A DNA stretch of 64,000 nt. It comes from Martelella alba. GTDB lineage: Bacteria > Pseudomonadota > Alphaproteobacteria > Rhizobiales > Rhizobiaceae. Of this stretch, positions 1 to 64,000 are shown piece by piece; the stretch's first letter is position 1, and each line of letters opens with the position of its first letter. The notes under the pieces were generated by a model. It was not told where the DNA came from and ran no database searches. It saw nothing but the letters and a program-made list of their open reading frames with translations. Location of the stretch: positions 248,001 through 312,000 of the forward strand of contig NZ_VHLG01000001.1 of NCBI RefSeq assembly GCF_006516955.1. Direction: 5' to 3'. The position numbers and the translations under genes were made by a program.

Positions 1-769
1 TCATCGTCACGCCGGAAAGCATCAGCTCTTCGCGACGGCGCTGCTGCCAGAGCCGCTCCAGCACCGCAAGTTCGGCCCGGTTGTTACAGCCTGCCACCTC
101 GTCGACATCAGCCATGACAACGGTGGCGCGGCCGCCTTCGGCCAGCATCACTTCCACGATGTCGGTCAGATAGAATTCGCCCTTGGCATTGTCGTTGCCG
201 ATCGCATCCAGAAGCGCCAGTGCCCGGCGGCCATTGATCGCCATCAGCCCGCTGTTGCAGCTCGTCACCTCGCGCTCGGCATCGCTGGCATCCTTTTCCT
301 CGCGGATGGCGTAAAGCGCACCGTCACGGGTCAGAAGCCGGCCGTAACCGGTCGGACGATCCGTCTCAAAACCAATCACCACCACATCATTGCCCTCGGC
401 CAGCTTTTCACGCGCGGCAGCGAGCGTCGCTGTCGTGATCAGCGGCGTATCGCCATAGGTGACCAGCAGGTCATCATAGCCGCGGGCAATCGCCGCACGC
501 GCCGAAAGAACGGCATGCGCCGTCCCCAGCCGCTCCGTCTGCTCGAAGGTTTCAAGCGCCACGCCCGGCAACCGGCAGGCCGCCTCCACCATCGCGCCAT
601 CACGTCCGACCACCAGGGCGATATCGTCAACGCCGGCACCTGCGACACTGGCAACCGCATGCGCGGCCATTGGCCGGCCTGCGATTTCATGCAGCATCTT
701 GGTTTTGGCGGATTTCATCCGGGTTCCGTCGCCTGCGGCGAGGACAATGGCGAGACTGGTGCGGGACAT
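1..769 (-). CDS. glmU: GlmU, N-terminal part (uridylyltransferase domain), cut by window edge
   Basis: Bifunctional N-acetylglucosamine-1-phosphate uridylyltransferase / glucosamine-1-phosphate acetyltransferase, which makes UDP-GlcNAc for peptidoglycan and LPS in the cytoplasm. Only the first 256 or so codons are here; the gene runs off the left edge, so the left-handed beta-helix acetyltransferase domain is not seen. The start is ATG at 769, with a GGAGG Shine-Dalgarno 5 nt upstream. Residues 9-18 carry the [10 protein letters not shown] nucleotidyltransferase signature, and further on there are matching [10 protein letters not shown] and [13 protein letters not shown] segments typical of the uridylyltransferase domain. 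The reading frame is open to the edge. It is the first gene of its transcript, with a long non-coding stretch upstream. Confidence 0.93.
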
Positions 770-950
770 GGGGCCTCCGATATTTCAACGGACCTGCTTT
801 TAGCCCAATATGCGCTGCGACCTATTCAAAAAATGTGAAGATGCGTCACGAATACCAGTGAAACGCTGGCGAGGAATCGGGAACATTCGTTGTTGAGTCA
901 TAATTATAATTAAAATCAGTTACTTAGCAACACATATTCAGAAATGAAAA

Positions 951-970
951 GAGGCGCCCGAAGGCGCCTC
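951..970 (-). terminator. Hairpin with UUCG loop followed by a T-rich tract
   Basis: On the minus strand this reads GAGGCGCC-TTCG-GGCGCCTC: a perfect 8-bp stem with the extra-stable C(UUCG)G loop, followed by TTTTCATTTC. It is a good intrinsic terminator for the leftward ABC transporter operon, although it lies 245 bp past the last stop codon. The same 20 bp recurs at 1175-1194. Confidence 0.6.
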
Positions 971-1000
971 ACGCTGCTGGCAAACCCCGCCTTTTTTCTG

Positions 1001-1118
1001 TCGTCATGCCTGTGCTTGGTCCACAGGCATCCAGCCGACGCGCGTCTGTGCGGCGAAAAAACTATTCTATTCAATATTTTGTGAAGCTGGATCCCCGTGA
1101 CAAGCATGGGGATGACGA
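1001..1118. repeat. Palindromic dispersed-type repeat
   Basis: The ends are inverted relatives: the left end begins TCGTCATGCC and closes with CATCCAG at 1028-1034, and the right end opens with CTGGATCC at 1087 and closes with GGGGATGACGA at 1118. Mobile-looking palindromic elements with TCGTCATGCC...CTGGATCC ends are common between genes in alphaproteobacteria. The left arm also folds on itself (CCTGTGC...CCACAGG). Identity as a named repeat family is inferred and needs a genome-wide copy count. Confidence 0.55.
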
Positions 1119-1174
1119 CTGAGAGGCGGATTCGACCCCGGAACAGCCAATCTGAACGACTTTGTCAGCAGTCT

Positions 1175-1194
1175 GAGGCGCCCGAAGGCGCCTC
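1175..1194 (-). terminator. Second copy of the UUCG-loop hairpin, just after the BMP gene
   Basis: Perfect 8-bp stem GAGGCGCC / GGCGCCTC, identical to 951-970, placed 20 bp past the BMP stop codon. On the minus strand it has the UUCG loop but no T-run follows. It may stabilise the 3' end of the operon mRNA rather than stop transcription alone; the copy at 951 has the T-tract. Confidence 0.5.
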
Positions 1195-1214
1195 TCTATA
1201 GGAACAGTTTTCGT

Positions 1215-2294
1215 TCACTGGGCAGATGGCAGCGAACCTTCGACGCCTTCAACCAGAACATTCAGCCCCAGAAGCGTGCCGTCATCGGCCTCTTCGCCAG
1301 CTGCAAGCCACGGCGAGCCGTCCTGCAGATTGATCGGGCCGGTGAACGGCTTCAGCTCGCCGGACTTGATCTTGGCTTCGGTTTCCTCTGCCAGCGCTTT
1401 CACATCGTCAGGCATGTTGGTGTAGGGCGCCATGGTCAGGATGCCTTCCTTGAGGCCATACCAGTTCTGAACCGGCTCCCAGGTGCCGTCCATCACAGCC
1501 TTGACCCGTTCAATGTAATACGGACCCCAGGTATCGACGATCGCGGTCAGCTGGGCATCGGGACCGGCCTCAATCATGTCCGAGGCCTGGCCGAAGGCCT
1601 TGATGCCGCGTTCTTCTGCAACCTGCATCGGAGCGGTCGTATCGGTGTGCTGTGCCAGAACATCAACGCCTTGGTCAATCAGCGCCTTGGCGGCATCAGC
1701 TTCGCGGCCGGGGTCAAACCAGGTATTGGCCCAGACGACCTTGGTCTTGAAATCGGGATTGACCGACTGTGCACCGAGTTCAAAGGCATCAATACCCATG
1801 ACGACTTCCGGGATCGGGAAGGAGCCGATATAGCCGCCGATGCCAGATTTGGACATCTTGGCAGCAATCACGCCGGAGATATAGCGGCCTTCATAAAAGC
1901 GCGAATTATAGGTACCGACATTCGGGGCGGTCTTGTAGCCGGTGGCGTGTTCGAACTTCACGTCGGGATACTTGGCGGCAACCTTCAGCGTCGGTTCCAT
2001 ATAGCCGAAAGACGTCGTGAACACGATGTTGCAGCCGGAACGGGCCATGCGCTCGATTGCGCGCTCGGCGTCCGGACCTTCCGGAACTTCTTCGATATAG
2101 GGCGTTTCGATATTCAGGGCTTCAGCCAGCTGCTGGCGGGCCTTGTCATGACCTTCGGTCCAGCCACCATCTGTAGCGGTCCCGAGATAGACGAAGCAGG
2201 CCTTGAAATCACTGTCGGCAGCGGAAGCCTGGCTGGCGCCAAAACCAGCAATTACGGCCGCCGAAGCGGCAAGGGCAATAGCGAGCGTCTTCAT
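1215..2294 (-). CDS. BMP-family (PnrA/Med-like) ABC transporter substrate-binding protein
   Basis: Periplasmic solute-binding protein of 359 aa, probably for nucleosides or purine-related ligands, feeding the permeases and ATPase encoded just upstream. Residues 1-25 form a classic signal peptide ending in ASQASA|AD. The mature part begins with the BMP-family pattern ACFVYLGTATDGGW, followed by TTSFGYMEP and an Rossmann-like type I periplasmic-binding fold. No lipobox is present, so it is soluble in the periplasm. The start is ATG at 2294 with AGAGGTG upstream. It is the last gene of a four-gene leftward operon, 44 bp after the second permease, so its mRNA may be preferentially stabilised by the downstream hairpins. 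The exact ligand cannot be read from sequence. Confidence 0.9.
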   Translation of the reverse strand: MKTLAIALAASAAVIAGFGASQASAADSDFKACFVYLGTATDGGWTEGHDKARQQLAEALNIETPYIEEVPEGPDAERAIERMARSGCNIVFTTSFGYMEPTLKVAAKYPDVKFEHATGYKTAPNVGTYNSRFYEGRYISGVIAAKMSKSGIGGYIGSFPIPEVVMGIDAFELGAQSVNPDFKTKVVWANTWFDPGREADAAKALIDQGVDVLAQHTDTTAPMQVAEERGIKAFGQASDMIEAGPDAQLTAIVDTWGPYYIERVKAVMDGTWEPVQNWYGLKEGILTMAPYTNMPDDVKALAEETEAKIKSGELKPFTGPINLQDGSPWLAAGEEADDGTLLGLNVLVEGVEGSLPSAQ

Positions 2295-2338
2295 TGTTCA
2301 CCTCTTTGCAATGAATGCGAAGTTCTTGGTTGATCACA

Positions 2339-3256
2339 TCAGCGGTCAGGGACAAATGGTTTGCCCAGCGCCGCCGGCGTGTTGATGAGGGTCATTCTCC
2401 GATTCTGGGAGATGATGACCAGCACGAGAATGGTCACGACATAGGGCAGCGCCGAGAGAAATTGCGAGGGTATCGCAATACCAAAGGCCTGCGCGTGAAG
2501 CTGCCCGATGGTGACCGCACCGAACAGATAACCGCCAAGAAGAACGCCCCAGGGCCGCCAGGAGGCAAATACCACCAGCGCCAGCGCGATCCAGCCACGC
2601 CCGGCCGCCATGTTTTCCACCCATTGCGGCGTGTAGACGAGTGACAACTGCGCCCCGGCAAGTCCCGCCAGAGCACCGCCGAACATGACGGCGAGATAGC
2701 GAATGCCGATCACATTGATGCCCAGCGCATGGGCCGAGGCGTGATTGTCGCCGACCGAGCGCAGCACCAGGCCCGGCCGGGTGCGAAACAGAAACCAGCC
2801 AGTACCGGCGACCAGCGCGAAGGTCAGATAGAAGAAGATATCCTGATCGAACAGCAGCGGGCCGATGAAGGGAATATCGGCCAGAACGGGGATATGGATC
2901 GATGGCATCTTGACGCCTGCCTTGCCGACAAAATCCTCGCCGATCATGGCCGACAGGCCTTGCCCGAGGATGGTCAGCGCCAGACCGGTGGCCACCTGAT
3001 TGGCAACGAGTGTCAGCGTCAGGAAGGCGAAAAGCAGCGAGAAGATCATGCCGGTCAGAAGTCCGGCAATCATGCCGACCCAGGGCGACCCGGTGAAATG
3101 CGCGGCGACGAAAGCGCCAACCGCCCCCATCACCATCATGCCCTCAACGCCAAGATTGAGAACGCCGGCCCGCTCTGTCACCAGCTCGCCAAGCGCGGCC
3201 AGCACCAGAGGCGTCGATGCGGTAATGACGGTCAGAAGGATGGCTTCAATAATCAT
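2339..3256 (-). CDS. ABC transporter permease, NupQ/YufQ type
   Basis: Inner-membrane permease of 305 aa in the branched-chain amino acid/nucleoside family (BPD_transp_2 fold). Hydrophobic segments alternate through the whole protein, starting with ILLTVITASTPLVLAALGEL, and there is the family pattern ERAGVLNLGVEGMM near residues 28-41. This motif is typical of the shorter of the two permeases in BMP-linked nucleoside importers. Its ATG overlaps the stop of the preceding permease by 4 bp (ATGA), so the two are translationally coupled and probably form a heterodimeric channel. Confidence 0.88.
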   Translation of the reverse strand: MIIEAILLTVITASTPLVLAALGELVTERAGVLNLGVEGMMVMGAVGAFVAAHFTGSPWVGMIAGLLTGMIFSLLFAFLTLTLVANQVATGLALTILGQGLSAMIGEDFVGKAGVKMPSIHIPVLADIPFIGPLLFDQDIFFYLTFALVAGTGWFLFRTRPGLVLRSVGDNHASAHALGINVIGIRYLAVMFGGALAGLAGAQLSLVYTPQWVENMAAGRGWIALALVVFASWRPWGVLLGGYLFGAVTIGQLHAQAFGIAIPSQFLSALPYVVTILVLVIISQNRRMTLINTPAALGKPFVPDR

Positions 3257-4341
3257 GAGCGCACCTCCTTGCGATGATGGCGGGAAAAGACGATGCGCAC
3301 GCGATAAAGGATCAGCGTATCGCAGGACAGCACGAAGAACAGCAGCATGCCCTGGAAAACCCGGGTGACCTTTTCGGAAACGCCAATGGTGAACTGCACC
3401 CCTTCGCCGCCAATATAGGTCAGCGCCAGAACCAGGCCGGAAACGATGGCACCAAGGGGGTTCAACCGCCCGAGAAAGGCAACGATGATCGCGGTAAAGC
3501 CGTAGCCGGGTGAAATGGTCGGCTGCAGATAGCCGATCGCGCCGGACACTTCGCAGATCCCGGCAAGACCGGCGAGACCGCCCGACACCAGAAAGGCAAA
3601 CCAGACCATGCGGCGGGAAGAAAAGCCGGCAAAGCGCCCGGCCCGCTCCGACTGCCCCATGACGCTGACTTCAAAGCCTTTCAACGTGTAGCGCATCATG
3701 AACCAGACCGCGATGGCGGCGAGAATAGCGAGCGCGAACCCATAATGGGCCCGGCCGGAGGAAAACATTTCCGGCAGGATCGCAGCATCAACGAACTGAC
3801 GCGATTGCGGGAAATTATACCCCTCCGGATTGCGCCAGGCGCCGCGGACGAGCCAGTCCAGAAACAGCTGAGCCACATAGACCAGCATCAGCGATGTCAG
3901 GATCTCGTTGGTGTTGAAATAATTCTTCAAAAGCGCCGGGATCGCCGCATAGAGCATGCCGCCGGCAATCCCCATGAGCAGCATGATCGGCAGAAGCAGC
4001 GGCGACGACCAGGTGTAGAAATAGATCGGCACGACCGAACCGACAATCGCACCGGCAATAAACTGGCCTTCAGCACCGATATTCCAGATATTGGAACGGT
4101 AACAGACCGACAGGCCGACCGCGATCATGATCAGCGGCGCCGCCTTGATCATCAACTCATGTAGCGACCAGATGTCAAAAAGCGGCTCGATAAAGAAGTG
4201 GTAGAGGGCCGAAAGCGGATCCTTGCCGAGTGCTGCAAACAGGATGGCCCCGAAAATCACGGTCAGGGCAAAAGCAATCAACGGCGACAGTATGCCGAAC
4301 AGACGCGACCGGTCCGTCCGCTTTTCCAGTTCAATGCGCAT
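3253..4341 (-). CDS. ABC transporter permease, NupP/YufP type
   Basis: Second inner-membrane permease of the importer, 362 aa, longer than its partner as usual for this pair. After a short cytoplasmic N-terminus (MRIELEKRTDRSR) come about ten hydrophobic helices, with the conserved CYRSNIWNIGAEGQFIAGA region near residues 80-98 that corresponds to the GAEGQ pattern of this family. The start ATG at 4341 lies 11 bp inside the 3' end of the ATPase gene, and the stop overlaps the next permease. Order and overlaps indicate a single leftward transcript. Confidence 0.88.
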   Translation of the reverse strand: MRIELEKRTDRSRLFGILSPLIAFALTVIFGAILFAALGKDPLSALYHFFIEPLFDIWSLHELMIKAAPLIMIAVGLSVCYRSNIWNIGAEGQFIAGAIVGSVVPIYFYTWSSPLLLPIMLLMGIAGGMLYAAIPALLKNYFNTNEILTSLMLVYVAQLFLDWLVRGAWRNPEGYNFPQSRQFVDAAILPEMFSSGRAHYGFALAILAAIAVWFMMRYTLKGFEVSVMGQSERAGRFAGFSSRRMVWFAFLVSGGLAGLAGICEVSGAIGYLQPTISPGYGFTAIIVAFLGRLNPLGAIVSGLVLALTYIGGEGVQFTIGVSEKVTRVFQGMLLFFVLSCDTLILYRVRIVFSRHHRKEVRS

Positions 4342-5899
4342 GCGCAGCCTCCGTGGTCTCGCCGTGGAAACCGCCCATCAACAGGCCGATCTTCTCGCGC
4401 GTCATGGTCTCGGCCGGAAAACACTCGGAAAGCTCGCCCTCGGAAATCACCGCAATCGTCGAGGCTATTTCGAAAATCTCATCGAGATCCTGCGAGATAA
4501 TCAGGACCGCCGAACCGGATTTGGCCAGATCGACCAGCGCCTGACGGATATGGGCGGCAGCCCCCGCATCAACACCCCATGTGGGTTGGTTGACGATGAT
4601 GACCTTGGGCTGCCGGTCAAGCTCGCGGCCGACGATGAATTTCTGCAGATTGCCGCCGGACAGCGACCCCGCCTGGGGATTGTCGCCGCTTTTGCGCACA
4701 TCCATGACCTCGGAAATTTCCCGCGTCCGGGCCCTGGCCGTTGCCTTGCGGATGATTTTCAGAATGCCACCAGAAAGAAACACGCTCGCCTCGGAAAGAT
4801 TGCGGGCAAGAATCAGGTTTTCCGACAGCGACATCCCCGTCACCGCTGCATGTCCGTGGCGTTCCTCCGGCACAAAACCGGCGCCGAGCTTGCGCCGCGC
4901 GGTGATATTGCGGGTGCCGACAGCTGTACCCGCGATCTTCACCGCATCGGCGCGCGACACCGGAAACTCGCCGGAAAGCGCATCAAAAAGCTCTGACTGA
5001 CCATTGCCTGCGACCCCGGCAATGGCGAGAATTTCGCCCTCCCGGACGGTCAGATCAATATCCTTCAATGCCGTTGCGAAAGGCGTGCGGGCTGGAACAG
5101 AAAGCAGTATCGTCTCCAGAAGTACCTTGCCGCGCTCAATCTTTTCCGGACGCGCAACCTCGGCCACATCATTGCCGACCATCATGCGCGCCAGCGATGC
5201 CGGGGTTTCCTTGCGCGGGTCGCAGGCCCCCGTCACCTTGCCGTGGCGCAGCACGGTGGCGCGATCACAGATGCGCTGCACCTCTTCCAGCCGGTGCGAG
5301 ATATAGAGAACGGAGCGCCCCTCGGCCTTAAGCTTGTCGAGCGTCTCAAACAAGCGGTCAGCCTCCTGCGGGGTCAGCACCGATGTCGGCTCATCGAGAA
5401 TGATCAGGCTCGGATTTTGCAGCAAGGCCCTAACAATCTCGATACGCTGGCGCTCGCCCACCGACAGATCGGCCACATGAGCACGCGGATCAAGCGGTAG
5501 CCCGTATTGCACGGAAAGGGTCCGCGCTTCTTCAGCGACCTTGGAAAGCGAAATGCCGGGATCGAGCGATAATGCGATATTTTCCGCGACGGTCAGCGCT
5601 TCGAACAACGAGAAATGCTGGAAAACCATGCCGATCCCCAGCTTGCGGGCATGGGCGGGCGCCTCGATTTCAACGGACTTACCGTCCCAGATGATCTCTC
5701 CATCTGAAGGTTCGAGCACGCCGAACAGCATTTTGACGAGCGTCGATTTACCCGCACCGTTCTCGCCGAGAAGCGCGTGAACCTCACCCTTCCCGATTTC
5801 CAGGTCGATGCCTGAACAGGCTGCAAAATCTCCGAAATACTTCGTCAGTCCACGCACTGAAAGCAACGCGTTTCCGACAGACGGTTGAATATCCGCCAC
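4331..5899 (-). CDS. ABC transporter ATP-binding protein with two nucleotide-binding domains (NupO/YufO/RbsA-like)
   Basis: Cytoplasmic ATPase, 522 aa, energising the nucleoside-type importer. Domain 1 has Walker A GENGAGKST (about residues 45-53), signature LSVGERQRIEIVRAL and Walker B LIILDEPTS. Domain 2 has a degenerate Walker A (AGVAGNGQSELF) and a good signature LSGGNLQKFIVGREL. A degenerate second site is usual in this fused class. It is the first gene of the operon; the 177 bp between it and pcs must hold the promoter, but no clear -35/-10 pair or riboswitch was recognised there. Confidence 0.9.
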   Translation of the reverse strand: MADIQPSVGNALLSVRGLTKYFGDFAACSGIDLEIGKGEVHALLGENGAGKSTLVKMLFGVLEPSDGEIIWDGKSVEIEAPAHARKLGIGMVFQHFSLFEALTVAENIALSLDPGISLSKVAEEARTLSVQYGLPLDPRAHVADLSVGERQRIEIVRALLQNPSLIILDEPTSVLTPQEADRLFETLDKLKAEGRSVLYISHRLEEVQRICDRATVLRHGKVTGACDPRKETPASLARMMVGNDVAEVARPEKIERGKVLLETILLSVPARTPFATALKDIDLTVREGEILAIAGVAGNGQSELFDALSGEFPVSRADAVKIAGTAVGTRNITARRKLGAGFVPEERHGHAAVTGMSLSENLILARNLSEASVFLSGGILKIIRKATARARTREISEVMDVRKSGDNPQAGSLSGGNLQKFIVGRELDRQPKVIIVNQPTWGVDAGAAAHIRQALVDLAKSGSAVLIISQDLDEIFEIASTIAVISEGELSECFPAETMTREKIGLLMGGFHGETTEAAHAH

Positions 5900-6076
5900 C
5901 CGGCCCCTCCGGTTTTATCGACAGCTCAAATCAAATCTGAATTCATGTCTTTGGCCGCCGCGCCCCACACTTAACGCATTGGCAAACCATCCACACCACG
6001 CTGTAATCTGGCACAGTTTCGCCACAAACCGCAACAGGCTTTGCGCATTGCACACCAGTGATCACATTCGATATGT

Positions 6077-6826
6077 CTAAAGTTCGGCGGACGTTTCCAG
6101 AGCCTTGGCATCGATGCCGGGAAAGAGCTGCAACACAGCACCGATGACATAGAGATAAATGCCGGCCGCAATGAAGATTACATCCATCCAGAATGGCTGC
6201 TGAAATGCATTGATCAGCGCATAGGCTCCCGTCAGTGACCAGAGCGTGAAAACGGTGAGGTTCAGTGGACGCAACCGCTTGACCCGCACGGGATGCAGGA
6301 AGTTGATCGGCAGGAAGGTCAACACGACCGAGACAACGACAATGGCCATGGCTACGCTTGCCGGAGGATTGATCACGAACAGCGCAAAGACGACCATGTT
6401 CCAGACAACGGGAAAGCCTGAGAAAAAATTCTCCGCCGTCTTCATACCGCTATCGGCATAATAGATGGCACTGGAAACGACAATCAGCGCAGCAGCCACG
6501 AAGGACATGGGTTCGCCGATCATGTGGCTCTGATAAAGCGCGAAGGCCGGCAGCAATACATAGGTTACGTAATCGATAATATTGTCGAGCATGACGCCCG
6601 ACCAGTTGGGCAATACCTCGCTCACGCGAAGACGGCGGGCGATCGGCCCATCAACACCATCGACGAAAAGAGCAAGCCCCAGCCACCAGAACATGGTCAC
6701 AAAGCGCCCTTCGGCTGCGGCGACAACGCCGAGAAAGGCAAGATAGGAGCCTGAGGCCGTCAATATGTGAACGGAAAAGGCGCGAATCTTCGCATAAGGT
6801 ACCTTCCGTTCTTTCAGCATGCCCAT
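6077..6826 (-). CDS. pcs: Phosphatidylcholine synthase
   Basis: Integral membrane enzyme that condenses CDP-diacylglycerol with choline to give phosphatidylcholine and CMP, a pathway typical of rhizobia, Brucella and relatives. At 249 aa the length fits the family. The CDP-alcohol phosphotransferase motif is visible: D56-G57, A63-R64, G77, D81 and D85 (DGVDGPIAR ... GVMLDNIID), with the extra spacing typical of Pcs. About seven hydrophobic helices follow. The start is uncertain between M1 and M3 (ATG at 6826 or 6820), with GAAGG upstream. It is transcribed alone, leftward, tail towards the ABC operon's promoter. Confidence 0.9.
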   Translation of the reverse strand: MGMLKERKVPYAKIRAFSVHILTASGSYLAFLGVVAAAEGRFVTMFWWLGLALFVDGVDGPIARRLRVSEVLPNWSGVMLDNIIDYVTYVLLPAFALYQSHMIGEPMSFVAAALIVVSSAIYYADSGMKTAENFFSGFPVVWNMVVFALFVINPPASVAMAIVVVSVVLTFLPINFLHPVRVKRLRPLNLTVFTLWSLTGAYALINAFQQPFWMDVIFIAAGIYLYVIGAVLQLFPGIDAKALETSAEL

Positions 6827-7005
6827 GACTTCGACCTTCGCTACCTCTTGAAAAACGCATCAATACCAGTTCGTACCCTGCGAAGCATGCACTTTAATCG
6901 CATGCGTGGCGGGAAAAATCCTGACTTTCCCAAATTTTCTGGCGCGCAATCTCACATGGCACACTATATTCCAGCCAAATCGAATGCGAGGCCGGAGGTA
7001 AATCC

Positions 7006-8187
7006 ATGTCTGACTACGAAATCGCCATTGTCGGCGGCGGCCCTGCGGGCCTGATCGCAGCCCTTGCGCTCTCGCGCGCGTCCCGCAAGGTTGCTCTGAT
7101 CGGCCCCGCCCCCAATCGCAAGGATCAGCGCACGACTGCATTGATGGATCATTCGATTCGTTTTCTCGATCGTCTGGGATTGTGGGAAAATCTCGAACCC
7201 GCAACGGCAGCGCTTTCAACAATGCGCATCATCGACGGAACCAAACGGCTGATTCGCGCACCGACCGTCAGCTTCCGGGCCGCCGAAATCGATCTGCCCG
7301 CTTTCGGTTACAACGTCCCCAACGGCATTCTCAATGCCGCGCTTGCCGATGCGGTGGCCAGCGAGGCCAACATCGCCTGGTTTGAGACCGTTGTCAGCGA
7401 AGTCCTGCCCGGCGACGACGCCGTGACACTGATGCTTGAAGGCGACGACAGCATTTCGGCGGATATGATTGTCGGTGCCGATGGGCGCAATTCCAAGGTT
7501 CGCGCCGCCGCTGGAATCGAAACGAAGAACTGGGCCTATCCGCAAACGGCTATCGTTCTCAACTTCACCCATACCCTGCCGCATCGCAATATCTCGACCG
7601 AATTTCATACGCCGACCGGCCCCTTCACACAGGTGCCGCTACCGGGCGATCGTTCCAGCCTTGTCTGGGTCGTCAGCGCCGCAGAAGCGGATGTGCTGCT
7701 TGAAAAGACATCAGAAGAGCTCGCACAGCTGATAGAAACGCGCATGGCCTCACTACTGGGTACAGTCACGGTTGAGGGCGCGCCGCAGAAATGGCCGCTT
7801 TCCTCCATGGTTGCCAACCGCTTCGGCAAGGGCCGGATCGCCATTATCGGAGAGGCCGCTCACGCCTTCCCCCCCATCGGAGCGCAGGGCCTCAACCTCA
7901 GCCTGCGCGATATCCTCTCGCTCACACGGCTGCTGGATGGCGTGACGGCAAAGCCGATCGGCAGCCACGCCGGTGACAGGTTTGATCTGAAACGCAAGGG
8001 GGATGTCTGGAGCCGCACGGTCAGCGTCGATATTCTCAACCGCTCGCTGCTGGCGGGGTTCCTGCCGGTGCAGATGCTGCGCGCGGCAGGCCTGAAACTT
8101 CTCGGCGCCTTTCCGCCTCTGCGCCAGTTCGCCATGCGTGAAGGCGTTGAACCGCTACGCGGCTTCAAGGCACTTCTGCCGCGCTAA
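7006..8187 (+). CDS. UbiH/UbiF-family FAD-dependent monooxygenase
   Basis: Flavin hydroxylase of 393 aa, most likely a ring hydroxylase of ubiquinone biosynthesis. The N-terminal dinucleotide-binding motif GGGPAG is at residues 10-15, the central DG motif appears as GADGRNSKVR, and the C-terminal FAD-ribityl motif as GEAAHAFPPIGAQGLNLSLRD. Alphaproteobacteria use several related UbiH/UbiF/UbiL paralogues with different ring positions, so the exact carbon hydroxylated is not assigned. A purine-rich tract GGAGG lies 5-9 nt before the ATG. Its 3' end overlaps the convergent carrier gene by 4 bp. Confidence 0.85.
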   Translation: MSDYEIAIVGGGPAGLIAALALSRASRKVALIGPAPNRKDQRTTALMDHSIRFLDRLGLWENLEPATAALSTMRIIDGTKRLIRAPTVSFRAAEIDLPAFGYNVPNGILNAALADAVASEANIAWFETVVSEVLPGDDAVTLMLEGDDSISADMIVGADGRNSKVRAAAGIETKNWAYPQTAIVLNFTHTLPHRNISTEFHTPTGPFTQVPLPGDRSSLVWVVSAAEADVLLEKTSEELAQLIETRMASLLGTVTVEGAPQKWPLSSMVANRFGKGRIAIIGEAAHAFPPIGAQGLNLSLRDILSLTRLLDGVTAKPIGSHAGDRFDLKRKGDVWSRTVSVDILNRSLLAGFLPVQMLRAAGLKLLGAFPPLRQFAMREGVEPLRGFKALLPR

Positions 8188-9134
8188 AGCGGCAACCAGT
8201 CTGAAGACAGCAGGATCAGCAGCAGCGACAGCGTTGCTGCGGAGGCGATCGTGGTGATCAGGATCGTTGCCGAGGCGCGCTCATACCAGATGCCATATTG
8301 CTGGGCGATGACAAAGACGTTTGTGGCCGTCGGCAATGCAGCCATAACGATCGCTGCTTCGACCCATATCGGCTCGAAACCGCCATGCAGCAGCATCGCG
8401 GCAAGAACGATGATCGGATGCAGGATGAGTTTCGTCGGCACGATATAGCTGATTTCAAAAGGAACCCGCTTCAGCGGCCGCAATGCAAGTGTGACCCCCA
8501 TGGCAAACAATGCGCATGGGGCAGCCGCCTGGGCAAGATAATCGATAAGCCGGCTGAACGCTTCGGGCGGCGCGATCCCGGCCGCAGCCACGGCAAAGCC
8601 AAGCGCCGTCGAAATGACAAATGGATGCAGCAGAGCCTTGCCGAGGATCAGCCGCACCAGTCGCGCCGGATGGGCGACGCGATCACCGAAAAGCGCCATC
8701 ATCGATGGGGCGACCATGAAGTGAAGCGCGTTTTCAAAACAGATGATCAACGCCACCGGCACGGCCGCTGCTTCGCCCAACGCCAGAATGGCAATGCCGG
8801 GGCCCATATAACCGATATTGCCATAGGACGCGGCAAAGGCCTGTATCGTGCTTTCCTTCAGGCCATTCCTGAGGACGAACCGCCCGACGATGAAGATCAG
8901 CACAAAGACACAATAGGTCGCAGCCAGGTCGACCGAGATGAAATCAATCCGCGTCAGTTCTTCAAAGGGCGTGCGCGAGACGAGCTTGAAAAAAAGTGCC
9001 GGCAATGCGGCATAAATGATGAAGATATTCAGCCATGCAAGCCCCGCCTCAGGCTGACGAAAGATCTTCGCGGCCGCATAGCCCACCGCTATCAGCCCGA
9101 AAAAGGGAAAAAGAAGTCCGAATATGCTCGCCAA
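8184..9134 (-). CDS. AEC-family (auxin efflux carrier-like) transporter
   Basis: Inner-membrane secondary carrier, 316 aa, about ten hydrophobic helices in two five-helix halves separated by a cytoplasmic loop (GDRVAHPARLVRLILGK). It begins with MASIFGLLFPFFGLIAVGYAA, the usual AEC N-terminus. Bacterial members move malonate, malate or other small organic acids; the substrate is not apparent here. It is convergent with the UbiH-like gene and lies 39 bp downstream of ccdA on the same strand, so co-transcription with ccdA is possible. Confidence 0.85.
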   Translation of the reverse strand: MASIFGLLFPFFGLIAVGYAAAKIFRQPEAGLAWLNIFIIYAALPALFFKLVSRTPFEELTRIDFISVDLAATYCVFVLIFIVGRFVLRNGLKESTIQAFAASYGNIGYMGPGIAILALGEAAAVPVALIICFENALHFMVAPSMMALFGDRVAHPARLVRLILGKALLHPFVISTALGFAVAAAGIAPPEAFSRLIDYLAQAAAPCALFAMGVTLALRPLKRVPFEISYIVPTKLILHPIIVLAAMLLHGGFEPIWVEAAIVMAALPTATNVFVIAQQYGIWYERASATILITTIASAATLSLLLILLSSDWLPL

Positions 9135-9173
9135 ATGCCCGCTCTCTCGCTGCCGCGCCGACCGGCAACAGTC

Positions 9174-9911
9174 TCAGCCGATCGTTGAGAGAATCGGAAA
9201 GGTAGACTGGAACCAGATGGCAATATCGGCGACGAAACCGAACAGGAAGGCAAGCCCTGTCAGGATCAAAAACGCCCCCATTACCTTCTCGACAGCACCG
9301 ATATGACGTCGAAAACGGACAAGGAAACGCATGAAGGCGCCGGAAAAGAAGGCCGCAATCCAGAATGGCACCGCCAGTCCGAGCGAATAGATCGACAGAA
9401 GCAGCGCACCATCCCAAAGCGTGTTCTTGGAGGCGGCCACAGCGAGGATGGCGCCCAGCACCGGGCCGATACAGGGCGTCCAGCCAAAGGCAAAGGCAAG
9501 CCCCATCACATAGGCACCGGTCAGGCTGGCGGGACGGCCAGCGCCGTGAAACCGCGCTTCACGCGCGAGGATCGGTATCTTCACCACGCCGAGAAAATGC
9601 AAGCCCATCACGATGATGATCACGCCGCCAACCTTGGACAGAACATCCATCGACTGGCGCAGCAACTGACCGATGGAAGAGGCCCCGACGCCAAGCGCGA
9701 CAAACACCGTCGCAAATCCGAGTGTGAAGAAAAAGGCGGGGAGCAAGACGGCCATGCGGTTTGCGCGCGTCTCGTCATTCGCGCCCTTCAGCTGCTCGAC
9801 TGAGATTCCGGCCATAAAGCAAAGGTAGGGCGGAACAAGGGGGAGGACACAAGGCGAGAGGAATGACAGCGCACCGGCGACAAGCGCGCTCAGCAGGGAA
9901 ATCTCTATCAT
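9174..9911 (-). CDS. ccdA: CcdA-like cytochrome c biogenesis protein
   Basis: Six-helix membrane protein, 245 aa, that passes reducing power from cytoplasmic thioredoxin to periplasmic thiol proteins for cytochrome c maturation. The redox cysteines are C21 in LSPCVLPLVPPY and C147 in GWTPCIGPVLG. The open frame extends 30 codons further upstream, but that part is not conserved-looking; I chose the ATG at 9911. A GAGGTG Shine-Dalgarno is better spaced for a TTG two codons earlier (9917), which is a real alternative. Located between the carrier and the tRNA-Lys gene. Confidence 0.88.
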   Translation of the reverse strand: MIEISLLSALVAGALSFLSPCVLPLVPPYLCFMAGISVEQLKGANDETRANRMAVLLPAFFFTLGFATVFVALGVGASSIGQLLRQSMDVLSKVGGVIIIVMGLHFLGVVKIPILAREARFHGAGRPASLTGAYVMGLAFAFGWTPCIGPVLGAILAVAASKNTLWDGALLLSIYSLGLAVPFWIAAFFSGAFMRFLVRFRRHIGAVEKVMGAFLILTGLAFLFGFVADIAIWFQSTFPILSTIG

Positions 9912-10152
9912 CGACAATGCGCATTCACCTCTTCTGCTCTCAGTACTGTCGGTAGCCACATGCTTGACGCCCGACCAGCGGGTACAAATGCGCTGTCGCA
10001 CCGGCTACAAAGTCAATAAGGCACCAGTTGGACCCTTGAGAAAATGGCCTGCCAGCACCAATTTCGTCATAGAGCAAAGACCCGCAATTTGCCAATCACC
10101 ATCACGCCAGCCAAAAACCACGGAAACTTCACCTCCGAGCTGATATTTCGGG

Positions 10153-10181
10153 TTGACCTTGCGCAAGAGCCTGCCTATGTT
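10153..10181 (+). promoter_or_regulatory. Sigma-70-type promoter of tRNA-Lys
   Basis: TTGACC at 10153-10158, a 17-bp spacer, then TATGTT at 10176-10181, about 40 bp before the mature tRNA. Spacing is ideal and the -35 fits the rhizobial consensus. The rest of the 311-bp gap between ccdA and the tRNA (9912-10222) shows nothing else I can name. Confidence 0.6.
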
Positions 10182-10222
10182 CCGCGCACTTTCAGCCGAA
10201 CGTTTTCAACGTTGAGGCTTGG

Positions 10223-10298
10223 GAGCGCGTAGCTCAGCCGGTAGAGCAACTGACTTTTAATCAGTAGGTCCAGGGTTCGAACCCCTGCGCGCTCACCA
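10223..10298 (+). tRNA. tRNA-Lys (anticodon UUU), phage integration target
   Basis: 76-nt cloverleaf. The acceptor stem GAGCGCG pairs with CGCGCTC, followed by discriminator A and an encoded CCA. The anticodon stem ACTGA/TCAGT encloses loop CTTTTAA with anticodon TTT, and the T-arm is GGTTCGAACCC. The 3' half from 10254 on is the attL copy of the phage core, so the present gene is a hybrid whose last 45 nt were supplied by the prophage without changing the tRNA. Confidence 0.97.
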
Positions 10299-10317
10299 TT
10301 TTATTTAATTAAATCAG
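10254..10317 (+). other. attL core (64 bp)
   Basis: Runs from the anticodon loop (CTTTTAATCAG) through the encoded CCA to TTTAATTAAATCAG. It is identical to 47714-47777; the bases flanking it differ at both ends. The crossover must lie within it, probably in the anticodon stem-loop as for many tRNA-targeting integrases. Confidence 0.95.
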
Positions 10318-10332
10318 ATATTTACAGTTTTC

Positions 10333-10395
10333 GTGAGACTTTTGTGAGACTAAATATGAGACCTTTAGACGAATAAATGTCTCACGATATCTCAC
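10333..10395. promoter_or_regulatory. Putative integrase arm-type repeats, GTGAGAC series
   Basis: GTGAGAC at 10333 and 10344, ATGAGAC at 10356, then inverted GTCTCAC at 10379 and ATCTCAC at 10389. They lie just inside attL. Short direct and inverted repeats beside the core are what arm-type integrase sites look like; the last direct copy and first inverted copy could also form a weak hairpin. Function is inferred. Confidence 0.45.
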
Positions 10396-10403
10396 GGTGT
10401 TTT

Positions 10404-10619
10404 TCATTCGTTCTTATCCATAAGTTTCCGTGCTTCGGCTTTTCCGGCTTGCGTGAGCCCAACACTATTGATCAATCCGCGCCGCCGTAGAGCGACGATA
10501 GTATTCGAAAAGCCGCCGTATTGTGAGCGGCCCTTAATGCCATGACCAATGTCGCGGCCATTAGCGAGGTTCAAGATCGCCATTCTCATTGATGGTGAAA
10601 GTCTCTGGCCATTAGCCAT
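10404..10619 (-). CDS. Small phage protein, winged-helix-like, next to attL
   Basis: 71 aa. I do not recognise a named family. The sequence (GIKGRSQYGGFSNTIVALRRRGLI ... TQAGKAEARKL, in pieces) has the look of a small winged-helix domain: a helical start, a variable loop and a basic recognition-helix-like stretch followed by LTQAGKAEA, a pattern common in wHTH folds. The ATG at 10619 lies 8 bp inside the preceding gene; the frame extends further upstream, but that extension overlaps the neighbour and is rejected. It is the last gene of the leftward arm. Its stop codon aligns exactly with that of the remnant ORF outside attR. A directionality factor or regulator role is possible. Confidence 0.6.
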   Translation of the reverse strand: MANGQRLSPSMRMAILNLANGRDIGHGIKGRSQYGGFSNTIVALRRRGLINSVGLTQAGKAEARKLMDKNE

Positions 10620-10902
10620 CAAGCACCTTCCGATCACCGGCATGCGCAATCTTGTAAGCACTTTCATTGATCCACTCACGCAGCTCATCGAATGTGTCAA
10701 AATTCCAGTCAGCCAACCGGTCCTCGTCGTGTTCTCGTTCGATCTCTCTTGCCTGATCAAGCACCTCGCTCAACATTGGGGCGCAGTCTTCGCAAAGCGT
10801 GATGCCATCCGATGTGCTGCATTGCGGATCGCCTTCGAAGATTAGCTTGCCGCAAGCCTCGCAATCCGACAACGCTTCGCGCATTTCATGATCTTGCTTC
10901 AT
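10612..10902 (-). CDS. Small acidic phage protein with CxxC...CxxC zinc-knuckle-like pattern
   Basis: 96 aa, strongly acidic. Near the N-terminus it has CEACGKLI and, about 20 residues later, CEDCAPML, a four-cysteine arrangement like a DksA/TraR or LIM-type zinc ribbon. The remainder is an acidic helical region (DQAREIEREHDEDRLADW). The start is ATG at 10902, preceded by a purine-rich GAGGAA and four bases past the integrase stop; its 3' end overlaps the next gene by 8 bp. It lacks the coiled coil with DxxDxA tip that DksA would need, so I do not assign a role. Confidence 0.65.
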   Translation of the reverse strand: MKQDHEMREALSDCEACGKLIFEGDPQCSTSDGITLCEDCAPMLSEVLDQAREIEREHDEDRLADWNFDTFDELREWINESAYKIAHAGDRKVLDG

Positions 10903-10906
10903 TTCC

Positions 10907-12070
10907 TCATTTCCCCTTGTACCAGGTTTCCAGCTTATCAATTGCGCTGTCGGCCATATCAGGATGTATTGCCATGTAGTGCTTGAAGATCTGAGCAGCG
11001 CCATCAAGGCTGTGGCCCGTGATTGCGCAAATCTCTTGCAGCTCGCAGCCCGCCAGCGCCAGCCATGTTACGGCAGTGTCTCGCAAATCCTGATCGCGAA
11101 GTGTTGCGAGCGATGGCATTGTTTTGGCGGCAAAGCGACGAACACGATTGTATTGCTTGCGGTAATGATCCGGCTTGAACGGTTCCCAGACGCGCTCATC
11201 AAGGATCACATATGGTGAAATTACCTCAGCTTCAGCACGTCGTTTCGCTGCGTTTTCCAATCGTTGCTTTAGTTCTTCCGCTTCTGGCATGTCGACCCGT
11301 GCGCGGGTTTTCGACTGTCTCAACCGCAAGCGGCCATTCTGGCGACTGGAAAACTGGAGATCCAGCCTGTCTCCTTGTCGCTGACCAGACCAGACAGCCA
11401 GTATAATCATGTCACCAATCTCATAACGGCCAAGCTCATCAGCAACTTTGACAAAATGTGCGATTTCTTCCTTCGTTCCAGCGCGCACGCGCGGGTCAGG
11501 CGATTTCATTTTCAGCTTGTGTGCAGGATTAACTGTTATCGCCGGGAGCTTTCCGCGATCCATTGCCCAGGAATAGGCAATGCCAAGTATGCGCATGGCA
11601 CCATTCGCGACATGCAGCCCTTTCGCCTGACGCAAATCATCATAAATTCCTTTGCAGATCGGTTTCGTCACCGCTTCTGCTTCTGATTTCCAGACTTCCT
11701 TAGCATACATCTCGATCGAACGGATCTTCTGAAGGTAGTCCATTTGTGTTTTTGATGCGCGATCACGAAAATCCTGAGAGGTCGCGTAATCCCGCAGAAG
11801 GCTTTCCACCGTGTAAAAACTTAGCTTTTCCGGCAGTGAAGCCGGTTTCTGTTTGGGCTTGATCTTTGGGTTCTTCTTTATGATCACCAGTTGGTCTTCG
11901 AACGTGCGCGACCAATCCAGTGCTTCACCGGCCGTCATCCAGGTGCCGCTAACTTCGCTTATAAGATCAAAGCCTTGCAGGCCGCGCTCGCGCAGTGATG
12001 GCGATGGTATGAAACGTGGGCGGCCATTGCGCCAGGTGACGTATTTGATTTTGGGATCCTGTTTACTCAT
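10907..12070 (-). CDS. int: Tyrosine recombinase (phage integrase)
   Basis: 387-aa site-specific recombinase that integrates the phage into the tRNA-Lys 3' end. C-terminal catalytic residues can be placed: R231 (WSGQRQGDRL), R330 (DQDLRDTAVTW), H353 (ITGHS) and nucleophile Y365 (IFKHYM). The position normally filled by the first histidine of HxLR is Q327. The N-terminal half (about 80-180) fits a SAM-like core-binding domain (FRDRASKTQMDYLQKIRS). The frame is open further upstream, but ATG 12070 has AAGGA at a good distance and the upstream gene ends at 12090. Transcribed leftward towards attL, as expected for an integrase beside its att site. Confidence 0.92.
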   Translation of the reverse strand: MSKQDPKIKYVTWRNGRPRFIPSPSLRERGLQGFDLISEVSGTWMTAGEALDWSRTFEDQLVIIKKNPKIKPKQKPASLPEKLSFYTVESLLRDYATSQDFRDRASKTQMDYLQKIRSIEMYAKEVWKSEAEAVTKPICKGIYDDLRQAKGLHVANGAMRILGIAYSWAMDRGKLPAITVNPAHKLKMKSPDPRVRAGTKEEIAHFVKVADELGRYEIGDMIILAVWSGQRQGDRLDLQFSSRQNGRLRLRQSKTRARVDMPEAEELKQRLENAAKRRAEAEVISPYVILDERVWEPFKPDHYRKQYNRVRRFAAKTMPSLATLRDQDLRDTAVTWLALAGCELQEICAITGHSLDGAAQIFKHYMAIHPDMADSAIDKLETWYKGK

Positions 12071-12089
12071 GACTGTTGATCCTTTGTGT

Positions 12090-12455
12090 TCAGAAAGGCC
12101 CTTCGATATCGGCCAGATGCCGAGGCAGATAAGGGCAGCCAAGCCCGTTGCAGGGGCTGTCGCGCCGATGCAGGTGCAAGCCATTGAAGCTGCCCATGCC
12201 GTCGTGCGCGCACATATCGCAGACGCCGGCGTCGGTGAAATCCACAGCAATGCCGTTCACTTTGGTGATGCTGCGAGCTGAAACATCGTCGCGGGTTTTG
12301 GTGCAAATGCATTCACCGTCGAAGCCGGTGAAGATGCCCCATCGTTTGGTGCCGGGACATGATGTGAAGGTGATGTGGTCCCCAGCTCGCAGATAGTGAC
12401 GGGCGCGATCAGTGGCGCGGATAAGTTCGCGGCGTTGTTCTTCGGTGAGCGGCAT
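12090..12455 (-). CDS. Phage hypothetical protein, cysteine/histidine-rich
   Basis: 121 aa. The first 30 residues form a charged helix (LTEEQRRELIRATDRARHYL); the rest contains several Cys and His (FTSCPGTKRW, GECICTK, GVCDMCAHDGM, LHLHRRDSPCNGLGCP), suggesting a metal-binding or small beta-rich domain. No family recognised. ATG 12455 has GGAGG 10 nt upstream. The open frame extends further, but that region is the end of the preceding gene. Sits between integrase and a conserved small gene in the leftward operon. Confidence 0.65.
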   Translation of the reverse strand: MPLTEEQRRELIRATDRARHYLRAGDHITFTSCPGTKRWGIFTGFDGECICTKTRDDVSARSITKVNGIAVDFTDAGVCDMCAHDGMGSFNGLHLHRRDSPCNGLGCPYLPRHLADIEGPF

Positions 12456-12468
12456 TGGTTCCAGCCTC

Positions 12469-12747
12469 CTATTGTCGTGTTTCCGGGCCATCCGCAGCAC
12501 GACCCTCAAGTCGCGCGAGATATTCCCGCAGCATGGCGACCATGTCTTCCCGGCTGCCATTGCTGATATAGTTGACGCGGCCGCCATCGATCTTTCCAAA
12601 CTCGGCAACCAGCAGGACAAAGCCGACGCCCCGTTTGACGCCGGGCAATCGTGGGCCGTTGAACCATTCATCAACTCGTCTGGCGAGCTCGTTCATGCTT
12701 GCATGATATCTGTCTTCTATTGGCGCTTCGCCTGTCATCTTCTTCAC
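12469..12747 (-). CDS. Conserved phage hypothetical protein
   Basis: 92 aa. Central hydrophobic beta-like segment GVGFVLLVAEFG followed by GRVNYISNGSREDMVAMLREYLARL, a pattern I have seen repeatedly in early regions of alphaproteobacterial phages, without known function. GAGGTG lies 6 nt before the ATG. First gene after the hairpin terminator at 12773-12800, so it may be made from read-through or its own promoter. Confidence 0.7.
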   Translation of the reverse strand: MKKMTGEAPIEDRYHASMNELARRVDEWFNGPRLPGVKRGVGFVLLVAEFGKIDGGRVNYISNGSREDMVAMLREYLARLEGRAADGPETRQ

Positions 12748-12772
12748 CTCTCAAACTTCACGAAAAGAAATA

Positions 12773-12800
12773 GCCAGCGGCAATGGCCTTTGCCGCCGGC
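12773..12800 (-). terminator. Intrinsic terminator in the leftward arm
   Basis: On the minus strand, GCCGGCGGCAA / TTGCCGCTGGC form an 11-bp stem (one G-T pair) around a short loop, followed by TATTTCTTTTC. It separates the early small genes (12916-13826) from the integrase group. The rest of 12748-12915 holds another 11-bp stem (GGGCCGCCGTC at 12847 with GACGGCGGCCC ending at 12888), which has no T-tract. Confidence 0.55.
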
Positions 12801-12915
12801 TTTGAGTTGGCGGGTTTTCCCGCTTGGTCTTTTGTTTTTCTAAGGTGGGCCGCCGTCCGGTTTCAGGGGGGGATGAAGACGGCGGCCCGGCGCACCCGAT
12901 CCGAGCGTCAGGGGG

Positions 12916-13011
12916 TTAGCCCGGATCATCACGCAAAAGGATGACGACAGTCCAAATGACGCCAGGCAGCACAGTGCAGAAGAACGCGAAACAAATGATC
13001 TGCACCATCAT
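12916..13011 (-). CDS. 31-aa single-pass membrane microprotein
   Basis: Encodes 31 residues: a short N-terminus, one hydrophobic helix (residues 4-26, rich in I, F, V, L with two Cys) and a charged tail RDDPG. The ATG at 13011 overlaps the stop of the upstream gene (ATGA), the same coupling seen across this operon, and a second ATG follows immediately. I found it by reading the gap. Phage membrane microproteins of this size act in superinfection exclusion, inhibition of host proteases or membrane signalling; which applies here is unknown. Confidence 0.5.
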   Translation of the reverse strand: MMVQIICFAFFCTVLPGVIWTVVILLRDDPG

Positions 13012-13271
13012 GACGCCATCCTTTCGGAGGGGATTTCTTTCCTGGGAAACTGCGGCCACACGGCAATGCCTGTCGCAGCTTCCGCCCTGCCCGCCTGGGC
13101 AGATGCGAGGAAATCGCGGAAAGCCATAAGCGCATATTCACGCTCAAGCTTCATATCTGGCAGGTGTTGCCAGTCCGGAAGCTTCTCGCCGGTATCCTCA
13201 ACAAGATCCGCCATGAGGTTTCCCGCTTCCTCGTAGAGTTCACGCAGGCGCGTGAGCGTGTTGTTACGCAT
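13008..13271 (-). CDS. Phage hypothetical protein
   Basis: 87 aa, mostly helical and acidic (LTRLRELYEEAGNLMADLVEDTGEKLPDW in pieces), with a middle stretch LEREYALMAFRDFLASAQ. No family recognised. The ATG at 13271 is embedded 8 bp into the preceding gene and the stop overlaps the microprotein start. The longer open frame upstream overlaps the previous gene and is rejected. Part of the tightly packed leftward early operon. Confidence 0.6.
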   Translation of the reverse strand: MRNNTLTRLRELYEEAGNLMADLVEDTGEKLPDWQHLPDMKLEREYALMAFRDFLASAQAGRAEAATGIAVWPQFPRKEIPSERMAS

Positions 13272-13545
13272 TGCGTGCCTCCAGCTTATCCTTTGCCAGC
13301 CGACCGGCCATGGTGAGAACCAGGCGCGATCCACGTGGATGTTTCTCACGGCGGACAAGGCCCGGGCGCTCAAGCGCACGAATGGTTTTTAGGCCGTAGA
13401 AATTCGGGCCGATATACCAGCTGCCGTCTGCCCGCTTGCGGTGATGACGATAGCGGTCAATCGCGAGAAGCGCTTCACGCTGGGTGATGGTGAGTGCGCT
13501 TGCCGGACGGGCGACGGCCGGCTTGTCCAGGAGCGATGTAGTCAT
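13264..13545 (-). CDS. Phage hypothetical protein, winged-helix-like
   Basis: 93 aa. LTITQREALLAIDRYRHHRK (20 residues), then NFYGLKTIRALERPGLVRREK and LVLTMAGRLAKDKL. This order (helix, helix ending in LERPGLV, beta-hairpin, LTxAGRxA) is characteristic of small winged-helix DNA-binding proteins, so a regulatory role is plausible. It overlaps its neighbours by 4 and 8 bp. Confidence 0.6.
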   Translation of the reverse strand: MTTSLLDKPAVARPASALTITQREALLAIDRYRHHRKRADGSWYIGPNFYGLKTIRALERPGLVRREKHPRGSRLVLTMAGRLAKDKLEARNA

Positions 13546-13826
13546 GCCGCCACCTCATTCTGATTGGCGCTGTAGCGCGCCATGAGGATCTTGCGATCGC
13601 GGTCAACGAGATTGGCGCGAAGCTCGCTCGCGGCTTCCCGCGTTTTGGCGACCGACCAGGCTTCAAACCAGTTCTCGACCGCGCGGCGCGCCCAGCGAAG
13701 ATTGCGCTGTGCGGGCAGCGCCGCGGGGAAGCCGATCTCACTACGCTTGCGCAGGAAGTGCGCCCGCGACCAGCCAAGCAGATCCGCAATCTCGCCTGCC
13801 GTGACCGTTTCAAGTTGCATGCTCAT
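13542..13826 (-). CDS. Xis/AlpA-like helix-turn-helix protein, first leftward early gene
   Basis: 94 aa. The N-terminus VTAGEIADLLGWSRAHFLRKR is a MerR/excisionase-type helix-turn-helix, followed by RWARRAVENWFEAW, a second helix typical of AlpA/Xis-like proteins. It is the promoter-proximal gene of the leftward arm and so a candidate excisionase or early regulator. The start is M1 at 13826 or M3 at 13820; GGGAG lies about 8-13 nt upstream. Confidence 0.65.
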   Translation of the reverse strand: MSMQLETVTAGEIADLLGWSRAHFLRKRSEIGFPAALPAQRNLRWARRAVENWFEAWSVAKTREAASELRANLVDRDRKILMARYSANQNEVAA

Positions 13827-13862
13827 GCCAAACTCCCGTGTGCAAATCAGTCGATATGCAAA

Positions 13863-13890
13863 CGGTAAGCATTATTGCTTATATTGGCAA
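13863..13890 (-). promoter_or_regulatory. Leftward early promoter (PL-like) with operator in its spacer
   Basis: On the minus strand: TTGCCA (13890-13885), a 16-bp spacer, then TTACCG (13868-13863). The spacer holds the operator TAAGCAATAATGCTTA (13881-13866). The layout superimposes on the rightward promoter at 15338-15365. The -10 is weak, so this may need activation. Confidence 0.5.
13866..13881. promoter_or_regulatory. Repressor operator OL (16 bp, dyad-symmetric)
   Basis: TAAGCATTATTGCTTA, perfect 6-bp arms around TTAT. Same arms and length as the operator at 15346-15361. Consensus on the transcribed orientation is TAAGCAATAWYGCTTA. Confidence 0.6.
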
Positions 13891-13909
13891 GCATAAATTT
13901 TGCAGTCGT

Positions 13910-13926
13910 GCAAATTCTAAATTTGC
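13910..13926. promoter_or_regulatory. Second palindrome in the immunity region
   Basis: GCAAATT-CTA-AATTTGC, perfect 7-bp arms. Similar half-sites (TGCAAAT, TTTGCA) occur around it at 13843-13910. It differs from the TAAGCA operator, so it may serve the other repressor. Confidence 0.4.
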
Positions 13927-14055
13927 GAATATTCGAAGTTGCGACAGCGATGTAAGCAATCGACTGGACCGGGGCGCCAGCTACGCAAGCCTTAGCGTGA
14001 ATAGGTCAGCCATTTCCTCTTGAACGGCACGTTTGAGGCTGCGATATCGAATGAC

Positions 14056-14670
14056 ATGATGACAGAATTGCGCGATAAGCAGCTGGCCTGGCTGAACCAC
14101 ATAACTGAGGCAACCGGCCTGACAATCACCGAGATTGCCCGAGCGGCTGGCCTGCACCCATCAACGCTTACGCGCTTTCGATATGCTGACAAGAGCGGGC
14201 ATAGTCTCACATCCTCTACCGTGCATAAGATCGAAATGGCGACCCGTGTAGCGGCTTACGACACAGGCAGACCGAAAATCAGCGCATTGCTTCAACCTGA
14301 AGCATCGCCGTTTCTGCCTTCTGATGATGGCAACCCTCTTGAGCTCGCCTTGCGGACGATCGCCGGACGATCGCAGAGCGTTACCTTATGGAAACTCGAA
14401 ACCGACAGCCTTTCGGCCATTGGGTATCCGAGGAACATGATTGTCGCGGTGGATGCCGATGCCACACCTCGTAACGGCGACGCTGTGTGCGCGCAAAGAC
14501 CTGGGTTCCGGCGCCAAACGCAAGACCTCATCTTTCGGGTTTACCGCGCACCATACCTGCTTTCAGCGTCCGATCGCACTGCGCCGGAAGCGCCAGAGAT
14601 CATCGACAATGAAACCACTCTCATCATCGGTGTCATCGTGGGCGGCTTCACGCTGCGTGACAGGAATTAA
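14056..14670 (+). CDS. CI-like repressor paralogue 1 (HTH plus S24-like domain)
   Basis: 204 aa, N-terminal helix-turn-helix (GLTITEIARAAGLHPSTLTRF) followed by a C-terminal domain resembling LexA/S24 (DATPRNGDAVCAQ ... LIFRVYRAPYLL). The Ser-Met of a self-cleaving S24 peptidase is not evident (SLSAIGYPRN), so RecA-stimulated autocleavage is doubtful. The open frame starts with TTG at 14020, but the first ATG is at 14056 and I prefer it; no strong ribosome-binding site for either. It faces the second repressor tail to tail, leaving 5 bp between stops. Confidence 0.75.
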   Translation: MMTELRDKQLAWLNHITEATGLTITEIARAAGLHPSTLTRFRYADKSGHSLTSSTVHKIEMATRVAAYDTGRPKISALLQPEASPFLPSDDGNPLELALRTIAGRSQSVTLWKLETDSLSAIGYPRNMIVAVDADATPRNGDAVCAQRPGFRRQTQDLIFRVYRAPYLLSASDRTAPEAPEIIDNETTLIIGVIVGGFTLRDRN

Positions 14671-14675
14671 GCTTT

Positions 14676-15287
14676 TCAGGATGGCTTGCGAATTACACCG
14701 ATAGCGGTCCCGGCGATCGACACGCGATCGTCATCAACCTGCTCGGGGCGTTGCGGTCCAAGACGCATGGAATGCGTCGTGATAAATGGCGCCTGGTAAA
14801 GCCGCATCACTGTTTCGGCAATACCGCGAACGGGATCGACAATCTGGGCGATGACGATATCACCAGACTTTGCCCGCCTGTTCTGATCAATGATGACCAC
14901 ATCACCCGGCATAACACCGATGCCGTCAAGCGCTGCACCCTTCATGATCCAGGCTTCAACGCCATTGCGTGATGATCTTGCGGCCTTCACCGCAAGCGAG
15001 ATCCACTCGGGCTGAGGCTCATTGTCATTGTCGAACGGTAATGCGTCCGGCTCCGCAAGATTATTGAGGTTTCGCCCAGGCATTTGCCCGGGCCGGAAAC
15101 CGGAATAGCGCGCAACGTTTTCGAGCGTGGACTGCGTGATACCGACAGACCCCGTCCGATCGTTAAAATAGCGCGTGAGTGTCGATGCAGCCATACCAGA
15201 ATTCAAGGCAAGTTTCGACAGCGACAGGTTCATGTGATCCGCCACTGCTTTAAGCCAAACTTTGGTATCGCGCTGATTATCGATCAT
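14676..15287 (-). CDS. CI-like repressor paralogue 2 (HTH plus S24-like domain)
   Basis: 203 aa. HTH region LSLSKLALNSGMAASTLTRYF, then a C-terminal S24-like domain (GVMPGDVVIIDQNRRAKSGDIVIAQ). The usual catalytic Ser is replaced (GAALDGIG), a substitution common in alphaproteobacterial phage repressors, so induction may use an antirepressor rather than self-cleavage. The ATG at 15287 was chosen because further upstream the frame runs into the operator. It sits opposite the Cro-like gene, in the standard CI position. Confidence 0.82.
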   Translation of the reverse strand: MIDNQRDTKVWLKAVADHMNLSLSKLALNSGMAASTLTRYFNDRTGSVGITQSTLENVARYSGFRPGQMPGRNLNNLAEPDALPFDNDNEPQPEWISLAVKAARSSRNGVEAWIMKGAALDGIGVMPGDVVIIDQNRRAKSGDIVIAQIVDPVRGIAETVMRLYQAPFITTHSMRLGPQRPEQVDDDRVSIAGTAIGVIRKPS

Positions 15288-15337
15288 GCGCGCTAATTTA
15301 TTCTGTGGAAGTGCTAACGCAGTCACAAAAAAACACC

Positions 15338-15365
15338 TTGCAGAATAAGCAATATCGCTTATGCA
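15338..15365 (+). promoter_or_regulatory. Rightward early promoter (PR-like) with operator in its spacer
   Basis: TTGCAG (15338-15343), 16-bp spacer, TATGCA (15360-15365). The operator overlaps the spacer and first two bases of the -10, so bound repressor would exclude RNA polymerase. It leads to the Cro-like gene at 15398. Confidence 0.6.
15346..15361. promoter_or_regulatory. Repressor operator OR (16 bp)
   Basis: TAAGCAATATCGCTTA: arms TAAGC/GCTTA around AATATC. Matches OL at 13866-13881 in 14 of 16 positions when both are read in the direction of transcription. Confidence 0.65.
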
Positions 15366-15397
15366 TAATTGCAAAGCGGTTCGCAAGGGTGATTTGC

Positions 15398-15610
15398 ATG
15401 TTTTCCGAAATCGAAGCGAGACGGCTCGCCGCCAACATCTCCCAGAAGGATCTCTGTCAGCGCGCAGGGGTTCACCAGACGGCCTATACCCGTCGGAAAA
15501 GCGGAAGGGGCGGCATGGGGGAGCGAACGCTCTCCAAGCTCAAGACTGCGCTGGATGAGATGATCAGTGAGCAAATCGCCGCGCTGAGCGAGGAAAGGTC
15601 AGAGCAATGA
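15398..15610 (+). CDS. Cro-like XRE-family regulator
   Basis: 70 aa. MFSEIEARRLAANISQKDLCQRAGVHQTAYTRRKSG contains a complete XRE helix-turn-helix (about residues 14-34: ISQKDLCQRAGVHQTAYTRR) with a short helical tail. The longer open frame from 15305 would cross the promoter and operator and is rejected. It is the first rightward gene, divergent from repressor 2, which is the Cro position. Its stop overlaps the next start. Confidence 0.75.
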   Translation: MFSEIEARRLAANISQKDLCQRAGVHQTAYTRRKSGRGGMGERTLSKLKTALDEMISEQIAALSEERSEQ

Positions 15611-16002
15611 GCGAGTCGTCACCGTCAGACTTTCTGCAGGAGCATGTGAAAAATGGCGGGCCTGAAACGGTCAAGGCCATGCTCGATGTGATCCGCGAGC
15701 GCTTCCGCCAGATCGGTGAGGAAGGATTTACACCTGCGGATGATGACAAATATGAAGGTCCTGACCTTGCCCGTGCTGCAGCTTGCATGCTGAGCTTCGC
15801 CTTAAGGGATCATGTCGGGATCCTTCTGCAATCTCGCCTGAACTATTTGATACCGGTGCTGTGGCCCGCCAGCTGGGACTGGCAATGGTTCAAGAACAGC
15901 GATTACCGGCGCACGCTTGTGAAGGTCTGTGCGCTGCTGCTGGCCGAGATTGAACGTGTCGATCGCGCGGAGGCCCGGAAGGGCAAGGCGGGTGCGGAAT
16001 GA
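15607..16002 (+). CDS. Conserved phage early hypothetical protein
   Basis: 131 aa. Contains RERFRQIGEEGFTPADDD (about 30-47), LARAAACMLSF, then WPASWDWQWFKNSDYRRTLVKVCALLLAEIERVDR in pieces. This W-rich WPxxWDWxWF...LVKxxALLLAEIER signature recurs in many bacteriophage early regions but has no established function that I know. ATGA overlap with the Cro-like gene. Confidence 0.7.
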   Translation: MSESSPSDFLQEHVKNGGPETVKAMLDVIRERFRQIGEEGFTPADDDKYEGPDLARAAACMLSFALRDHVGILLQSRLNYLIPVLWPASWDWQWFKNSDYRRTLVKVCALLLAEIERVDRAEARKGKAGAE

Positions 16003-16256
16003 AAAAGGCGACACCGAACCAGCTTTCCGCCCTGAAATGGCTCAAAAACCGCAGCGGCGACGGCGTGTTTGACCGTAATCAGGTGCTCAATGCCTGCGGC
16101 GAACGTGCCCCTGTGATGCGCAGCACCTGGAACAAGCTGCGCGATCTTGGCCTTGTCGAACCCTACCTCAATAACCGGCGTCTGCGCATTACCGAAAACG
16201 GCCTGCGCATTGACCTTTCGAAGGTTAATGAAAGCGAAAACGGGAAAAGCGAATGA
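15999..16256 (+). CDS. Phage winged-helix-like protein
   Basis: 85 aa, basic. TPNQLSALKWLKNRSGDGVF, then STWNKLRDLGLVEPY and RRLRITENGLRIDL: a helix-helix-beta-hairpin order expected for a winged-helix DNA-binding fold. No specific family. Overlaps both neighbours by ATGA junctions. Confidence 0.6.
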   Translation: MKKATPNQLSALKWLKNRSGDGVFDRNQVLNACGERAPVMRSTWNKLRDLGLVEPYLNNRRLRITENGLRIDLSKVNESENGKSE

Positions 16257-16519
16257 CCCGCGCAGGCGCCATCATCACCGCAACGGATCAGGTGCCGGTG
16301 ACTGCCCGCAATGCCGGGCCACAGGCGGTCCGTGCGTTTTATCAGACCATGATCGACGACATGAATGCTGCTTCGCGCTGGCTTTCGGCGGGCGGCCTGG
16401 TGCTGACCGGCCACGGCTATGACCGGGCAACCGGTAATGTGCTTTTGCGCGGGATCGCAACAGACGGCCGGGGCGCAACGATCGACGATCTCAGAACAAT
16501 CGGGAGTTCATCGCCATGA
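16253..16519 (+). CDS. Phage hypothetical protein whose C-terminus is duplicated downstream
   Basis: 88 aa, no family recognised. N-terminus TRAGAIITATDQVPVTARN, a helix (AVRAFYQTMIDDMNAASRWL), then GYDRATGNVLLRGI and a tail TDGRGATIDDLRTIG. That tail (24 residues including GNVLLRGIA) reappears as the C-terminus of the next gene because a 74-bp DNA segment is duplicated. The end SSSP is created where copy A runs into the methyltransferase start. Confidence 0.6.
   Translation: MTRAGAIITATDQVPVTARNAGPQAVRAFYQTMIDDMNAASRWLSAGGLVLTGHGYDRATGNVLLRGIATDGRGATIDDLRTIGSSSP
16433..16506 (+). repeat. 74-bp direct repeat, copy A
   Basis: Matches 17167-17240 at 70 of 74 positions. It encodes the GNVLLRGIATDGRGATIDD tail and ends in CGGGAG, the ribosome-binding site for the gene that starts at 16516. 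Confidence 0.9.
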
Positions 16520-17247
16520 TGACACCGAGGGTTCTCATTGGCTGCGAGTATTCGGGGATCATGCGCCGGGCGTTTGCGGCTCGGGGTTTCGATGCCTGGT
16601 CTTGTGATCTTCTGCCCGCCGAGGATGGAAGCAACCGACATATCCGAGATGACGTGCGCAACCACCTTGGAAGCGGCTGGAACCTGCTGATTGTTGCGCA
16701 TCCTCCATGCACGCGGCTTTGCCGATCCGGCCGGCGTTGGCTTTCCGGCCCTGGCGATATGACGCCGCCCAAGAAATTGCCGAAAGGAAGGACGTGGGAG
16801 AGCATGATCACTGAATTTGAGAACGGCGTTGACCTCTTTCTTGCCTGCTGGAACGCGCCTGTTGCTCATGTCGCGATCGAAAATCCGGAAATGCACGATC
16901 TTGCCAAGCGGCGGATGCCTTCTGATCTGCCTGTGCCACAGATCGTTCAGCCCCATTGGTTTGGGCATCCCGAGTACAAGGCAACCGGCTGGTATCTGCG
17001 TGGACTTCCTGAGTTGCAGGCAACCGATCGGCTGCCTGAGCCGGTGAAGGGCTCGGCAGAGTGGAAACGCTGGAACCGCGTGCACAGGATGCCACCCGGA
17101 CCGGCCCGCGCAAAGGAAAGAAGCCGCTCGTTTCCGGCCATGGCCGAAGCCGTGGCCAAACAGTGGGGCAATGTGCTTCTGCGCGGGATCGCTACAGACG
17201 GCCGGGGCGCAACAATCGACGATCTCAGAACAATCGGGAGAGAATGA
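16516..17247 (+). CDS. DNA cytosine methyltransferase-like phage protein
   Basis: 243 aa. The start PRVLIGCEYSGIMRRAFAARGFDAWSCDLLP (in pieces) has the motif-I-like SAM-binding layout of C5 methyltransferases; VAHPPCTRLCRSG matches the PPC catalytic-loop region, and IENPEMH matches the ENP region (E/V adjacent to P). Target-recognition region is short, as in the compact phage family with the PGPxRxKERSRSF ending. After MAEAVAKQWG, where such proteins normally end, it carries the duplicated 24-residue tail. Lengthwise it is a small, possibly non-canonical enzyme. Could protect phage DNA from host restriction or be inactive. Confidence 0.7.
   Translation: MMTPRVLIGCEYSGIMRRAFAARGFDAWSCDLLPAEDGSNRHIRDDVRNHLGSGWNLLIVAHPPCTRLCRSGRRWLSGPGDMTPPKKLPKGRTWESMITEFENGVDLFLACWNAPVAHVAIENPEMHDLAKRRMPSDLPVPQIVQPHWFGHPEYKATGWYLRGLPELQATDRLPEPVKGSAEWKRWNRVHRMPPGPARAKERSRSFPAMAEAVAKQWGNVLLRGIATDGRGATIDDLRTIGRE
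17167..17240 (+). repeat. 74-bp direct repeat, copy B
   Basis: Matches copy A at 16433-16506 with four substitutions. It supplies the last 24 codons of the methyltransferase-like gene and the CGGGAG ribosome-binding site of the gene at 17248. Confidence 0.9.
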
Positions 17248-17748
17248 ATGGCTTTCGAGAAGGTGAATAATCAATCTGATGCCAAAGGTGATGAGACGGG
17301 TATCAGGATCTCGCTTGCACGGATCAAGTCGGCGCCGGCAAAGCTGCGCTTGATCGTGGATGATAGCCTGCTGGCGGAAGTCTTTGGCTCTCTGGGTGTC
17401 AAGCAATCATTCGATCTGCTTGTTGGTACTGAGGCGGATCACGGCTTTGTACGATTGGTTCAATCTTCCGCTGGCACGATGAAAGCTGTTGTTCGTCACT
17501 TCGGCCCCAGTGGCAACCAAAGGAAGGTGCTTGTGTTTAATTGCGGGCACTTGCGGCAGTTCGTTGACCGTTCTGAAGCTGCTCAGCCCGTGCAATGGAA
17601 GCGCATTGATGCAGCAACGATCGAGATCGTGTTGCCGAATTGGGCTGATGAAACGCGTCCGGCACAGACCCGAACCAAGCCGGCAATGTCCTCGCAAAAA
17701 CAGATGAACGATGAAGCTGTAGCGCGGCGCAAAAGGCTGGGGCTTTGA
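17248..17748 (+). CDS. Phage early hypothetical protein
   Basis: 166 aa, no family recognised. A beta-rich middle (KLRLIVDDSLLAEVFG, FDLLVGTEADHGFVRLV, KVLVFNCGHLRQF) and a charged C-terminal tail (QKQMNDEAVARRKRLGL). The alternating hydrophobic strands suggest a compact beta fold. GGGAGAG lies just before the ATG, supplied by repeat copy B. Confidence 0.6.
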   Translation: MAFEKVNNQSDAKGDETGIRISLARIKSAPAKLRLIVDDSLLAEVFGSLGVKQSFDLLVGTEADHGFVRLVQSSAGTMKAVVRHFGPSGNQRKVLVFNCGHLRQFVDRSEAAQPVQWKRIDAATIEIVLPNWADETRPAQTRTKPAMSSQKQMNDEAVARRKRLGL

Positions 17749-17750
17749 CA

Positions 17751-18059
17751 ATGACCAATGATCTTGAACGCATGATCCGTGTTGTCGGGGAGAAGCTTGC
17801 CAGTATTCCGCCGATCAAGAGCGACCCGTATGAACGCTATTTTGAAAGCCAAAAGGCGCATCGCGCAGCGGCCCAACAGGCATTTGCCGCGCTGGAAGCA
17901 GAGGCCGGAGCGCAAACCGCCGACAATTGGAACGGCGCGATGATCCGGCTTTGCGGAATTCGGTCCACCTCGACCAGCGGCGTTGCCGGTGCGCTCAACA
18001 ACTGGATCAAGGCAGCGAAGCTGAAGCTTGCTGCCGAGCAAAGGCTGAAACGCCGATGA
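17751..18059 (+). CDS. Phage early hypothetical protein, alpha-helical
   Basis: 102 aa, largely helical with many Ala, Lys and Glu (SQKAHRAAAQQAFAALEAEAG, then LNNWIKAAKLKLAAEQRLKRR in pieces). No family recognised. ATG 17751 is two codons after an in-frame TTG at 17745 that would overlap the previous stop; either could be used. Overlaps the following membrane microprotein by ATGA. Confidence 0.6.
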   Translation: MTNDLERMIRVVGEKLASIPPIKSDPYERYFESQKAHRAAAQQAFAALEAEAGAQTADNWNGAMIRLCGIRSTSTSGVAGALNNWIKAAKLKLAAEQRLKRR

Positions 18060-18187
18060 ACTGGATGAATGCCGCCTTAGTCGGCGTCGACATGTTTCTG
18101 ATCGGCCTCGCATTCTGGGCTGTCAGGGGAATATGGCGTGCGGAGCAACAGCTTCGCGAACTCAAGAAGAGGATGGAAAATGAGTGA
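18056..18187 (+). CDS. 43-aa single-pass membrane protein
   Basis: One hydrophobic helix at about residues 5-26 (ALVGVDMFLIGLAFWAVRGI) followed by a basic/acidic helix RAEQQLRELKKRMENE. The ATG overlaps the upstream stop (ATGA) and the stop lies 8 bp inside the next gene, which fits the packed operon. Function unknown. Confidence 0.55.
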   Translation: MNWMNAALVGVDMFLIGLAFWAVRGIWRAEQQLRELKKRMENE

Positions 18188-18557
18188 TCAAGCGATTGAG
18201 GCCGAAATTCAGGCCAAGGGAAAGACGGCGCCACGTATTACGGTGGATGATATCGAAGATAAGATAAGAAGCGAGCATTATTTCACTGCACGTCAAGGAG
18301 CCGAGCTGGAAGGCGCAGTCACACTCTGGCATCCAGCTTGGGAAGACCCACGCAGCATCGAAGCTCTCGGGCTTTTGACCATCTGTGTCCTGGTGCTGCG
18401 CAACGGCTTCACCGTGACAGGCGAAAGCGCCTGCGCCAGCCCTGAAAATTTCGACGCTGAAATCGGCCGCAAGATTGCCCGTCAGAAAGCCGTTGAAAAG
18501 ATCTGGATGCTTGAAGGCTATCGCCTTCGCCAGAAGCTTTCCGAGGCGGAAGCCTGA
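18180..18557 (+). CDS. Gp49/Gp66-like phage protein (N4 Gp49 / Sf6 Gp66 family)
   Basis: 125 aa. ITVDDIEDKIRSEHYFTARQG, then LGLLTICVLVLRNGFTVTGESACASPENFDAEIGRKIARQKAVEKIW (in pieces), the highly conserved core of the Gp49/Gp66 family, where the GESACASPENFD segment is diagnostic. These proteins are widespread in phages, including non-related ones, and their biochemical role is still unclear. A hairpin terminator follows at 18564. Confidence 0.85.
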   Translation: MSDQAIEAEIQAKGKTAPRITVDDIEDKIRSEHYFTARQGAELEGAVTLWHPAWEDPRSIEALGLLTICVLVLRNGFTVTGESACASPENFDAEIGRKIARQKAVEKIWMLEGYRLRQKLSEAEA

Positions 18558-18563
18558 CACTGC

Positions 18564-18586
18564 CGGCGGCCTGCTGGCCGCCGTTT
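18564..18586 (+). terminator. Hairpin after the Gp49-like gene
   Basis: CGGCGGCC-TGCT-GGCCGCCG, a perfect 8-bp stem with a 4-nt loop, followed by only TTT. Probably a partial terminator or processing site in the rightward early transcript. Confidence 0.4.
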
Positions 18587-18656
18587 CCCGCGCCGAATTT
18601 GTCCGTTGTATCGGCGCCAGTTTTCCCCTTGAGACAGAAATGAAGACGTGTGCGCT

Positions 18657-18911
18657 ATGGGCGAACGGACCCCTTACAAGCCGGATCAGACACAGGCGCT
18701 TGCTGCGATCGAAAGGCGGCGGCAAGTGCTCGCTGTTAGCCATGCAGATCTTGCTCATACGGCGGGGCTGAGCCAGGCGACATGGCGGCGCATCAGGCGG
18801 GAGAAGCGCGCATTTCCGGCACAGGTAAATGCGCTTCGCTATGCGCTCAGAACGATTGAGAAACGCCGCCAGGTCGAGGATCAGTCATTCCCGGAGAGCG
18901 ATGATGTGTGA
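18657..18911 (+). CDS. Small helix-turn-helix phage protein
   Basis: 84 aa. LAVSHADLAHTAGLSQATWRRIRREK is an XRE-like helix-turn-helix, followed by helices AQVNALRYALRTIEKRR. A GTG three codons earlier (18648) is an alternative start. Probably a transcriptional regulator. Overlaps the next gene by 11 bp. Confidence 0.6.
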   Translation: MGERTPYKPDQTQALAAIERRRQVLAVSHADLAHTAGLSQATWRRIRREKRAFPAQVNALRYALRTIEKRRQVEDQSFPESDDV

Positions 18912-19185
18912 ACGGCAAAGCACAATGGTTCGTGCGGCCGTAACCGCGCTGAAGGCAATTCGTATTGCTGTCGCTGCCTCACCGCTTCTTTCGCGCCGGC
19001 AGCAGGTCGTTGAAACCTATTTGCTTGTGACTGTGTGCAATGTGACGGGCGCCACTGCCGCATCAGCACTCGGCTGCACCAAGCAGAATGTTTCGAAGCA
19101 CCAGCGAACAGTCGAGCGGTTGCGTGAAAACACCGCTTTCGACCAGGCGCTTTCAGAAATCGAAACTGCAATGCTTGGAGAGTGA
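18901..19185 (+). CDS. Sigma-70 region 4/HTH-like phage protein
   Basis: 94 aa. The C-terminal half, VTGATAASALGCTKQNVSKHQRTVERLRE, has the form of a sigma region 4 or MarR-like HTH recognition unit; the preceding LLSRRQQVVETYLLVTVC resembles the helix that leads into it. Could be a phage-encoded regulator of late transcription, although no region 2 is present. ATGATG start at 18901 has GGAG a few bases upstream. Confidence 0.6.
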   Translation: MMCERQSTMVRAAVTALKAIRIAVAASPLLSRRQQVVETYLLVTVCNVTGATAASALGCTKQNVSKHQRTVERLRENTAFDQALSEIETAMLGE

Positions 19186-19186
19186 C

Positions 19187-19486
19187 ATGGCCGATATCCT
19201 GCACCTTTCAGCAAAGCTTGTTCGCCTTCTCGGCCGGATAAGAAAGGCAGAAGCAGTCATGCGCATGGCCGCAGACAGCGACAATGCAATCCGCATTGGC
19301 AAGGGATTTTCCTACTTCACACTGCCTGACGGCAGGCATGTCAACGCTGATGATGTTCAACGGTTCATCGATGACGGTTTTCTGATTGAGGTACAAGACG
19401 GGCTATTCAACCGGGGGGGGCAGACGCTCAAGGTCGCCGAGCCCCTGCCAACCTTCACCACGGGGCGGAGGCGTAGGGAAAAATGA
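19187..19486 (+). CDS. Phage hypothetical protein
   Basis: 99 aa. Helical N-terminus (ILHLSAKLVRLLGRIRKAEAV) and a beta segment GFSYFTLPDGRHVNADDVQRFIDDGFLI. No family recognised. Starts one base after the preceding stop with GGAGAG upstream, and overlaps the primase start by 4 bp, so it is probably expressed with the primase. Confidence 0.6.
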   Translation: MADILHLSAKLVRLLGRIRKAEAVMRMAADSDNAIRIGKGFSYFTLPDGRHVNADDVQRFIDDGFLIEVQDGLFNRGGQTLKVAEPLPTFTTGRRRREK

Positions 19487-20562
19487 GCCGTTTCTCGATT
19501 GCCAAAGACCGGGCCAAGGATGATCTCGAAAACATTATCGAGACACTGTTTCATGCCTCGAAACGCCACAAACGGACAGCGTTGTGGAATGTGGCCAATC
19601 CTTATCGCGCCAAGAGCAAGCCAGATCAAATGTGCGTATGGCTGACCGGAAGCCGGCGCGGTGCCTGGAAAGACTTTGTTTCCGGTGACAAAGGCGATGC
19701 CATCGACCTCGTTGCCTATGGGATATCCGGTGATGTGAACGATGACAGCCGCATGGCTGCCGTCGAATGGCTGGAAGACCGTTACGGGCTGCGCGACATG
19801 AGCGCAGAACGCCGGCAGGCGATGGAAGCCGAAGGAAGAAGCCGCAGGCTCGCTGCGGAGGCCAAGGAAGCGCGCCGGCGCACCAGCAATATCGAGCGGG
19901 CCCGCAAGTTTTTCTACGGTTGTTCCGAGGTTATCAGCGGGACGCCGGCTGAGCGGTATCTTGCCAGTCGTGGGGTTACGCTTTCCGCTATCCCCTCCCT
20001 TGGCCATGCAATCCGTTATCGTCCGAATTGTGAATACTGGATGGATGATGACCGGCCGGAAATGCCGGCGATGATCCATGGCATGGTGACGGTTGATGGT
20101 CGCATTGCAGCCAACCACTACACATTTCTGCGGGCTGATGGCAGCGCCAAGGCTGATGTCATCAAGCCGAAGCTAATGTTCCCGGAAACATCAGGCCTTG
20201 TCATCCGCCTTACGAATGGTGCGGCCGGGATCGGCGCCGAGAAGGCAGCAGTCCAGGGCATAACCTCGATCGTTGGTGTGGTTGAGGGGTGTGAGGATGG
20301 CTATTCGGCTGCGGTTTCAAACCCGGAACTGCGCATGTGGGCGACGGGGTCGCTTCCCGGGCTTTTGAGCCTGCCGGACCACGCAAGCGCGAGCGCTTAC
20401 ATCATCTTTCAAGACAATGACTGGGGAAAACCGCAGGCGCGCGCGCTGTTTCGCAGAGCCGTCGCGCGGATCAGGAGCTTCGGCAAGCCGGTGCAGGTTC
20501 TCGCAATGCCGGCAAGCTGGGGGAAGGACGTGAACGACGCGCTCAACAGGAGGCAATGGTGA
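19483..20562 (+). CDS. Toprim-domain phage primase-like protein
   Basis: 359 aa. N-terminal region WLTGSRRGAWKDFVSGDKGDAIDLVA resembles the DUF7146-type primase front end; basic helical linker at about 105-150; C-terminal Toprim fold with VVEGCEDGYSAA (catalytic Glu) and YIIFQDNDWG (DxD-like) then KPVQVLAMPASWGKDVNDAL. No CHC2 zinc-binding motif is visible. Likely synthesises primers at the phage fork, or acts with the ATPase encoded two genes downstream. ATGA overlap with the previous gene. Confidence 0.82.
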   Translation: MSRFSIAKDRAKDDLENIIETLFHASKRHKRTALWNVANPYRAKSKPDQMCVWLTGSRRGAWKDFVSGDKGDAIDLVAYGISGDVNDDSRMAAVEWLEDRYGLRDMSAERRQAMEAEGRSRRLAAEAKEARRRTSNIERARKFFYGCSEVISGTPAERYLASRGVTLSAIPSLGHAIRYRPNCEYWMDDDRPEMPAMIHGMVTVDGRIAANHYTFLRADGSAKADVIKPKLMFPETSGLVIRLTNGAAGIGAEKAAVQGITSIVGVVEGCEDGYSAAVSNPELRMWATGSLPGLLSLPDHASASAYIIFQDNDWGKPQARALFRRAVARIRSFGKPVQVLAMPASWGKDVNDALNRRQW

Positions 20563-21434
20563 AACTGGATATAGCAACACTTGATGTGATTGAGGCGGCG
20601 GCGGCCGTAGCACATTCTGCCGTCAGCCAGCTCTACGGCATGTTCAATCAAACGGATGGACTGGACTGGACCGGAAGCGGGCTTGAGGGCGATGCGCTGA
20701 ATGCCGCGATTTATGACATGGGGCAGTACTGCACCATACGCCAGGCTCATGGAGAGCAGCTCTGGCTGAAATGGCTTCACGGAAAGAAGCTGACTGAGGA
20801 TGTTCCGGAAAGCGGGAAGTTTCAAGACGTCGAAACGACCCGGAAATGGGCATACCAGCTTTTCGCACATCTGATGCTGACCACGGTCGCGAAATTCTCG
20901 GCCGAGAAGGCGCGCGTGATCGAGACGTCTGCCAGGAAGCGGCAGAAGGCAGCGCCGACGCCGGCACTTGAGGACACGATTTTCGAACCGGTCGGCAATC
21001 TCGACGAGCTCGAGCAATCGCATGTCGCATTCCTGAAAAATATCGGCCGGGTCACCGGGCCGACCTCGGCGCCTGTGCCTGTTCCAGTCCAGGCGCCGGC
21101 GGATCCTTCCGTAATCACCCCCCTGACAATCGGAGAAAAGAGCGATGAAAAAGGCCCAGCAAATGGCGAGCCGCAAGAAGGCGGCGAGGATGGAAAGGCA
21201 GCGGGCGCTCCACAGGAAAACGGTGCGGTGGTGGAAGGCAACGGTGTTGCGGCCGCTGATGCAAACAGGCCGGTCGGGCAGCACCCGGATAAGCAGGATG
21301 CAAAGGCTGCAGGATCTCGGACTGTGGTGACCCCTCCCCTTGTGCCGAAAAAGAAAACCAGCCAACAGCGCGGAAAGACCCGCCGATCGCGCACTGCGAA
21401 ACTGAGCGGTGCGCCGAAATCGCCACGAAACTGA
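20556..21434 (+). CDS. Phage hypothetical protein with low-complexity tail
   Basis: 292 aa. Residues 1-150 look folded and helical (VIEAAAAVAHSAVSQLYGMF, FAHLMLTTVAKFSAEKARV); residues 165-292 are low complexity, rich in A, P, G, K and E (PVPVPVQAPADPS, GEPQEGGEDGKAAGAPQENG). It lies between primase and helicase, so a loader or replication-associated role is possible but unproven. A second reading frame inside the tail (21145-21330) looks gene-like and is listed separately. Start overlaps the primase stop by 7 bp. Confidence 0.65.
   Translation: MVKLDIATLDVIEAAAAVAHSAVSQLYGMFNQTDGLDWTGSGLEGDALNAAIYDMGQYCTIRQAHGEQLWLKWLHGKKLTEDVPESGKFQDVETTRKWAYQLFAHLMLTTVAKFSAEKARVIETSARKRQKAAPTPALEDTIFEPVGNLDELEQSHVAFLKNIGRVTGPTSAPVPVPVQAPADPSVITPLTIGEKSDEKGPANGEPQEGGEDGKAAGAPQENGAVVEGNGVAAADANRPVGQHPDKQDAKAAGSRTVVTPPLVPKKKTSQQRGKTRRSRTAKLSGAPKSPRN
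21145..21330 (+). CDS. Candidate nested gene, 61-aa basic protein
   Basis: Lies wholly inside the low-complexity tail of the previous gene, in a different frame. A good Shine-Dalgarno GGAGA sits 8 nt before the ATG. The product is strongly basic (KKAQQMASRKKAARMERQRAL) with a Trp-containing middle (KTVRWWKATVLRPL). Third-codon-position GC in this frame is high, about four in five by eye. The overlap with an open longer gene keeps confidence low. Confidence 0.35.
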   Translation: MKKAQQMASRKKAARMERQRALHRKTVRWWKATVLRPLMQTGRSGSTRISRMQRLQDLGLW

Positions 21435-21491
21435 GCGCTCAATTGTCAACCGAATGGCGGGTTTTGGCCCGCCTTCTGACCCTTGAAAAAG

Positions 21492-21500
21492 TTATCCACA
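21492..21500 (+). promoter_or_regulatory. Consensus DnaA box
   Basis: TTATCCACA, an exact match to the E. coli consensus, in the 76-bp gap just upstream of the helicase gene. Single copy here. A host DnaA contact would fit initiation at or near this replication module, but one 9-mer can occur by chance. Confidence 0.4.
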
Positions 21501-21510
21501 GGTAAATTTG

Positions 21511-23388
21511 ATGCAGGAACAGGGGACAAGCGGAGGGGCAGCACGGGTTGGCGGACTGATCGCCGGGGCGAGTGCGCGCGTGAAGCTTGAGAAAAAGCGT
21601 GCTGCTGCTGCCTATCCGCCGCCGGGAAAGCCACTTGAAGGCATTTCACCGGGGGAGTGGCAATTGCAGGGCTATGTCGATGAGACAGGGTTTCTGCCGC
21701 AAAATTGCCCAGTGCGGCCGCTCGGCTATGACGGCGAGAATTTCTATTTCGTCGACACTATGGGGCAGGTTTTCAACACAGGTGACAGTGCTCTCGGCGT
21801 TGAGCGCCTGCAGAAGCTTTTCGCCGGTCATGAAGATTTCCTCTATTGGGCGTGGCCGGCCAAGGACGTCAAGAAGATGTTCGCGGATCCGGGTTTCAAA
21901 TCTGAGCGGGTGCGGCGTGATCTTTTCGCAGCCTGCAGGGCGCGCGGGGCCTGGACGATGAGCGACACGGTGCGCGGCCGGGGCGCCTGGCGCGATGACC
22001 AGGGCAATCTTCTGCTTCATTGCGGCGATGCCATGTGGATCGACGGACAGCTGGAAGATACCGGCGAATATGACGGATATTTCTATCCCCGCCGGCCGAG
22101 AAGCTTTGAGCCCTGGGCTGAGCCGGTGAAGCAGGAGGATAATCCTGCAACGCAGCTGTTCGAGATCCTGCGGACGTGGAATTTCGCGCGTGGCGACATT
22201 GATGTGATGTTCCTTGTCGGCTGGATTGGCGTTGCGATGCTGGGCGGTGCACTTGAATGGCGCCCGTCTGTCTTCCTTGTCGGTGATGCCGGTACCGGAA
22301 AATCAGAGCTGTTCGGCAAGAACGGGCTGATACGATCGGTTCTCGGCCGGATGATGGTGGCAACGACCAATGCGACGGAAGCCGGTCTTTATCAGCTTGT
22401 TGGTCATGACAGCGTTCCAATCGCTATCGATGAGCTCGAGGGCGAAGACGGGCAGGATCAGGCGCAGAAAGTAATCAAGATGGCGCGTGATGCCGCGTCC
22501 GGATCCGTGCGCATCCGTGGCGGACAAAATCACAAGGGCGTTGAATTCCAGGCGCAGAGCTCGTTTGCCTTTTCCGGTATCAACCCGCCGCCGATACCGC
22601 CGGCAAACCTTACGCGACTTGTGATCATCGAAATGATGCCGCTGAAAGTGACTAGCAACAAGGCGCCGGTGCTTTCTGCAGCTGAGACAGTCGGCCCGCG
22701 ATTACTGCGGATCCTTGCTGATGGCTGGCAGGACCTCGAATACAAGCTGGACCAGTATTATGCCATTCTGCGCGAAGCCGGGCATAACAGCCGAGGCCAA
22801 AAGACCTTTGGAACCTTCCTCGCCCTCGCCCATACGCTTATCGGCGACGATGGGCTGAAAAAGCTTGGCCTTCCATGTGAGGCAAACAGCGATACGTATA
22901 AGTGGGCCGAATGGCTCAAACCTGATGCTCTGCCGGAACTTGAAGGCGGCGGAGAGACATGGCGCCAGGCGATTGAATTTATCCTGACCAGCGAAATTCA
23001 GGCTTATGCCGGCGGTGTGCGCAAGACGGTCGCCGAGGTGATTGAGGATCTGCGCGACGGACGCGGTGACAGCAGCCATGAAGTGGCCTTCAATGATACG
23101 AGAACGATGCTTGGCCATGCAGACCTTGGCCTGCTCTCGGCCGGCAAGGCCGGCTATATCCTCGCAGTGCCGCTCTCGTCGAAGAAACTCGGCCGTGCAC
23201 TTATGGATACGCCTTTCGGTGATCCAGGCGGCAATGGTTCGTGGAAATGGGCATTACGACGCGCTCCACCGCAGATCGTGTCCAGGGATATCGATGCTGG
23301 GGGCGCGCCAGACAATCGTATCAGGATCGCGGGGCGGCGAACGCGCTGCCTGTTCATTCACCTAAGGCAATTTGAAGCATCAACATGA
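21511..23388 (+). CDS. Phage replicative helicase/ATPase
   Basis: 625 aa P-loop ATPase. Walker A GDAGTGKSE at about residues 258-265, Walker B region VPIAIDELEGEDG near 305, a downstream SFAFSGINPP sensor-like stretch and an arginine-bearing PANLTRLV. The large N-terminal region (PLGYDGENFYFVDTMGQVFN ...) resembles DUF927/VirE-type helicase front ends. With the Toprim protein two genes upstream this makes a primase-helicase pair. The frame begins at TTG 21508, but ATG 21511 is the better start. Its stop overlaps a non-coding symmetric array that follows. Confidence 0.8.
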   Translation: MQEQGTSGGAARVGGLIAGASARVKLEKKRAAAAYPPPGKPLEGISPGEWQLQGYVDETGFLPQNCPVRPLGYDGENFYFVDTMGQVFNTGDSALGVERLQKLFAGHEDFLYWAWPAKDVKKMFADPGFKSERVRRDLFAACRARGAWTMSDTVRGRGAWRDDQGNLLLHCGDAMWIDGQLEDTGEYDGYFYPRRPRSFEPWAEPVKQEDNPATQLFEILRTWNFARGDIDVMFLVGWIGVAMLGGALEWRPSVFLVGDAGTGKSELFGKNGLIRSVLGRMMVATTNATEAGLYQLVGHDSVPIAIDELEGEDGQDQAQKVIKMARDAASGSVRIRGGQNHKGVEFQAQSSFAFSGINPPPIPPANLTRLVIIEMMPLKVTSNKAPVLSAAETVGPRLLRILADGWQDLEYKLDQYYAILREAGHNSRGQKTFGTFLALAHTLIGDDGLKKLGLPCEANSDTYKWAEWLKPDALPELEGGGETWRQAIEFILTSEIQAYAGGVRKTVAEVIEDLRDGRGDSSHEVAFNDTRTMLGHADLGLLSAGKAGYILAVPLSSKKLGRALMDTPFGDPGGNGSWKWALRRAPPQIVSRDIDAGGAPDNRIRIAGRRTRCLFIHLRQFEAST

Positions 23389-23540
23389 CGTTCTCTACCG
23401 AAAGGTGCAGAGCACCGCCGAATTTTGTCTTTTTGGATAGGGGAACCCGCACCCTGACCCGTCGCAATGCGAGTAATTGCGCGGTTGACCTTCTGCGCTC
23501 TGGCGTAGGCTTTATTCATGCGTGTGGTGGCGCGAAATTC

Positions 23541-23794
23541 TGTCCCGGCTTTGTCCCGGATTTGTCCCGCTCAATTTTCACCATAAGCCATTGTTTTAAT
23601 ACAGCGATTTCTATTCGTGGGACAATGGGACAACGGGACAGGAAAAACTCTCACATACACATGCGCATACGCACATACATGAGGAATAATTTTGTCCCGT
23701 TGTCCCATTGTCCCACATATATACCTATATCATTGATATATATGAATAAATATAGAAATAAACATTGGGACAAAGCCGGGACAAAGCCGGGACA
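23541..23794. repeat. Dyad-symmetric array of twelve GGGACA motifs; candidate origin or packaging/regulatory site
   Basis: Four triplets. TGTCCC at 23541, 23552, 23563 (11-bp pitch); GGGACA at 23619, 23627, 23635 (8-bp pitch); TGTCCC at 23693, 23701, 23709 (8-bp); GGGACA at 23767, 23778, 23789 (11-bp). The inner triplets form a perfect 24-bp inverted repeat (23617-23640 with 23693-23716) about a centre at 23666.5; the outer triplets are symmetric about 23667.5. A 30-nt strictly alternating pyrimidine-purine tract, 23652-23681, sits exactly on the dyad. AT-rich DNA lies between the third and fourth triplets. Position after the helicase gene and before terS fits an origin or a pac-like site. 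Confidence 0.85.
23652..23681. repeat. 30-nt alternating pyrimidine/purine tract at the array centre
   Basis: Strict Y-R alternation over 30 nt, from CACATACACATG through to ACATACATG, of the kind that can adopt left-handed Z-DNA under negative supercoiling. Centred at 23666.5, the same dyad as the inner inverted repeat. Confidence 0.75.
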
Positions 23795-23809
23795 GGTTTT
23801 GAGGGCGGC

Positions 23810-24325
23810 ATGAATAAACAATCTGAAAATACTGCTGATGAGGGATCGGGTGAGTTCGCCGATGCCGGTGCGGCGTGGGAGCGCCGGGAGGCCGAGCGGC
23901 TCGGCCGGGACCGGAAGGCAAAGCCGAGGCGTAAGCCCGGCAGGCCACCAGGATCGACGAACAAGCGATCGCGTGACCTTCTCGCCCTCCAGGAGGAGAA
24001 GGGTTACGCGGACCCGGTTGAGGCCCTAATGCAGTACTGCACCATGCCGGCCGAGGCGCTGCATGCCTGGATCTGCGAGCGCGAAAGCGGCAAGAAGCCG
24101 TCTTTGTGGGAGGTTATGCAGCATCAGGCCTCCATGCGGGTTCAACTGGCGCCCTTCCTGCACGCGAAGATCATGAGCATGCCGGCCGCAATTGAGGAGC
24201 TGTTGCCGTTGCTGATGATCAACCTCGGCACCAATCAGCTCGACCAGGCGCGTCAAATTGCCGAGCAAAAGGGCATCCCGATCGGCTCACCTCTATTGGA
24301 AGGAAAAGCCAATGAAAACAAGTAG
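23810..24325 (+). CDS. terS: Small terminase subunit (podovirus type)
   Basis: 171 aa. Acidic, disordered start, then a basic hook RRKPGRPPGSTNKRSRDLL, typical of DNA-binding small terminases, and a helical oligomerisation region (YADPVEALMQYCTMPAEALHAW; LAPFLHAKIMSM). Immediately follows the GGGACA array, consistent with recognition of a packaging site nearby. The frame is open further upstream inside the array; ATG 23810 with GAGGGCGGC before it is preferred. Confidence 0.7.
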   Translation: MNKQSENTADEGSGEFADAGAAWERREAERLGRDRKAKPRRKPGRPPGSTNKRSRDLLALQEEKGYADPVEALMQYCTMPAEALHAWICERESGKKPSLWEVMQHQASMRVQLAPFLHAKIMSMPAAIEELLPLLMINLGTNQLDQARQIAEQKGIPIGSPLLEGKANENK

Positions 24326-24850
24326 TTGGATGTATCGTTGTCATGTGATATTTTCTGAATTGCGTCACACGGTATCCAAGCTGTTGTTTTCACTGAATGT
24401 TCTACTGATCAAAGATCAGTTGCAGTGCGCAGCCTGGTGCGATGCGGATGCCACCCCTGCCCCTCGATCGATCACGGCATGCGGCGCGCCATGGCCGCGC
24501 GGCCAGCGCGCGGGCCTTCCCGACGACGGGGGGTACCCCCCGGTGCAGGGGTCGGCGCTTTCGCACCGATCCCAATTTCAGCCATTGGGCGCTGATATGT
24601 CAAAAAACGTTCAATCTGGACGATGCGCCGCGTTTGCCCTGGGCGTGGAAAGGGTCGGGGAACATGAAGCTAAACGGTCCCTCCCGCCTCGATCGGGGTC
24701 AGGGGATAGCGGATCAGATATCCTGCTATCCGGATTTTGTGCGGGATTGATTGAAAGGACGATCTCCGGCCTCCGGCCTCCGATCGACATCGAAGGTGTC
24801 ACCGCGCATGCGCGCGCGGTGACTGGTCTTTCCGTCAGGAGCGCGCGCCG
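24326..24850. other. Spacer between small and large terminase, 525 bp, no supported gene
   Basis: Open frames (24258-24854 and 24442-24750) exist, but none has a ribosome-binding site, recognisable domain or consistent codon use. It contains a 16-bp perfect palindrome (24527-24542, core GGGGGGTACCCCCC), a tandem GGCCTCC-type repeat near 24767-24781 and a 10-bp-stem hairpin at 24798-24823. Such a gap inside a packaging module is unusual in compact phages and could hold a cleavage or regulatory site. Confidence 0.6.
24798..24823 (+). terminator. Hairpin upstream of terL
   Basis: GTCACCGCGC-ATGCGC-GCGCGGTGAC, a perfect 10-bp stem, followed by TGGTCTTTCC. It could attenuate transcription into the virion genes or be part of a packaging site; the T-tract is weak. 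Confidence 0.4.
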
Positions 24851-26539
24851 ATGAGCGACAGAAACGCGGTAATTACACGCGATGATCTGCGTGCCCTTTC
24901 TGCGGCTGAGGAGCGCGCGCTTGTCGCAAGGTATGAGATTGACGAAAAGTTCAATCCGTTCTCATACACCCCGCCTGGTCCAGTTGCTCAGGCCTTTATC
25001 CTGTCCAATCTCCCTACGGCTGTCATCATGGGGCCGCTCGGCGGCGGCAAGACCACCGCCTGCACCTTCAAGCGTATCTATGAGGCAACACAGGCACCAA
25101 TCGCCTGGCACCCTGCTGATGGAAAGCCGACGCGTATGTGCCGCTGGATCGTTCTGCGCGATACGTTCAGATCAGCCGAAAAGACCGTTCTCGAGAGCTG
25201 GAAACAGTGGTTTCCGAAAGGGTACCCGGGATCAAGCTGGGCGGGTGGGAATGATCGCCCAGTGACGCATACACTGCGATTTATGGGGTCAGATGGCATC
25301 CGTATCGAGGCAATCACCGAATTTGCGGGGCTTGGTGAAAACTCGATCGAGACGATGATGAAAGGCCGTGAATATTCAGGCGGCTGGCTCAACGAGACAG
25401 ATACGCATGCAGATGGATCGATCGATGACATGGAACAGCGTGTCGGCCGCTATCCATCTGCTGCAATCCTGTTGTCGGTCGATGAGCTGGAAGATCTCGG
25501 CCGGAAGCTGGGGCATCGGCTTGTCTCTGGCCAGCGGAAATCGGTCGTTATCGGCGACATGAATGCGCCAACAATCGACAACTGGACGTATCGTGTTCTC
25601 GTCAAGTTGAAAACACCGGATCGCCACCTGTTCGAACAGCCTTCAGGCCGGGCCGATGATGCGGAAAATCGGTATAATCTCGAGCCGGATTACTACGATC
25701 GGATTGTTCGCAACCAGGAAGATTGGTTCATCCGGCGTATGGTCGATAATAAATTCGGCTATTCGCGCGCCGGCAAGCCGGTCTATGATGGCTTTGACCG
25801 TCCCCGGCATGTCGCCCGATCACGCATCATTGTGGATCCACGCCTGGCGCTCGGCATCGGTGTCGATATCAGCATGAACACGCTCAACCCTGCGGCCGTC
25901 TTCGGGCAGGTGCATGCGCCAGGCAGGATTATGGCGGTGCGCGAATTATACCTCGGCCATGGTGTCGGCGCTGCGCGCTTTGGCGAGGCTATGTTGCAAT
26001 GTCTTTCAGAGCATTTTTCGAATGCCTCGAAAGTGCGCCTGTGGGTCGACCCCGCCGCAGAATATGGCGCCGATCGCGAAGGCGGCCAGCTCACAGCAAT
26101 GGAAACGCTTTCGGTGATCCTCGGCATTCCGGTTCTCATTCCTGCTGGCGGATCAAATGAGCTTGGCATGCGCCTCGATGCCGTCAAGACAGAACTCAGG
26201 GGCTATATCGAGCCAAATACACATCTGCAGATCGACCCGGAAGGCTGCCCGCTTCTGCTTGAGGGGTTTGAGGGGAAATATCGCTATAAGCGCAAGCCTG
26301 AAAAAGCATCGACCGATTACGAGGAGCAGCCGGAAAAGACGCATCCGTGGTCTGATTTGCAAGATGGCCTGCAATATCTCATCCTCGGTTTCCGCGGTCG
26401 CGCTGGCATTATCCGCGGTGCTGCAGACAAGGATCGGGAACCGAAAAATAGTGGCGCCTGGTCAAGTCAGAAGCGCAGCAGTTCGACGCCCTGGGGACAG
26501 CAGGGTTTTGACCCGCATGCAGTTGGCCTGAAGCGATGA
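24851..26539 (+). CDS. terL: Terminase large subunit
   Basis: 562-aa packaging motor. The ATPase domain has Walker A GPLGGGKTT at about residues 60-68 and a Walker B/GWLNETDT region near 180. The C-terminal RNase H-like nuclease domain begins with IGVDISMN (first metal-binding Asp), followed by WVDPAAEYG and a late KTHPWSDLQDGLQY acidic site. This is the podovirus-type TerL. AGGAG lies 10 nt before the ATG. It starts the virion operon; stop overlaps the next gene. Confidence 0.92.
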   Translation: MSDRNAVITRDDLRALSAAEERALVARYEIDEKFNPFSYTPPGPVAQAFILSNLPTAVIMGPLGGGKTTACTFKRIYEATQAPIAWHPADGKPTRMCRWIVLRDTFRSAEKTVLESWKQWFPKGYPGSSWAGGNDRPVTHTLRFMGSDGIRIEAITEFAGLGENSIETMMKGREYSGGWLNETDTHADGSIDDMEQRVGRYPSAAILLSVDELEDLGRKLGHRLVSGQRKSVVIGDMNAPTIDNWTYRVLVKLKTPDRHLFEQPSGRADDAENRYNLEPDYYDRIVRNQEDWFIRRMVDNKFGYSRAGKPVYDGFDRPRHVARSRIIVDPRLALGIGVDISMNTLNPAAVFGQVHAPGRIMAVRELYLGHGVGAARFGEAMLQCLSEHFSNASKVRLWVDPAAEYGADREGGQLTAMETLSVILGIPVLIPAGGSNELGMRLDAVKTELRGYIEPNTHLQIDPEGCPLLLEGFEGKYRYKRKPEKASTDYEEQPEKTHPWSDLQDGLQYLILGFRGRAGIIRGAADKDREPKNSGAWSSQKRSSSTPWGQQGFDPHAVGLKR

Positions 26540-26982
26540 CAGTGGAAATCGAAAGTCCGGCAACAATCTTTGATGTTGCGGCTCTGTCTGGCGCGGCAAG
26601 CCAGATTGACTGGGCCGTTGCAAAAGAGATGTGGAGCGCTGGCGAAAGCTTCGTGCTCCGGGCCGATGGTAAGGAAATCGGCCTGTTTGGCCTCTACCCA
26701 TGCGACAATAACGTGGCGGAAGCATGGTTCTGCGTCACGCCGGCCTGCGCCCGCCACATGCTTTTTCTCATTCGGCAGATCCGGTTGACGCTGGATAGCC
26801 GGCCTTACGATTTCATCATGGCTTATTGCAGGACTGATGCGGGCAAGCGGATCGCACGGGCCTCTGGCTTCCGCTTTCTCGCGGACGGAACGGATTTTGA
26901 GCAGTGGGTGAGAGATGGGCGATCTATTCGGCGGCAACAGTGGCAAGGATCTGAAGGCGCAACAGGAAGCAAATCAGCGTAA
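26536..26982 (+). CDS. GNAT-like phage protein
   Basis: 148 aa. The layout (FVLRADGKEIGLFGLYP, VAEAWFCVTPACARHML, then YCRTDAGKRIARASGFRFLADG) matches the acetyltransferase-like proteins often placed between terminase and portal in podoviruses. The acetyl-CoA pyrophosphate loop is not clearly R/QxxGxG/A, so catalysis is uncertain and a structural role is possible. Its 3' end overlaps the next gene by 68 bp. Confidence 0.65.
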   Translation: MTVEIESPATIFDVAALSGAASQIDWAVAKEMWSAGESFVLRADGKEIGLFGLYPCDNNVAEAWFCVTPACARHMLFLIRQIRLTLDSRPYDFIMAYCRTDAGKRIARASGFRFLADGTDFEQWVRDGRSIRRQQWQGSEGATGSKSA

Positions 26983-27115
26983 GCAGCTTGCGGATCTGGC
27001 GCGGCAACAGGCGGAAGTTGACCAATCCGTCAGCAGCAAGGCCGGGCGCAATACCGGTAGCAAGCTTCTGTCATTCCTTTCCGGCTCGGGTGTAGATACC
27101 CTCGGCGGTGCCTGA
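26915..27115 (+). CDS. Small phage virion-associated protein
   Basis: 66 aa: DLFGGNSGKDLKAQQEANQRKQLADLARQQ (in pieces), a charged helical region, then a Gly/Ser-rich end SFLSGSGVDTLGGA. Position just before the portal matches small connector-associated genes of podoviruses. It begins 68 bp inside the previous gene, with GTGAGAGATGG around the start. No named family. Confidence 0.55.
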   Translation: MGDLFGGNSGKDLKAQQEANQRKQLADLARQQAEVDQSVSSKAGRNTGSKLLSFLSGSGVDTLGGA

Positions 27116-28665
27116 TGAGCAAAACACAACGGCTGAAAGACCGCCGCGAGGCGGCCAAACGTGAGCGTGACGAATTCCAGCCGCTGCTCGATGAGGCCTA
27201 TCAGTACGCAATCCCCTACCGTAAATCGGCGAATTCCGAACGCAGCGGAACCTCGCGCGGCGAGAAACGTGTCGACCAGGTCTATGATCATACAGCGATC
27301 GACAGTGCGTTCCGTTTCGCCGGAAAACTTCAGCAAGATTTCTGGCCTGCAGGTCAGGACAATTTCAAGCTCGAGCCCGGCCCGGTCATAATCTCAAAAG
27401 AAGACCGTGATCAGCTTACCAAGCAGCTCGCGCCCATTACACAGGTGGCTGGCGCCTTCTTCGATGATGGCGACTGGGGCATGGCATTTCATGAAATGGC
27501 GCTTGAGCTCTCGGCCGGGACCGGTGCAATTCTCATGGATAGCTCTGAAGACCCGGAAAAACTCTGGGAACCGATGAGCGTTCCGATCGATGAGCTATTG
27601 CTTGAGAATGGCCCGCGCAATCGCATTTCCGGTATCTTCTGGACCCGCCGCATGACCGTGCGCGTCGTCAGCGAAACATGGCCAAACGCTCCTCTCGGCG
27701 AAAATCTGAAAGAAAGGCTGAAGCAGAAGCCGGAAGACGAAATCAAGGTCTACCAGGATACCGTTTACGACCCGAAAAAGAAAAAATGGGTCATGACAGT
27801 CTGGTGTGATGACCAGACGGCAGCGCTGCATGAGGTCGAAAGTCGGACAAATCCGTGGCTATCGCCGCGTTATTTCCGCGTTCCGGGTGAGACGCAGGGC
27901 CGTGGCCCGGTCATGCTCGCCATGCCGACAATCAAAACGCTCAACACAACAGCCAGACTGCAGCTTCAGGCGGCGGCAATTGCGATGCTTGGCGTCTATA
28001 CAGCTGTGGATGACGGTGTGTTTAATCCCGATCTTGCAGTCCAGGCGCCGGGCGCTTTCTGGAAGGTAGCCCGCAATGGCGGAACGCTTGGGCCGTCGGT
28101 GCAGCGCTTCCCGGATCCTCGCCTTGATCTTTCAAATATGGTTCTCAATGACATGCGCATGGGTGTGAAAGCAACCATGATGGATCAGAGCTTGCCGACA
28201 GACGGCGCGGCCGTCAGATCAGCGACGGAAATTCTTGAGCGGGTCAAGAGACTGGCATCAGACCATCTTGGTGCTTACGGGCGGCTGGTGGAGGAAGTCA
28301 CCATTCCCGCCGTCAAGCGTGTGCTCGAGCTTGCCTATAACAAGGGTTACATCGCCGAGGATATTCCGATTGATCAGCTTCTGGTGCGTATTCGGATCAA
28401 GAGCCCGCTGGGAATTGCGCGCGAGGCACAGCGGATCGAAAAAATCGTTCAATGGCTGCAGATGGTGCTGATGATCCTTGCCGATCGCGCCGGCCGCGTT
28501 GCCAAGGTCGAGGATGCCTTGATCATGGTCGGCCGCGATTTCGGCGTTCCGGAAGAACTGATCACATCAGCTGATGAGCGAAAGGCAATGGACGAACAAG
28601 AAGCGCGGGCGCAGGCCCTGGCGGCTGCCGCTCAGGTTGCCGGCGCTGGAGCGGGGATGGGATGA
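27115..28665 (+). CDS. Portal (head-tail connector) protein, T7/BPP-1-like
   Basis: 516 aa. Forms the dodecameric ring through which DNA enters and leaves the capsid. Features of the podovirus head-tail connector family are visible: early YAIPYRKS, then GKLQQDFWPAGQDNFKLEPG, a middle FRVPGETQGRGPVMLAMPTIKTLN, and PTDGAAVRSATEILERVKRL. The C-terminal 30 residues are Ala/Gln-rich. Length is close to T7 gp8 (about 535). Starts at the last base of the previous gene's stop. Confidence 0.92.
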   Translation: MSKTQRLKDRREAAKRERDEFQPLLDEAYQYAIPYRKSANSERSGTSRGEKRVDQVYDHTAIDSAFRFAGKLQQDFWPAGQDNFKLEPGPVIISKEDRDQLTKQLAPITQVAGAFFDDGDWGMAFHEMALELSAGTGAILMDSSEDPEKLWEPMSVPIDELLLENGPRNRISGIFWTRRMTVRVVSETWPNAPLGENLKERLKQKPEDEIKVYQDTVYDPKKKKWVMTVWCDDQTAALHEVESRTNPWLSPRYFRVPGETQGRGPVMLAMPTIKTLNTTARLQLQAAAIAMLGVYTAVDDGVFNPDLAVQAPGAFWKVARNGGTLGPSVQRFPDPRLDLSNMVLNDMRMGVKATMMDQSLPTDGAAVRSATEILERVKRLASDHLGAYGRLVEEVTIPAVKRVLELAYNKGYIAEDIPIDQLLVRIRIKSPLGIAREAQRIEKIVQWLQMVLMILADRAGRVAKVEDALIMVGRDFGVPEELITSADERKAMDEQEARAQALAAAAQVAGAGAGMG

Positions 28666-29027
28666 AAGCTCAGGATTTGGAACAGATTGTCAAAGGTGCT
28701 GCCAATGGCGATTGGAGCTGGTTCGAAAGTGCGGACCCTTCGGTAAAGCGGGCGATGGATCTCAAGCAGGCGCGTGATGCTGAAGACCAGAAGACGATTG
28801 CCAGCGCCTGGGCGCGATTTGCCGACAGCCCGGACGGAAGAAAGGCGCTCGAGCGTTTGTTTGATACGACGCTGAGGCGAGCTGTCTATTTCGCGACGCT
28901 GGGTCTTGAGCCTTCCAGCATGGCGGTTTTTGGCGCCTTCCGGGAGGGGCAGAACTCGGTTGCCCATGAGATCGCAAGACAGATTGGTCTTGCGGAAAAT
29001 GAGGCCGTGAAGCCTCGCGACGTGTGA
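28662..29027 (+). CDS. Bbp19-like phage protein
   Basis: 121 aa, entirely helical: ASAWARFADSPDGRKALERLFDTTLRRAVYFATLGLEPSSMAVFGAFREGQNSV in pieces. The FREGQ motif near the end of a helix and this position between portal and scaffold match the Bbp19 family named after Bordetella phage BPP-1. Virion or assembly role; not experimentally known to me. Confidence 0.65.
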   Translation: MKAQDLEQIVKGAANGDWSWFESADPSVKRAMDLKQARDAEDQKTIASAWARFADSPDGRKALERLFDTTLRRAVYFATLGLEPSSMAVFGAFREGQNSVAHEIARQIGLAENEAVKPRDV

Positions 29028-29037
29028 GAGGTGATGC

Positions 29038-29907
29038 ATGTTTGACGTGATACGGAAATATCTGCCGCTTTTTGATGCTGAAGGCGGCGGCGCTCCTGGT
29101 GGCGGTGAAGGTGGAGACGGCGGCGAAGGCGGTGGAGATCCAGGGGACGCTGGCGGCGGTGCCTGGACTGCGCCGGAAGGTATCCCATCCGAGTTTATCG
29201 GCGCAAATGCAGATGAAACGCTCGGAAAGCTGCTTGGCGGCTTCAATGATGTTAGTACCCGCTTCACCGGCATGCGGGACAAGCTCTCAAAAATGCCGGC
29301 AGCCCCGAAAACGCCGGATCTTTACAGCTTCGAACCTGGTGAGAACCTATCACCATTCTTCGGTGACCTCTCACAGGACAAGATGTTCTCGGCCGCGCGT
29401 GATGCCGCCCACAAACACGGCATGAGCCAGGAGCAATTCTCCGGATTTCTCGCCGATACATTCGGGCCGATGGCAGAAGCCGGTCTTCTTTCGACACCCT
29501 TCGATGCTGCTGCCGAACTGACCAGCTTTCAGAATGCGACTGGCCTCGATAAGGCCGGTGTGTCGCGTGAGCTGCAAGCAACCGACACTTTCGCCAAGGG
29601 GCTGATCGCGCAGCTCGACATTCCTCAGGGCCTTGCCGACCAGGCGAAAGGCTTGCTTCTGGGGATGACGGACACTGCCGCCGGCAACATCGTGCTGCAG
29701 GCACTGGCAAAGCGCATGAATGCATCCGGTTTCGGCCTCGAAGGCCGTGGCGGAAATGAGGGCGCGCTGACCGAAGCCGATCTGCACAAGCTCGATGCAG
29801 ACCCGCGTATCGATCCCGCGAACCGTGAGCACTCAGACCCTGAAAAGCGCTTCGACCCGGAACTGCGCCAGCGCTATGACGCTGCTTACAAACGGCTGTA
29901 TGGCTGA
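29038..29907 (+). CDS. Capsid scaffolding/assembly protein
   Basis: 289 aa. Starts with a Gly-rich linker (residues 14-50, mainly G, E, D), then helical segments and an acidic/charged C-terminus (DPEKRFDPELRQRYDAAYKRLYG in pieces), as in podovirus scaffolds that bind capsid through their C-terminal helix. Located directly before the major capsid gene, the canonical position. A terminator-like hairpin follows. Confidence 0.78.
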   Translation: MFDVIRKYLPLFDAEGGGAPGGGEGGDGGEGGGDPGDAGGGAWTAPEGIPSEFIGANADETLGKLLGGFNDVSTRFTGMRDKLSKMPAAPKTPDLYSFEPGENLSPFFGDLSQDKMFSAARDAAHKHGMSQEQFSGFLADTFGPMAEAGLLSTPFDAAAELTSFQNATGLDKAGVSRELQATDTFAKGLIAQLDIPQGLADQAKGLLLGMTDTAAGNIVLQALAKRMNASGFGLEGRGGNEGALTEADLHKLDADPRIDPANREHSDPEKRFDPELRQRYDAAYKRLYG

Positions 29908-29935
29908 TCCTCCCACCTCATACATGCAGCCAGAA

Positions 29936-29960
29936 GGGCCGGCCTTGCGCCGGTCCTTTT
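29936..29960 (+). terminator. Terminator between scaffold and capsid genes
   Basis: GGGCCGGC / GCCGGTCC, an 8-bp stem with a 5-nt loop (one G-T pair), followed by TTTTCTGTT. Likely lowers read-through or sets the capsid-to-scaffold ratio; the capsid gene may have its own promoter in the remaining 150 bp. Confidence 0.55.
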
Positions 29961-30112
29961 CTGTTCCGGTTTACCGGACCGCCTGCCGGGTAGGCTTAAG
30001 GCAGACAACGGGCGGACCTGCATGAGCAATGGCCTCTCCGGCCAAGCCGGACCCTGAGCTGCACGCGGCCTCTCCAACCGGTGTTTTCAGCAAAACATCT
30101 TGGAGATGCAAA

Positions 30113-30991
30113 ATGACCATCAATGCAAATGCCTGGAATACGACCCAGTTTGCCAACCGTGCGATGCACATCTATCAGCAGAAGGGCAACCGCCTGCGTC
30201 CGACCGTTTCCCAGGCGACGCGTATCGAGAAGAATGAAAAGGCGGTTTTCTGGCTCGCCGGAAAGTCCGTCGCCAAGAAGAAAACCCGCCGCGAGCGCAA
30301 TGTCCCCGGCAACGCCGGACGCAAGAATTTTGAAGTCCCGCTCGAGACATGGGTCGCCTTCGATACCGTCGAAGAATATGACGTCGATCGCATGACGGTC
30401 GATGAAAAGGAAATCGTCTATCAGAGCGGCGCCAACGCGCTCGGCCGGGCAACCGATATCGAAATCTACGCTAAGATGGCCGCCGCCAAGACAACCTTTG
30501 ACACTGGGCTCGACTTCTCGGCCGGAGCCTTCTCGGCCGCCAACGCGCTGGCGCTTTGCGCTGCTCTGCAGAATGACAAGGTTCCGTGGAATGGCGAAGT
30601 CTATTGCGGTCTTCCCTCCCTGCAGTGGAACCAGTTCATCGCCAACAAGGTCGTGAATTCGTCCGACCATGTCGGCCCGAACGGCCTTCCCTTTGTCCAG
30701 GCGACCGACAGCCGCTTCTGGAATGGCGTCAACTGGTTCCTTTTCGTCGAAGAGGATGCGGAAGACCTGTATCCCGTCCCTGCTGAAAATCAGCAGGATC
30801 TGTTCATCTGGCACAAGTCCGCGATGGGATGGGGCAACAATACCGATCTCCGTGTCATTCCGCAGTGGGATAACTACGAGGACTGCTGGACGATCAACAT
30901 GCAGGCCAAGGGCGCAGCAACCACCATGCAGGAGGGGAATGGGGTCAAGCGCTTCCGTACCTCGACCAATTCCGCCATCGCCATCATCTGA
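30113..30991 (+). CDS. Major capsid protein (Phage_capsid_2/BPP-1-like)
   Basis: 292 aa. TINANAWNTTQFANRAMHIYQQKG, then a long basic region RIEKNEKAVFWLAGKSVAKKKTRRER (in pieces), and C-terminal QWDNYEDCWTINMQAKGAA, typical of the capsid family of BPP-1-like podoviruses rather than of HK97 size variants. The start is ATG 30113 with TTGGAGATG upstream; the frame extends to 30029 but without a ribosome-binding site. Confidence 0.88.
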   Translation: MTINANAWNTTQFANRAMHIYQQKGNRLRPTVSQATRIEKNEKAVFWLAGKSVAKKKTRRERNVPGNAGRKNFEVPLETWVAFDTVEEYDVDRMTVDEKEIVYQSGANALGRATDIEIYAKMAAAKTTFDTGLDFSAGAFSAANALALCAALQNDKVPWNGEVYCGLPSLQWNQFIANKVVNSSDHVGPNGLPFVQATDSRFWNGVNWFLFVEEDAEDLYPVPAENQQDLFIWHKSAMGWGNNTDLRVIPQWDNYEDCWTINMQAKGAATTMQEGNGVKRFRTSTNSAIAII

Positions 30992-31050
30992 ATTTTCCAG
31001 CCTGGGCGCTGTTGCGCCCTCGCCTTTCCTTTCAATTGGAGACTGAAACC

Positions 31051-31326
31051 ATGGCTTTTGATGTTAAGGGCTTCCGCACGGTTGATTTCATGTACAACCC
31101 GTCCGGCGCTGCCGGTGCCAATCTCGGCGTTCATAACTACGTCACGAACGATGATACGGCGGCGGTGGAAACGGCCGGCTATTTCAATGATCTGACCGAC
31201 CGTGTGAAAAAGGGCGATCACATCGACTGCACGCTTGATCTCGATGGGACGCCGATGCGGCGCAACTACATCGTACTGTCCAATACCGGCGGCGTCGTTG
31301 CCATCTCGGCGCAGAACGTCGCCTGA
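31051..31326 (+). CDS. Small virion protein next to capsid (possible head decoration)
   Basis: 91 aa, beta-rich: FMYNPSGAAGANLGVHNYVTNDDTAAVETAGYFNDL and HIDCTLDLDGTPMRRNYIVLSNTGGVVAI in pieces. The short length, all-beta pattern and position right after the capsid suggest a decoration protein. TTGGAGACTGAAACC precedes the ATG. Resembles the protein at 44974 in general type (small, all-beta, near-neutral). Confidence 0.6.
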   Translation: MAFDVKGFRTVDFMYNPSGAAGANLGVHNYVTNDDTAAVETAGYFNDLTDRVKKGDHIDCTLDLDGTPMRRNYIVLSNTGGVVAISAQNVA

Positions 31327-31343
31327 TTTTCTGCGCTGATCGC

Positions 31344-31370
31344 GGCCGCCGGTTTCACGTCCCGGCGGCC
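31344..31370 (+). terminator. Hairpin after the decoration-like gene
   Basis: GGCCGCCGG / CCGGCGGCC, a perfect 9-bp stem with a 9-nt loop, followed by GTCTCTGCTTCT. Weak T-tract; may be a processing site or a partial terminator before the tail genes. Confidence 0.45.
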
Positions 31371-31396
31371 GTCTCTGCTTCTATAAGGAGGATGGC

Positions 31397-32026
31397 ATGG
31401 AGCTCGCAACCCCGCTTGACATCGTAAACGCTGCCTGTGCGCTGATCGGTGAAACGGCAATTCAAAGCTTTGATGAGGATGCTGGTGGCGACAGCGGCGC
31501 GGCGCTGATCTATGGCATGGTGGTTGATTACAATCTCGGCCTGCAGCCCGCCGGCTTCTCTTTCGCACGCGAAATGCGCCAGCTATCCCGCCTTTCTTCC
31601 GGCACGCCCTTCACCGGGTTTGACTATCTTTTCGACATTCCCGGCGACTTCACGGGAACGCCCGTTTTCCTGACAGATGACCCGACCAATCCAGATCGCC
31701 GTTTTTCACGTTTCGTTCTTGTCGATCGCCGCGTGAGCGCCAGCGCTGACCCGCTTTATGCTATGGTCAAATTCAGGCCTGAGCCCTCGCGCTGGACGGC
31801 AACATTCAAGCGCGCAACAATTACCGCGATTGCCGCTGAGCTTGCTTTCTCGCTTGCCTCAGACCGCAATACGAGATCCGATCTCAATTCGGCCGCCTAT
31901 GGCAGCTCTGTCGAAAATTACCGTGGCGGACAGATGCGTGCGGCGCTTTCCGAAGATGGGTTCTCAAACCCGCCTCGCCCGGCCGGAACACAGGCGAACC
32001 CGCTTGAACAGGCCTGGAGAAGCTGA
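31397..32026 (+). CDS. Tail tubular protein A-like (T7 gp11 type adaptor)
   Basis: 209 aa. LATPLDIVNAACALIGETAIQSF at the N-terminus and SASADPLYAMVKFRPEPSRW in the middle are the family hallmarks; T7 gp11 is about 196 aa. Forms the adaptor ring between portal and nozzle. AAGGAGGA precedes the ATG. Confidence 0.82.
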   Translation: MELATPLDIVNAACALIGETAIQSFDEDAGGDSGAALIYGMVVDYNLGLQPAGFSFAREMRQLSRLSSGTPFTGFDYLFDIPGDFTGTPVFLTDDPTNPDRRFSRFVLVDRRVSASADPLYAMVKFRPEPSRWTATFKRATITAIAAELAFSLASDRNTRSDLNSAAYGSSVENYRGGQMRAALSEDGFSNPPRPAGTQANPLEQAWRS

Positions 32027-34062
32027 TGGTTGCGCGTCCCGGCAGAACGCAGGCCGCCTTCACGGCTGGTGAGCTCGATCCGCTGCTTTATGAGCGGATA
32101 CAGCTGAAATACTTCCAGACTGGACTGCAGCATGCGGAGAATGTGGTTATCGCGCCGCAGGGTGGGTTTTCGAACCGGCCGTGCCTGCGGTTTATCGGGG
32201 CTCTGCCCTCGACTGCCTCCCGGATATTCCCATTTATGTCATCGCTTGGCACAGCCTATGATATCGTCTTCGCGGGGACGGCCGGGGAAGTCTGGTCAGC
32301 ATCGGCCAAGGATGCAGATATTACCGTTCCAGATATCGGTGATGTGCTGGACGAGGTCACTGATGCCCAGCGCTTCGATACGCTATTGCTGTTTCACCGT
32401 GACGTCGAACCGCGCCGGATCCGGCTGACGGACAGCGGATGGTCCGTTGATGCGCCGCCATTTGAAAACATCCCCAATTACGACTATGGCGGCACATACA
32501 CGAATGGCGTCTCTGCCGTCTGGTCTCTTCAGTTTGTTGGCCTGACAACTGGCGTATCAGTTTTTACGCTGACCGTTTCAGATCAGGAAACATGGTCAAT
32601 TACCTATTCCTCAACCATGAGCGAGCTCGTCAGCTGGATCAGCAGCGCGCTCGCCGGTCTTCCGAATGTTGCGTCTGGTTTTTCTGTCAGTTCTCCTGAG
32701 AGCAACAAAATTCAAATTACCTTTTCTGGCGAAGGGAATGAGGGCGATGGCTGGGCTGTTTCGGGCGTTGTGGCGAACAAATCTGACGCTGCGATTGTCT
32801 CGGTAAAGGAAACCGTCGGCGTTGCACCCGGTGAGCCGCTTATCTCGGCTGACAAGGGCTGGCCGCAATGCGGAACATTCTATAACCAGCGCCTTATCCT
32901 TGGCGGTTTCAAAAGCCTGCCGCATGCATGGATGATGAGCCGGCAGGCCGATTATTACGAATTCAACAACCGCTTTACACAGGATGATGGGCCAGCACTT
33001 ATCCCTATGGATGCGGACGGCGGCGAAGCGATCGAGCATATCTATCCATCGCTCTATCTGCAAATCTTCACCTCGCATGGTGAATACTGGATCGAGCAGC
33101 GCGGCCTCTCGCGCAATGAAGCGCCGAACCATGTTCAGTCTTCCCAGAACGGAACTGTACGCGGCATCGCGATCACGGAAAATGAGGGTGCGAGCCTTTA
33201 CGTCTATAAGAACGGATCCTCGATCGGCGAGCTTCGCTACACCGATACAAGCGGAAATTTTGCCTCTCAGAACATTTCGCTTCTGGCGCCGCACCTTCTG
33301 CGTGATGGCATTTCTGACATGGCAGTGAGGCGGGCAACATCAGACAATAGCGGAAACCTCTACGGGGTAGTCCTGAGTACCAGTGCTGCACGACTGGCCA
33401 CCATTTTGCGGGAACAGGAGGTAACGGCATTCACCAGGATGACGGCTGATGGTCTTACGTTTAAGGCTGTCGCAGCGAATGGAAGAAATGAGCTATCATG
33501 GATCACAGATCGCGCCGGCGCGCGCGCGCTCCAGCGTTTCGAAGATGATCTTTTGCTGGATGACGCCATTGATTTCAGTTTTGGCGTTGCCTCATCATCT
33601 CTGACCGGCCTGGATCGCCTTAATGGCGTTTCTGTATGGGCGATCGGTGACAGAAATATTTTTGGGCCATTCACTGTTTCGGGAGGAACGATCACCCTGC
33701 CCGTTGCTGTGTCGGCTGCTACCGTCGGCGTATGGTCGCCGCCAGTCGTCAAAACGCTGCCGCCTTCTCGCGAAGTCGGGACAAACACGGTTCTCAAACG
33801 GCGCGGCAGGATCCCGGCTGTTCGTATTTCGCTTTCCGATACGACAAGCCTTGCCATCTCGGTCAACGGCGGGACGCTGCGCAATGTCGAGCTGGCGCGT
33901 TTCGGTGCACTCGCCGATGTTGGTGAGCTCGACCAGGGCTTTACCGGCGAGATCCGCATAAACGGTCTTCGCGGCTATTCCGACCAGCCTTATGTGACAA
34001 TCTCACAGCTGCGCCCCGGTAGACTGAACGTGAGATCCATTACGCTCGAGGCTGCACTTTAG
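32026..34062 (+). CDS. Tail tubular protein B-like (T7 gp12 type nozzle)
   Basis: 678 aa. Begins FTAGELDPLLYERIQLKYFQTGLQ (in pieces), then NRPCLRFIG; a central GTFYNQRLILGGFKSLPHAWMMSR; mostly beta structure, and a late RGYSDQPYVTISQLRPGRL. These are conserved in the nozzle of short-tailed phages. Start shares a base with the previous stop. Confidence 0.85.
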   Translation: MVARPGRTQAAFTAGELDPLLYERIQLKYFQTGLQHAENVVIAPQGGFSNRPCLRFIGALPSTASRIFPFMSSLGTAYDIVFAGTAGEVWSASAKDADITVPDIGDVLDEVTDAQRFDTLLLFHRDVEPRRIRLTDSGWSVDAPPFENIPNYDYGGTYTNGVSAVWSLQFVGLTTGVSVFTLTVSDQETWSITYSSTMSELVSWISSALAGLPNVASGFSVSSPESNKIQITFSGEGNEGDGWAVSGVVANKSDAAIVSVKETVGVAPGEPLISADKGWPQCGTFYNQRLILGGFKSLPHAWMMSRQADYYEFNNRFTQDDGPALIPMDADGGEAIEHIYPSLYLQIFTSHGEYWIEQRGLSRNEAPNHVQSSQNGTVRGIAITENEGASLYVYKNGSSIGELRYTDTSGNFASQNISLLAPHLLRDGISDMAVRRATSDNSGNLYGVVLSTSAARLATILREQEVTAFTRMTADGLTFKAVAANGRNELSWITDRAGARALQRFEDDLLLDDAIDFSFGVASSSLTGLDRLNGVSVWAIGDRNIFGPFTVSGGTITLPVAVSAATVGVWSPPVVKTLPPSREVGTNTVLKRRGRIPAVRISLSDTTSLAISVNGGTLRNVELARFGALADVGELDQGFTGEIRINGLRGYSDQPYVTISQLRPGRLNVRSITLEAAL

Positions 34063-34072
34063 GGAGCGCTTC

Positions 34073-34639
34073 ATGGAAACAGCAATTGCCGCAATCGGCA
34101 GTCTCTTTACGGGTGGCGGGGCAGGCGCTGCGGCGGCTGGTGCCGCTAGCGCCTCTGCCGCCACATCAGCGGCTAGCGGTCTTGCCAGCGCAGCAGCATT
34201 GAAAACCGGCTTTGGGATCCTGTCAGGTGTTTCGGCGCTTGGCCAGATTGGTCTTGGCCTGTCGCAGGCCTCAACATTCAGAGCTCAGGCCAATGAAGCC
34301 GATTTGCAGGCGGGCCAGGAACAGGTTGCCGCGCAACAGAGACAAAACCAGATCCGGCGAGAGATGGCTGCAATCTTTGGTGACACAAAGGGAAAATATG
34401 CGGCGGCCGGTGTCGATCTGACAGGCGGCATTGCCCAGGACCAGGCGCAGAAGAACGCGCAGGCTGCCGTTGATCAGATCTCGATCGACCGACGCGACAG
34501 TGAATTCCTGCAGGCGCAATATCGTGCCAGGGCGCGCAATCTCCGCAATAATGCAGGAAGTGCAATTGGCGGCGGCCTGCTGAGTGCTCTTGGCACGACT
34601 TCGTCGGCGGGACTTTCAATCGCGCAGCTTGGGAGCTGA
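34073..34639 (+). CDS. Internal virion protein B-like (ejection protein)
   Basis: 188 aa. An Ala/Gly/Ser-rich hydrophobic N-terminus (about residues 1-65) followed by a long Gln-rich helix (NEADLQAGQEQVAAQQRQNQIRRE in pieces). This pattern matches T7 gp14-like internal proteins, which insert into the outer membrane on DNA ejection. TGATG stop/start junction with the next gene. Confidence 0.7.
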   Translation: METAIAAIGSLFTGGGAGAAAAGAASASAATSAASGLASAAALKTGFGILSGVSALGQIGLGLSQASTFRAQANEADLQAGQEQVAAQQRQNQIRREMAAIFGDTKGKYAAAGVDLTGGIAQDQAQKNAQAAVDQISIDRRDSEFLQAQYRARARNLRNNAGSAIGGGLLSALGTTSSAGLSIAQLGS

Positions 34640-37473
34640 TGATGGCGAGGATCAGATCTCTTCAGTCTGAGGGCCGCGCCGGCAGCGGTGTGCCATCAGC
34701 TGTTACCGGCGGGGGCGGATTTGCCGCGAAACTTGCCGATGTTGCAGGATCGCTTTCGACCAGGATTTATGACCTTGCTCAGGGTGCGGCACAAAGGGCC
34801 GGATTGCTGGCTGGCACTCAACAGGTTGAGGCACCGGCATCAGGGCAATATGCCACGGGCGACCCTTATGCTGCGAAAGGATATCTGCAGCAACATACCG
34901 ACAAGGGTCAGGAGGCTATCCATGGGCTTGATGATAACTTCTCGGTCAAGCTGGCAAACCTGTTTCAGGCGGCACCTGACAACATCAGGTCTGGCCTTGG
35001 CATTTATTCCGGCTACCGCTCGAATGAGCACCAGGCCAAACTCTATTCAGCGGCGCTTGCAAAATACGGATCAGAAGCAGAAGCGCGCAAATGGGTCGCG
35101 CCACCCGGACACAGCCAGCACAATAAAGGCATGGCCGCCGATGTTTCCTATAACGGGGTTTCGCTCTCCAAGGCGCCTAAAGAGGTCACCGACTGGATCC
35201 ACCAGAATGCCGCAGCCTATGGGCTGAAATTTCCCCTATCCAACGAGAACTGGCACATTGAGGATGACAGCACACGCGGCGGAAAGGGAACAACGATTGA
35301 TCCGCGCCCTCTGGCGCTTCGCCGCGACGGTACGGTTTTTGGCGAAGCCTATGACCGTGCTGCATCTTCGGCATATCTGTGGCGCGTCCAGTCCGGCCTT
35401 TCACGCGAACTGTTTCAGGCGCAGCAGGATCACCCCGATGATCCTTATGCATTTTCGGCCGCGAAAGAAGAAATCAGAACACGTTATCTGAATGATCCTG
35501 CGCTTTCGGACCCGCTTTTGCGTGAGGCGTTTCAAAAGGGATTTGAGCAAACGTCTGACGGCTATCAACGGCAGACCGCAATCGCCTACGGCGCAAAGCT
35601 GAAGGCTGAGGAGCAGTCTGCCTTTGCTTCCGGTATCGATGCCATGGGCGTAAATATTGAGCGCCAAGCTTATACCTATGGCGCAAACCCCGATGGCGAC
35701 AAGGTTGTCGGTGATCTTGTTACCAGCAGCCAGCGCTCCATTGACGCTGCAATTGATGCAGGAACAGTCACGCCGGCGGCGGGCGAGACCCTGAAGCAGG
35801 ATATCGCCATGCGCGCCAGCCAGGCGCGTATCCAGGGAACCTATGATGCGCTGCCGACGCCTGAGTCCAAACAGGAATTCGCGGCTGGTCTCGTTGATCG
35901 CTGGAAAGAGCAGGATCCTGCGCTTGGCGCGTTCAATGATGCGTTCATGAGTGATATCCAGTCTCTGCAGCGAACGCTGCTGAGTAATGCTGCATCGCTG
36001 ACGACGGCGCAGAAACAGGCGAATGCGACACGCAAGGCGCAGCTTTCCACGCTCATGGATGATGATATTGCCAGCGTTCTAGCATCAGGCAAGGGGCTTG
36101 ATCCGTCGGCAGGTCTCTCCATGGCCGAGCTTGAGCAGTATTTCACGCCGGCCGAGATTGCCAAATTCCGCGATGAACGCAATCTGAGCCTTGATATCCA
36201 CGACGCAACGTCTGGCATGGATGCCATGACGGCTGATGATATCGCCGCCCTGGTCGAGGATATGAAGCCGGAACCGGGGCAAAACGGCTATGCTGATCAG
36301 CAAAAGATCTATGATGCGGCCTCAAAAAAAGCGGCCGCCATTCTGAAGGCGCGTGAGACTGACCCGCTCGGCCAGGCAGCAGCGGCCGGAATTGTAGAAA
36401 TCCAGCCGATCGACAGCACCGATAGCGGAACCATCACGCAATCACTTGTTGCCCGTTCACAAGCGGCGAGAATTGCAGGCGGTGTGCTCGGCACTGAAAT
36501 GCCGCTTTTTACAAAGGCTGAAGTTGATGCGCTGAAGGTACAGGGAAAATCAACTGATCCGGCGCTGTTTGGTGCGGTAATGCAGCAAATGGATTTTCTT
36601 GCCAATTCGGACGGGCTGCTATCCGTCAAGCAAACTTTCGGCGCGCCGATGATGGAGGATCTTCAGGTGTGGCAAAGCAAGATGCGCTATGCAACACAGG
36701 CTGAAGCGCAGGACTGGCTCAAACAGCATGCAGATCCTCAATGGCAGGAACGGGTCAAGCCACTGGTTTCCAGCGGCGAAGCCAAGGCGCGCGAGGTGCC
36801 ATTTCAAGATATTGTTTCCGAGCTGGATCCGAACTGGATCGCCGATATCGGCGCGCCGATCGACGATGCCAGCAAGCGGGCAATGCAGAACGACTACACG
36901 ATGCTTGTCGGCCAGTTTTATTCGCGGATCGGCGATATCGACGCGGCGCAGAAACAGGCTATTGAGGCAATGAAAACCGTGTGGGGGCGTACCGACGCGC
37001 TTGGTGGACGTGGAGGAAGGCTCATGGCTTATCCGCCTGAAAAATTCTACCCCGCTGTCGCCAGCAACCAGCGATACCTGAAGACTGAAATGCAGGATCT
37101 GGCGAAGGCGGCTGGTGTCGAGATAGATCAGCTTTCGCTGGTTTCCGATGCAAAGACGGAAGCTGCAGCAGATCGGCATGAAGCGCCAGGCTATCTGATT
37201 TCGATCGTGGATCCGCAAACCGGTTTTGATGAACTCCTGACGGATGATGCCGGCAGGCCCTTGCGGCATTTCTTTGATCCTGAGGCGGCACGCAAAGATG
37301 CCATGGCCAAGGCCGAACAGGACCGCTCTGACGCAAACGGCATGGCGCCGATGACACCGGCAGAACGGAAGGCGGCACGGCAACAGGGCGGAACGGCAGC
37401 GCCTCTTGAAATCAATATTCCGGACAATAAGCCGAAACCCAGTTTTGGCCGTTCCCGCTCTCCGGGCCACTAA
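34639..37473 (+). CDS. Internal virion/ejection protein with an M15-type peptidase domain
   Basis: 944 aa. Residues about 120-210 hold an L-Ala-D-Glu/VanY-type peptidase M15 domain: SGYRSNEHQAKLY, HSQHNKGMAAD (H158 and D168 as zinc ligands) and ENWHIE (H206). The remaining 730 residues are helical and repetitive, as in T7 gp15-like internal proteins. The peptidase is probably injected and opens peptidoglycan so the genome can cross the periplasm. The starting MMAR codons overlap the upstream stop. Confidence 0.85.
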   Translation: MMARIRSLQSEGRAGSGVPSAVTGGGGFAAKLADVAGSLSTRIYDLAQGAAQRAGLLAGTQQVEAPASGQYATGDPYAAKGYLQQHTDKGQEAIHGLDDNFSVKLANLFQAAPDNIRSGLGIYSGYRSNEHQAKLYSAALAKYGSEAEARKWVAPPGHSQHNKGMAADVSYNGVSLSKAPKEVTDWIHQNAAAYGLKFPLSNENWHIEDDSTRGGKGTTIDPRPLALRRDGTVFGEAYDRAASSAYLWRVQSGLSRELFQAQQDHPDDPYAFSAAKEEIRTRYLNDPALSDPLLREAFQKGFEQTSDGYQRQTAIAYGAKLKAEEQSAFASGIDAMGVNIERQAYTYGANPDGDKVVGDLVTSSQRSIDAAIDAGTVTPAAGETLKQDIAMRASQARIQGTYDALPTPESKQEFAAGLVDRWKEQDPALGAFNDAFMSDIQSLQRTLLSNAASLTTAQKQANATRKAQLSTLMDDDIASVLASGKGLDPSAGLSMAELEQYFTPAEIAKFRDERNLSLDIHDATSGMDAMTADDIAALVEDMKPEPGQNGYADQQKIYDAASKKAAAILKARETDPLGQAAAAGIVEIQPIDSTDSGTITQSLVARSQAARIAGGVLGTEMPLFTKAEVDALKVQGKSTDPALFGAVMQQMDFLANSDGLLSVKQTFGAPMMEDLQVWQSKMRYATQAEAQDWLKQHADPQWQERVKPLVSSGEAKAREVPFQDIVSELDPNWIADIGAPIDDASKRAMQNDYTMLVGQFYSRIGDIDAAQKQAIEAMKTVWGRTDALGGRGGRLMAYPPEKFYPAVASNQRYLKTEMQDLAKAAGVEIDQLSLVSDAKTEAAADRHEAPGYLISIVDPQTGFDELLTDDAGRPLRHFFDPEAARKDAMAKAEQDRSDANGMAPMTPAERKAARQQGGTAAPLEINIPDNKPKPSFGRSRSPGH

Positions 37474-37487
37474 ACAGGACAGAACAT

Positions 37488-40400
37488 ATGCCGCAGGTTC
37501 CAGACGAATATATTCCCGCGCGGCCGACGCTTTCAGCCGGTCCCGCGATGCCGGATGAAACACCATCACTTGTGCAAACAATCGGTGCAGCCGGAACCAT
37601 CGCTAACTGGCCGTATCGTGGCTGGCGTTATGTTCAGAACCGGGCCGAAGGGCTTTATGACCCGAACTATAATCCGTTCGATGATATTCGCGGCACGAAA
37701 TATGAGAGCGATCCCGGCCGGTTTGCCTATGCACGCAACGCTGACGAAACACAGGCCATCAAACAGGAGTGGGATCAGGACGAACATGCGCGTTCCGTTC
37801 TCGCCCGTTCCGGCTGGACCGGAACTGTGGCAACGCTTGGAATGGGGTTGGTCGATCCGACGATCTTTGTTCCGATCCTGCCGATTTTCCGCGGTGCGGC
37901 TGCAGGGGCGTCCACATTGCGGATCGCCGCCGATGTTGGCCTTACGGCAGGCGCGACCGCAGCGCTTGGCGAGGCTGTGATGAATGCCACGACGCCGGAC
38001 TATTCGGCGCAAGAAATGGCAATGAATATCGGCTCGGCGACAATTCTCGGCGGCTTGCTCGGCGCCGGCGCCGGGGCGTTGATTAACCGCAGCGAGCGAT
38101 CGGCTATAGCTGCCAAGCTCACGGCAGACCGTGAGGCATTCGGGGCCGACGTGGCTGGATCTGCGCCGCAGCCGCAGGGCGCAGGCGCGGCCGCTTCCGA
38201 TACAAGGCAGCTGGATATGCGAACAGTTCCGGGTCTCGATAAGCTGCCCGATCCGACCGCAAAGATTTCGCCATCCCGGCGTGTCCTTACCTCGCCGTTT
38301 GTTTCGGCCAGGCGTGCAACAGCAGACCTGGTGGAGACGCCCTATATCTTTGACGAAAATGTTGCGGGCATTGCGACGACGCAGGGACCGGCGCTGGATC
38401 GAAGCGTCAAGATCGCGGTTTCCAAGGCGCGTGTTGGCATGAGCCGCATGTTTGAAGATGCCTATAGCCGTTATCGCTATGGTGAAAGCGTGCCAAACAC
38501 GATCATGCGGACGAAGGACAAGGTCTCGGATCTGATGCGTCCGCCGGAAAACGGCAAGCTCACATTTGAGGCCTTCAAGGCCGAGGTATCGAATGCCATG
38601 ATCAATGGCGACAAATCGGCTATTCCGGAAGCGCAGGAGGCGGCGCAGTGGCTGCGCAGCAACGTATTCGACCCCTGGAAAGAGCGTGCGGCAAAGGCAG
38701 GATTGCTGCCGGAAGACGTTGGCGTTGCGACTGCCGACAGCTACTTCATGCGCATCTGGAACAAAGACCGACTTATTGCCAGACGGCCAGAAGCCGTGCG
38801 GATCTTCTCGGACTGGCTTGCGGGCGAGGAAGCGAAAAAGGCAAAGCTACAGGCGCAGATTACCGATGATGCGGGATTGCTCGAGACCTATAGCGAGACG
38901 GTGGACAAGCTTCAGCGTGATCTGGCAACGGCGCAACGCAAGCTGCAAAAGGCTGGTGTTCAGGCTGGTGAGGCAACCAGTATCAACAGTTTCGCTTTCC
39001 GCAGATCCGGCCAGATGCGCGAAACCCTGCCGGATGCAGGATCCCGCATAAAATCAATCAAGAGCAATGCACGCGGCGGCGCTGTCTTCGAAAGCAGGGT
39101 CAGAAATCGTGGCAACGTGCTGGGTGACCGCATGAGCGGGCTTTCAGCCGAGATCGATGATCTGACGCGCCGCCTGAATGAGGCTGTAACAAGACGGGAC
39201 AATCTCCGGAGCCGTATCGAGGATACTGTCAGCCAGTGGGATGGCAAAAGCACGGCTGAGGCAAAAGCCGCATTGAAGGCAAGAGCTTCAGCCGAAGCCG
39301 AGCGGACAGCAAAGATCGACGCAGGTGAATTCAAGGGAACGCCAAAACGCATGACCTCGGCCGACAGTGCGGTCGATCTTGCCGTCAAGCGCATCCTAAG
39401 CGGAGAACGCATTCTCGATCGGCAGGAGCTTGATGCGCTCGCAAATGAGATCGTCGATCGTATCGTCGGCGGTCCTGATGGCCGGCTGCCTTATGATGCG
39501 CACAAGGGAAGCGGCGGCACGGTTCCTGGAACCAATGCGCGCGGCCCGCTGGCGGCGCGAAATTTCATGATCCCTGATAACCTTGTACGCGATTTCCTTG
39601 AGCAGGATGCACATCACGTTGGCGACCGCTATCTGAACACGATGGTGCCGGATGTGCTGCTGACAGAGCGCTTCGGTGATGCCGACATGACGGAGGTTTT
39701 CAAGCGGCTGAATGAGGAAGCGGCAGCGCTTGAAAAGGCCGCGCCCGACGAAAAGGCACGGCGCGCGATCGGCCGAAAGAAAGACAGTGTCGAGGCCGAT
39801 ATCGCAGCAATGCGCGACCGTATTCGGCATACCTATGGCTATACGAGTGACCCGCGCTCTCGCCTTATCGGACGCGTTGCGGCGACGGCCGCACGCTATG
39901 ATGTGATCACCAATCTTGGCGGCGCCGCGCTTTCAGCGCTTTCCGATATGGCGGGGCTGCAATGGCGCTATGGCTTTACCGGCGCTTTCCGCCACGCCTG
40001 GCTTCCATTCATCAAGGCTATGGGAAGCAGGGAAACCAGAGCAGGCGTGCTGAAATATCGTGAGCAGCTGCAGACACTCGGCATTGCCGCAGAAACATAT
40101 CTGGCGACCCGGATGCGCAGCGCCTATGACGTGCTTGATATCTACCGGCCAACAACGCGGTTTGAGCGCGGAATGGAGTTTGCGGCGGATAAATTCGGCA
40201 TCGCCAACGGGCTAACGATCTGGACTGATTTCGGCAAGTGGGCTGCGGGCATGATTTCATCCGGTGAAACCCTGCGCGCGGCCGAGGCGCTCGCCAACGG
40301 AAAGGCATCTGGCCGTCAGATCCGGGATCTCGCGGAAGGCGGTATCGATGCGGTGATGGCTGACAGGATTTTGCAGGCTGCCCAGGCGCCCGGCGGCATG

Positions 40401-41111
40401 GATGAAATCGGCGGAATACGGTTGCCGAACACCGGAAACTGGGCGGATAGAAAGGCAGCGGAAGCCTTTGAGGGAATTGTTGCTCGTGATGTTGATATTA
40501 TGATCATCACGCCAGGTGCTGAAAAGCCGCTGATGATGAGCAAGCCGATCGCTGCCTTGGTGCTTCAATATAAGACATTCGTGACGGCTGCGAATGAGCG
40601 TCTGCTTGTGCGAAGCCTGCAGGCCCGCGATATGCAGGCTTTGCAGGGTGTCGTTTCCGCGATCGGCCTCGGGATCTTGTCTGACATGGCTTATCGCTGG
40701 ATCACCGGACGCGAAGCACCAGAGAATACGGCCGACTGGATCAAGGCAGGTGTGACAAAGAGCGGCATTCTCGGCTGGTATCAGGAAGGCAATGCGGTGC
40801 TCGAAAAATGGACTGGAGGCACAGCCGATGCGTTTCGCCTGATTGGCGCCGGTCAGCCTGACACCCGCTATATCAGCCGTTCACCAGGTGCGGCGCTGAT
40901 GGGTCCCGTCTATGGCAAGATGGAAACAGCCGTGACCAGGCTGTCAAAACTCGCGGCAAAAGGGCTTGGTGAAGATGTGGAATGGACTGCCGGCGATACA
41001 CGCCAGATGCGCCGGCTACTACCATTCCAGAACCTTTTCTATATTCGCAAGCTTCTCGACAGCCTTGAAGGCGGCTTCAATCAGGCAATTGGCGTGGAGC
41101 CGGCGAAGTAA
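37488..41111 (+). CDS. Large internal virion/ejection protein (T7 gp16-like)
   Basis: 1207 aa, by far the longest product. Hydrophobic N-terminal helices (SGWTGTVATLGMGLVDPTIF, GGLLGAGAGALI) are followed by long coiled-coil-like stretches (SETVDKLQRDLATAQRKLQK; EIDDLTRRLNEAVTRRDNL) and a C-terminal region with ITNLGGAALSALSDMAG. Length and context fit the inner ejection protein that lines the trans-envelope channel. No lytic transglycosylase motif is evident; the peptidoglycan enzyme sits on the neighbouring protein. Confidence 0.8.
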   Translation: MPQVPDEYIPARPTLSAGPAMPDETPSLVQTIGAAGTIANWPYRGWRYVQNRAEGLYDPNYNPFDDIRGTKYESDPGRFAYARNADETQAIKQEWDQDEHARSVLARSGWTGTVATLGMGLVDPTIFVPILPIFRGAAAGASTLRIAADVGLTAGATAALGEAVMNATTPDYSAQEMAMNIGSATILGGLLGAGAGALINRSERSAIAAKLTADREAFGADVAGSAPQPQGAGAAASDTRQLDMRTVPGLDKLPDPTAKISPSRRVLTSPFVSARRATADLVETPYIFDENVAGIATTQGPALDRSVKIAVSKARVGMSRMFEDAYSRYRYGESVPNTIMRTKDKVSDLMRPPENGKLTFEAFKAEVSNAMINGDKSAIPEAQEAAQWLRSNVFDPWKERAAKAGLLPEDVGVATADSYFMRIWNKDRLIARRPEAVRIFSDWLAGEEAKKAKLQAQITDDAGLLETYSETVDKLQRDLATAQRKLQKAGVQAGEATSINSFAFRRSGQMRETLPDAGSRIKSIKSNARGGAVFESRVRNRGNVLGDRMSGLSAEIDDLTRRLNEAVTRRDNLRSRIEDTVSQWDGKSTAEAKAALKARASAEAERTAKIDAGEFKGTPKRMTSADSAVDLAVKRILSGERILDRQELDALANEIVDRIVGGPDGRLPYDAHKGSGGTVPGTNARGPLAARNFMIPDNLVRDFLEQDAHHVGDRYLNTMVPDVLLTERFGDADMTEVFKRLNEEAAALEKAAPDEKARRAIGRKKDSVEADIAAMRDRIRHTYGYTSDPRSRLIGRVAATAARYDVITNLGGAALSALSDMAGLQWRYGFTGAFRHAWLPFIKAMGSRETRAGVLKYREQLQTLGIAAETYLATRMRSAYDVLDIYRPTTRFERGMEFAADKFGIANGLTIWTDFGKWAAGMISSGETLRAAEALANGKASGRQIRDLAEGGIDAVMADRILQAAQAPGGMDEIGGIRLPNTGNWADRKAAEAFEGIVARDVDIMIITPGAEKPLMMSKPIAALVLQYKTFVTAANERLLVRSLQARDMQALQGVVSAIGLGILSDMAYRWITGREAPENTADWIKAGVTKSGILGWYQEGNAVLEKWTGGTADAFRLIGAGQPDTRYISRSPGAALMGPVYGKMETAVTRLSKLAAKGLGEDVEWTAGDTRQMRRLLPFQNLFYIRKLLDSLEGGFNQAIGVEPAK

Positions 41112-41113
41112 AT

Positions 41114-41389
41114 TTATGGCTTTCTTGTATATCCGCGCTCATTCAGGCAACCATCGAATATAAGGTTTATGAGCCTGTCGTTATAACCTGAAACGTTCAC
41201 GCTCCGGTCGATAGCGGCCTGCGCTGCTTTTCCATCGCAAATCGCGCGATCCTTGTTAAATGCAGCCATGGTAGTTTCGTTGGCATCGACGCGAAGGCCA
41301 TCACTATCACGATACCAATATCCCGCAGGCGCTGTCGTTGTTGAGCATCCTGCAAGAGCAATGCAGATGGAAAATAGCAATCGCTTCAT
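41114..41389 (-). CDS. Prophage lipoprotein on the opposite strand (moron)
   Basis: 91 aa. A signal peptide with lipobox LAGC (Cys at residue 15: FSICIALAGCST) makes it a lipoprotein. Mature part: APAGYWYRDSDGLRVDANETT ... SGYNDRLINLIFDGCLNERGY. It is transcribed against the virion operon, ending 2 bp from the ejection-protein stop. GAGGGG lies just upstream of ATG 41389. Antisense single genes between virion genes are typical morons expressed in the lysogen. Outer-membrane lipoproteins of phages often block receptors; that role here is an inference. Confidence 0.8.
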   Translation of the reverse strand: MKRLLFSICIALAGCSTTTAPAGYWYRDSDGLRVDANETTMAAFNKDRAICDGKAAQAAIDRSVNVSGYNDRLINLIFDGCLNERGYTRKP

Positions 41390-41420
41390 GATTTCCCCTC
41401 AGGCACATCAAATTTGTGAG

Positions 41421-41449
41421 ATCATACATAATCACTGTTCCAACAACTA
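41421..41449 (-). promoter_or_regulatory. Promoter candidate for the lipoprotein gene
   Basis: On the minus strand TAGTTG, a 17-bp spacer, then TATGAT (41426-41421), about 32 bp before the ATG. The -10 is good, the -35 weak. Consistent with expression independent of phage late genes. Confidence 0.4.
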
Positions 41450-41544
41450 GAAAACCCTATCGCATTCTCACGGCACCAGCATATTGCGGTTGACGCCACG
41501 CCGCTCATGAAAAACTGACCCTGGAGCAAAAACCGGGGTTTTGA

Positions 41545-43707
41545 ATGAGCACTGTCCTGCCAATCGAGGAGGATCCTCGTTACGAGATCTATACCGCCAG
41601 CAGCGGGCAGGTATCCTTCGCCATTCCCTTCCCTTTTCAGGCGGAAGAAGATGTTTCGGTTTCCTCATATGCGACTGGCGAATGGATCTCGATCGACAGC
41701 GGCTTTACTATAACCGGCGCCGGCGCTGCAGCTGGCGGAACAGTGACTTTCGATGCTGGCCGCACATCCGGTGAGAAAATCCTTGTGGCTGGATCGGCAG
41801 TAATCGAACGGCTGGCCTCGATTGTCAGGGATGGAAAGTTCGCATCAAAGCTTATCGACGATGATCTCGATCGCCTCACGATCATTGCCCAGGAGCTGGC
41901 GCGTGATCTAGATCTGGCAATCAAGGTTGAGCCTGGCGGCCAAGGCCTCACGCTCGATCCAGCGCTGGAAGACGGCCAGACGCTGATGAAAATGGGCGAC
42001 AGGCTGATCCCCGGACCTGATGCTGCACAGATCGCATCCGCTGAAGGTTACGCTGATGAGGCCAATAAGGCCGCTCAGCTAGCGAAACTGTTTGAAGGGA
42101 TCTGGTTTGATGACCCCGCAGCACTGCTGGCAGACACCCGCCTGTCCTATACGGAAGGCGATGAAAACACGATTGTCGTGGATGTTGGCGACATTGTCGG
42201 ACTGCGAAACAGTATCTACAGTTACGTCGTCGTAGCGGCAGATGCGGTGCTGCATAGCGGATACCATATTGCCACCACAGGCGGCGTAAGGCTTCGCGTT
42301 GAGAAGACCAAAAATGGTTATGAAGTTGATGCATTCGGCCCGCCGCGTGATGGAGTATCATCTGACTGGAATTACATCCGGGCAGCAGTGAATGCATGTT
42401 CGGCTGATGGCGGCGGAACAGTGCAACTGAGTGACGGGCTCTACATGCTTGAGCCCGGTGTGATCGATGTTTATTCGAACGTCAAGATTGCCGGTAATGG
42501 CAAAAATCGCACAACACTGAAGGCTCTTGCTGGCACTTACACGGTTGCGCCATTCGTCGGCAATACCATTGATAAGTTTACCCTGGCAGACCTCACCATT
42601 GATATGGGCGATGCATCCTATGAGTCGACCTATCCAACTGTTTCACTGGTGTCTTCGACCGAGTGTGTGATTGCTGACTGCCTCTTTGAGAACTGCACGC
42701 CCTACACCGTGCTGATGCAAGGCGTTAATCGCTGTGAGGTGAAAGACAGTACTTTCCGCGCAGCAACAGCGCGAACTGCCAATTCTGAAGGTGTCATCAT
42801 CCAGTCTTCGGCCGGGCAGGAAAGCCGAAATAATCGCATCATCAATAGCAGGTTTCTCAATATCGGCATTAATGTCAACCAGTACTACGGCGCAATTCTG
42901 GGCAATCAGTTTGACGGCTGGGCCTACGGCGGAGGCATCACGCTGGAAAATTCGGAGTATTCTGGCGCCGTTACCGTGGAACACAACACACTAACGTCGT
43001 CTGGTGTTGAGCTTGATGAGGCTGGTATTGCCTGCATCGGCATCGAAGTTTGGGGAAATTATCACCAGGTTCTCGGAAACCATATCGCATTCGCGGCTGG
43101 ACCTGGAATTATGTTTGGTGGTCAGTACACCCTCGTTGCGAACAACACGATCGATAGTTGCTGCCAGTATTTCATTGATGGTGTTCAGGATGCCGGGCTG
43201 ATTTTCAACGGCGGTATTGTTGCGCGTTACATCGATGAAGACACATGTGCCTCCTATTCCAAGATAATCGGGAACCATATGTTCGATCGTCAAGGGACTA
43301 AGACGCAGGGCTATGGATACCTCGAAGAAAGCTCTAACCTTAACTACATCGCCTATCATGATAACACCTGTCTGGGGAACCGCATTGCGCCGGTATACTT
43401 TCAGGCTGGCCGTTCCGATCGCTCTCTGCCGAAGATCTTTGGAAACAGCACATGGGAGCCTGGAACGCTTGCAGCAGGGGCTTCAACGGGACTTTCGTTT
43501 AGCGTCCCAGGTGCACGGCTTGGCGACATTGTCACGGTTGACTTCAGCCTCGATGCCCTCGGCGTATTGCTGAGTGGTTACGTGCAGTCAACGGACACCG
43601 TTACGGTCTATGCCTTCAACCAACAGACTGACAGCCGGACACTTGGTTCAGGCACTGTGTCTGTCACCGTGCAGAAAACCCCACAAAGCTACACCGCCGA
43701 CTATTAA
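41545..43707 (+). CDS. Tailspike with right-handed beta-helix
   Basis: 720 aa. The N-terminal 150 residues resemble the T7-type fibre attachment domain (RYEIYTASSGQVSFAIPFPF). The central part, about 270-600, has repeating short strands (VKIAGNGKNRTTLKAL, NNRIINSRFLNIGINVN, NHIAFAAGPGIMFGG) typical of pectate-lyase-like beta-helix repeats, as in polysaccharide-degrading tailspikes. C-terminal beta domain (GDIVTVDFSLDALG...) probably trimerises. Expected to bind and perhaps cleave a capsule or O-antigen. Catalytic acidic residues cannot be assigned from sequence alone. Confidence 0.8.
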   Translation: MSTVLPIEEDPRYEIYTASSGQVSFAIPFPFQAEEDVSVSSYATGEWISIDSGFTITGAGAAAGGTVTFDAGRTSGEKILVAGSAVIERLASIVRDGKFASKLIDDDLDRLTIIAQELARDLDLAIKVEPGGQGLTLDPALEDGQTLMKMGDRLIPGPDAAQIASAEGYADEANKAAQLAKLFEGIWFDDPAALLADTRLSYTEGDENTIVVDVGDIVGLRNSIYSYVVVAADAVLHSGYHIATTGGVRLRVEKTKNGYEVDAFGPPRDGVSSDWNYIRAAVNACSADGGGTVQLSDGLYMLEPGVIDVYSNVKIAGNGKNRTTLKALAGTYTVAPFVGNTIDKFTLADLTIDMGDASYESTYPTVSLVSSTECVIADCLFENCTPYTVLMQGVNRCEVKDSTFRAATARTANSEGVIIQSSAGQESRNNRIINSRFLNIGINVNQYYGAILGNQFDGWAYGGGITLENSEYSGAVTVEHNTLTSSGVELDEAGIACIGIEVWGNYHQVLGNHIAFAAGPGIMFGGQYTLVANNTIDSCCQYFIDGVQDAGLIFNGGIVARYIDEDTCASYSKIIGNHMFDRQGTKTQGYGYLEESSNLNYIAYHDNTCLGNRIAPVYFQAGRSDRSLPKIFGNSTWEPGTLAAGASTGLSFSVPGARLGDIVTVDFSLDALGVLLSGYVQSTDTVTVYAFNQQTDSRTLGSGTVSVTVQKTPQSYTADY

Positions 43708-43716
43708 GGGAGATCA

Positions 43717-44400
43717 ATGATGACCCAATTTTCTGCATGCCTTGCCTTGGTGCTCTCGGAGGAAGGCGGCTATGTGAACCACCCTTCCGACCCCGGCGGT
43801 GCGACGATGAAAGGCGTGATCCAGACCGTCTACAACACCTATCGCCGCTCCAGAAAGCTTGCGGCCCGTGATGTGCGGCAAATCACCGATAATGAGCTGC
43901 AGGCGATCTATCGCAGTCGCTATTGGGATCTGGTGAAGGCCGACCAGCTGCCGTTCGGTGTTGACCTGGTCGTGTTTGATGCGGCTGTGAATTCCGGACC
44001 CGGCCAGTCAATGAAATGGCTGCAGCGCGGGCTGAATGCGCTCAAGGCCTCTGAGGTGCCGCTGAAGGATGACGGGCTGATTGGCCCTGCCACGCTGGAA
44101 GCACTCTCCAGCTGTAGTGACCATGCCGCTTTGATCAACGACGTCTGCGATCGCCGGCTTGCGATGCTGCGGAAGCTGAAAACCTATCCGACCTTTGGCA
44201 AGGGCTGGCGCGCCCGTGTCGGCCGGATGCGCGCGAATGGTCTTGTCATGGCGGCAGACCCAGCTTCAGCACCTTCCAAGCCTGAAGCCGCAGCATCTGA
44301 AACGGATGCCGCAGCAGACCCAGAACCGGCCGCCGCTGGCGGTTTTGGCGCAGTCATTGCGGCATTCATCAAGGCAATCTTCGCCAGGAGGACGGCATGA
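43717..44400 (+). CDS. Endolysin, GH108 N-acetylmuramidase
   Basis: 227 aa. The catalytic Glu sits in LSEEGGYVNHPSDPGGATMKGV (E15/E16 region, in pieces), followed by VDLVVFDAAVNSGPGQSMKWLQ and a peptidoglycan-binding end. The C-terminal 45 residues add an Ala/Glu/Pro linker and a hydrophobic helix (GGFGAVIAAFIKAIFARR), which could tether it to the membrane. GGGAGATC precedes the start. A paralogue lies outside the prophage at 51476-52045. Confidence 0.9.
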   Translation: MMTQFSACLALVLSEEGGYVNHPSDPGGATMKGVIQTVYNTYRRSRKLAARDVRQITDNELQAIYRSRYWDLVKADQLPFGVDLVVFDAAVNSGPGQSMKWLQRGLNALKASEVPLKDDGLIGPATLEALSSCSDHAALINDVCDRRLAMLRKLKTYPTFGKGWRARVGRMRANGLVMAADPASAPSKPEAAASETDAAADPEPAAAGGFGAVIAAFIKAIFARRTA

Positions 44401-44597
44401 ATATGGGTATCAATGGCGCTGTTGCGCGGATCTTGTTGCGCTACGTCGCCGGTGCGCTGACCACCTGGGGACTTGGCGATCAGCTTTCGCATGATCCGGA
44501 TCTCGTCAATGTCACCGCAACCTTTATTGGCGTGGTGGCCGCTTCAGGCACCGAGATTTTCTACCGCCTTGCCAAGGCGAAAGGCTGGAAGCTGTGA
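44397..44597 (+). CDS. Small holin-like membrane protein
   Basis: 66 aa with two hydrophobic segments, ILLRYVAGALTTWGLG and TATFIGVVAASGTEIFYRLA, and a basic C-terminus KAKGWKL. Position directly after the endolysin and before the spanins is the usual holin position. ATGA overlap with the endolysin stop and a GTG-start gene overlapping its own end. Confidence 0.65.
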   Translation: MNMGINGAVARILLRYVAGALTTWGLGDQLSHDPDLVNVTATFIGVVAASGTEIFYRLAKAKGWKL

Positions 44598-44872
44598 TCG
44601 CCTGGCTGAAAGCGGGCCTCCCCGCGCTCGCTGGCGGCCTTGTAGGCGTCGCGCTGATGGTGGTGATCGGTGAACTGATCTTTCTGCCGAAAGCGCGTGA
44701 GACGGGCAAGGCGGCCGAAAGAGCCGCCATTGCGCAGCAGGCGCTTGAAGAATGGAACCAGAGGACGAAGGACGATGCGAAAATTCAGGCCATGTCTGCT
44801 TACGATCTTTGCGTTTCTTACCTTGGCCGGGTGCCAGAGTGCGACGGGCTGCGCACCGTTCGTGAAGAATAA
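44594..44872 (+). CDS. i-spanin (Rz-like)
   Basis: 92 aa with GTG start overlapping the holin stop. N-terminal membrane helix (LPALAGGLVGVALMVVIGEL), then a charged coiled coil (KARETGKAAERAAIAQQALEEWNQRTKDD in pieces). Inner-membrane partner of the o-spanin encoded in another frame of the same DNA; together they fuse inner and outer membranes at lysis. Confidence 0.75.
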   Translation: MIAWLKAGLPALAGGLVGVALMVVIGELIFLPKARETGKAAERAAIAQQALEEWNQRTKDDAKIQAMSAYDLCVSYLGRVPECDGLRTVREE

Positions 44873-44999
44873 TCTTTCGGCCGCTGCCACGGTGGCGCTG
44901 ATCAAGGTCGACCGGCCAGCTGCCGATCGCGTCATTGGCAACGATCTCGCCGGGGAAAAGAAAGGATGCTGGGATGGTAACGAAAACACTGACCGCTGA
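44775..44999 (+). CDS. o-spanin (Rz1-like lipoprotein), overlapping Rz
   Basis: 74 aa, starts 98 bp inside the i-spanin gene in a different frame and runs past its end. Signal peptide and lipobox LAGC (MRKFRPCLLTIFAFLTLAGC). The mature protein is about 54 residues. Overlapping arrangement is that of Rz/Rz1 pairs. Ribosome site GAAGGACG before ATG 44775. Confidence 0.8.
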   Translation: MRKFRPCLLTIFAFLTLAGCQSATGCAPFVKNNLSAAATVALIKVDRPAADRVIGNDLAGEKKGCWDGNENTDR

Positions 45000-45273
45000 T
45001 GGCGAAACCAATTTCGGGATCGAGGCGGCCTGCGACAAGGGCTATCGCGTGCTCTCCTATTCCGGCTCGCTCGGCGGCGGCACGCTGCGCATCTACACCA
45101 AGCTGCAGGATGACGACGCCGTTGCCGTGCCGGTGGCTGACGCCAAGCTTTCGGCCGCGAATGTCGATGACAATGGCGACGTGATCCAGCAGGTGGTGTT
45201 CATCTCGGTAGGGAATGTGCTTGTTACGCTTTCCGGCTCCACCTCGCCGAATGCCGTGGTGAGCGTGGCATGA
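44974..45273 (+). CDS. Small all-beta phage protein
   Basis: 99 aa. TLTADGETNFGIEAACDKGYRVLSYSGSLGGGTLRIYTKLQ (in pieces) and VLVTLSGSTSPNAVVSV: a compact beta sandwich pattern like small virion or receptor-binding accessory proteins. Begins inside the o-spanin 3' end, with AAAGGATG 6 nt upstream of the ATG. Location after lysis genes is unusual for virion proteins. Confidence 0.55.
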   Translation: MVTKTLTADGETNFGIEAACDKGYRVLSYSGSLGGGTLRIYTKLQDDDAVAVPVADAKLSAANVDDNGDVIQQVVFISVGNVLVTLSGSTSPNAVVSVA

Positions 45274-45578
45274 CAACCTCGCTCGGCAAGCTGCGCGCAA
45301 CATCGCTTTCTGGCGGCACGCCCGGCGCCGGACTGCTGGCGCTTTCTCCCTGGCGGCGCTGCAATGCTGGGTCGGAATGGTGGCTGGATGATGAGTATCT
45401 GGCCGAGATGACTGATGGCAACAGCTACTCGCCGTTGCTGATCGCAAACCACAATACCGCACGGTATGCGCTCTATGAGACAGACGCTGAGTTTCGCGAA
45501 TACCGGATCGAGATCAACGGCAAAATGACCGCACCAGTCCTGCTTGCTGACCACAATAACGACATTTACGCGATCTGA
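45270..45578 (+). CDS. Phage hypothetical protein
   Basis: 102 aa. RCNAGSEWWLDDEYLAEMTDGNSYSPLLIANHN; aromatic and polar, no family recognised. ATGA overlap with the previous gene and 9 bp before the lectin-like gene, so the four genes from 44974 to 47119 form one unit of small tail- or surface-associated proteins. Confidence 0.55.
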   Translation: MTTSLGKLRATSLSGGTPGAGLLALSPWRRCNAGSEWWLDDEYLAEMTDGNSYSPLLIANHNTARYALYETDAEFREYRIEINGKMTAPVLLADHNNDIYAI

Positions 45579-45587
45579 AGGGCCGAT

Positions 45588-46775
45588 ATGGAAGACGTCA
45601 CAAACACTGAAATCTCCCCGATCACGCGGCTAGGGGCAAAGCTCAATCTCGACAGCGATGTGTTGCCTCGCATCATCACGGCCGATGTGCCAGGGTTCAC
45701 CTGGCTGAATGACATACGGCAGCTGTCGATCGAGGGGCCGGAGAGCGGGTTGCTTGGCTCCGAAACAAACCCGCAGAATTATTCCAATACGGCAGCGACT
45801 TTTACAAACCTCGCAACGACAATCGGTGACCTCGACCATGGCCTTCGTATTGCATCAACTGGCGCGACATACAACCGTGGAACCTTAAATTCAGCCGTTG
45901 CCCGCCTTGCTGGTGATACGATCTTCGGTCATTGCCTTATTGTGCAAGGCACAAGCGCCACTGCCGCTTTGACGTTCCGTAACAAGACAACGCTGAACGC
46001 ATCTACAGCACAACTCACTTTTTCGACTGGCGTTGTAACTGCACCAACAACCTATGCAGGGACGATCACCAATACGTTTGCGAGGGAGCTTGGCGGAGGA
46101 CTTTGGTGGCTCGGTGCCTGCTGGACAATGGCAGCGGATGCTGCTGACGGTTTTGAGCTTGGCGCTGGTCCATACAGTGCCACAACAGGGGAGTATGTTG
46201 ATCTTTGGGCCATGCAGGCTGAGCTTAGTACTCGGCCGTCGGGCATTATCCCAAACATCACCACAAGCGCAGGCGTCCGCGCTGAAGATCAGTGCCTGCT
46301 CAACGACAAGGATATCGCTCTGTTCAACCGTGACCAGTGGACGATGGTTCTGGACTTTGTGCCGTATAAAACTGAAACTGGTGTATATACGCGTGCAATA
46401 GATATTGTTGGGTCTACTCAATACAACTCTAACAGGTTCAGCCTGACCAGAAATGGCGCAAATGGACGTTGGTTGGCTGAAGTATTTATTGATGGAGCCT
46501 CCCAAGGTAATGTCGCCGCTTTAGATGCAACGTATGCCTTTGCTCAAAGGGCTCGTGTAGCCGTCAGTAAGACGCCAACAGAGCTAAAAATCTGCGGTAA
46601 TGGGGGTACAGTTTACACCAATAGCGCAATTACTGGATTTCCTGCATTCTACACTGGAAGAATTGGTTCTGCTGTTTCCGGCGGTGCCTATATCAACCTC
46701 CTTTGCAACGAATTCGCTATCTATGATGGGGCCGCGACCGACGCGGCGCTCCAAACTTTGAGCGCAACATCATGA
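45588..46775 (+). CDS. Putative lectin-like tail or surface protein
   Basis: 395 aa. C-terminal region (about 240-390) has an order of strands resembling a concanavalin/LamG-like fold: WTMVLDFVPYKTETGVYTRAIDIVG, NGRWLAEVFIDGAS, LKICGNGGTVYT, GSAVSGGAYINLLCNEFAIYDGAAT. The first 240 residues are beta-rich without clear family. Such modules bind sugars at phage tips, so a host-range accessory is likely but unproven. Confidence 0.55.
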   Translation: MEDVTNTEISPITRLGAKLNLDSDVLPRIITADVPGFTWLNDIRQLSIEGPESGLLGSETNPQNYSNTAATFTNLATTIGDLDHGLRIASTGATYNRGTLNSAVARLAGDTIFGHCLIVQGTSATAALTFRNKTTLNASTAQLTFSTGVVTAPTTYAGTITNTFARELGGGLWWLGACWTMAADAADGFELGAGPYSATTGEYVDLWAMQAELSTRPSGIIPNITTSAGVRAEDQCLLNDKDIALFNRDQWTMVLDFVPYKTETGVYTRAIDIVGSTQYNSNRFSLTRNGANGRWLAEVFIDGASQGNVAALDATYAFAQRARVAVSKTPTELKICGNGGTVYTNSAITGFPAFYTGRIGSAVSGGAYINLLCNEFAIYDGAATDAALQTLSATS

Positions 46776-47119
46776 ACGACGTATTTCTGAAATTCACCGA
46801 TGAAACGGCCGCACTCGCTGCACTTGCAGTAGAGGATATCGTCCCGGATGCTGAAAGCGAAAAGCTCCCGACCATGGGGGCACTCGCCAATAGCACGGCT
46901 TTTGTTCTTCACGTTTGCGGTCAGGGCACCGGTACCGTCTATGAGCCTACTGGTGAAACCATCACCGCCACGGACGCGGAAACCGGCGAAGATCTGAGCT
47001 ATGCCGAGATGGCAGCTGTGTCCGGCTATCACATCAACATGCGCTTTAACGGTGATGTGCCGGCGAGCCTTGCAGCTTTCGACATTGCACCGGCAACACC
47101 GGCCGAACGTTTCGCATAG
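46772..47119 (+). CDS. Phage hypothetical protein following the lectin-like gene
   Basis: 115 aa, acidic. KFTDETAALAALAVEDIVPDAESEKL and VLHVCGQGTGTVYEPTGETITATDAETGE in pieces. No family recognised. ATGA overlap with the lectin-like gene; may be a chaperone or accessory of that protein. Confidence 0.55.
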   Translation: MNDVFLKFTDETAALAALAVEDIVPDAESEKLPTMGALANSTAFVLHVCGQGTGTVYEPTGETITATDAETGEDLSYAEMAAVSGYHINMRFNGDVPASLAAFDIAPATPAERFA

Positions 47120-47127
47120 GTGATATC

Positions 47128-47502
47128 ATGACCGCAACGAACGGATGGATCGACAAGAAGTTGAGTGTTGGGAACATCATCACGATCCTGGTCGTGCTGT
47201 TCGGTGTGGTTGCTGCCTGGTTCGATCAGGAGGCAAAGACGGAACAGAGCCGCCATGACATTGCCGAGATCAAGCAGAGCCTGAAAGACCTCAACGACAA
47301 AGCAGCAACAAAGGTAGAGATGCAGGCTGTGGCCGGCCGCGTTACAAGGGTCGAAGCCTATCGCGACGACACGATCGACCGGCTTGCCAGGATCGAAGAA
47401 GGCATGAAATCACAATCCAGATCCATCGAGACCCAAGCGAAATCCATCGACACGCAAAACATCCTCATTGAACGCGTGCTGAAGGCTGTCGAGAACAACT
47501 GA
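47128..47502 (+). CDS. Membrane-anchored coiled-coil protein (XhlA/DUF2730-like)
   Basis: 124 aa. A helix at about residues 13-32 (LSVGNIITILVVLFGVVAAW) followed by a long heptad coiled coil (EIKQSLKDLNDKAATKVEMQ; RIEEGMKSQSRSIETQAKSI). Similar one-helix plus coiled-coil proteins accompany phage lysis or tail genes. Could be a pinholin-type accessory or a superinfection factor. Confidence 0.6.
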   Translation: MTATNGWIDKKLSVGNIITILVVLFGVVAAWFDQEAKTEQSRHDIAEIKQSLKDLNDKAATKVEMQAVAGRVTRVEAYRDDTIDRLARIEEGMKSQSRSIETQAKSIDTQNILIERVLKAVENN

Positions 47503-47503
47503 C

Positions 47504-47692
47504 ATGCAAAACCCGCCCATAACGCGAGCCTCCCCCTGCCCCGTCTGCCATGGCCGAGGAAAGCTGCACTGGCACCCTTATTGGGACAATGGATATACTG
47601 TTTGCGAAGCCTGTCTTGGCACTGGACAAGCTTCATCAAACAGTGACAATCGGCGCATCATATCAAACAACGTTAACCATGTAAGTGATTGA
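47504..47692 (+). CDS. DnaJ-type zinc-finger microprotein
   Basis: 62 aa. Two CxxCxGxG knuckles, CPVCHGRG and CEACLGTG, forming one DnaJ-like zinc centre with 19 residues between. No J domain. It starts 1 base after the previous stop and ends 21 bp before attR, at the extreme end of the phage. Phage and conjugative elements carry such zinc proteins for regulation or chaperone interference; the role is unknown. Confidence 0.65.
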   Translation: MQNPPITRASPCPVCHGRGKLHWHPYWDNGYTVCEACLGTGQASSNSDNRRIISNNVNHVSD

Positions 47693-47713
47693 TTTTAAAC
47701 GATATGTCATTGC

Positions 47714-47777
47714 CTTTTAATCAGTAGGTCCAGGGTTCGAACCCCTGCGCGCTCACCATTTTATTTAATTAAATCAG
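47714..47777 (+). other. attR core (64 bp)
   Basis: Identical to 10254-10317, including 45 bp that match the tRNA-Lys 3' half and encoded CCA. Here no complete tRNA is formed because the 5' half is phage DNA. Homology to the attL side continues beyond the core on the host side (see the finding on arm repeats). Confidence 0.95.
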
Positions 47778-47792
47778 CTACTTGCAGATTTC

Positions 47793-47855
47793 GTGTGACT
47801 TATTTGTGACCAAATTTGTGACTTTGTGACTTCAAAAAGTCACACGATGTCACAC
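47793..47855. promoter_or_regulatory. Arm-type repeats outside attR, GTGTGAC series
   Basis: GTGTGAC at 47793, TTGTGAC at 47804, 47816 and 47824, then inverted GTCACAC at 47839 and 47849. Five of these align without gaps to the GTGAGAC-type sites at 10333-10395 (offset 37,460), with the same base changed in each. Confidence 0.5.
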
Positions 47856-47863
47856 GGTGTTTT

Positions 47864-48142
47864 TCATTCGTTCTCATCGTGTTTTTCTGCTGCATCGAAA
47901 ACAGCGTTTGCAATCGCGATTCCTTGATCGACGCTGCCATCATCAACGCCATCCATGCCCTGCTCAATTACCTCGATAGCGACGTCATCCAGCATTTTAT
48001 GAACTGGCGCAGTCAGGTCATCTTCCTCAAATTCCAGGCATAGCACTGTGGATTGGGCGACTTGCCTGACCCGGTTCGGCTTTGCACCATCCCCGGGATC
48101 GGTCCTAGGGCGACAAACGCCGTTTTGACGTCTGCGCCACAC
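47864..48142 (-). pseudogene. Remnant ORF of a second integrated element
   Basis: Open for 92 codons; the C-terminal 58 residues look like real protein (CLEFEEDDLTAPVHKMLDD, AIANAVFDAAEKHDENE), the first 30 do not. Its stop codon lies at exactly the offset (37,460) that aligns with the stop of the phage gene at 10404, and both end in NE-stop. A GTG near 48048 may be the old start. I infer a decayed gene at the left end of another element that used the same attachment site. The rest of 47693-48219 shows no gene. Confidence 0.4.
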
Positions 48143-48182
48143 CGGTCGACCTCGGCCGCAACAGTTCGAATTCAGAATGCAA

Positions 48183-48205
48183 GCGGCGGCAAGTCATGCC
48201 GCCGC
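48183..48205 (-). terminator. Terminator-like hairpin after arsH
   Basis: GCGGCGGCA-AGTCA-TGCCGCCGC, a perfect 9-bp stem with a 5-nt loop, 14 bp past the arsH stop. On the minus strand TTGCATTC follows, a weak T-tract. Confidence 0.5.
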
Positions 48206-48219
48206 ACAAAAAGATCAGA

Positions 48220-48963
48220 TCAAACGGAATTGAGTTTCACCCGTTCTTCCAGCTTTGCCGCCTCCTCCTTGCGTTCGCTGTAGCGATCCGTCAGGTAATG
48301 GGCCGTATCGCGCGTCAGCAGGGTGAATTTCACCAGTTCCTCGCAAACATCGACCACACGGTCGTAGTAGGAAGAAGGTTTCATCCGGCCATCGGCATCA
48401 AATTCCGTATAGGCCTTCGGGACACTGCTCTGATTGGGGATCGTGATCATCCGCATCCAGCGCCCCAGGAGCCGCAACGTATTGACGGCGTTGAAGCTTT
48501 GCGAGCCGCCCGACACCTGCATAACGGCCAGTGTCTTGCCCTGTGTCGGACGGATGGCACCGATTGCAAGCGGGATCCAGTCGATCTGCGCCTTCATGAT
48601 GCCGGTGATGGCGCCGTGCCGCTCGGGGCTGACCCAGACCTGCCCCTCCGACCATTCCGACAGGCCTCGAAGTTCCTGAACCTTAGGATGGCTCGCAGGC
48701 GCATCGTCGGGCAACGGCATGCCGGACGGATCGAAAAAACGCACCTCGGCGCCGAAATATTCAAGCAGCCGACCCGCCTCCTCGGCCAGTAACCGGGAAT
48801 AGGACACCTGCCGCAGCGAACCGTAAAGGATGAGGATGCGGGGCGGATGTGTTGAAAAGGCGGGACGAAGTGCATCAGGATCGGGACGTTCGAGCACATT
48901 TATCTCGGCTGCAGGCAAATCAACCAATCCGCTGCCCCTTCTCGTCCAGAACCTTTTCACCAT
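48220..48963 (-). CDS. arsH: ArsH, NADPH-dependent FMN organoarsenical oxidase
   Basis: 247-aa flavoprotein of the flavodoxin-like NADPH-FMN reductase family; ArsH oxidises trivalent methylated arsenicals and is usually the last gene of rhizobial ars operons. FMN-binding [18 protein letters not shown] is visible, as is [21 protein letters not shown]. The ATG at 48963 overlaps the preceding arsC by 44 bp. A TTG at 48927 (with AAGGGG seven bases before it, at the arsC stop) would give a normal junction and is a real alternative start. Confidence 0.92.
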
Positions 48964-49351
48964 CCTCCTTGGAGAAAGCAGTGGTCAGACCTTCCTGCGG
49001 CAGAATTTCGAGGACCACCTCCGAGGGCCGTGACAAACGCGTGCCAAGCGGTGTGATGACAAATGGCCGATTGATGAGAATGGGGTGTTCCATCATGGCA
49101 TCAATCAGCTGATCATCGCTGAGCCCGGCATCATCAAGGCCAAGCTCGGCATAGGGGGTCCCCTTCTGACGGAGCGTGGCACGCACGGTCAGTCCGGCAT
49201 CGGCGATCATCTTTTCAAGCGCCTCGCGGCTTGGCGGGTTCTTGAGATATTCGATCACGGTCGGCTCGATGCCGGCATGCCGGATCAGCGCAAGTGTATT
49301 GCGGGAAGTACCGCAGGCGGGGTTGTGATAGATGGTGACGTCCATGGTCAT
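48920..49351 (-). CDS. arsC: Arsenate reductase, glutaredoxin-dependent ArsC type
   Basis: 143 aa. [10 protein letters not shown] with catalytic C13, followed by [17 protein letters not shown], and [18 protein letters not shown] carrying the arginines that bind arsenate. Reduces arsenate to arsenite with glutathione/glutaredoxin. Its ATG overlaps the acr3 stop by 4 bp. Second ArsC of the operon, from a fold unrelated to the LMW-phosphatase type encoded upstream. Confidence 0.92.
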
Positions 49352-50418
49352 GCCTTTTCGCTGGCGGATAAAGTGGAAATTGTTCGGGTGACAGCGGGAC
49401 CGCGCTCGTACCAGCCCTTCGAGCGGTTCACGATCCAGACGACCGAAAGCATGACCGGAACCTCAATCAGAACGCCGACCACTGTTGCCAGCGCCGCACC
49501 CGAATTGAAACCGAAAAGGCTGATCGCCGCCGCAACGGCCAGCTCGAAGAAGTTGGAAGCGCCAATCAGCGCCGACGGCCCTGCCACACAATGCTGCTCG
49601 CCACTCAGCCTGTTAAGCAGATAGGCAAGGCCGGAATTGAAATAGACCTGAATCAGAATAGGCACGGCCAGAAGCGCAATCACGGCAGGCTGGGCGATGA
49701 TCTGCTCACCCTGAAAGCCGAACAAGAGCACCAGCGTCGCCAGCAGCGCGACCAGAGAAACCGGCTGGATCTTCTGCAGCAGGGCGTTGAGCCGCGCGGC
49801 ATCGCCGTCGGTGATCAGGACATGCCGGATAATCTGAGAAATGATGACCGGAATGACGATATAGAGAACCACCGACAGCACCAGCGTATCCCACGGCACT
49901 GTAATCGCCGAAAGGCCGAGCAGAAGCGCGACGATCGGCGCGAAGGCGACCACCATGATCGTATCATTCAGCGCCACCTGCGACAGCGTGAAATGCGGCT
50001 CGCCCCTGGTCAGGTTCGACCAAACGAAGACCATGGCCGTGCAGGGTGCTGCGGCCAGAATGATCAGGCCGGCAATATAGGAATCAATCTGGTCTGCGGG
50101 CAGCAAGGGCCGGAAAAGCCAGCCGATAAACAGCCAGCCGAGCAGCGCCATCGAAAAGGGCTTGATGGCCCAGTTGACCAGCAACGTCACGCCAATGCCG
50201 CGCCAGTGGCGACCAACCTGACCGAGGGCGGAAAAATCGATTTTCAGCAGCATCGGAATGATCATCAGCCAGATCAGGACAGCAACCGGAAGATTGACCT
50301 GCGCAAGCTCCAACCCGCCGACGGCGTGGAACACGGCCGGAAACAAATGCCCGAGAGCAACCCCGACGACGATACAAAGGGCCACCCACAGGGTGAGGTA
50401 ACGTTCAAACAGAGACAT
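49348..50418 (-). CDS. acr3: Acr3-family arsenite efflux permease
   Basis: 356 aa, about ten membrane helices. The conserved AAPCTAMVFVWS with its cysteine lies near residue 129, and ALNDTIMVVAFAP near 160; both are signature regions of Acr3. Extrudes arsenite using the proton-motive force. Lies between the two ArsC genes, directly abutting the LMW-ArsC stop (1 bp). Confidence 0.93.
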   Translation of the reverse strand: MSLFERYLTLWVALCIVVGVALGHLFPAVFHAVGGLELAQVNLPVAVLIWLMIIPMLLKIDFSALGQVGRHWRGIGVTLLVNWAIKPFSMALLGWLFIGWLFRPLLPADQIDSYIAGLIILAAAPCTAMVFVWSNLTRGEPHFTLSQVALNDTIMVVAFAPIVALLLGLSAITVPWDTLVLSVVLYIVIPVIISQIIRHVLITDGDAARLNALLQKIQPVSLVALLATLVLLFGFQGEQIIAQPAVIALLAVPILIQVYFNSGLAYLLNRLSGEQHCVAGPSALIGASNFFELAVAAAISLFGFNSGAALATVVGVLIEVPVMLSVVWIVNRSKGWYERGPAVTRTISTLSASEKA

Positions 50419-50946
50419 TTACGCCCCCTTTCCAGCAAGCTCAGTGGCGCCATCCATGCCGCCGATCTGCTTCAATTTGCTTTCCAGAGCCATCGCCTCG
50501 ATGGTCTCCAAAGGTAGGTTCGTAAATGCCAATATCCGGCTCTTGAGAAACTGTGCCGCCTGGTGGAATGCCAACTCTTTTTGAGCTTGCGTCCCTTCAA
50601 AGGCCGCAGGATCTTCGATCCCCCAATGGGCACGCTTGGCAGTACCCCGTGCGATCGGACAGGCCTCACCTGCAGCGCTGTCGCAAAGCGTGATAATAAA
50701 ATCGAAATGCAGCGCCCCGGACGTTGAGAACTCATCCCAGCTCTTCGAGCGAAAGCCTTCGCTGCGATATCCAAGTTCCTTCAGCGTTTTAAGCGCGAGC
50801 GGATGAACCTCACCCTTGGGATGACTGCCCGCCGACCAGGCTCTGAAACGGCCGTTTGCTTCAGAATTGAGAATGGATTCTGCCATGATAGACCGTGCAG
50901 AATTGCCCGTGCATAAAAACAGTACATTAAAGACTTTCTCAGTCAT
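50419..50946 (-). CDS. arsC: Arsenate reductase, low-molecular-weight phosphatase (thioredoxin) type
   Basis: 175 aa. FLCTGNSARSIMAE is the CxGNSxRS P-loop (C12), with LCDSAAGEACP downstream as the redox-cysteine segment. Uses thioredoxin. ATG 50946 overlaps the arsR stop by 8 bp; an upstream in-frame ATG (50967) lies inside arsR and is rejected. C-terminal extension beyond about 140 residues (LETIEAMALESKLKQIG) is common in alphaproteobacterial versions. Confidence 0.9.
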   Translation of the reverse strand: MTEKVFNVLFLCTGNSARSIMAESILNSEANGRFRAWSAGSHPKGEVHPLALKTLKELGYRSEGFRSKSWDEFSTSGALHFDFIITLCDSAAGEACPIARGTAKRAHWGIEDPAAFEGTQAQKELAFHQAAQFLKSRILAFTNLPLETIEAMALESKLKQIGGMDGATELAGKGA

Positions 50947-51325
50947 GTTCGTCCCTTTCAGAACCACTAGCTTGAGACTTTGGCGGGCATGACCGGCATT
51001 CCATTGCCAGATCGGCGATCAAGGGTGCACACAGACCTTCATTTCCGCCGCAGCAATCCTGCAACAAATGTAAGACAATACGGCGAAAGGCTTCGAGATC
51101 GACCCGGTAGAAAATTGACCGCCCCTGCCGCTCTGCCACCAGCAGGCCGGCATTCGTCATGGTCGCCAGATGAGCCGACATCGTGTTCTGCGGAACCCCC
51201 AACTGACGCGCCAGATCCCCAGCGGGGACGCCTTCCGGTTCACGCGCGATCAGATAGCGAAAGCAGCCAAGCCGGGTATTCTGAGCCAGGGCAGCAAGAG
51301 CTGTGATTACATCTTTATCATCCAT
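50939..51325 (-). CDS. arsR: ArsR-family arsenic-responsive repressor
   Basis: 128-aa winged-helix repressor of its own operon. DNA-recognition region VPAGDLARQLGVPQNTMSAHLATMTNAGL. The classical alpha-3 motif ELCVCDL is missing; instead three cysteines cluster at C91, C92 and C99 (DCCGGNEGLC), with C110 and C113 near the end. A CC-x(n)-C arrangement at this place is known from the Acidithiobacillus-type ArsR, so arsenite sensing probably uses these. The start ATG lies inside the operator at 51324-51347. Confidence 0.9.
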   Translation of the reverse strand: MDDKDVITALAALAQNTRLGCFRYLIAREPEGVPAGDLARQLGVPQNTMSAHLATMTNAGLLVAERQGRSIFYRVDLEAFRRIVLHLLQDCCGGNEGLCAPLIADLAMECRSCPPKSQASGSERDEHD

Positions 51326-51347
51326 ATATCCAGAATAATGGATATAT
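51324..51347. promoter_or_regulatory. ArsR operator
   Basis: ATATATCCA-GAATAA-TGGATATAT: perfect 9-bp arms, spacer 6. Overlaps the arsR start codon (51323-51325), so binding would block both initiation of transcription and a very short leader. Matches the ATATC-type inverted repeats of ArsR sites. Confidence 0.75.
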
Positions 51348-51475
51348 CAAGAAAGTCAATGCCAGTTTCAACCACCACGGCAAGGACTGGCTTCACCTCA
51401 ACGGCGGACATAGTTTTGCCGAAACAGTCAACTAGATTGACATCGATATCTCAAACGCCCGGAAAAGGAAACATC

Positions 51476-52045
51476 ATGGACGCGTTCGCGGCCTGTCTTC
51501 AGGCCACGCTTCGGGAAGAAGGCGGCTATAGCGACGATCCGAAAGACCCGGGCGGTGCGACCATGCACGGCATCACCCAAGAGACCTATGATCGCTATCG
51601 CAGCGAAGAGGGATTGCCGGTCTGTAACGTCAAGACTATCGGCGCTGACGAGGTTGGAGCTATCTATCGCCATGGCTATTGGGATCCCATCGGCGGCAGC
51701 CAGCTGCCGCCCGGCATTGACCTTGCGGTCTTTGATGCGGCTGTGAATTCGGGACCGCAACGGGCTGTTTCCTGGCTGCAGCAGGCCCTGAACCAGCAAC
51801 GCTCACCCGCGCTTCAGCTTGCCATTGATGGCGTGTTCGGCCAACAGACCGGGCAGGCACTTGAACAGGTCAAGGACATCGGCGCGGTCATTGATGCCAT
51901 CTGCACGCAACGCCTCGCCTTTCTCAAAACCCTGCCCGGCTGGCTGCATTTCGGAACCGGCTGGAGCAATCGCATCCGGCGCATTCATGATGAAGCCCGC
52001 AGCCGGGCCCTGCCGGAAGAATCAGCCGCGCCATATACTGCCTGA
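51476..52045 (+). CDS. Chromosomal GH108 lysozyme-like protein
   Basis: 189 aa. LREEGGYSDDPKDPGGATMHGITQ (in pieces, catalytic Glu E14/E15) and IDLAVFDAAVNSGPQRAVSWLQ are the same signatures as in the prophage endolysin at 43717-44400, but without its C-terminal membrane tail. Relatives outside phages include rhizobial secretion activators (ZliS-like) and TtsA. It lies outside attR, divergent from arsR. GGAAAAGGAAAC precedes ATG 51476. Either a domesticated lysin or a leftover from the second element. Confidence 0.85.
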   Translation: MDAFAACLQATLREEGGYSDDPKDPGGATMHGITQETYDRYRSEEGLPVCNVKTIGADEVGAIYRHGYWDPIGGSQLPPGIDLAVFDAAVNSGPQRAVSWLQQALNQQRSPALQLAIDGVFGQQTGQALEQVKDIGAVIDAICTQRLAFLKTLPGWLHFGTGWSNRIRRIHDEARSRALPEESAAPYTA

Positions 52046-52205
52046 CCCCGTGCAACCGGTTACAGCCGGAAACCAGCACTGAATTCAGCATGCTATTCTG
52101 CAACCGTGCCGGGCGCGCTACCTTTGCTTGTCATCAAAATCATACATGCATTTCCTATGCATAACCTGCGCTTCAAAGCCATGTGTTTTGCCGGGAGAAA
52201 TCATT

Positions 52206-53672
52206 GTGGACATAAAGGCCGATACAACCGAAAGCTTTCAGCTCAAGACGGTACAGTCCTATCTGGATGAATGCCCCTATTGGCATGATGGCACGGTGGC
52301 GCCGGGCCCGAAAATGACGGCCATGCAATGGCGGATATGGACGCTGTCGATCGCCGGCAAGTTCTTTGAGGGACTGGTGGTCTTCATGACCGGCGTGGCG
52401 CTGCCGCTCATCGCAAAGGAATTCGGCCTTGATGCCAGCCAGCATGGTCTGGTCGGCTCTGCCTCACTGTTCGGGATCTTGATCGGTGCCAGCGCACTTG
52501 GCGGCCTCTCCGATCATTTCGGCCGCAAGCGGATATTCATTGCTGAACTGGGGCTCTTCATCGCCTTTCTGGTGCTGATCTGCTTCACGCCCAATTTCAC
52601 CTGGCTGATCATCTGTCTTTTCGGCATGGGGCTGGCACTCGGTTGCGATTACCCGACCGCGCATCTGATCATCTCGGAAAGCACGCCTTCCGGTTCGCGC
52701 GGCGGATTGGTCCTGTCGGCCTTTGGCTTTCAGGCGGTTGGCGCGATTGCCGGCACTGTTCTCGGCTTCATCATCCTGACACTCGATCCTGCCATCAGCG
52801 CCTGGCGGCTCATGTATGCAGCCGCCATCATTCCGGCGCTGGCGGTCTTCGCCGCGCGGTTTTTCATTCCCGAAAGCCCGCACTGGCTCGCGGCTGCCGG
52901 ACGGCACGCTGCGGCTGAAACCGAGCTTCAAAAGCTGCTGAGACGCAGGCCGCCCTACCCCAAAACGATCTTCCTCTCCAAAGCCAAAGAAAAACAGGCA
53001 GACCATGGAGAGAAGACGGGCTATCGCGCCCTCTTTGCCAGGGGCAATCGGCGGGCGCTGATCCTGGCGTCAGTGCCCTGGTTCCTGCAGGATCTCGGCA
53101 CTTACGGTATCGGCATCTTCACGCCGACCATTCTGGCGGCCACTGTCGGCCATGAACGTCAGCATGCCGCAAATATTTCCGATCTCATCCACAATGATCT
53201 CATCGCCTCGAAGGGCGCGGCGCTGCTTGATCTGCTACTCCTCGTCGGTATCGTCTTCGCCGTTCTTCTGGCCGATCGGCTGGGCCGGATCGGCCTTCAG
53301 GTTTTCGGCTTTATCGGCTGCGCTGCCGGTCTTTTCATTGCCGCACAATCCAGCGCCTATAGCGGCCTCACCCAGACAGCGATGATTTTCACCGGCTTCA
53401 TGCTGTTCAATTTCATGACCAATATCGGTCCGAATGCACAGACCTATCTTCTGGCCGGTGAAGTTTTCCCGACGGCCATACGCGGTCGCGGCGCAGGTTT
53501 TGCCGCCTCCTTCGCCAAGATCGGCGCCTGTCTTACGGCCTTTCTGTTTCCCATCCTGCTCGCCGATCTCGGCACCAGCATTCTGCTTTACGGGCTGGTC
53601 GCGACCTCGCTTGTCGGCGCGCTCGTCACCTGGTTCTTCCGCATCGAAACACGGGGGCCAAGCCTTCACTGA
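52206..53672 (+). CDS. MFS transporter (sugar/metabolite family)
   Basis: 488 aa, twelve predicted membrane helices. A short cytoplasmic N-terminus (SYLDECPYWHDGT) precedes helix 1. The loop 2-3 signature is present as GGLSDHFGRKR and again in the second half as LADRLGRIGLQ; EVFPTAIRGRGAG near helix 11 is typical of the sugar-porter-like MFS. GTG at 52206 with GGGAGAAA upstream is preferred over the TTG-started longer frame at 52128. Substrate not inferable. Confidence 0.82.
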   Translation: MDIKADTTESFQLKTVQSYLDECPYWHDGTVAPGPKMTAMQWRIWTLSIAGKFFEGLVVFMTGVALPLIAKEFGLDASQHGLVGSASLFGILIGASALGGLSDHFGRKRIFIAELGLFIAFLVLICFTPNFTWLIICLFGMGLALGCDYPTAHLIISESTPSGSRGGLVLSAFGFQAVGAIAGTVLGFIILTLDPAISAWRLMYAAAIIPALAVFAARFFIPESPHWLAAAGRHAAAETELQKLLRRRPPYPKTIFLSKAKEKQADHGEKTGYRALFARGNRRALILASVPWFLQDLGTYGIGIFTPTILAATVGHERQHAANISDLIHNDLIASKGAALLDLLLLVGIVFAVLLADRLGRIGLQVFGFIGCAAGLFIAAQSSAYSGLTQTAMIFTGFMLFNFMTNIGPNAQTYLLAGEVFPTAIRGRGAGFAASFAKIGACLTAFLFPILLADLGTSILLYGLVATSLVGALVTWFFRIETRGPSLH

Positions 53673-53725
53673 TCATACAGGCCCGATGCGCAAAGCTAGG
53701 AATCCAGCGCATCAGGCGATACTGC

Positions 53726-54334
53726 CTAATCCGACGATGCCGCGTCGGGCAGAACCAGTTTCGAACGGCCATTGGTGCATTCAATCACCATGGCGGCAAT
53801 TCTGGCGGCCTCATCCTCGGCGATCTCAAGCTCCATCAAAACGCCGTCCACACCAAACTTGCGGTCATGGACCGCGACAGAGGCTTCTGCGGCGAAGCGC
53901 GCATCGAGCAAGGCAATATCGCTGAAACCGAGATGCAGGCTTGCTGAAACGGTCGGAATGATTTCCGCCTTTTCGGCACGCCGCAGACATTCCGCCGCAG
54001 TCCCGCCATAAGCCCGGATCAGCCCGCCTGCGCCCAGTTTGATACCGCCAAACCAGCGCGAGACGATAACGATGACCCCGTCAACCGCCTGACCTTCAAT
54101 CGCCTGGAGGATCGGCTTGCCGGCCGTTCCGCCCGGCTCTCCATCATCAAAAAAGCGATATGTCGCGCCGATGCGGAAAGCCCAGCAATTATGGCTGGCA
54201 TCAGCAAAGCTGTTTTCAGCAAGGAAATGTCGCGCCTCATCCTCGCCGGAAACTGGCGCAGCAATGGCGGCGAACCGGCTTTTGCGGATGTCCTGTTCGA
54301 AGGTAAAGCTTGTTTTCAGTGCATATAGAGGCAT
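53726..54334 (-). CDS. YigZ/IMPACT-family protein
   Basis: 202 aa. IRKSRFAAIAAPVSGEDEA, HNCWAFRIG, FFDDGEPGGTAGKPILQAIEG and VVIVSRWFGGIKLGAGGLIRAYG (in pieces) are the unmistakable YigZ core. Function in bacteria is unclear, though related to the eukaryotic translation regulator IMPACT. Last gene of the rpoE-chrR-DUF2177-yigZ cluster; the 50-bp gap before it may hold a promoter. Start M1 at 54334; the longer frame upstream overlaps DUF2177 and is rejected. Confidence 0.9.
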   Translation of the reverse strand: MPLYALKTSFTFEQDIRKSRFAAIAAPVSGEDEARHFLAENSFADASHNCWAFRIGATYRFFDDGEPGGTAGKPILQAIEGQAVDGVIVIVSRWFGGIKLGAGGLIRAYGGTAAECLRRAEKAEIIPTVSASLHLGFSDIALLDARFAAEASVAVHDRKFGVDGVLMELEIAEDEAARIAAMVIECTNGRSKLVLPDAASSD

Positions 54335-54384
54335 GGGAGAACCGGCTGATATCAGCACGGTTTCACCCTCTGCAGCCGTGAATG

Positions 54385-54807
54385 TCAAGCAAGGCGTGGC
54401 GAAAGCTTGCAGGCTGCGAAGGTCGCGACCGCACTGGCAAACCCGGTCGCAACCATCCCCCAGACCATGTCGACGGCAACCACGGCCCAGCTCCATCCGG
54501 CTAACGTTGCCATATTGGTCAGATCGTAAGTGCCATAGGCAAAAAGCCCAAACGCTGCGCCACGCAGCGCTGCACTGCGTCCCGACCCGGCATCGACACC
54601 CGGCCGCAGGGCGAAAAAATAAACGCCTATCATGTAGAGCCCATAAAAGGCGAATGCGGCACTCCATTGCGGCTCTTCCAGCAAAAGAGCGCCAATCTCG
54701 GCCTTATAGAATGGAAAGGCGACCGTTCCGAGCCAGATGAAATCCAGGACCGAAAAGACGATCACGAGAACGGAAAAGCCGATCAGATGCCGTTTCATCG
54801 CCATCAT
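54385..54807 (-). CDS. DUF2177-family membrane protein
   Basis: 140 aa, four hydrophobic helices. LDFIWLGTVAFPFYKAEIG and LRGAAFGLFAYGTYDLTNMATLAGW are typical of DUF2177. Often next to RpoE-ChrR/Cfa clusters; possibly a membrane-stress accessory. Begins 2 bp after chrR; the start could be M1 or M4. Confidence 0.85.
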   Translation of the reverse strand: MMAMKRHLIGFSVLVIVFSVLDFIWLGTVAFPFYKAEIGALLLEEPQWSAAFAFYGLYMIGVYFFALRPGVDAGSGRSAALRGAAFGLFAYGTYDLTNMATLAGWSWAVVAVDMVWGMVATGFASAVATFAACKLSPRLA

Positions 54808-54809
54808 CT

Positions 54810-55490
54810 CTAAATTCCGAGCAGTGGCTGAAGCAGGCGCACCAGCCTGCTTTTGAACCTCAAGGGAGCATCAGTGACCGCGAGGCAAATACATTCGCGT
54901 TCCGGCGTCGCAACGGGTTGATGTTCGCTATCGCTGTCTTCTTCCTCAAGATCGCCGGGACCGAAATAGTCGCCCTGGGAGGTAAAAGCACCGGAAAGGA
55001 CCAGCGTCAGTTCGCGACCGGCATGGCCGTGTTCGGGAACCGGCTTGCCGGCCGGAATACGCAACAGCCGCGCCGAAGCACCGCCCTCGCCCGTTGCGAT
55101 GGGATAATGGAAGGCACCAAGCCCAAGCGGACGCCATTTCACCGCCGTCAGGCTACCACCGAGATAGGACCGCAACGGCTCGGGTATGGCGCGATCCGCC
55201 TCGTTCAGCCGATCGGCAGAAAATGGCGTCGCTTTCGTCGCCGGCCGAGGATCTTTATATTGCAACCGGTCGCGAAATTCAGCCCAGCTATCGTCCTGCG
55301 CCGATGGCGCGCAAACCATCGAGGCAAGCATCTCGCCGCCAACACCCTCCATTGCGGCAAGCCGCTTACGGCACGACGGACACAGCGCCAGATGTGTGGC
55401 AACCGCAATGCTGAAACCTTCGGCCAGTGCGCCCGAGGCGTATTCAAGCAGCAGATCGTCGCTGATATGATGCATGATGTTATGCTTCAT
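54810..55490 (-). CDS. chrR: ChrR-type zinc anti-sigma factor with cupin domain
   Basis: 226 aa. N-terminal anti-sigma domain with zinc ligands H33, C37 and C40 (HLALCPSC) plus an N-terminal histidine near position 7 or 8, as in Rhodobacter ChrR. C-terminal cupin: PEHGHAGRELTLVLSG and FGPGDLEEEDSDSEHQP, carrying putative metal-binding His/Glu. Holds the RpoE sigma factor inactive until singlet oxygen or related stress. ATGA overlap with rpoE gives a fixed ratio. Confidence 0.9.
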   Translation of the reverse strand: MKHNIMHHISDDLLLEYASGALAEGFSIAVATHLALCPSCRKRLAAMEGVGGEMLASMVCAPSAQDDSWAEFRDRLQYKDPRPATKATPFSADRLNEADRAIPEPLRSYLGGSLTAVKWRPLGLGAFHYPIATGEGGASARLLRIPAGKPVPEHGHAGRELTLVLSGAFTSQGDYFGPGDLEEEDSDSEHQPVATPERECICLAVTDAPLRFKSRLVRLLQPLLGI

Positions 55491-56164
55491 GATACTTCTC
55501 CAAGCGATTGACGAAGCTTGGTAAAAGCTGATCTTATACGGGATTTTACCGTACCGAGCGGCAAGCCAAGACGCTCAGCTATGCCGCTATGCGGTATCTC
55601 CTCGAAAAACGACATCCGCAGCAATTCCGCCTGATCATCAGGAAGGTCTCCCAGCGCGTTGCGCAGCCGCTCGGCGCTTTCATCAGCCTCAAAACCGGCA
55701 TCGGGGCTCAACGGTTCATCCGGTATGAAGGCAGGATCGGTGGGATCAAAAGCGGGCCGGTTGGCCTTTCTGATATGGTCGACACGCACATTTCTGGCGA
55801 TCGTGAAAATCCAGCCTGCGGCAGTTCCGCGGGCCGGATCGAACTGGTCCGCCTTGCGCCAGACAGTCATCATGGTTTCCTGCATCAATTCCTCGGCAAG
55901 CGAAGCATCTGTGGCGCGCCGCATCATATAGGAACGGATCCGCGGACCATAAAAGCGGAACAGTACCTCGAAGCTGGCGACATCGCGTGTCGCGGCCACA
56001 TGAACCAGAACCCTGCCAAAATCTTCCGCTGCACTATCCTGCACGTGGTTAGGGTCCCTTGCTTCAGCCTTTTGTCTCGGCATCGCCTTGCGCGGCACGG
56101 TTCGCCTTGGCGCGCCGATCCGGGCTTTGGTGGATGCTTTCATGTTTCGAGCAGCGGTTTGCAT
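55487..56164 (-). CDS. rpoE: ECF sigma factor RpoE (ChrR-regulated, ECF11-like)
   Basis: 225 aa as drawn. Region 2 FEVLFRFYGPRIRSYMMRR and AEELMQETMMTVWRK; region 4 DQAELLRMSFFEEIPHSGIAERLGLPLGTVKSRI (in pieces). The promoter-like element at 56174-56198 leaves almost no leader before ATG 56164, so a downstream start, M8 at 56143 or M29 at 56080 (197 aa, closer to the usual size), is possible. It probably activates its own operon and the divergent FAD/Cfa operon. Confidence 0.88.
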   Translation of the reverse strand: MQTAARNMKASTKARIGAPRRTVPRKAMPRQKAEARDPNHVQDSAAEDFGRVLVHVAATRDVASFEVLFRFYGPRIRSYMMRRATDASLAEELMQETMMTVWRKADQFDPARGTAAGWIFTIARNVRVDHIRKANRPAFDPTDPAFIPDEPLSPDAGFEADESAERLRNALGDLPDDQAELLRMSFFEEIPHSGIAERLGLPLGTVKSRIRSAFTKLRQSLGEVS

Positions 56165-56173
56165 ATCCGCTAC

Positions 56174-56198
56174 TACGCTCCCGGTCTTCGATTGGATC
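56174..56198 (-). promoter_or_regulatory. ECF promoter of rpoE-chrR
   Basis: On the minus strand GATCCAA (56198-56192), 14 bp, then CGTA (56177-56174). Same -35, spacing and -10 as the divergent promoter. Similar to TGATCC-type -35 sequences reported for RpoE-ChrR systems; the exact -10 consensus is not claimed. Confidence 0.65.
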
Positions 56199-56226
56199 AG
56201 AATTCAAATAATTTTTTCTAAAATTC

Positions 56227-56251
56227 GATCCAACCCCGCCGGCGCTGCGTA
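56227..56251 (+). promoter_or_regulatory. ECF promoter of the FAD/DUF1365/Cfa operon
   Basis: GATCCAA (56227-56233), 14 bp, CGTA (56248-56251). Together with the opposite promoter, the -35 elements form an inverted TTGGATC...GATCCAA pair with an AT-rich middle. Start codon at 56283 allows a 25-nt leader. Confidence 0.65.
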
Positions 56252-56282
56252 TTGGTGCTTGGAAAAGAGAGGGTATCTGCAT

Positions 56283-57638
56283 ATGCAATTCGGGTCTCAC
56301 CTTCATACGACCGGGCAAAAGATCGCCGTAATCGGCGCAGGCATATCGGGCCTGTCAGCCGCATGGCTGGCAGCCAAACAGAATGATGTGACCCTGTTTG
56401 AGGCCGATAGCCGCCCCGGCGGCCACGCCAACACTGTCGATGTGTCCTTTGGCAGCAAGAAGGTCGCGGTCGACACTGGATTTATCGTTTTCAACGAACG
56501 GAATTACCCGAATTTGACAGCGCTCTTCAGCCATCTTGACGTTACCACAGAGCCTTCGGACATGTCGTTCTCGGCATCTCTGAACGATGGTGCCTTCGAA
56601 TATGCCGGAAGCAATATTGCAACGATGTTCGCGCAGAAATCCAACCTTCTGCGTTTTTCCTTCTGGCGCATGCTTTACGACATTTTCCGCTTCTACCGTG
56701 ATGCGCCGGAGGCTGCCCGCCGCGCCGAGCTGGAAAATCTAACGCTCGGGAATTACCTCGACGCAAGAGGCTATTCGCGCCGCTTTGTTGAAGACCATAT
56801 CCTGCCCATGGGCGCTGCGATCTGGTCGACCACGCCGAAAAACATGCGTGCCTATCCCTTGATCGCCTTCACGCGTTTCTTTGAAAGCCACGGCCTGCTC
56901 GCTATCTCCGATCGTCCGGCGTGGCGCACCGTTGCCGGTGGCAGCCGCAGCTATATCCGCCGCATGCTGGATGATTTTTCCGGCACGCTCCGGCTCTCGA
57001 CACCTGTGACAAAAGTTGAGCGGCGCGGACGCAAGGTGCGCGTCTCGACAACACGTGGCGAAACCGAGATCTTCGATACTGTCATTATCGCCACGCACGG
57101 CAATCAGGCGCTCAACATGCTCGCCGACCCCACAAGCAGTGAATATGCCTTGCTGTCGGCCTTCAGATATACGCAGAATGACGCGGTCCTTCACAGCGAC
57201 GAGGCATTGATGCCAAAACGGCGTAAAGTTTGGTCCAGCTGGAACTATATCGACACTGGCGGCGATAGCACGCACCGGCTTTGCGTCACTTACTGGATGA
57301 ATCAGCTTCAGACTATCGATCCGGCCTTTCCGCTGTTCGTGACGCTTAATCCGGGACGACCTATCGCCGCAGACCGCATCCATGCGCGTTTCAGCTACTC
57401 ACATCCGCTGTTCGACCGCGCCGCAGTCGCTGCCCAGCGCGAACTCTGGACCATTCAGGGCAATGGCAATGTCTGGTTTGCCGGGGCGCATTTCGGCAGT
57501 GGTTTCCACGAAGACGGCCTGCAGTCCGGCCTTGCCGCCGCCGAGGCTGCAACCGGCATCCTGCGCCCCTGGTCGGTCGAAAGCGAATCCGGTCGCATTT
57601 TCCTCAGTCCCCGGGAACCATTGATGGCAGCAGAATGA
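56283..57638 (+). CDS. FAD-dependent oxidoreductase (amine oxidase/desaturase-like)
   Basis: 451 aa. FAD-binding GxGxxG region IAVIGAGISGLSAAWLA, then FEADSRPGGHANTVD (the GG doublet motif). GAHFGSGFHEDGLQSG at the end closes the FAD site. Relatives encoded with Cfa-like and DUF1365 genes act on unsaturated fatty acyl chains, and in Rhodobacter such genes have been linked to furan fatty acids; this assignment is from memory. The start is ATG 56283 with GAGAGGG eight nt upstream; the longer frame crosses the promoter. Confidence 0.85.
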   Translation: MQFGSHLHTTGQKIAVIGAGISGLSAAWLAAKQNDVTLFEADSRPGGHANTVDVSFGSKKVAVDTGFIVFNERNYPNLTALFSHLDVTTEPSDMSFSASLNDGAFEYAGSNIATMFAQKSNLLRFSFWRMLYDIFRFYRDAPEAARRAELENLTLGNYLDARGYSRRFVEDHILPMGAAIWSTTPKNMRAYPLIAFTRFFESHGLLAISDRPAWRTVAGGSRSYIRRMLDDFSGTLRLSTPVTKVERRGRKVRVSTTRGETEIFDTVIIATHGNQALNMLADPTSSEYALLSAFRYTQNDAVLHSDEALMPKRRKVWSSWNYIDTGGDSTHRLCVTYWMNQLQTIDPAFPLFVTLNPGRPIAADRIHARFSYSHPLFDRAAVAAQRELWTIQGNGNVWFAGAHFGSGFHEDGLQSGLAAAEAATGILRPWSVESESGRIFLSPREPLMAAE

Positions 57639-58534
57639 TCGAACACTCGGCAATCTATCGTGGCGAAGTAGTCCATATACGCCATCGTCCAAAGGCGCAC
57701 AGGTTTCGCTATCGCGTGTTCTCACTGCTCGTCGATCTCGATGAATTGCCCGAGCTTTCCAACAGGCTCCGGCTCTTTTCGCATAACCGGTTTTCGCTTT
57801 TCAGTATTCATGATCGCGACCATGGAAAGCTGGATGGCTCAAACCTCAGACACTGGGCAGAAGCGCATCTTAAACGGGCCGGCATCGATCTGGGCGGCGG
57901 TCGCATTGCAATGCTGTGCTATCCGCGGATTCTCGGACATGTCTTCAATCCGCTGACCGTGTTCTACTGCTATGGTGAAACCGGCAGCCTGATCGCTATC
58001 CTCTATGAAGTCTGCAATACATTTCACGAGCGCTTCACCTATGTCATTCCCGTTACTGCCGGTGACGAGACGGTGCGTCAGTCAATCCGCAAGCAATTCT
58101 ATGTCTCCCCCTTCATCCCCATGGACTGCGACTATCACTTCGGCCTTACCCGCCCCGGCGCGGCAATCGCCGTCAGAATCAACGAAACGGATGATGAAGG
58201 CCCTCTGCTCTATGCCGCCTTTCAGGGCAAACGCAGGAATGTCACGGATCGGGAACTTTTGCGCGCCATGCTTGCCTATCCGCTGATGTCTGCGAAAATA
58301 GTGGCCAGCATTCATTTCGAAGCCCTGCGTCTGCTCACCAAGGGGCTTGGCATATTTCGTCATGAACCGGCGCCAGCCAAGGTCCAGCATGTGATCGCCG
58401 GCGAGCGGCGACAGGAGAGAGGAAACCATGTCGAGCGTGACTGTGTATCAAACCGGAAAACTGAAATTCTGGCAGCGGATGATCCTGACGATCGCTGGAC
58501 GGATCACACACGGCAGTTTGACGCTCCGCTTTGA
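57635..58534 (+). CDS. DUF1365 family protein
   Basis: 299 aa as the frame reads. Starts MIEHSAIYRGEVVHIRHRP, with FRYRVFSLLVDLDELPEL and CYPRILGHVFNPLTVFYCY, the hallmark regions. The last 36 residues (after GIFRHEPAP) have no family look and overlap the next gene by 107 bp. Either the frame lost its natural stop or the true end is read differently. Function is unknown, but it is always found beside Cfa and the FAD enzyme. Confidence 0.85.
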   Translation: MIEHSAIYRGEVVHIRHRPKAHRFRYRVFSLLVDLDELPELSNRLRLFSHNRFSLFSIHDRDHGKLDGSNLRHWAEAHLKRAGIDLGGGRIAMLCYPRILGHVFNPLTVFYCYGETGSLIAILYEVCNTFHERFTYVIPVTAGDETVRQSIRKQFYVSPFIPMDCDYHFGLTRPGAAIAVRINETDDEGPLLYAAFQGKRRNVTDRELLRAMLAYPLMSAKIVASIHFEALRLLTKGLGIFRHEPAPAKVQHVIAGERRQERGNHVERDCVSNRKTEILAADDPDDRWTDHTRQFDAPL

Positions 58535-59639
58535 CAATGACAGCGTTGCAACGATCGAGGGGGCGAATGATGGCCCCGAGGCGACGCTCGTGCTGCATAA
58601 TCTGCGCCCGCTGATGCGGCTTGCGACTTCCGGTGATCTTGGCTTTGCCCGGTCTTTCATGGATGGCGACTGGGAAAGCCCGGATCTCGCCGCCTTTCTG
58701 GCCCTGGCTGTCATGAATGAGACCGCGCTGGAAAATGCGCTGAAGGCTCACCCGCTCTTTGCCCGGATTGAGGCACTGCGCCACCGACTGCGCGGCAACA
58801 CCAGAAAGGGCAGCCGGCGCAATATTGCCTATCACTACGACCTCGGCAACAACTTCTATGCCGCCTGGCTGGACCAGACCATGACCTATTCAAGCGCGCT
58901 CTATGGCGGTCGAGAGATCTCACTCTGCGAGGCGCAAACCGCCAAATATGACCGTATCATCTCGCGTCTGCAGATCGGGCCTGAGGACCGTGTACTGGAA
59001 ATCGGTTGCGGCTGGGGCGGTTTTGCCGAATATGCAGCCGCACGGACCGGCTGTCACATTACCGGCCTTACGCTTTCGCAAGAGCAGGCGAGCTTCGCTC
59101 GCGAACGGTTGGAGCGCAAAGGGCTGTCGGCAAAAACCGATATCCGGCTGGAAGATTATCGCGACTGCAACGGATCCTTCGACAAGATCGTATCAATCGA
59201 AATGTTCGAGGCCGTCGGCGAGGAACACTGGCCGACCTTCTTCGAAACCGTGAACCAGCGCCTGAAACCCGGCGGCGCGGCAGTGATCCAGTCGATCACC
59301 ATCGAGCATCACCGCTTCGCCCACTATCGCGACAATGCCGATTTCATTCAGGCCTATATTTTCCCCGGCGGCATGCTGCCATCCTTCGAGACCTTTCGCG
59401 CAGGCGCCGAACGCGCCGGCCTCACGGTCAAGGACCTGTTTGCCTTCGGCAAGGATTACGCCAAAACATTGCTGGAATGGGAAAACCGGTTTCTCGCCGA
59501 ATGGGAGAAGATCGCCCCGCTTGGCTTCGATGAGCGCTTCAAGCGGATGTGGCGCTATTATCTGAACTACTGCGCGACGGGATTTTCCGCCGGCAGCATT
59601 GATGTCGCCCAGTTTCATCTGCAGAAATCAGCGGTCTGA
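58428..59639 (+). CDS. Cyclopropane-fatty-acyl-phospholipid synthase-like methyltransferase
   Basis: 403 aa, SAM-dependent. AYHYDLGNNFYAAWLDQTMTYSSALY and LEIGCGWGGFAEYAA (SAM motif I at about residues 190-203), then EMFEAVGEEHW and YIFPGGMLPS. Adds a methyl or methylene to unsaturated acyl chains of membrane phospholipids. Third gene of the ECF-controlled operon. GGAGAGAGG lies just before ATG 58428. Confidence 0.9.
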   Translation: MSSVTVYQTGKLKFWQRMILTIAGRITHGSLTLRFDNDSVATIEGANDGPEATLVLHNLRPLMRLATSGDLGFARSFMDGDWESPDLAAFLALAVMNETALENALKAHPLFARIEALRHRLRGNTRKGSRRNIAYHYDLGNNFYAAWLDQTMTYSSALYGGREISLCEAQTAKYDRIISRLQIGPEDRVLEIGCGWGGFAEYAAARTGCHITGLTLSQEQASFARERLERKGLSAKTDIRLEDYRDCNGSFDKIVSIEMFEAVGEEHWPTFFETVNQRLKPGGAAVIQSITIEHHRFAHYRDNADFIQAYIFPGGMLPSFETFRAGAERAGLTVKDLFAFGKDYAKTLLEWENRFLAEWEKIAPLGFDERFKRMWRYYLNYCATGFSAGSIDVAQFHLQKSAV

Positions 59640-59645
59640 ATGCGC

Positions 59646-60449
59646 TCAGCCAACCGGTCGGCGCGGCCCGGGAAAGAAGGCATTGACGCGCTTTTGATAG
59701 CGGCGATAGGCATCGCCGCGCGAGCGCAGCATATGCGCTTCAAGATGCGGAATCCCTGAGACGGAATTGAGTAGCCAATACATCATCACCGGCGCCAGCA
59801 AGGCGATAAGGCTCATGCCGGAGAACCCATGTCCGGAGACTGCGATCAGTGGCCAGCTGCACCACCAGAGCCATTCAAAGAAATAATTGGGATGCCGGCA
59901 GTAGCGCCACAGACCGACCTCGCAAACACGCTTCTCCCCAGGCTCCTTCTCGCCCTTGCGAAACATCTGGAGCTGGAAGTCGGCAACCCCCTCTCCGCTA
60001 ATGGCGACAAGCGCCACAATGATGGCCAAACCATCCCAGAACCCCGGAAACCGCGCCGTATTGCTGGCTGCGGCATAGATAGAGAGCAGCAGAATAAAGG
60101 ACGCGACGGCCTGGATTTGCAGAAACCACCAGAGCCTGACAGCAGCGGCCGTGCCCCAGCCTTGCAGAAGCGCGCGATAGCGCGGATCATCACTGACATG
60201 CGCGCTCCGTGCAGCGATATGAACAGAGAGGCGCAACGCCCAGATGAAGACCAGCGCGAAGGCCAGCATACTGCGTCCCGACGAAAAACCCGTGCCGCAG
60301 GCGACCACGAAGAGGCCGCCAAGTCCTGTTGCTGCCGACCAGATCGCATCGATCCAGCCGCTATTGCCGGTTTTGCGCTGTACCAGCCAGGCAAAGCTCA
60401 TCGCCAGTACCAGCCAGACAAATGCGCCGATCAAGATAGTGACAGACAT
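59646..60449 (-). CDS. DUF1295 membrane protein (steroid 5-alpha-reductase-like)
   Basis: 267 aa, about seven hydrophobic helices. YCRHPNYFFEWLWWCSWPLIA near residue 190 and SRGDAYRRYQKRVNAFFPG at the end are typical of DUF1295. Possibly an NADPH-dependent enoyl or sterol-type reductase acting on modified lipids. Convergent with the Cfa gene, 6 bp apart. GGGAGAATAC precedes ATG 60449; the open frame begins 11 codons earlier. Confidence 0.85.
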   Translation of the reverse strand: MSVTILIGAFVWLVLAMSFAWLVQRKTGNSGWIDAIWSAATGLGGLFVVACGTGFSSGRSMLAFALVFIWALRLSVHIAARSAHVSDDPRYRALLQGWGTAAAVRLWWFLQIQAVASFILLLSIYAAASNTARFPGFWDGLAIIVALVAISGEGVADFQLQMFRKGEKEPGEKRVCEVGLWRYCRHPNYFFEWLWWCSWPLIAVSGHGFSGMSLIALLAPVMMYWLLNSVSGIPHLEAHMLRSRGDAYRRYQKRVNAFFPGPRRPVG

Positions 60450-60527
60450 GTATTCTCCCGCCTGCGATTTTACGTATTGCACTTGATACGCAGAGCGGGA
60501 GCAACTGGATTGTATGAAACGGGAAAA

Positions 60528-61379
60528 TCAGCCCGGAGTCAGGCCACGTTGACGTTCCGAGCGGCGGCGAATCAGTTCCAGCACAGTCAAAAGCGCAATC
60601 GAAAGCGCGACCAGGATTGAGGCAACAGCCAGAATGGTCGGCGAAATCTGCTCACGCAGACCAGTAAACATCTGCCACGGCAGCGTTTTCTGCGAAGCAG
60701 AGCCGACGAAGAGCACCACGACGACCTCATCGAAAGAGGTGATGAAGGCAAAGAGAGCGCCCGAAACCACGCCGGGCAGGATCAATGGCATCTGCACCTT
60801 GAAGAAGGTGATCAGCGGGTTGGCACCCAGCGATGCGGCGGCCCGCTCAAGCGAACGGTCGAAGCCGACGAGTGTCGCCGTCACCGTGATGATGACGAAG
60901 GGTGTACCCAGCACCGCATGCGCCAGAACCACGCCCCAATAGGTACCCTGAATGCCGATGCGGGAATAGAAGAAATACATGCCTGCGGCAGAAATGATCA
61001 GCGGCACGATCATTGGAGAAATCAGAATTGCCATAATCGCGCCACGCGCCGGAACATGCGCGCGCGACAGGCCAACGGCGGCCAGCGTGCCAAAGGTCGT
61101 TGCCACGATTGTTGCCGCCGGTGCAATCAGCACCGAATTCTTCAGCGCCGACTGCCAGTCCCGATTGGTGAAGAAGTCCACATAATGTTTCAACGAGTAG
61201 CCGGACGGATCCAGCTCCAGCATTTTCGGCGTGAATGTGAAGAAATTCTCGGCATTGAAACTCAGCGGAATGATCACGATGATCGGAAAGATCAGGAAAA
61301 AGAAGATCAGCCCGCAAATGATCAGATAGCTGTAATGCCAGATCCGCTCGATGGGCGATGCATAGGGTGGCAGTTCCAT
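60528..61379 (-). CDS. ABC transporter permease (PotC-like)
   Basis: 283 aa, six membrane helices. The cytoplasmic EAA loop is visible as LERAAASLGANPLITFFKVQMPLILPG. Inner-membrane half of a polyamine/opine-type importer. Located 11 bp after the other permease and last in the operon. Confidence 0.87.
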   Translation of the reverse strand: MELPPYASPIERIWHYSYLIICGLIFFFLIFPIIVIIPLSFNAENFFTFTPKMLELDPSGYSLKHYVDFFTNRDWQSALKNSVLIAPAATIVATTFGTLAAVGLSRAHVPARGAIMAILISPMIVPLIISAAGMYFFYSRIGIQGTYWGVVLAHAVLGTPFVIITVTATLVGFDRSLERAAASLGANPLITFFKVQMPLILPGVVSGALFAFITSFDEVVVVLFVGSASQKTLPWQMFTGLREQISPTILAVASILVALSIALLTVLELIRRRSERQRGLTPG

Positions 61380-61390
61380 GATGTCCCTCC

Positions 61391-62647
61391 TCAGCCCAGC
61401 TTCACATTATCGATGCCAACGACACGGTCGTAGAGCACAAACATGAACATCACCACGACCAGAAGCAGCGTGCCGAGAGCGGCTGCCAGCCCCCAGTTCA
61501 GCGAACTGGAAATGTGATAGGCGATACGGTTTGAAATGAAGATGCCCGATGTGCCGCCCACCAGTTCCGGCGTGATGTAATAACCGATGGCAAGAATGAA
61601 GACGAGCACCGCACCCGCACCGATTCCAGGCAGCGATTGCGGAAAATAGACGCGCCAGAACGCTGTCCAGCTGGTGGCGCCAAGACTGCGCGCCGCACGG
61701 ACATAGGTTGGCGAGATCGTCTTCATCACCGAATAGAGCGGCAGGATCATAAACGGCAGCAGAATATGCGTCATGGCAATGATGGTGCCGGTCGCGTTGT
61801 TCATCATCACCAGCCGGTTGCTGTCCGACACCAGCCCGGCCCAGACCAGAAGGTCATTGATGACGCCCTGCTGCTGCAGCAGTACTTTCCATGCCGACGT
61901 CCGCACCAGAAGCGACGTCCAGAACGGCAGCAAGACCAAAATCATCAGCAGATTGGCGCGCCTGAGCGGCAAATGCGACAACAGAAAGGAAACGGGATAG
62001 CCAAGCAGAAGGCAGGAAACGGTAATGACGAGGCTGAGGATCAATGTCCGGACGAAAAGGAACAGATAGATCCGTTCATTTTCCGGCTTCATCTTGATAC
62101 CATCAGTGGTGAGCTCTGCATCGACGGCATTGAGGAAATAGCCGGATGTGTAACGTGGCGAATAGAGTTTGAGAATTTTCCAGGTTTCCGGCTCGCCCCA
62201 GGCCTTATCGGCAGCGATGAACTGAGCCTTGTAATCCCCTTCATCCATTTTCTTGACCGCCCGCCCCGTCTTGCGAAACAGGCTCGACATGCCCGACTGT
62301 TCGTAGTTCAGCCGCGACCCGAGGCGGGTATAGGTCTTCTCCTTCACTGCAACGACCATGTCGTCATGAAAGGCGGCATAGACGGCATCGTCAGGCAAAG
62401 GGCTCGAATCCGGATCCCATTTGGCCAGTTCGACGACGGTCTTGGGCAGCGTGTCGGCAACAATTCCGTTCTCGACGGAGCGGAACAGCATATCGACGAT
62501 CGGCGCAACGAAGCCGACCAGAACAAAGGCCAGAAGCGGCGCGATCAACAGCAGGTTTCGCATTTTCTCCTGCCGGAGCGCGCGTCGCAACGCCGCCTTG
62601 AGCGGCTTGCCATCCGTTGTCAGAAGCTGTTCCTGTGCCAAATTCAA
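61391..62647 (-). CDS. ABC transporter permease (PotB-like) with a large periplasmic insert
   Basis: 418 aa. EAA loop YVRAARSLGATSWTAFWRVYFPQSLPG. Between helix 1 (LLLIAPLLAFVLVGFVAPI) and helix 2 (about 195) lies a hydrophilic insertion of about 140 residues (WDPDSSPLPDDAVY ... ) that ordinary PotB proteins lack but that is common in alphaproteobacterial members. First helix is preceded by a basic cytoplasmic region. Confidence 0.87.
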   Translation of the reverse strand: MNLAQEQLLTTDGKPLKAALRRALRQEKMRNLLLIAPLLAFVLVGFVAPIVDMLFRSVENGIVADTLPKTVVELAKWDPDSSPLPDDAVYAAFHDDMVVAVKEKTYTRLGSRLNYEQSGMSSLFRKTGRAVKKMDEGDYKAQFIAADKAWGEPETWKILKLYSPRYTSGYFLNAVDAELTTDGIKMKPENERIYLFLFVRTLILSLVITVSCLLLGYPVSFLLSHLPLRRANLLMILVLLPFWTSLLVRTSAWKVLLQQQGVINDLLVWAGLVSDSNRLVMMNNATGTIIAMTHILLPFMILPLYSVMKTISPTYVRAARSLGATSWTAFWRVYFPQSLPGIGAGAVLVFILAIGYYITPELVGGTSGIFISNRIAYHISSSLNWGLAAALGTLLLVVVMFMFVLYDRVVGIDNVKLG

Positions 62648-62674
62648 AATACCCCGTCAGATTTGCTCAATGGA

Positions 62675-62710
62675 GGTTCCCCGCGGCCGAAAACACCGTC
62701 GCGGGAAACC
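62675..62710 (-). promoter_or_regulatory. Intercistronic hairpin between binding-protein and permease genes
   Basis: GGTTCCCCGCG (62675-62685) pairs with CGCGGGAAACC (62700-62710), 10 of 11 bases. Together with 62756-62780 it makes two hairpins in the gap, an arrangement that usually keeps binding-protein mRNA abundant and lowers permease output. Confidence 0.55.
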
Positions 62711-62755
62711 GCTTCATTGAACAATGATAAATTAGTCCATAATTTCAATAAATTA

Positions 62756-62780
62756 AATGCGCCACATGAAGCGGCGCATT
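62756..62780 (-). terminator. Terminator-like hairpin right after the binding-protein gene
   Basis: AATGCGCC / GGCGCATT with a 9-nt loop; on the minus strand TAATTTATT follows. It sits 6 bp past the stop, so most transcripts probably end here and the permeases rely on read-through. Confidence 0.55.
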
Positions 62781-62786
62781 AAGAAA

Positions 62787-63869
62787 TTACTGTGCCAGCC
62801 AAGCCTGGAATTTCTGTTCCACATCGTCCTGATTGTCAGCCCACCATTCGATGTTGTTGACCAGGTAGTTGCCCATATTGTCCGGATTGGTCGGCATGTA
62901 GGGCTTCATCTCGGCGGTCACGAGCGGCTGCGAAGACGCACGGGCCGGACCATAGGCAATATACTTTGCCTGATCGGCAAGGCGCTGCGTATCGGTTGCG
63001 AAGTTGATGTACTGCTTGACCGCAGCTTCCTTCTCTTCCGAAAGGCCAGCGGGAACGATCCAGCCGTCATAGTCGAAGACCTGCCAGTCCCACAGCATCT
63101 TGACGGGCTGCTTGTCCTCGACAATCACACTGTAGAGGCGGCCATTATAGGTCGAGCCCATGACGATCTCGCCGTCGGCCAGAAGCTGCGGCGTTTCAGC
63201 ACCGGCCGACCACCAGATCACATCATCCTTGATGGTGCCGAGCTTCTTGAGAGCCCTGTCGATGCCTTCCGGCGTTGACATAACGTCGTACAGGTCTTCC
63301 TTGGCAACACCGTCGCAGATCAAAGCCCATTCGATATTCTTCTTCGGACGCTTTTCCAGAGCGCGCTTGCCCGGGAAGGTCGTTGTATCGAAGATATCAC
63401 AAAGGCTGGTTGGCTCCTTGCCGTTCCACTCCGCCACATCGGTGCGGTAACCGAAGGTGGTGGAGAAAACGATCTGCGGAATGAAGCAGTCATTGATGAC
63501 AGCATCGCCGAAATCGACCGTTGCAGTGGTGCCATCCGGCGCAGCTGCGGCCCAGTCGTTCAGGTCGATTTCCTGAGCAAGGCCTTCGTCACAGAGACGC
63601 TGGCTGTCAGGACCTTCAACGTCTACCAGATCCCAGGTGACGTTGCCGGCCTCGCTCATGGCGCGCAGTTTGGCAACCGCCTCATTGGAAGATTCATCAT
63701 TGATGATGTTCACATCGGGATGTTCGGCCATATAGGGCTGGTGATAGGCCTTGTCCTGCGACGCCGAATAGGCCCCGCCCCACGAAACGATGGTCAGGTC
63801 TTCGGCGGATGCGGCACCAGCCAGTGCAACCGTCGCAACCGAGGTCAGAATAATCCTGCGGAATGTCAT
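62787..63869 (-). CDS. Periplasmic substrate-binding protein (PotD-like, spermidine/putrescine family)
   Basis: 360 aa. Signal peptide up to GAASA|ED; the mature start EDLTIVSWGGAYSASQ is typical of type-2 binding proteins for polyamines and related compounds. Later VDVEGPDSQRLCDEG, and WWSAGAETPQLLADGEIVMGSTYNGR. ATG 63869 with AAGGGGAAC upstream; the open frame to 63983 lacks a ribosome-binding site. Confidence 0.9.
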   Translation of the reverse strand: MTFRRIILTSVATVALAGAASAEDLTIVSWGGAYSASQDKAYHQPYMAEHPDVNIINDESSNEAVAKLRAMSEAGNVTWDLVDVEGPDSQRLCDEGLAQEIDLNDWAAAAPDGTTATVDFGDAVINDCFIPQIVFSTTFGYRTDVAEWNGKEPTSLCDIFDTTTFPGKRALEKRPKKNIEWALICDGVAKEDLYDVMSTPEGIDRALKKLGTIKDDVIWWSAGAETPQLLADGEIVMGSTYNGRLYSVIVEDKQPVKMLWDWQVFDYDGWIVPAGLSEEKEAAVKQYINFATDTQRLADQAKYIAYGPARASSQPLVTAEMKPYMPTNPDNMGNYLVNNIEWWADNQDDVEQKFQAWLAQ

Positions 63870-63920
63870 TTCAAGTTCCCCTTCGTTGATGAAAATTCTG
63901 GCTGCACAGGCGCAGCCCGC

Positions 63921-63940
63921 CCCGGCCCCGAAAGGCCGGG
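63921..63940 (-). terminator. Hairpin between upstream gene end and binding-protein gene
   Basis: CCCGGCC-CCGAAA-GGCCGGG, a perfect 7-bp stem just past the stop at 63943. No T-run. Could be a partial terminator or a stabilising structure. Confidence 0.4.
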
Positions 63941-63942
63941 CG

Positions 63943-64000
63943 TTATGCGGCGTAGTCGAGAGCCTTGCAGTCACGCGCGGCAAATCCGACTATTTGCATA
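63943..64000 (-). CDS. 3' end of an upstream gene, probably the ABC transporter ATPase
   Basis: Only the last 18 codons are in the window, ending FAARDCKALDYAA-stop. The transporter cluster (binding protein and two permeases) lacks an ATPase within the window, and this frame ends 73 bp before the binding-protein start, so a PotA-like ATPase tail is likely. The short sequence cannot prove it. Confidence 0.45.
   Translation of the reverse strand, partial: MQIVGFAARDCKALDYAA

What the first reader, a model, noticed from the sequence alone, without database searches (positions are those of the whole stretch)
23541..23794. Nested, dyad-symmetric array of twelve GGGACA motifs between the phage helicase and small terminase genes
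Seen directly: four triplets in the order reverse, forward, reverse, forward. The outer triplets have an 11-bp pitch and the inner ones an 8-bp pitch. The inner pair is a perfect 24-bp inverted repeat. The whole 254-bp figure is symmetric to within 1 bp around 23666-23667. Ordinary iterons are direct repeats, CRISPR has unique spacers, and simple operators do not nest. The 11-bp pitch puts outer motifs on one face of the helix, while the 8-bp pitch rotates them. Next to helicase, AT-rich DNA and terS, it could be the origin, a packaging start site, or a control site for late transcription. The long open frame across it is best explained by the repeats.
Basis: partly seen in the sequence, partly recalled or inferred. 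Interest (0 to 1): 0.88.

Follow-up and report, generated by a model that had tools for sequence, protein, structure and literature searches.

The report
Twelve-site phage replication origin, switchable motif
The twelve repeated GGGACA motifs are most likely the start site for DNA copying of a virus integrated in the bacterial genome, read by the virus's own helicase; dozens of related viruses keep the same layout but use different DNA words, and one helicase residue changes with the word.

Summary
The array is real: 12 of the window's 24 GGGACA motifs sit in 254 bp. It is the predicted replication origin of a prophage in a relative of Martelella. Of 105 loci with a relative of the helicase 21508-23388, 87 have a comparable array, 67 after removing near-copies. 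Geometry is kept, the word changes (GGGACA, TAGACA, GGAAC, GGTTAC, GTACC, GTGAG and others). Six sites per half is commonest: 34 of 67, split 3+3, 4+2 or 2+4. Helicase residue 611, in a predicted C-terminal beta-hairpin, tracks the word: AGAC with Q 32 of 32, GGAAC with K 11 of 11, CGAC with E, GGAC with R, S or P. Of 50 helicase positions fixed in 488 same-word pairs it alone differs in all 7 word-switch pairs; the next best differs in one. Primase, terL and portal show no such position; for terS the test had almost no power. The fold resembles Cch/SaPI/D5 helicases. Best reading: a SaPI/SV40-like origin loading two helicase hexamers, with a long alternating purine-pyrimidine tract at its centre. 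Binding and origin activity are untested; the array's constant closeness to the terminase genes leaves a packaging role open.

The parts
21508..23388 (+). Helicase/initiator, 626 aa: Walker A around 259-266, AAA+ core, C-terminal domain about 451-626
   Evidence: phrog_21086 1e-59; AF2 mean pLDDT 84.6; Foldseek best hit 5dgk SCCmec Cch, E 5.9e-8, TM-score 0.41
23317..23361 (+). Codons 604-618: predicted beta-hairpin (wing-like); residue 611 (23338-23340, Arg here, Gln in TAGACA relatives) tracks the DNA motif
23541..23568 (-). Left outer triplet, TGTCCC x3, pitch 11
23569..23618 (.). Left spacer, low in GC relative to the locus
   Evidence: mean GC 0.44 over loci against 0.63 locus mean
23619..23640 (+). 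Left inner triplet, GGGACA x3, pitch 8
23641..23692 (.). Centre; 23652-23681 is a 30-nt alternating purine-pyrimidine run
   Evidence: (run of 15 or more in 82% of 67 loci)
23693..23714 (-). Right inner triplet, TGTCCC x3, pitch 8
23715..23766 (.). Right spacer, most AT-rich part, candidate melting region
   Evidence: mean GC 0.33 over loci
23767..23794 (+). Right outer triplet, GGGACA x3, pitch 11
19483..20562 (+). TOPRIM-type primase (DUF7146, Toprim_3) of the same replication module
23810..24325 (+). Presumed small terminase gene starting 16 bp after the last motif; AT-hook-like GRPPG
   Evidence: named from its position before the presumed terL, no family match

Best explanation
The array is the prophage's replication origin. 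The phage helicase is inferred to recognise each 6-bp motif through a C-terminal beta-hairpin whose residue 611 reads the second base. Six sites on each side of the dyad nucleate one hexamer each, head to head, as proposed for SaPI and known for SV40 origins. The two hexamers then melt the AT-rich spacers, mainly the right one, and the TOPRIM primase primes bidirectional synthesis. Shown here: the array, its conserved geometry, and covariation with residue 611. Inferred: physical binding, the double hexamer, where melting begins and the role of the alternating tract.
For: Array in 87 of 105 helicase loci (9 or more sites), in 64 of the 79 found by helicase profile alone; 67 non-redundant at 90%. 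Detector on whole loci: 88 of 105 real and 4 of 525 Markov sequences reach 10 or more. Residue 611: AGAC Q 32/32, GGAAC K 11/11, CGAC E 1/1, GGAC R 3, S 2, P 1. In all 7 GGAC/CGAC loci against their nearest AGAC relative, 611 is the only one of 50 control-fixed columns that differs in more than one pair (7 of 7; four closest pairs). No such column in primase, terL, portal. On a tree of residues 61-560, GGAC needs 6 changes and GGAAC 2. Strands 604-607 and 610-618 form a hairpin. Six plus six sites in 34 of 67, as 3-3-3-3 (24), 4-2-3-3 (7) or 4-2-2-4 (3). Fold matches Cch, D5/E5, NrS-1, SaPI5 PriRep1. PMC7581432 (passages): SaPI Rep recognises repeats downstream of its gene with its C-terminal domain. 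PMC9894130 (passages): SaPI origins mirror SV40, opposed repeats load two hexamers.
Against: No binding or replication data. The array keeps close to terL (859-2014 bp, 65 loci) while its distance from the helicase varies from -5 to 4174 bp. The terS test had only one column fixed in the controls, so it does not exclude TerS. GGAC loci L128, L129 and L141 carry S or P, not a basic residue, and L128's inner sites mostly have A, so the code is not one to one. 33 of 67 loci are not exactly 6+6 by 5-mer count. No array by the strict rule in 17 of 105 loci; a relaxed scan without a null control finds clear ones in six of these and a contig-cut one in L151; L134 and L148 show none. TM-scores to the helicase structures are below 0.5 by query. 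The window helicase matches no Pfam family.
Confidence: 0.85

Rival explanations
1. Packaging site (pac or cos) bound by TerS, with cleavage in the centre between two flanking site sets, as in SPP1 pacL-pacC-pacR or beside lambda cosB (both recalled).
For: In all 22 loci with a terS match, that match starts within about 330 bp of the inner array; array-to-terL distance is much steadier than helicase-to-array distance; TerS has an AT-hook-like segment.
Against: The motif covaries with the helicase. Window terS residues 61-90 are 28/30 identical to L087 although the motif differs. No terS column passed the test, but that test had almost no power (one column fixed in controls). Packaging is polar, this figure is symmetric.
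Confidence: 0.08
2. Operator or late promoter at the early/late boundary, bound by a regulator.
For: Position between replication and head genes; a conserved GGTTGAC element just upstream in 12 of 13 close loci.
Against: No sigma-70-type promoter by the scan; covariation is with the helicase; 12 sites over 254 bp with 6+6 is unusual for an operator.
Confidence: 0.04
3. Protelomerase telomere site: nested inverted repeats round an alternating purine-pyrimidine centre, as recalled for N15 telRL.
For: Alternating centre in most loci.
Against: The prophage sits in a 782-kb contig with an ordinary Phage_integrase gene; the centre is not a perfect palindrome; the motifs covary with the helicase.
Confidence: 0.01

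Closest known systems
SaPI Rep and its origin, Staphylococcus (via PMC7581432 and PMC9894130, passages only)
   Same: Self-loading AAA+ helicase reading short repeats in opposite orientations downstream of its gene through its C-terminal domain; two hexamers proposed.
   Different: Here in tailed-phage prophages with a separate TOPRIM primase; nested triplets with 8 and 11 pitch, 6+6 sites, alternating centre, origin sometimes kilobases from the helicase and close to the terminase genes. The SaPI origin papers were not held, so site counts were not compared.
SCCmec Cch (PDB 5dgk) and Cch2
   Same: Cch is the best fold match; per PMC7581432 (passages) Cch2 binds AAGTG direct repeats and its isolated C-terminal domain binds the putative origin.
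   Different: Cch2 has three repeats, not a dyad of twelve; 13% identity and TM-score 0.41 in the fold match to Cch.
SV40 T-antigen origin
   Same: Opposed short motifs that load two hexamers round a dyad.
   Different: T-antigen recognises its origin with an N-terminal domain (PMC7581432, passage); here the evidence points to the C-terminus.
Vibrio PLE RepA and ori (PMC8263062, passages)
   Same: Initiator DNA-binding domain and origin repeats covary and switch, under attack by an origin-directed phage nuclease.
   Different: Different initiator, three semi-palindromic repeats of about 30 bp.

Membership tests
Self-loading helicase origins (SaPI Rep / Cch / D5 type) | AAA+ helicase of the Cch/D5/SaPI Rep fold | tested here: met
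   Foldseek of the AF2 model: 5dgk_A E 5.9e-8, then ASFV PrimPol, NrS-1, D5/E5, SaPI5 PriRep1; TM-scores by query only 0.26-0.41 in the 50 rows shown
Self-loading helicase origins (SaPI Rep / Cch / D5 type) | Sequence membership in DUF927 or D5_N/Primase_Cterm Pfam families | tested here: not met
   No Pfam family for the window protein; among 25 relatives only scattered weak hits, mostly AAA-type
Self-loading helicase origins (SaPI Rep / Cch / D5 type) | Multiple short repeats in opposite orientation downstream of the helicase gene | tested here: met
Self-loading helicase origins (SaPI Rep / Cch / D5 type) | Recognition by the helicase C-terminal domain | tested here: met
   Indirect only: covariation of residue 611 with the motif; binding itself not testable
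Self-loading helicase origins (SaPI Rep / Cch / D5 type) | AT-rich segment within the origin | tested here: met
   Right spacer mean GC 0.33, left 0.44, locus 0.63; that this defines SaPI origins is recalled
Self-loading helicase origins (SaPI Rep / Cch / D5 type) | Autonomous replication from the site | not testable with these tools
   needs bench work
pac/cos packaging site | Site lies next to terS | tested here: met
   all 22 loci with a terS match
pac/cos packaging site | Motif coevolves with TerS | tested here: inconclusive
   no terS column qualifies, but only one column was fixed in the controls
pac/cos packaging site | DNA cut at the site in virions | not testable with these tools
   no virion end data
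Protelomerase site | Protelomerase gene in the element | tested here: inconclusive
   The recombinase at 10907-12250 matches Phage_integrase; other genes were not scanned for protelomerase

The most novel reading that the evidence does not exclude
A widespread, undescribed class of phage replication origins in which each subunit of a double hexamer has its own DNA site (six per half, kept whether split 3+3, 4+2 or 2+4), arranged round a conserved alternating purine-pyrimidine (Z-prone) centre, with a short recognition code in a C-terminal hairpin of the helicase that lets phages switch origin word while keeping the geometry.
Probability: 0.5. Interest if true: 0.85.

Novelty: new variant of a known kind. 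Interest (0 to 1): 0.74.

Why it matters
It would give a sequence-only way to find the replication origin and its initiator in a large group of tailed phages, a natural series of more than ten switched words for studying how an initiator and its origin change together, and a test of whether a hexameric helicase uses one DNA site per subunit. By analogy with PLE (PMC8263062, passages), such switching may reflect escape from origin-directed nucleases or competition between coresident elements.

Tried and rejected
CRISPR or simple direct iterons: the sites have no unique spacers and alternate in orientation. Coding explanation: the 23385-23813 frame is not conserved across the array. DNA search of 50,697 phage records with the 700-bp region: no match. 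The second match of that region in its own genome is, by its coordinates, the array matching its own reverse complement. Reversing sequences as a control for the detector was useless, because the figure is symmetric; Markov sequences were used instead. In the unrestricted run some top calls were wrong, such as GC-only words in L085 and L145; limits the search to downstream of the helicase and drops GC-only words. 20 of the 43 IMG/VR hits of the GAC pattern carry none of the window's six query genes by tblastn; many look like plain tandem 8-mers and they were not counted as members. A first script to tabulate motifs against helicase residues failed and was rerun. A first count of sites per half cut off the outermost right sites (6+6 in 23 of 67); a wider limit, chosen after seeing this, gives 34 of 67. 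Sequence profile against the PDB: only weak hits. One script classifier lumped two TAGACA loci under GTTAG; not used. Residue-611 table: of 91 labelled loci, 28 of other motif classes were left out because their register against GAC is unsure, and 63 were cut to 50 at 95% identity; the labels of L129, L130, L135 and L151 were set by hand. The four switch pairs were picked after seeing that table and left out L128, L129 and L141, whose nearest AGAC relatives are distant (44-54%); one search repeats the test with all seven. L104 (the window's own contig) was dropped as a duplicate from the 80 loci.

Full report
Observation. Twelve GGGACA motifs stand at 23541-23794 in the order reverse, forward, reverse, forward, three each, with 11-bp outer and 8-bp inner pitch. 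The window holds 24 GGGACA against 25.65 expected from shuffles, so half of all copies sit in 254 bp (Poisson P about 2e-21 uncorrected).

Setting. The window lies in a 782-kb contig of a genome in the same genus as handle G081. G081's contig C33 has the length of NZ_SMAR01000033 of Martelella mediterranea 175.2; NCBI puts Martelella in Aurantimonadaceae. The element is a prophage: integrase 10907-12250 on the minus strand and S24-like repressor candidates at 14020-14670 and 14676-15386, both below Pfam's S24 cut-off; TOPRIM primase 19483-20562; helicase 21508-23388; array; presumed terS 23810-24325 and terL 24851-26539, named from their position, with no family match of their own; head-tail connector 27115-28665 and capsid 30029-30991. 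IMG/VR holds it as a 36.9-kb contig, which by arithmetic from the locus coordinates is window 10612-47502.

Relatives keep the figure but change the word. Three named genomes with 64-79% helicase identity have the same four groups at the same junction with (T/A)AGACA instead of GGGACA. A degenerate pattern search hit 43 IMG/VR contigs; 23 of 43 carry at least one of the window's six query genes, 20 do not. In 397 genomes of the order, 2 matched, one of them the window's own; the reversed-pattern control was 0 in every row listed. More distant helicases (34-40%) in 12 genomes of the same family had the figure with GGAAC, CTAAC, CAACC, GCAAC or GTAAC.

Systematic count. A motif-free detector (pair of 5-mers at pitch 7-9, gap 25-85, pair of reverse complements) on 105 loci with the helicase gave 9 or more sites in 87 (86 with 10 or more); 17 had none and 1 had 8. 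The 105 are the window, L001, L002, 14 regions from genome handles, 79 of the 80 loci, four further contigs and five phage-record loci; five of them (L025, L048, L055, L062, L086) had been found by the array pattern, so they are not an unbiased sample. The 79 were found by helicase profile alone: 64 had 9 or more; of the 72 with at least 3 kb after the helicase, 60 did. The same detector on whole loci gave 10 or more in 88 of 105 real and 4 of 525 Markov-1 sequences. Of the 17 without a strict call, a relaxed scan, which had no null control, shows arrays in L085, L129, L130, L166, L176 and L180, a contig-cut one in L151, an irregular one 4.7 kb away in L073, and weaker candidates in L150, L153, L169 and L170; L161 and L167 end soon after the helicase; L134, L148 and L071 show none downstream. 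At 90% identity over helicase residues 61-560, 67 non-redundant loci remain.

Six plus six. Grouping sites as left outer, left inner, right inner, right outer, the commonest layouts are 3-3-3-3 (24), 4-2-3-3 (7), 3-2-3-3 (4), 4-3-3-3 (4), 3-3-3-4 (4), 4-2-2-4 (3) and 3-2-3-2 (3); left and right halves are six and six in 34 of 67, next 5+5 in 7. The total is 12 in 36 of 67. Inner pitch is 8 in 168 of 238 steps, outer pitch peaks at 11 and 12. Expected chance copies of the same word in an equally long flank: mean 0.24. That the half-total stays six when the split changes suggests one site per subunit of a hexamer; this is inference.

Which protein reads the word. In the closest comparison, 9 of the helicase's 10 window-only changes (of 321 conserved columns) fall in residues 463-622; the other proteins have 9 of 171 (primase), 17 of 339 (terL), 17 of 335 (portal), 3 of 29 (292-aa protein) and 4 of 44 (terS). 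Across 50 non-redundant loci whose word contains NGAC or GGAAC, residue 611 is Q in 32 of 32 AGAC, K in 11 of 11 GGAAC, E in the one CGAC, and R, S or P (1) in GGAC. In the 67 loci, 29 have Q at 611, and all 29 have AGAC. Taking all seven GGAC/CGAC loci with their nearest AGAC relative (core identity 44-85%), 11 columns differ in all seven; of the 50 columns invariant in 488 same-word pairs, 611 differs in seven of seven and no other in more than one. The four closest pairs alone gave the same answer. The same kind of test, on the pairs available, found no such column in primase (4 pairs, 20 fixed columns), terL or portal; for terS (3 pairs) only one column was fixed, so that result says little. 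A tree from residues 61-560, without the hairpin, needs 6 changes for GGAC (5 forced by starred branches) and 2 for GGAAC, so the switches are repeated events. In the model, 604-607 and 610-618 are two strands of a hairpin with 608-609 at the turn. Gln with A, Arg or Lys with G and Glu with C follow textbook contacts (recalled), but the S and P cases and the mixed sites of L128 show the code is not one to one.

What the helicase is. Foldseek ranks SCCmec Cch (5dgk) first, then ASFV PrimPol, NrS-1, poxvirus D5/E5 and, lower, SaPI5 PriRep1; E-values are 5.9e-8 to 4.2e-6 but TM-scores by query only 0.26-0.41 in the 50 rows shown. By sequence it matches only phrog_21086 (no function) and phrog_35358 (DNA primase) and no Pfam family. 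[quoted passage not shown] PMC9894130 (passages read) states that SaPI origins mirror SV40, with opposed repeats that load two head-to-head hexamers. The original SaPI origin papers were not held.

Centre and spacers. Between the inner groups the longest alternating purine-pyrimidine run has a median of 21 nt (range 11-32); it is 15 or more in 82% of 67 loci, against 0.07% of 1340 shuffled centres and 0.3% of 1340 random pieces of the same loci. In the window it is 30 nt, 23652-23681. Mean GC is 0.44 left spacer, 0.59 centre, 0.33 right spacer, 0.63 locus; the right spacer is lower than the left in 49 of 66. The tract could flip to Z-DNA under supercoiling, or supply flexible steps where two hexamers meet; neither is shown.

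Against. The array keeps 859-2014 bp (median 1063, 65 loci) from the terL match while the helicase end lies from -5 to 4174 bp upstream, and in all 22 loci with a terS match that match follows the array closely. A packaging site would explain this too. I weigh the residue covariation higher, but a shared role is possible.

Novelty. Searches of the held open-access library listed no paper whose title or abstract start describes this phage origin class; passages of three papers were seen, and subscription journals are largely absent. It is filed as a new variant of the self-loading-helicase origin, not a new kind.

Noticed in passing
window 23485-23511: Conserved GGTTGAC element between helicase stop and array in 12 of 13 close loci, mostly followed 15 nt on by a TAG-type hexamer, overlapped by a 42-45 codon partly conserved frame starting at 23385; no sigma-70 promoter by the scan.
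   Followed up: partly
window 23813-23822: AT element AATAAACAAT just after the array; an AATAAA/ATTAAA-type element lies within 150 bp in 39 of 67 loci against 3 of 670 random pieces.
   Followed up: partly
L024, L028, L029, L033, L036-L038, L043, L044, L047, L049, L054, L056-L061, L064, L066: 20 IMG/VR contigs match the inner pattern without any of the window's query genes; many are plain inverted tandem 8-mers of unknown role.
   Followed up: partly
window 20556-21434: Unknown 292-aa protein between primase and helicase evolves much faster than its neighbours (40% to L087 against 79% for the helicase).
   Followed up: no
L072 9701-9919, L184 from 12306, L073 from 14339, L071 from 3104: Named phages with clustered words in a scan of 10 phage-record loci without a null control: Synechococcus MinM1 (12 GTGAG sites, regular), Serratia MQ-4 (14 GTAAC), Pseudomonas ZRG1 (10 CTAAC), Acinetobacter Acjo_20 (10 TGTAA), the last three irregular; faecal scaffolds L069 and L070 also; L183, L185, L186 and L187 show nothing clear.
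   Followed up: partly
window 23810-24325: TerS relatives carry an AT-hook-like (name recalled) GRPKG/GRPPG/GRPAG segment.
   Followed up: no
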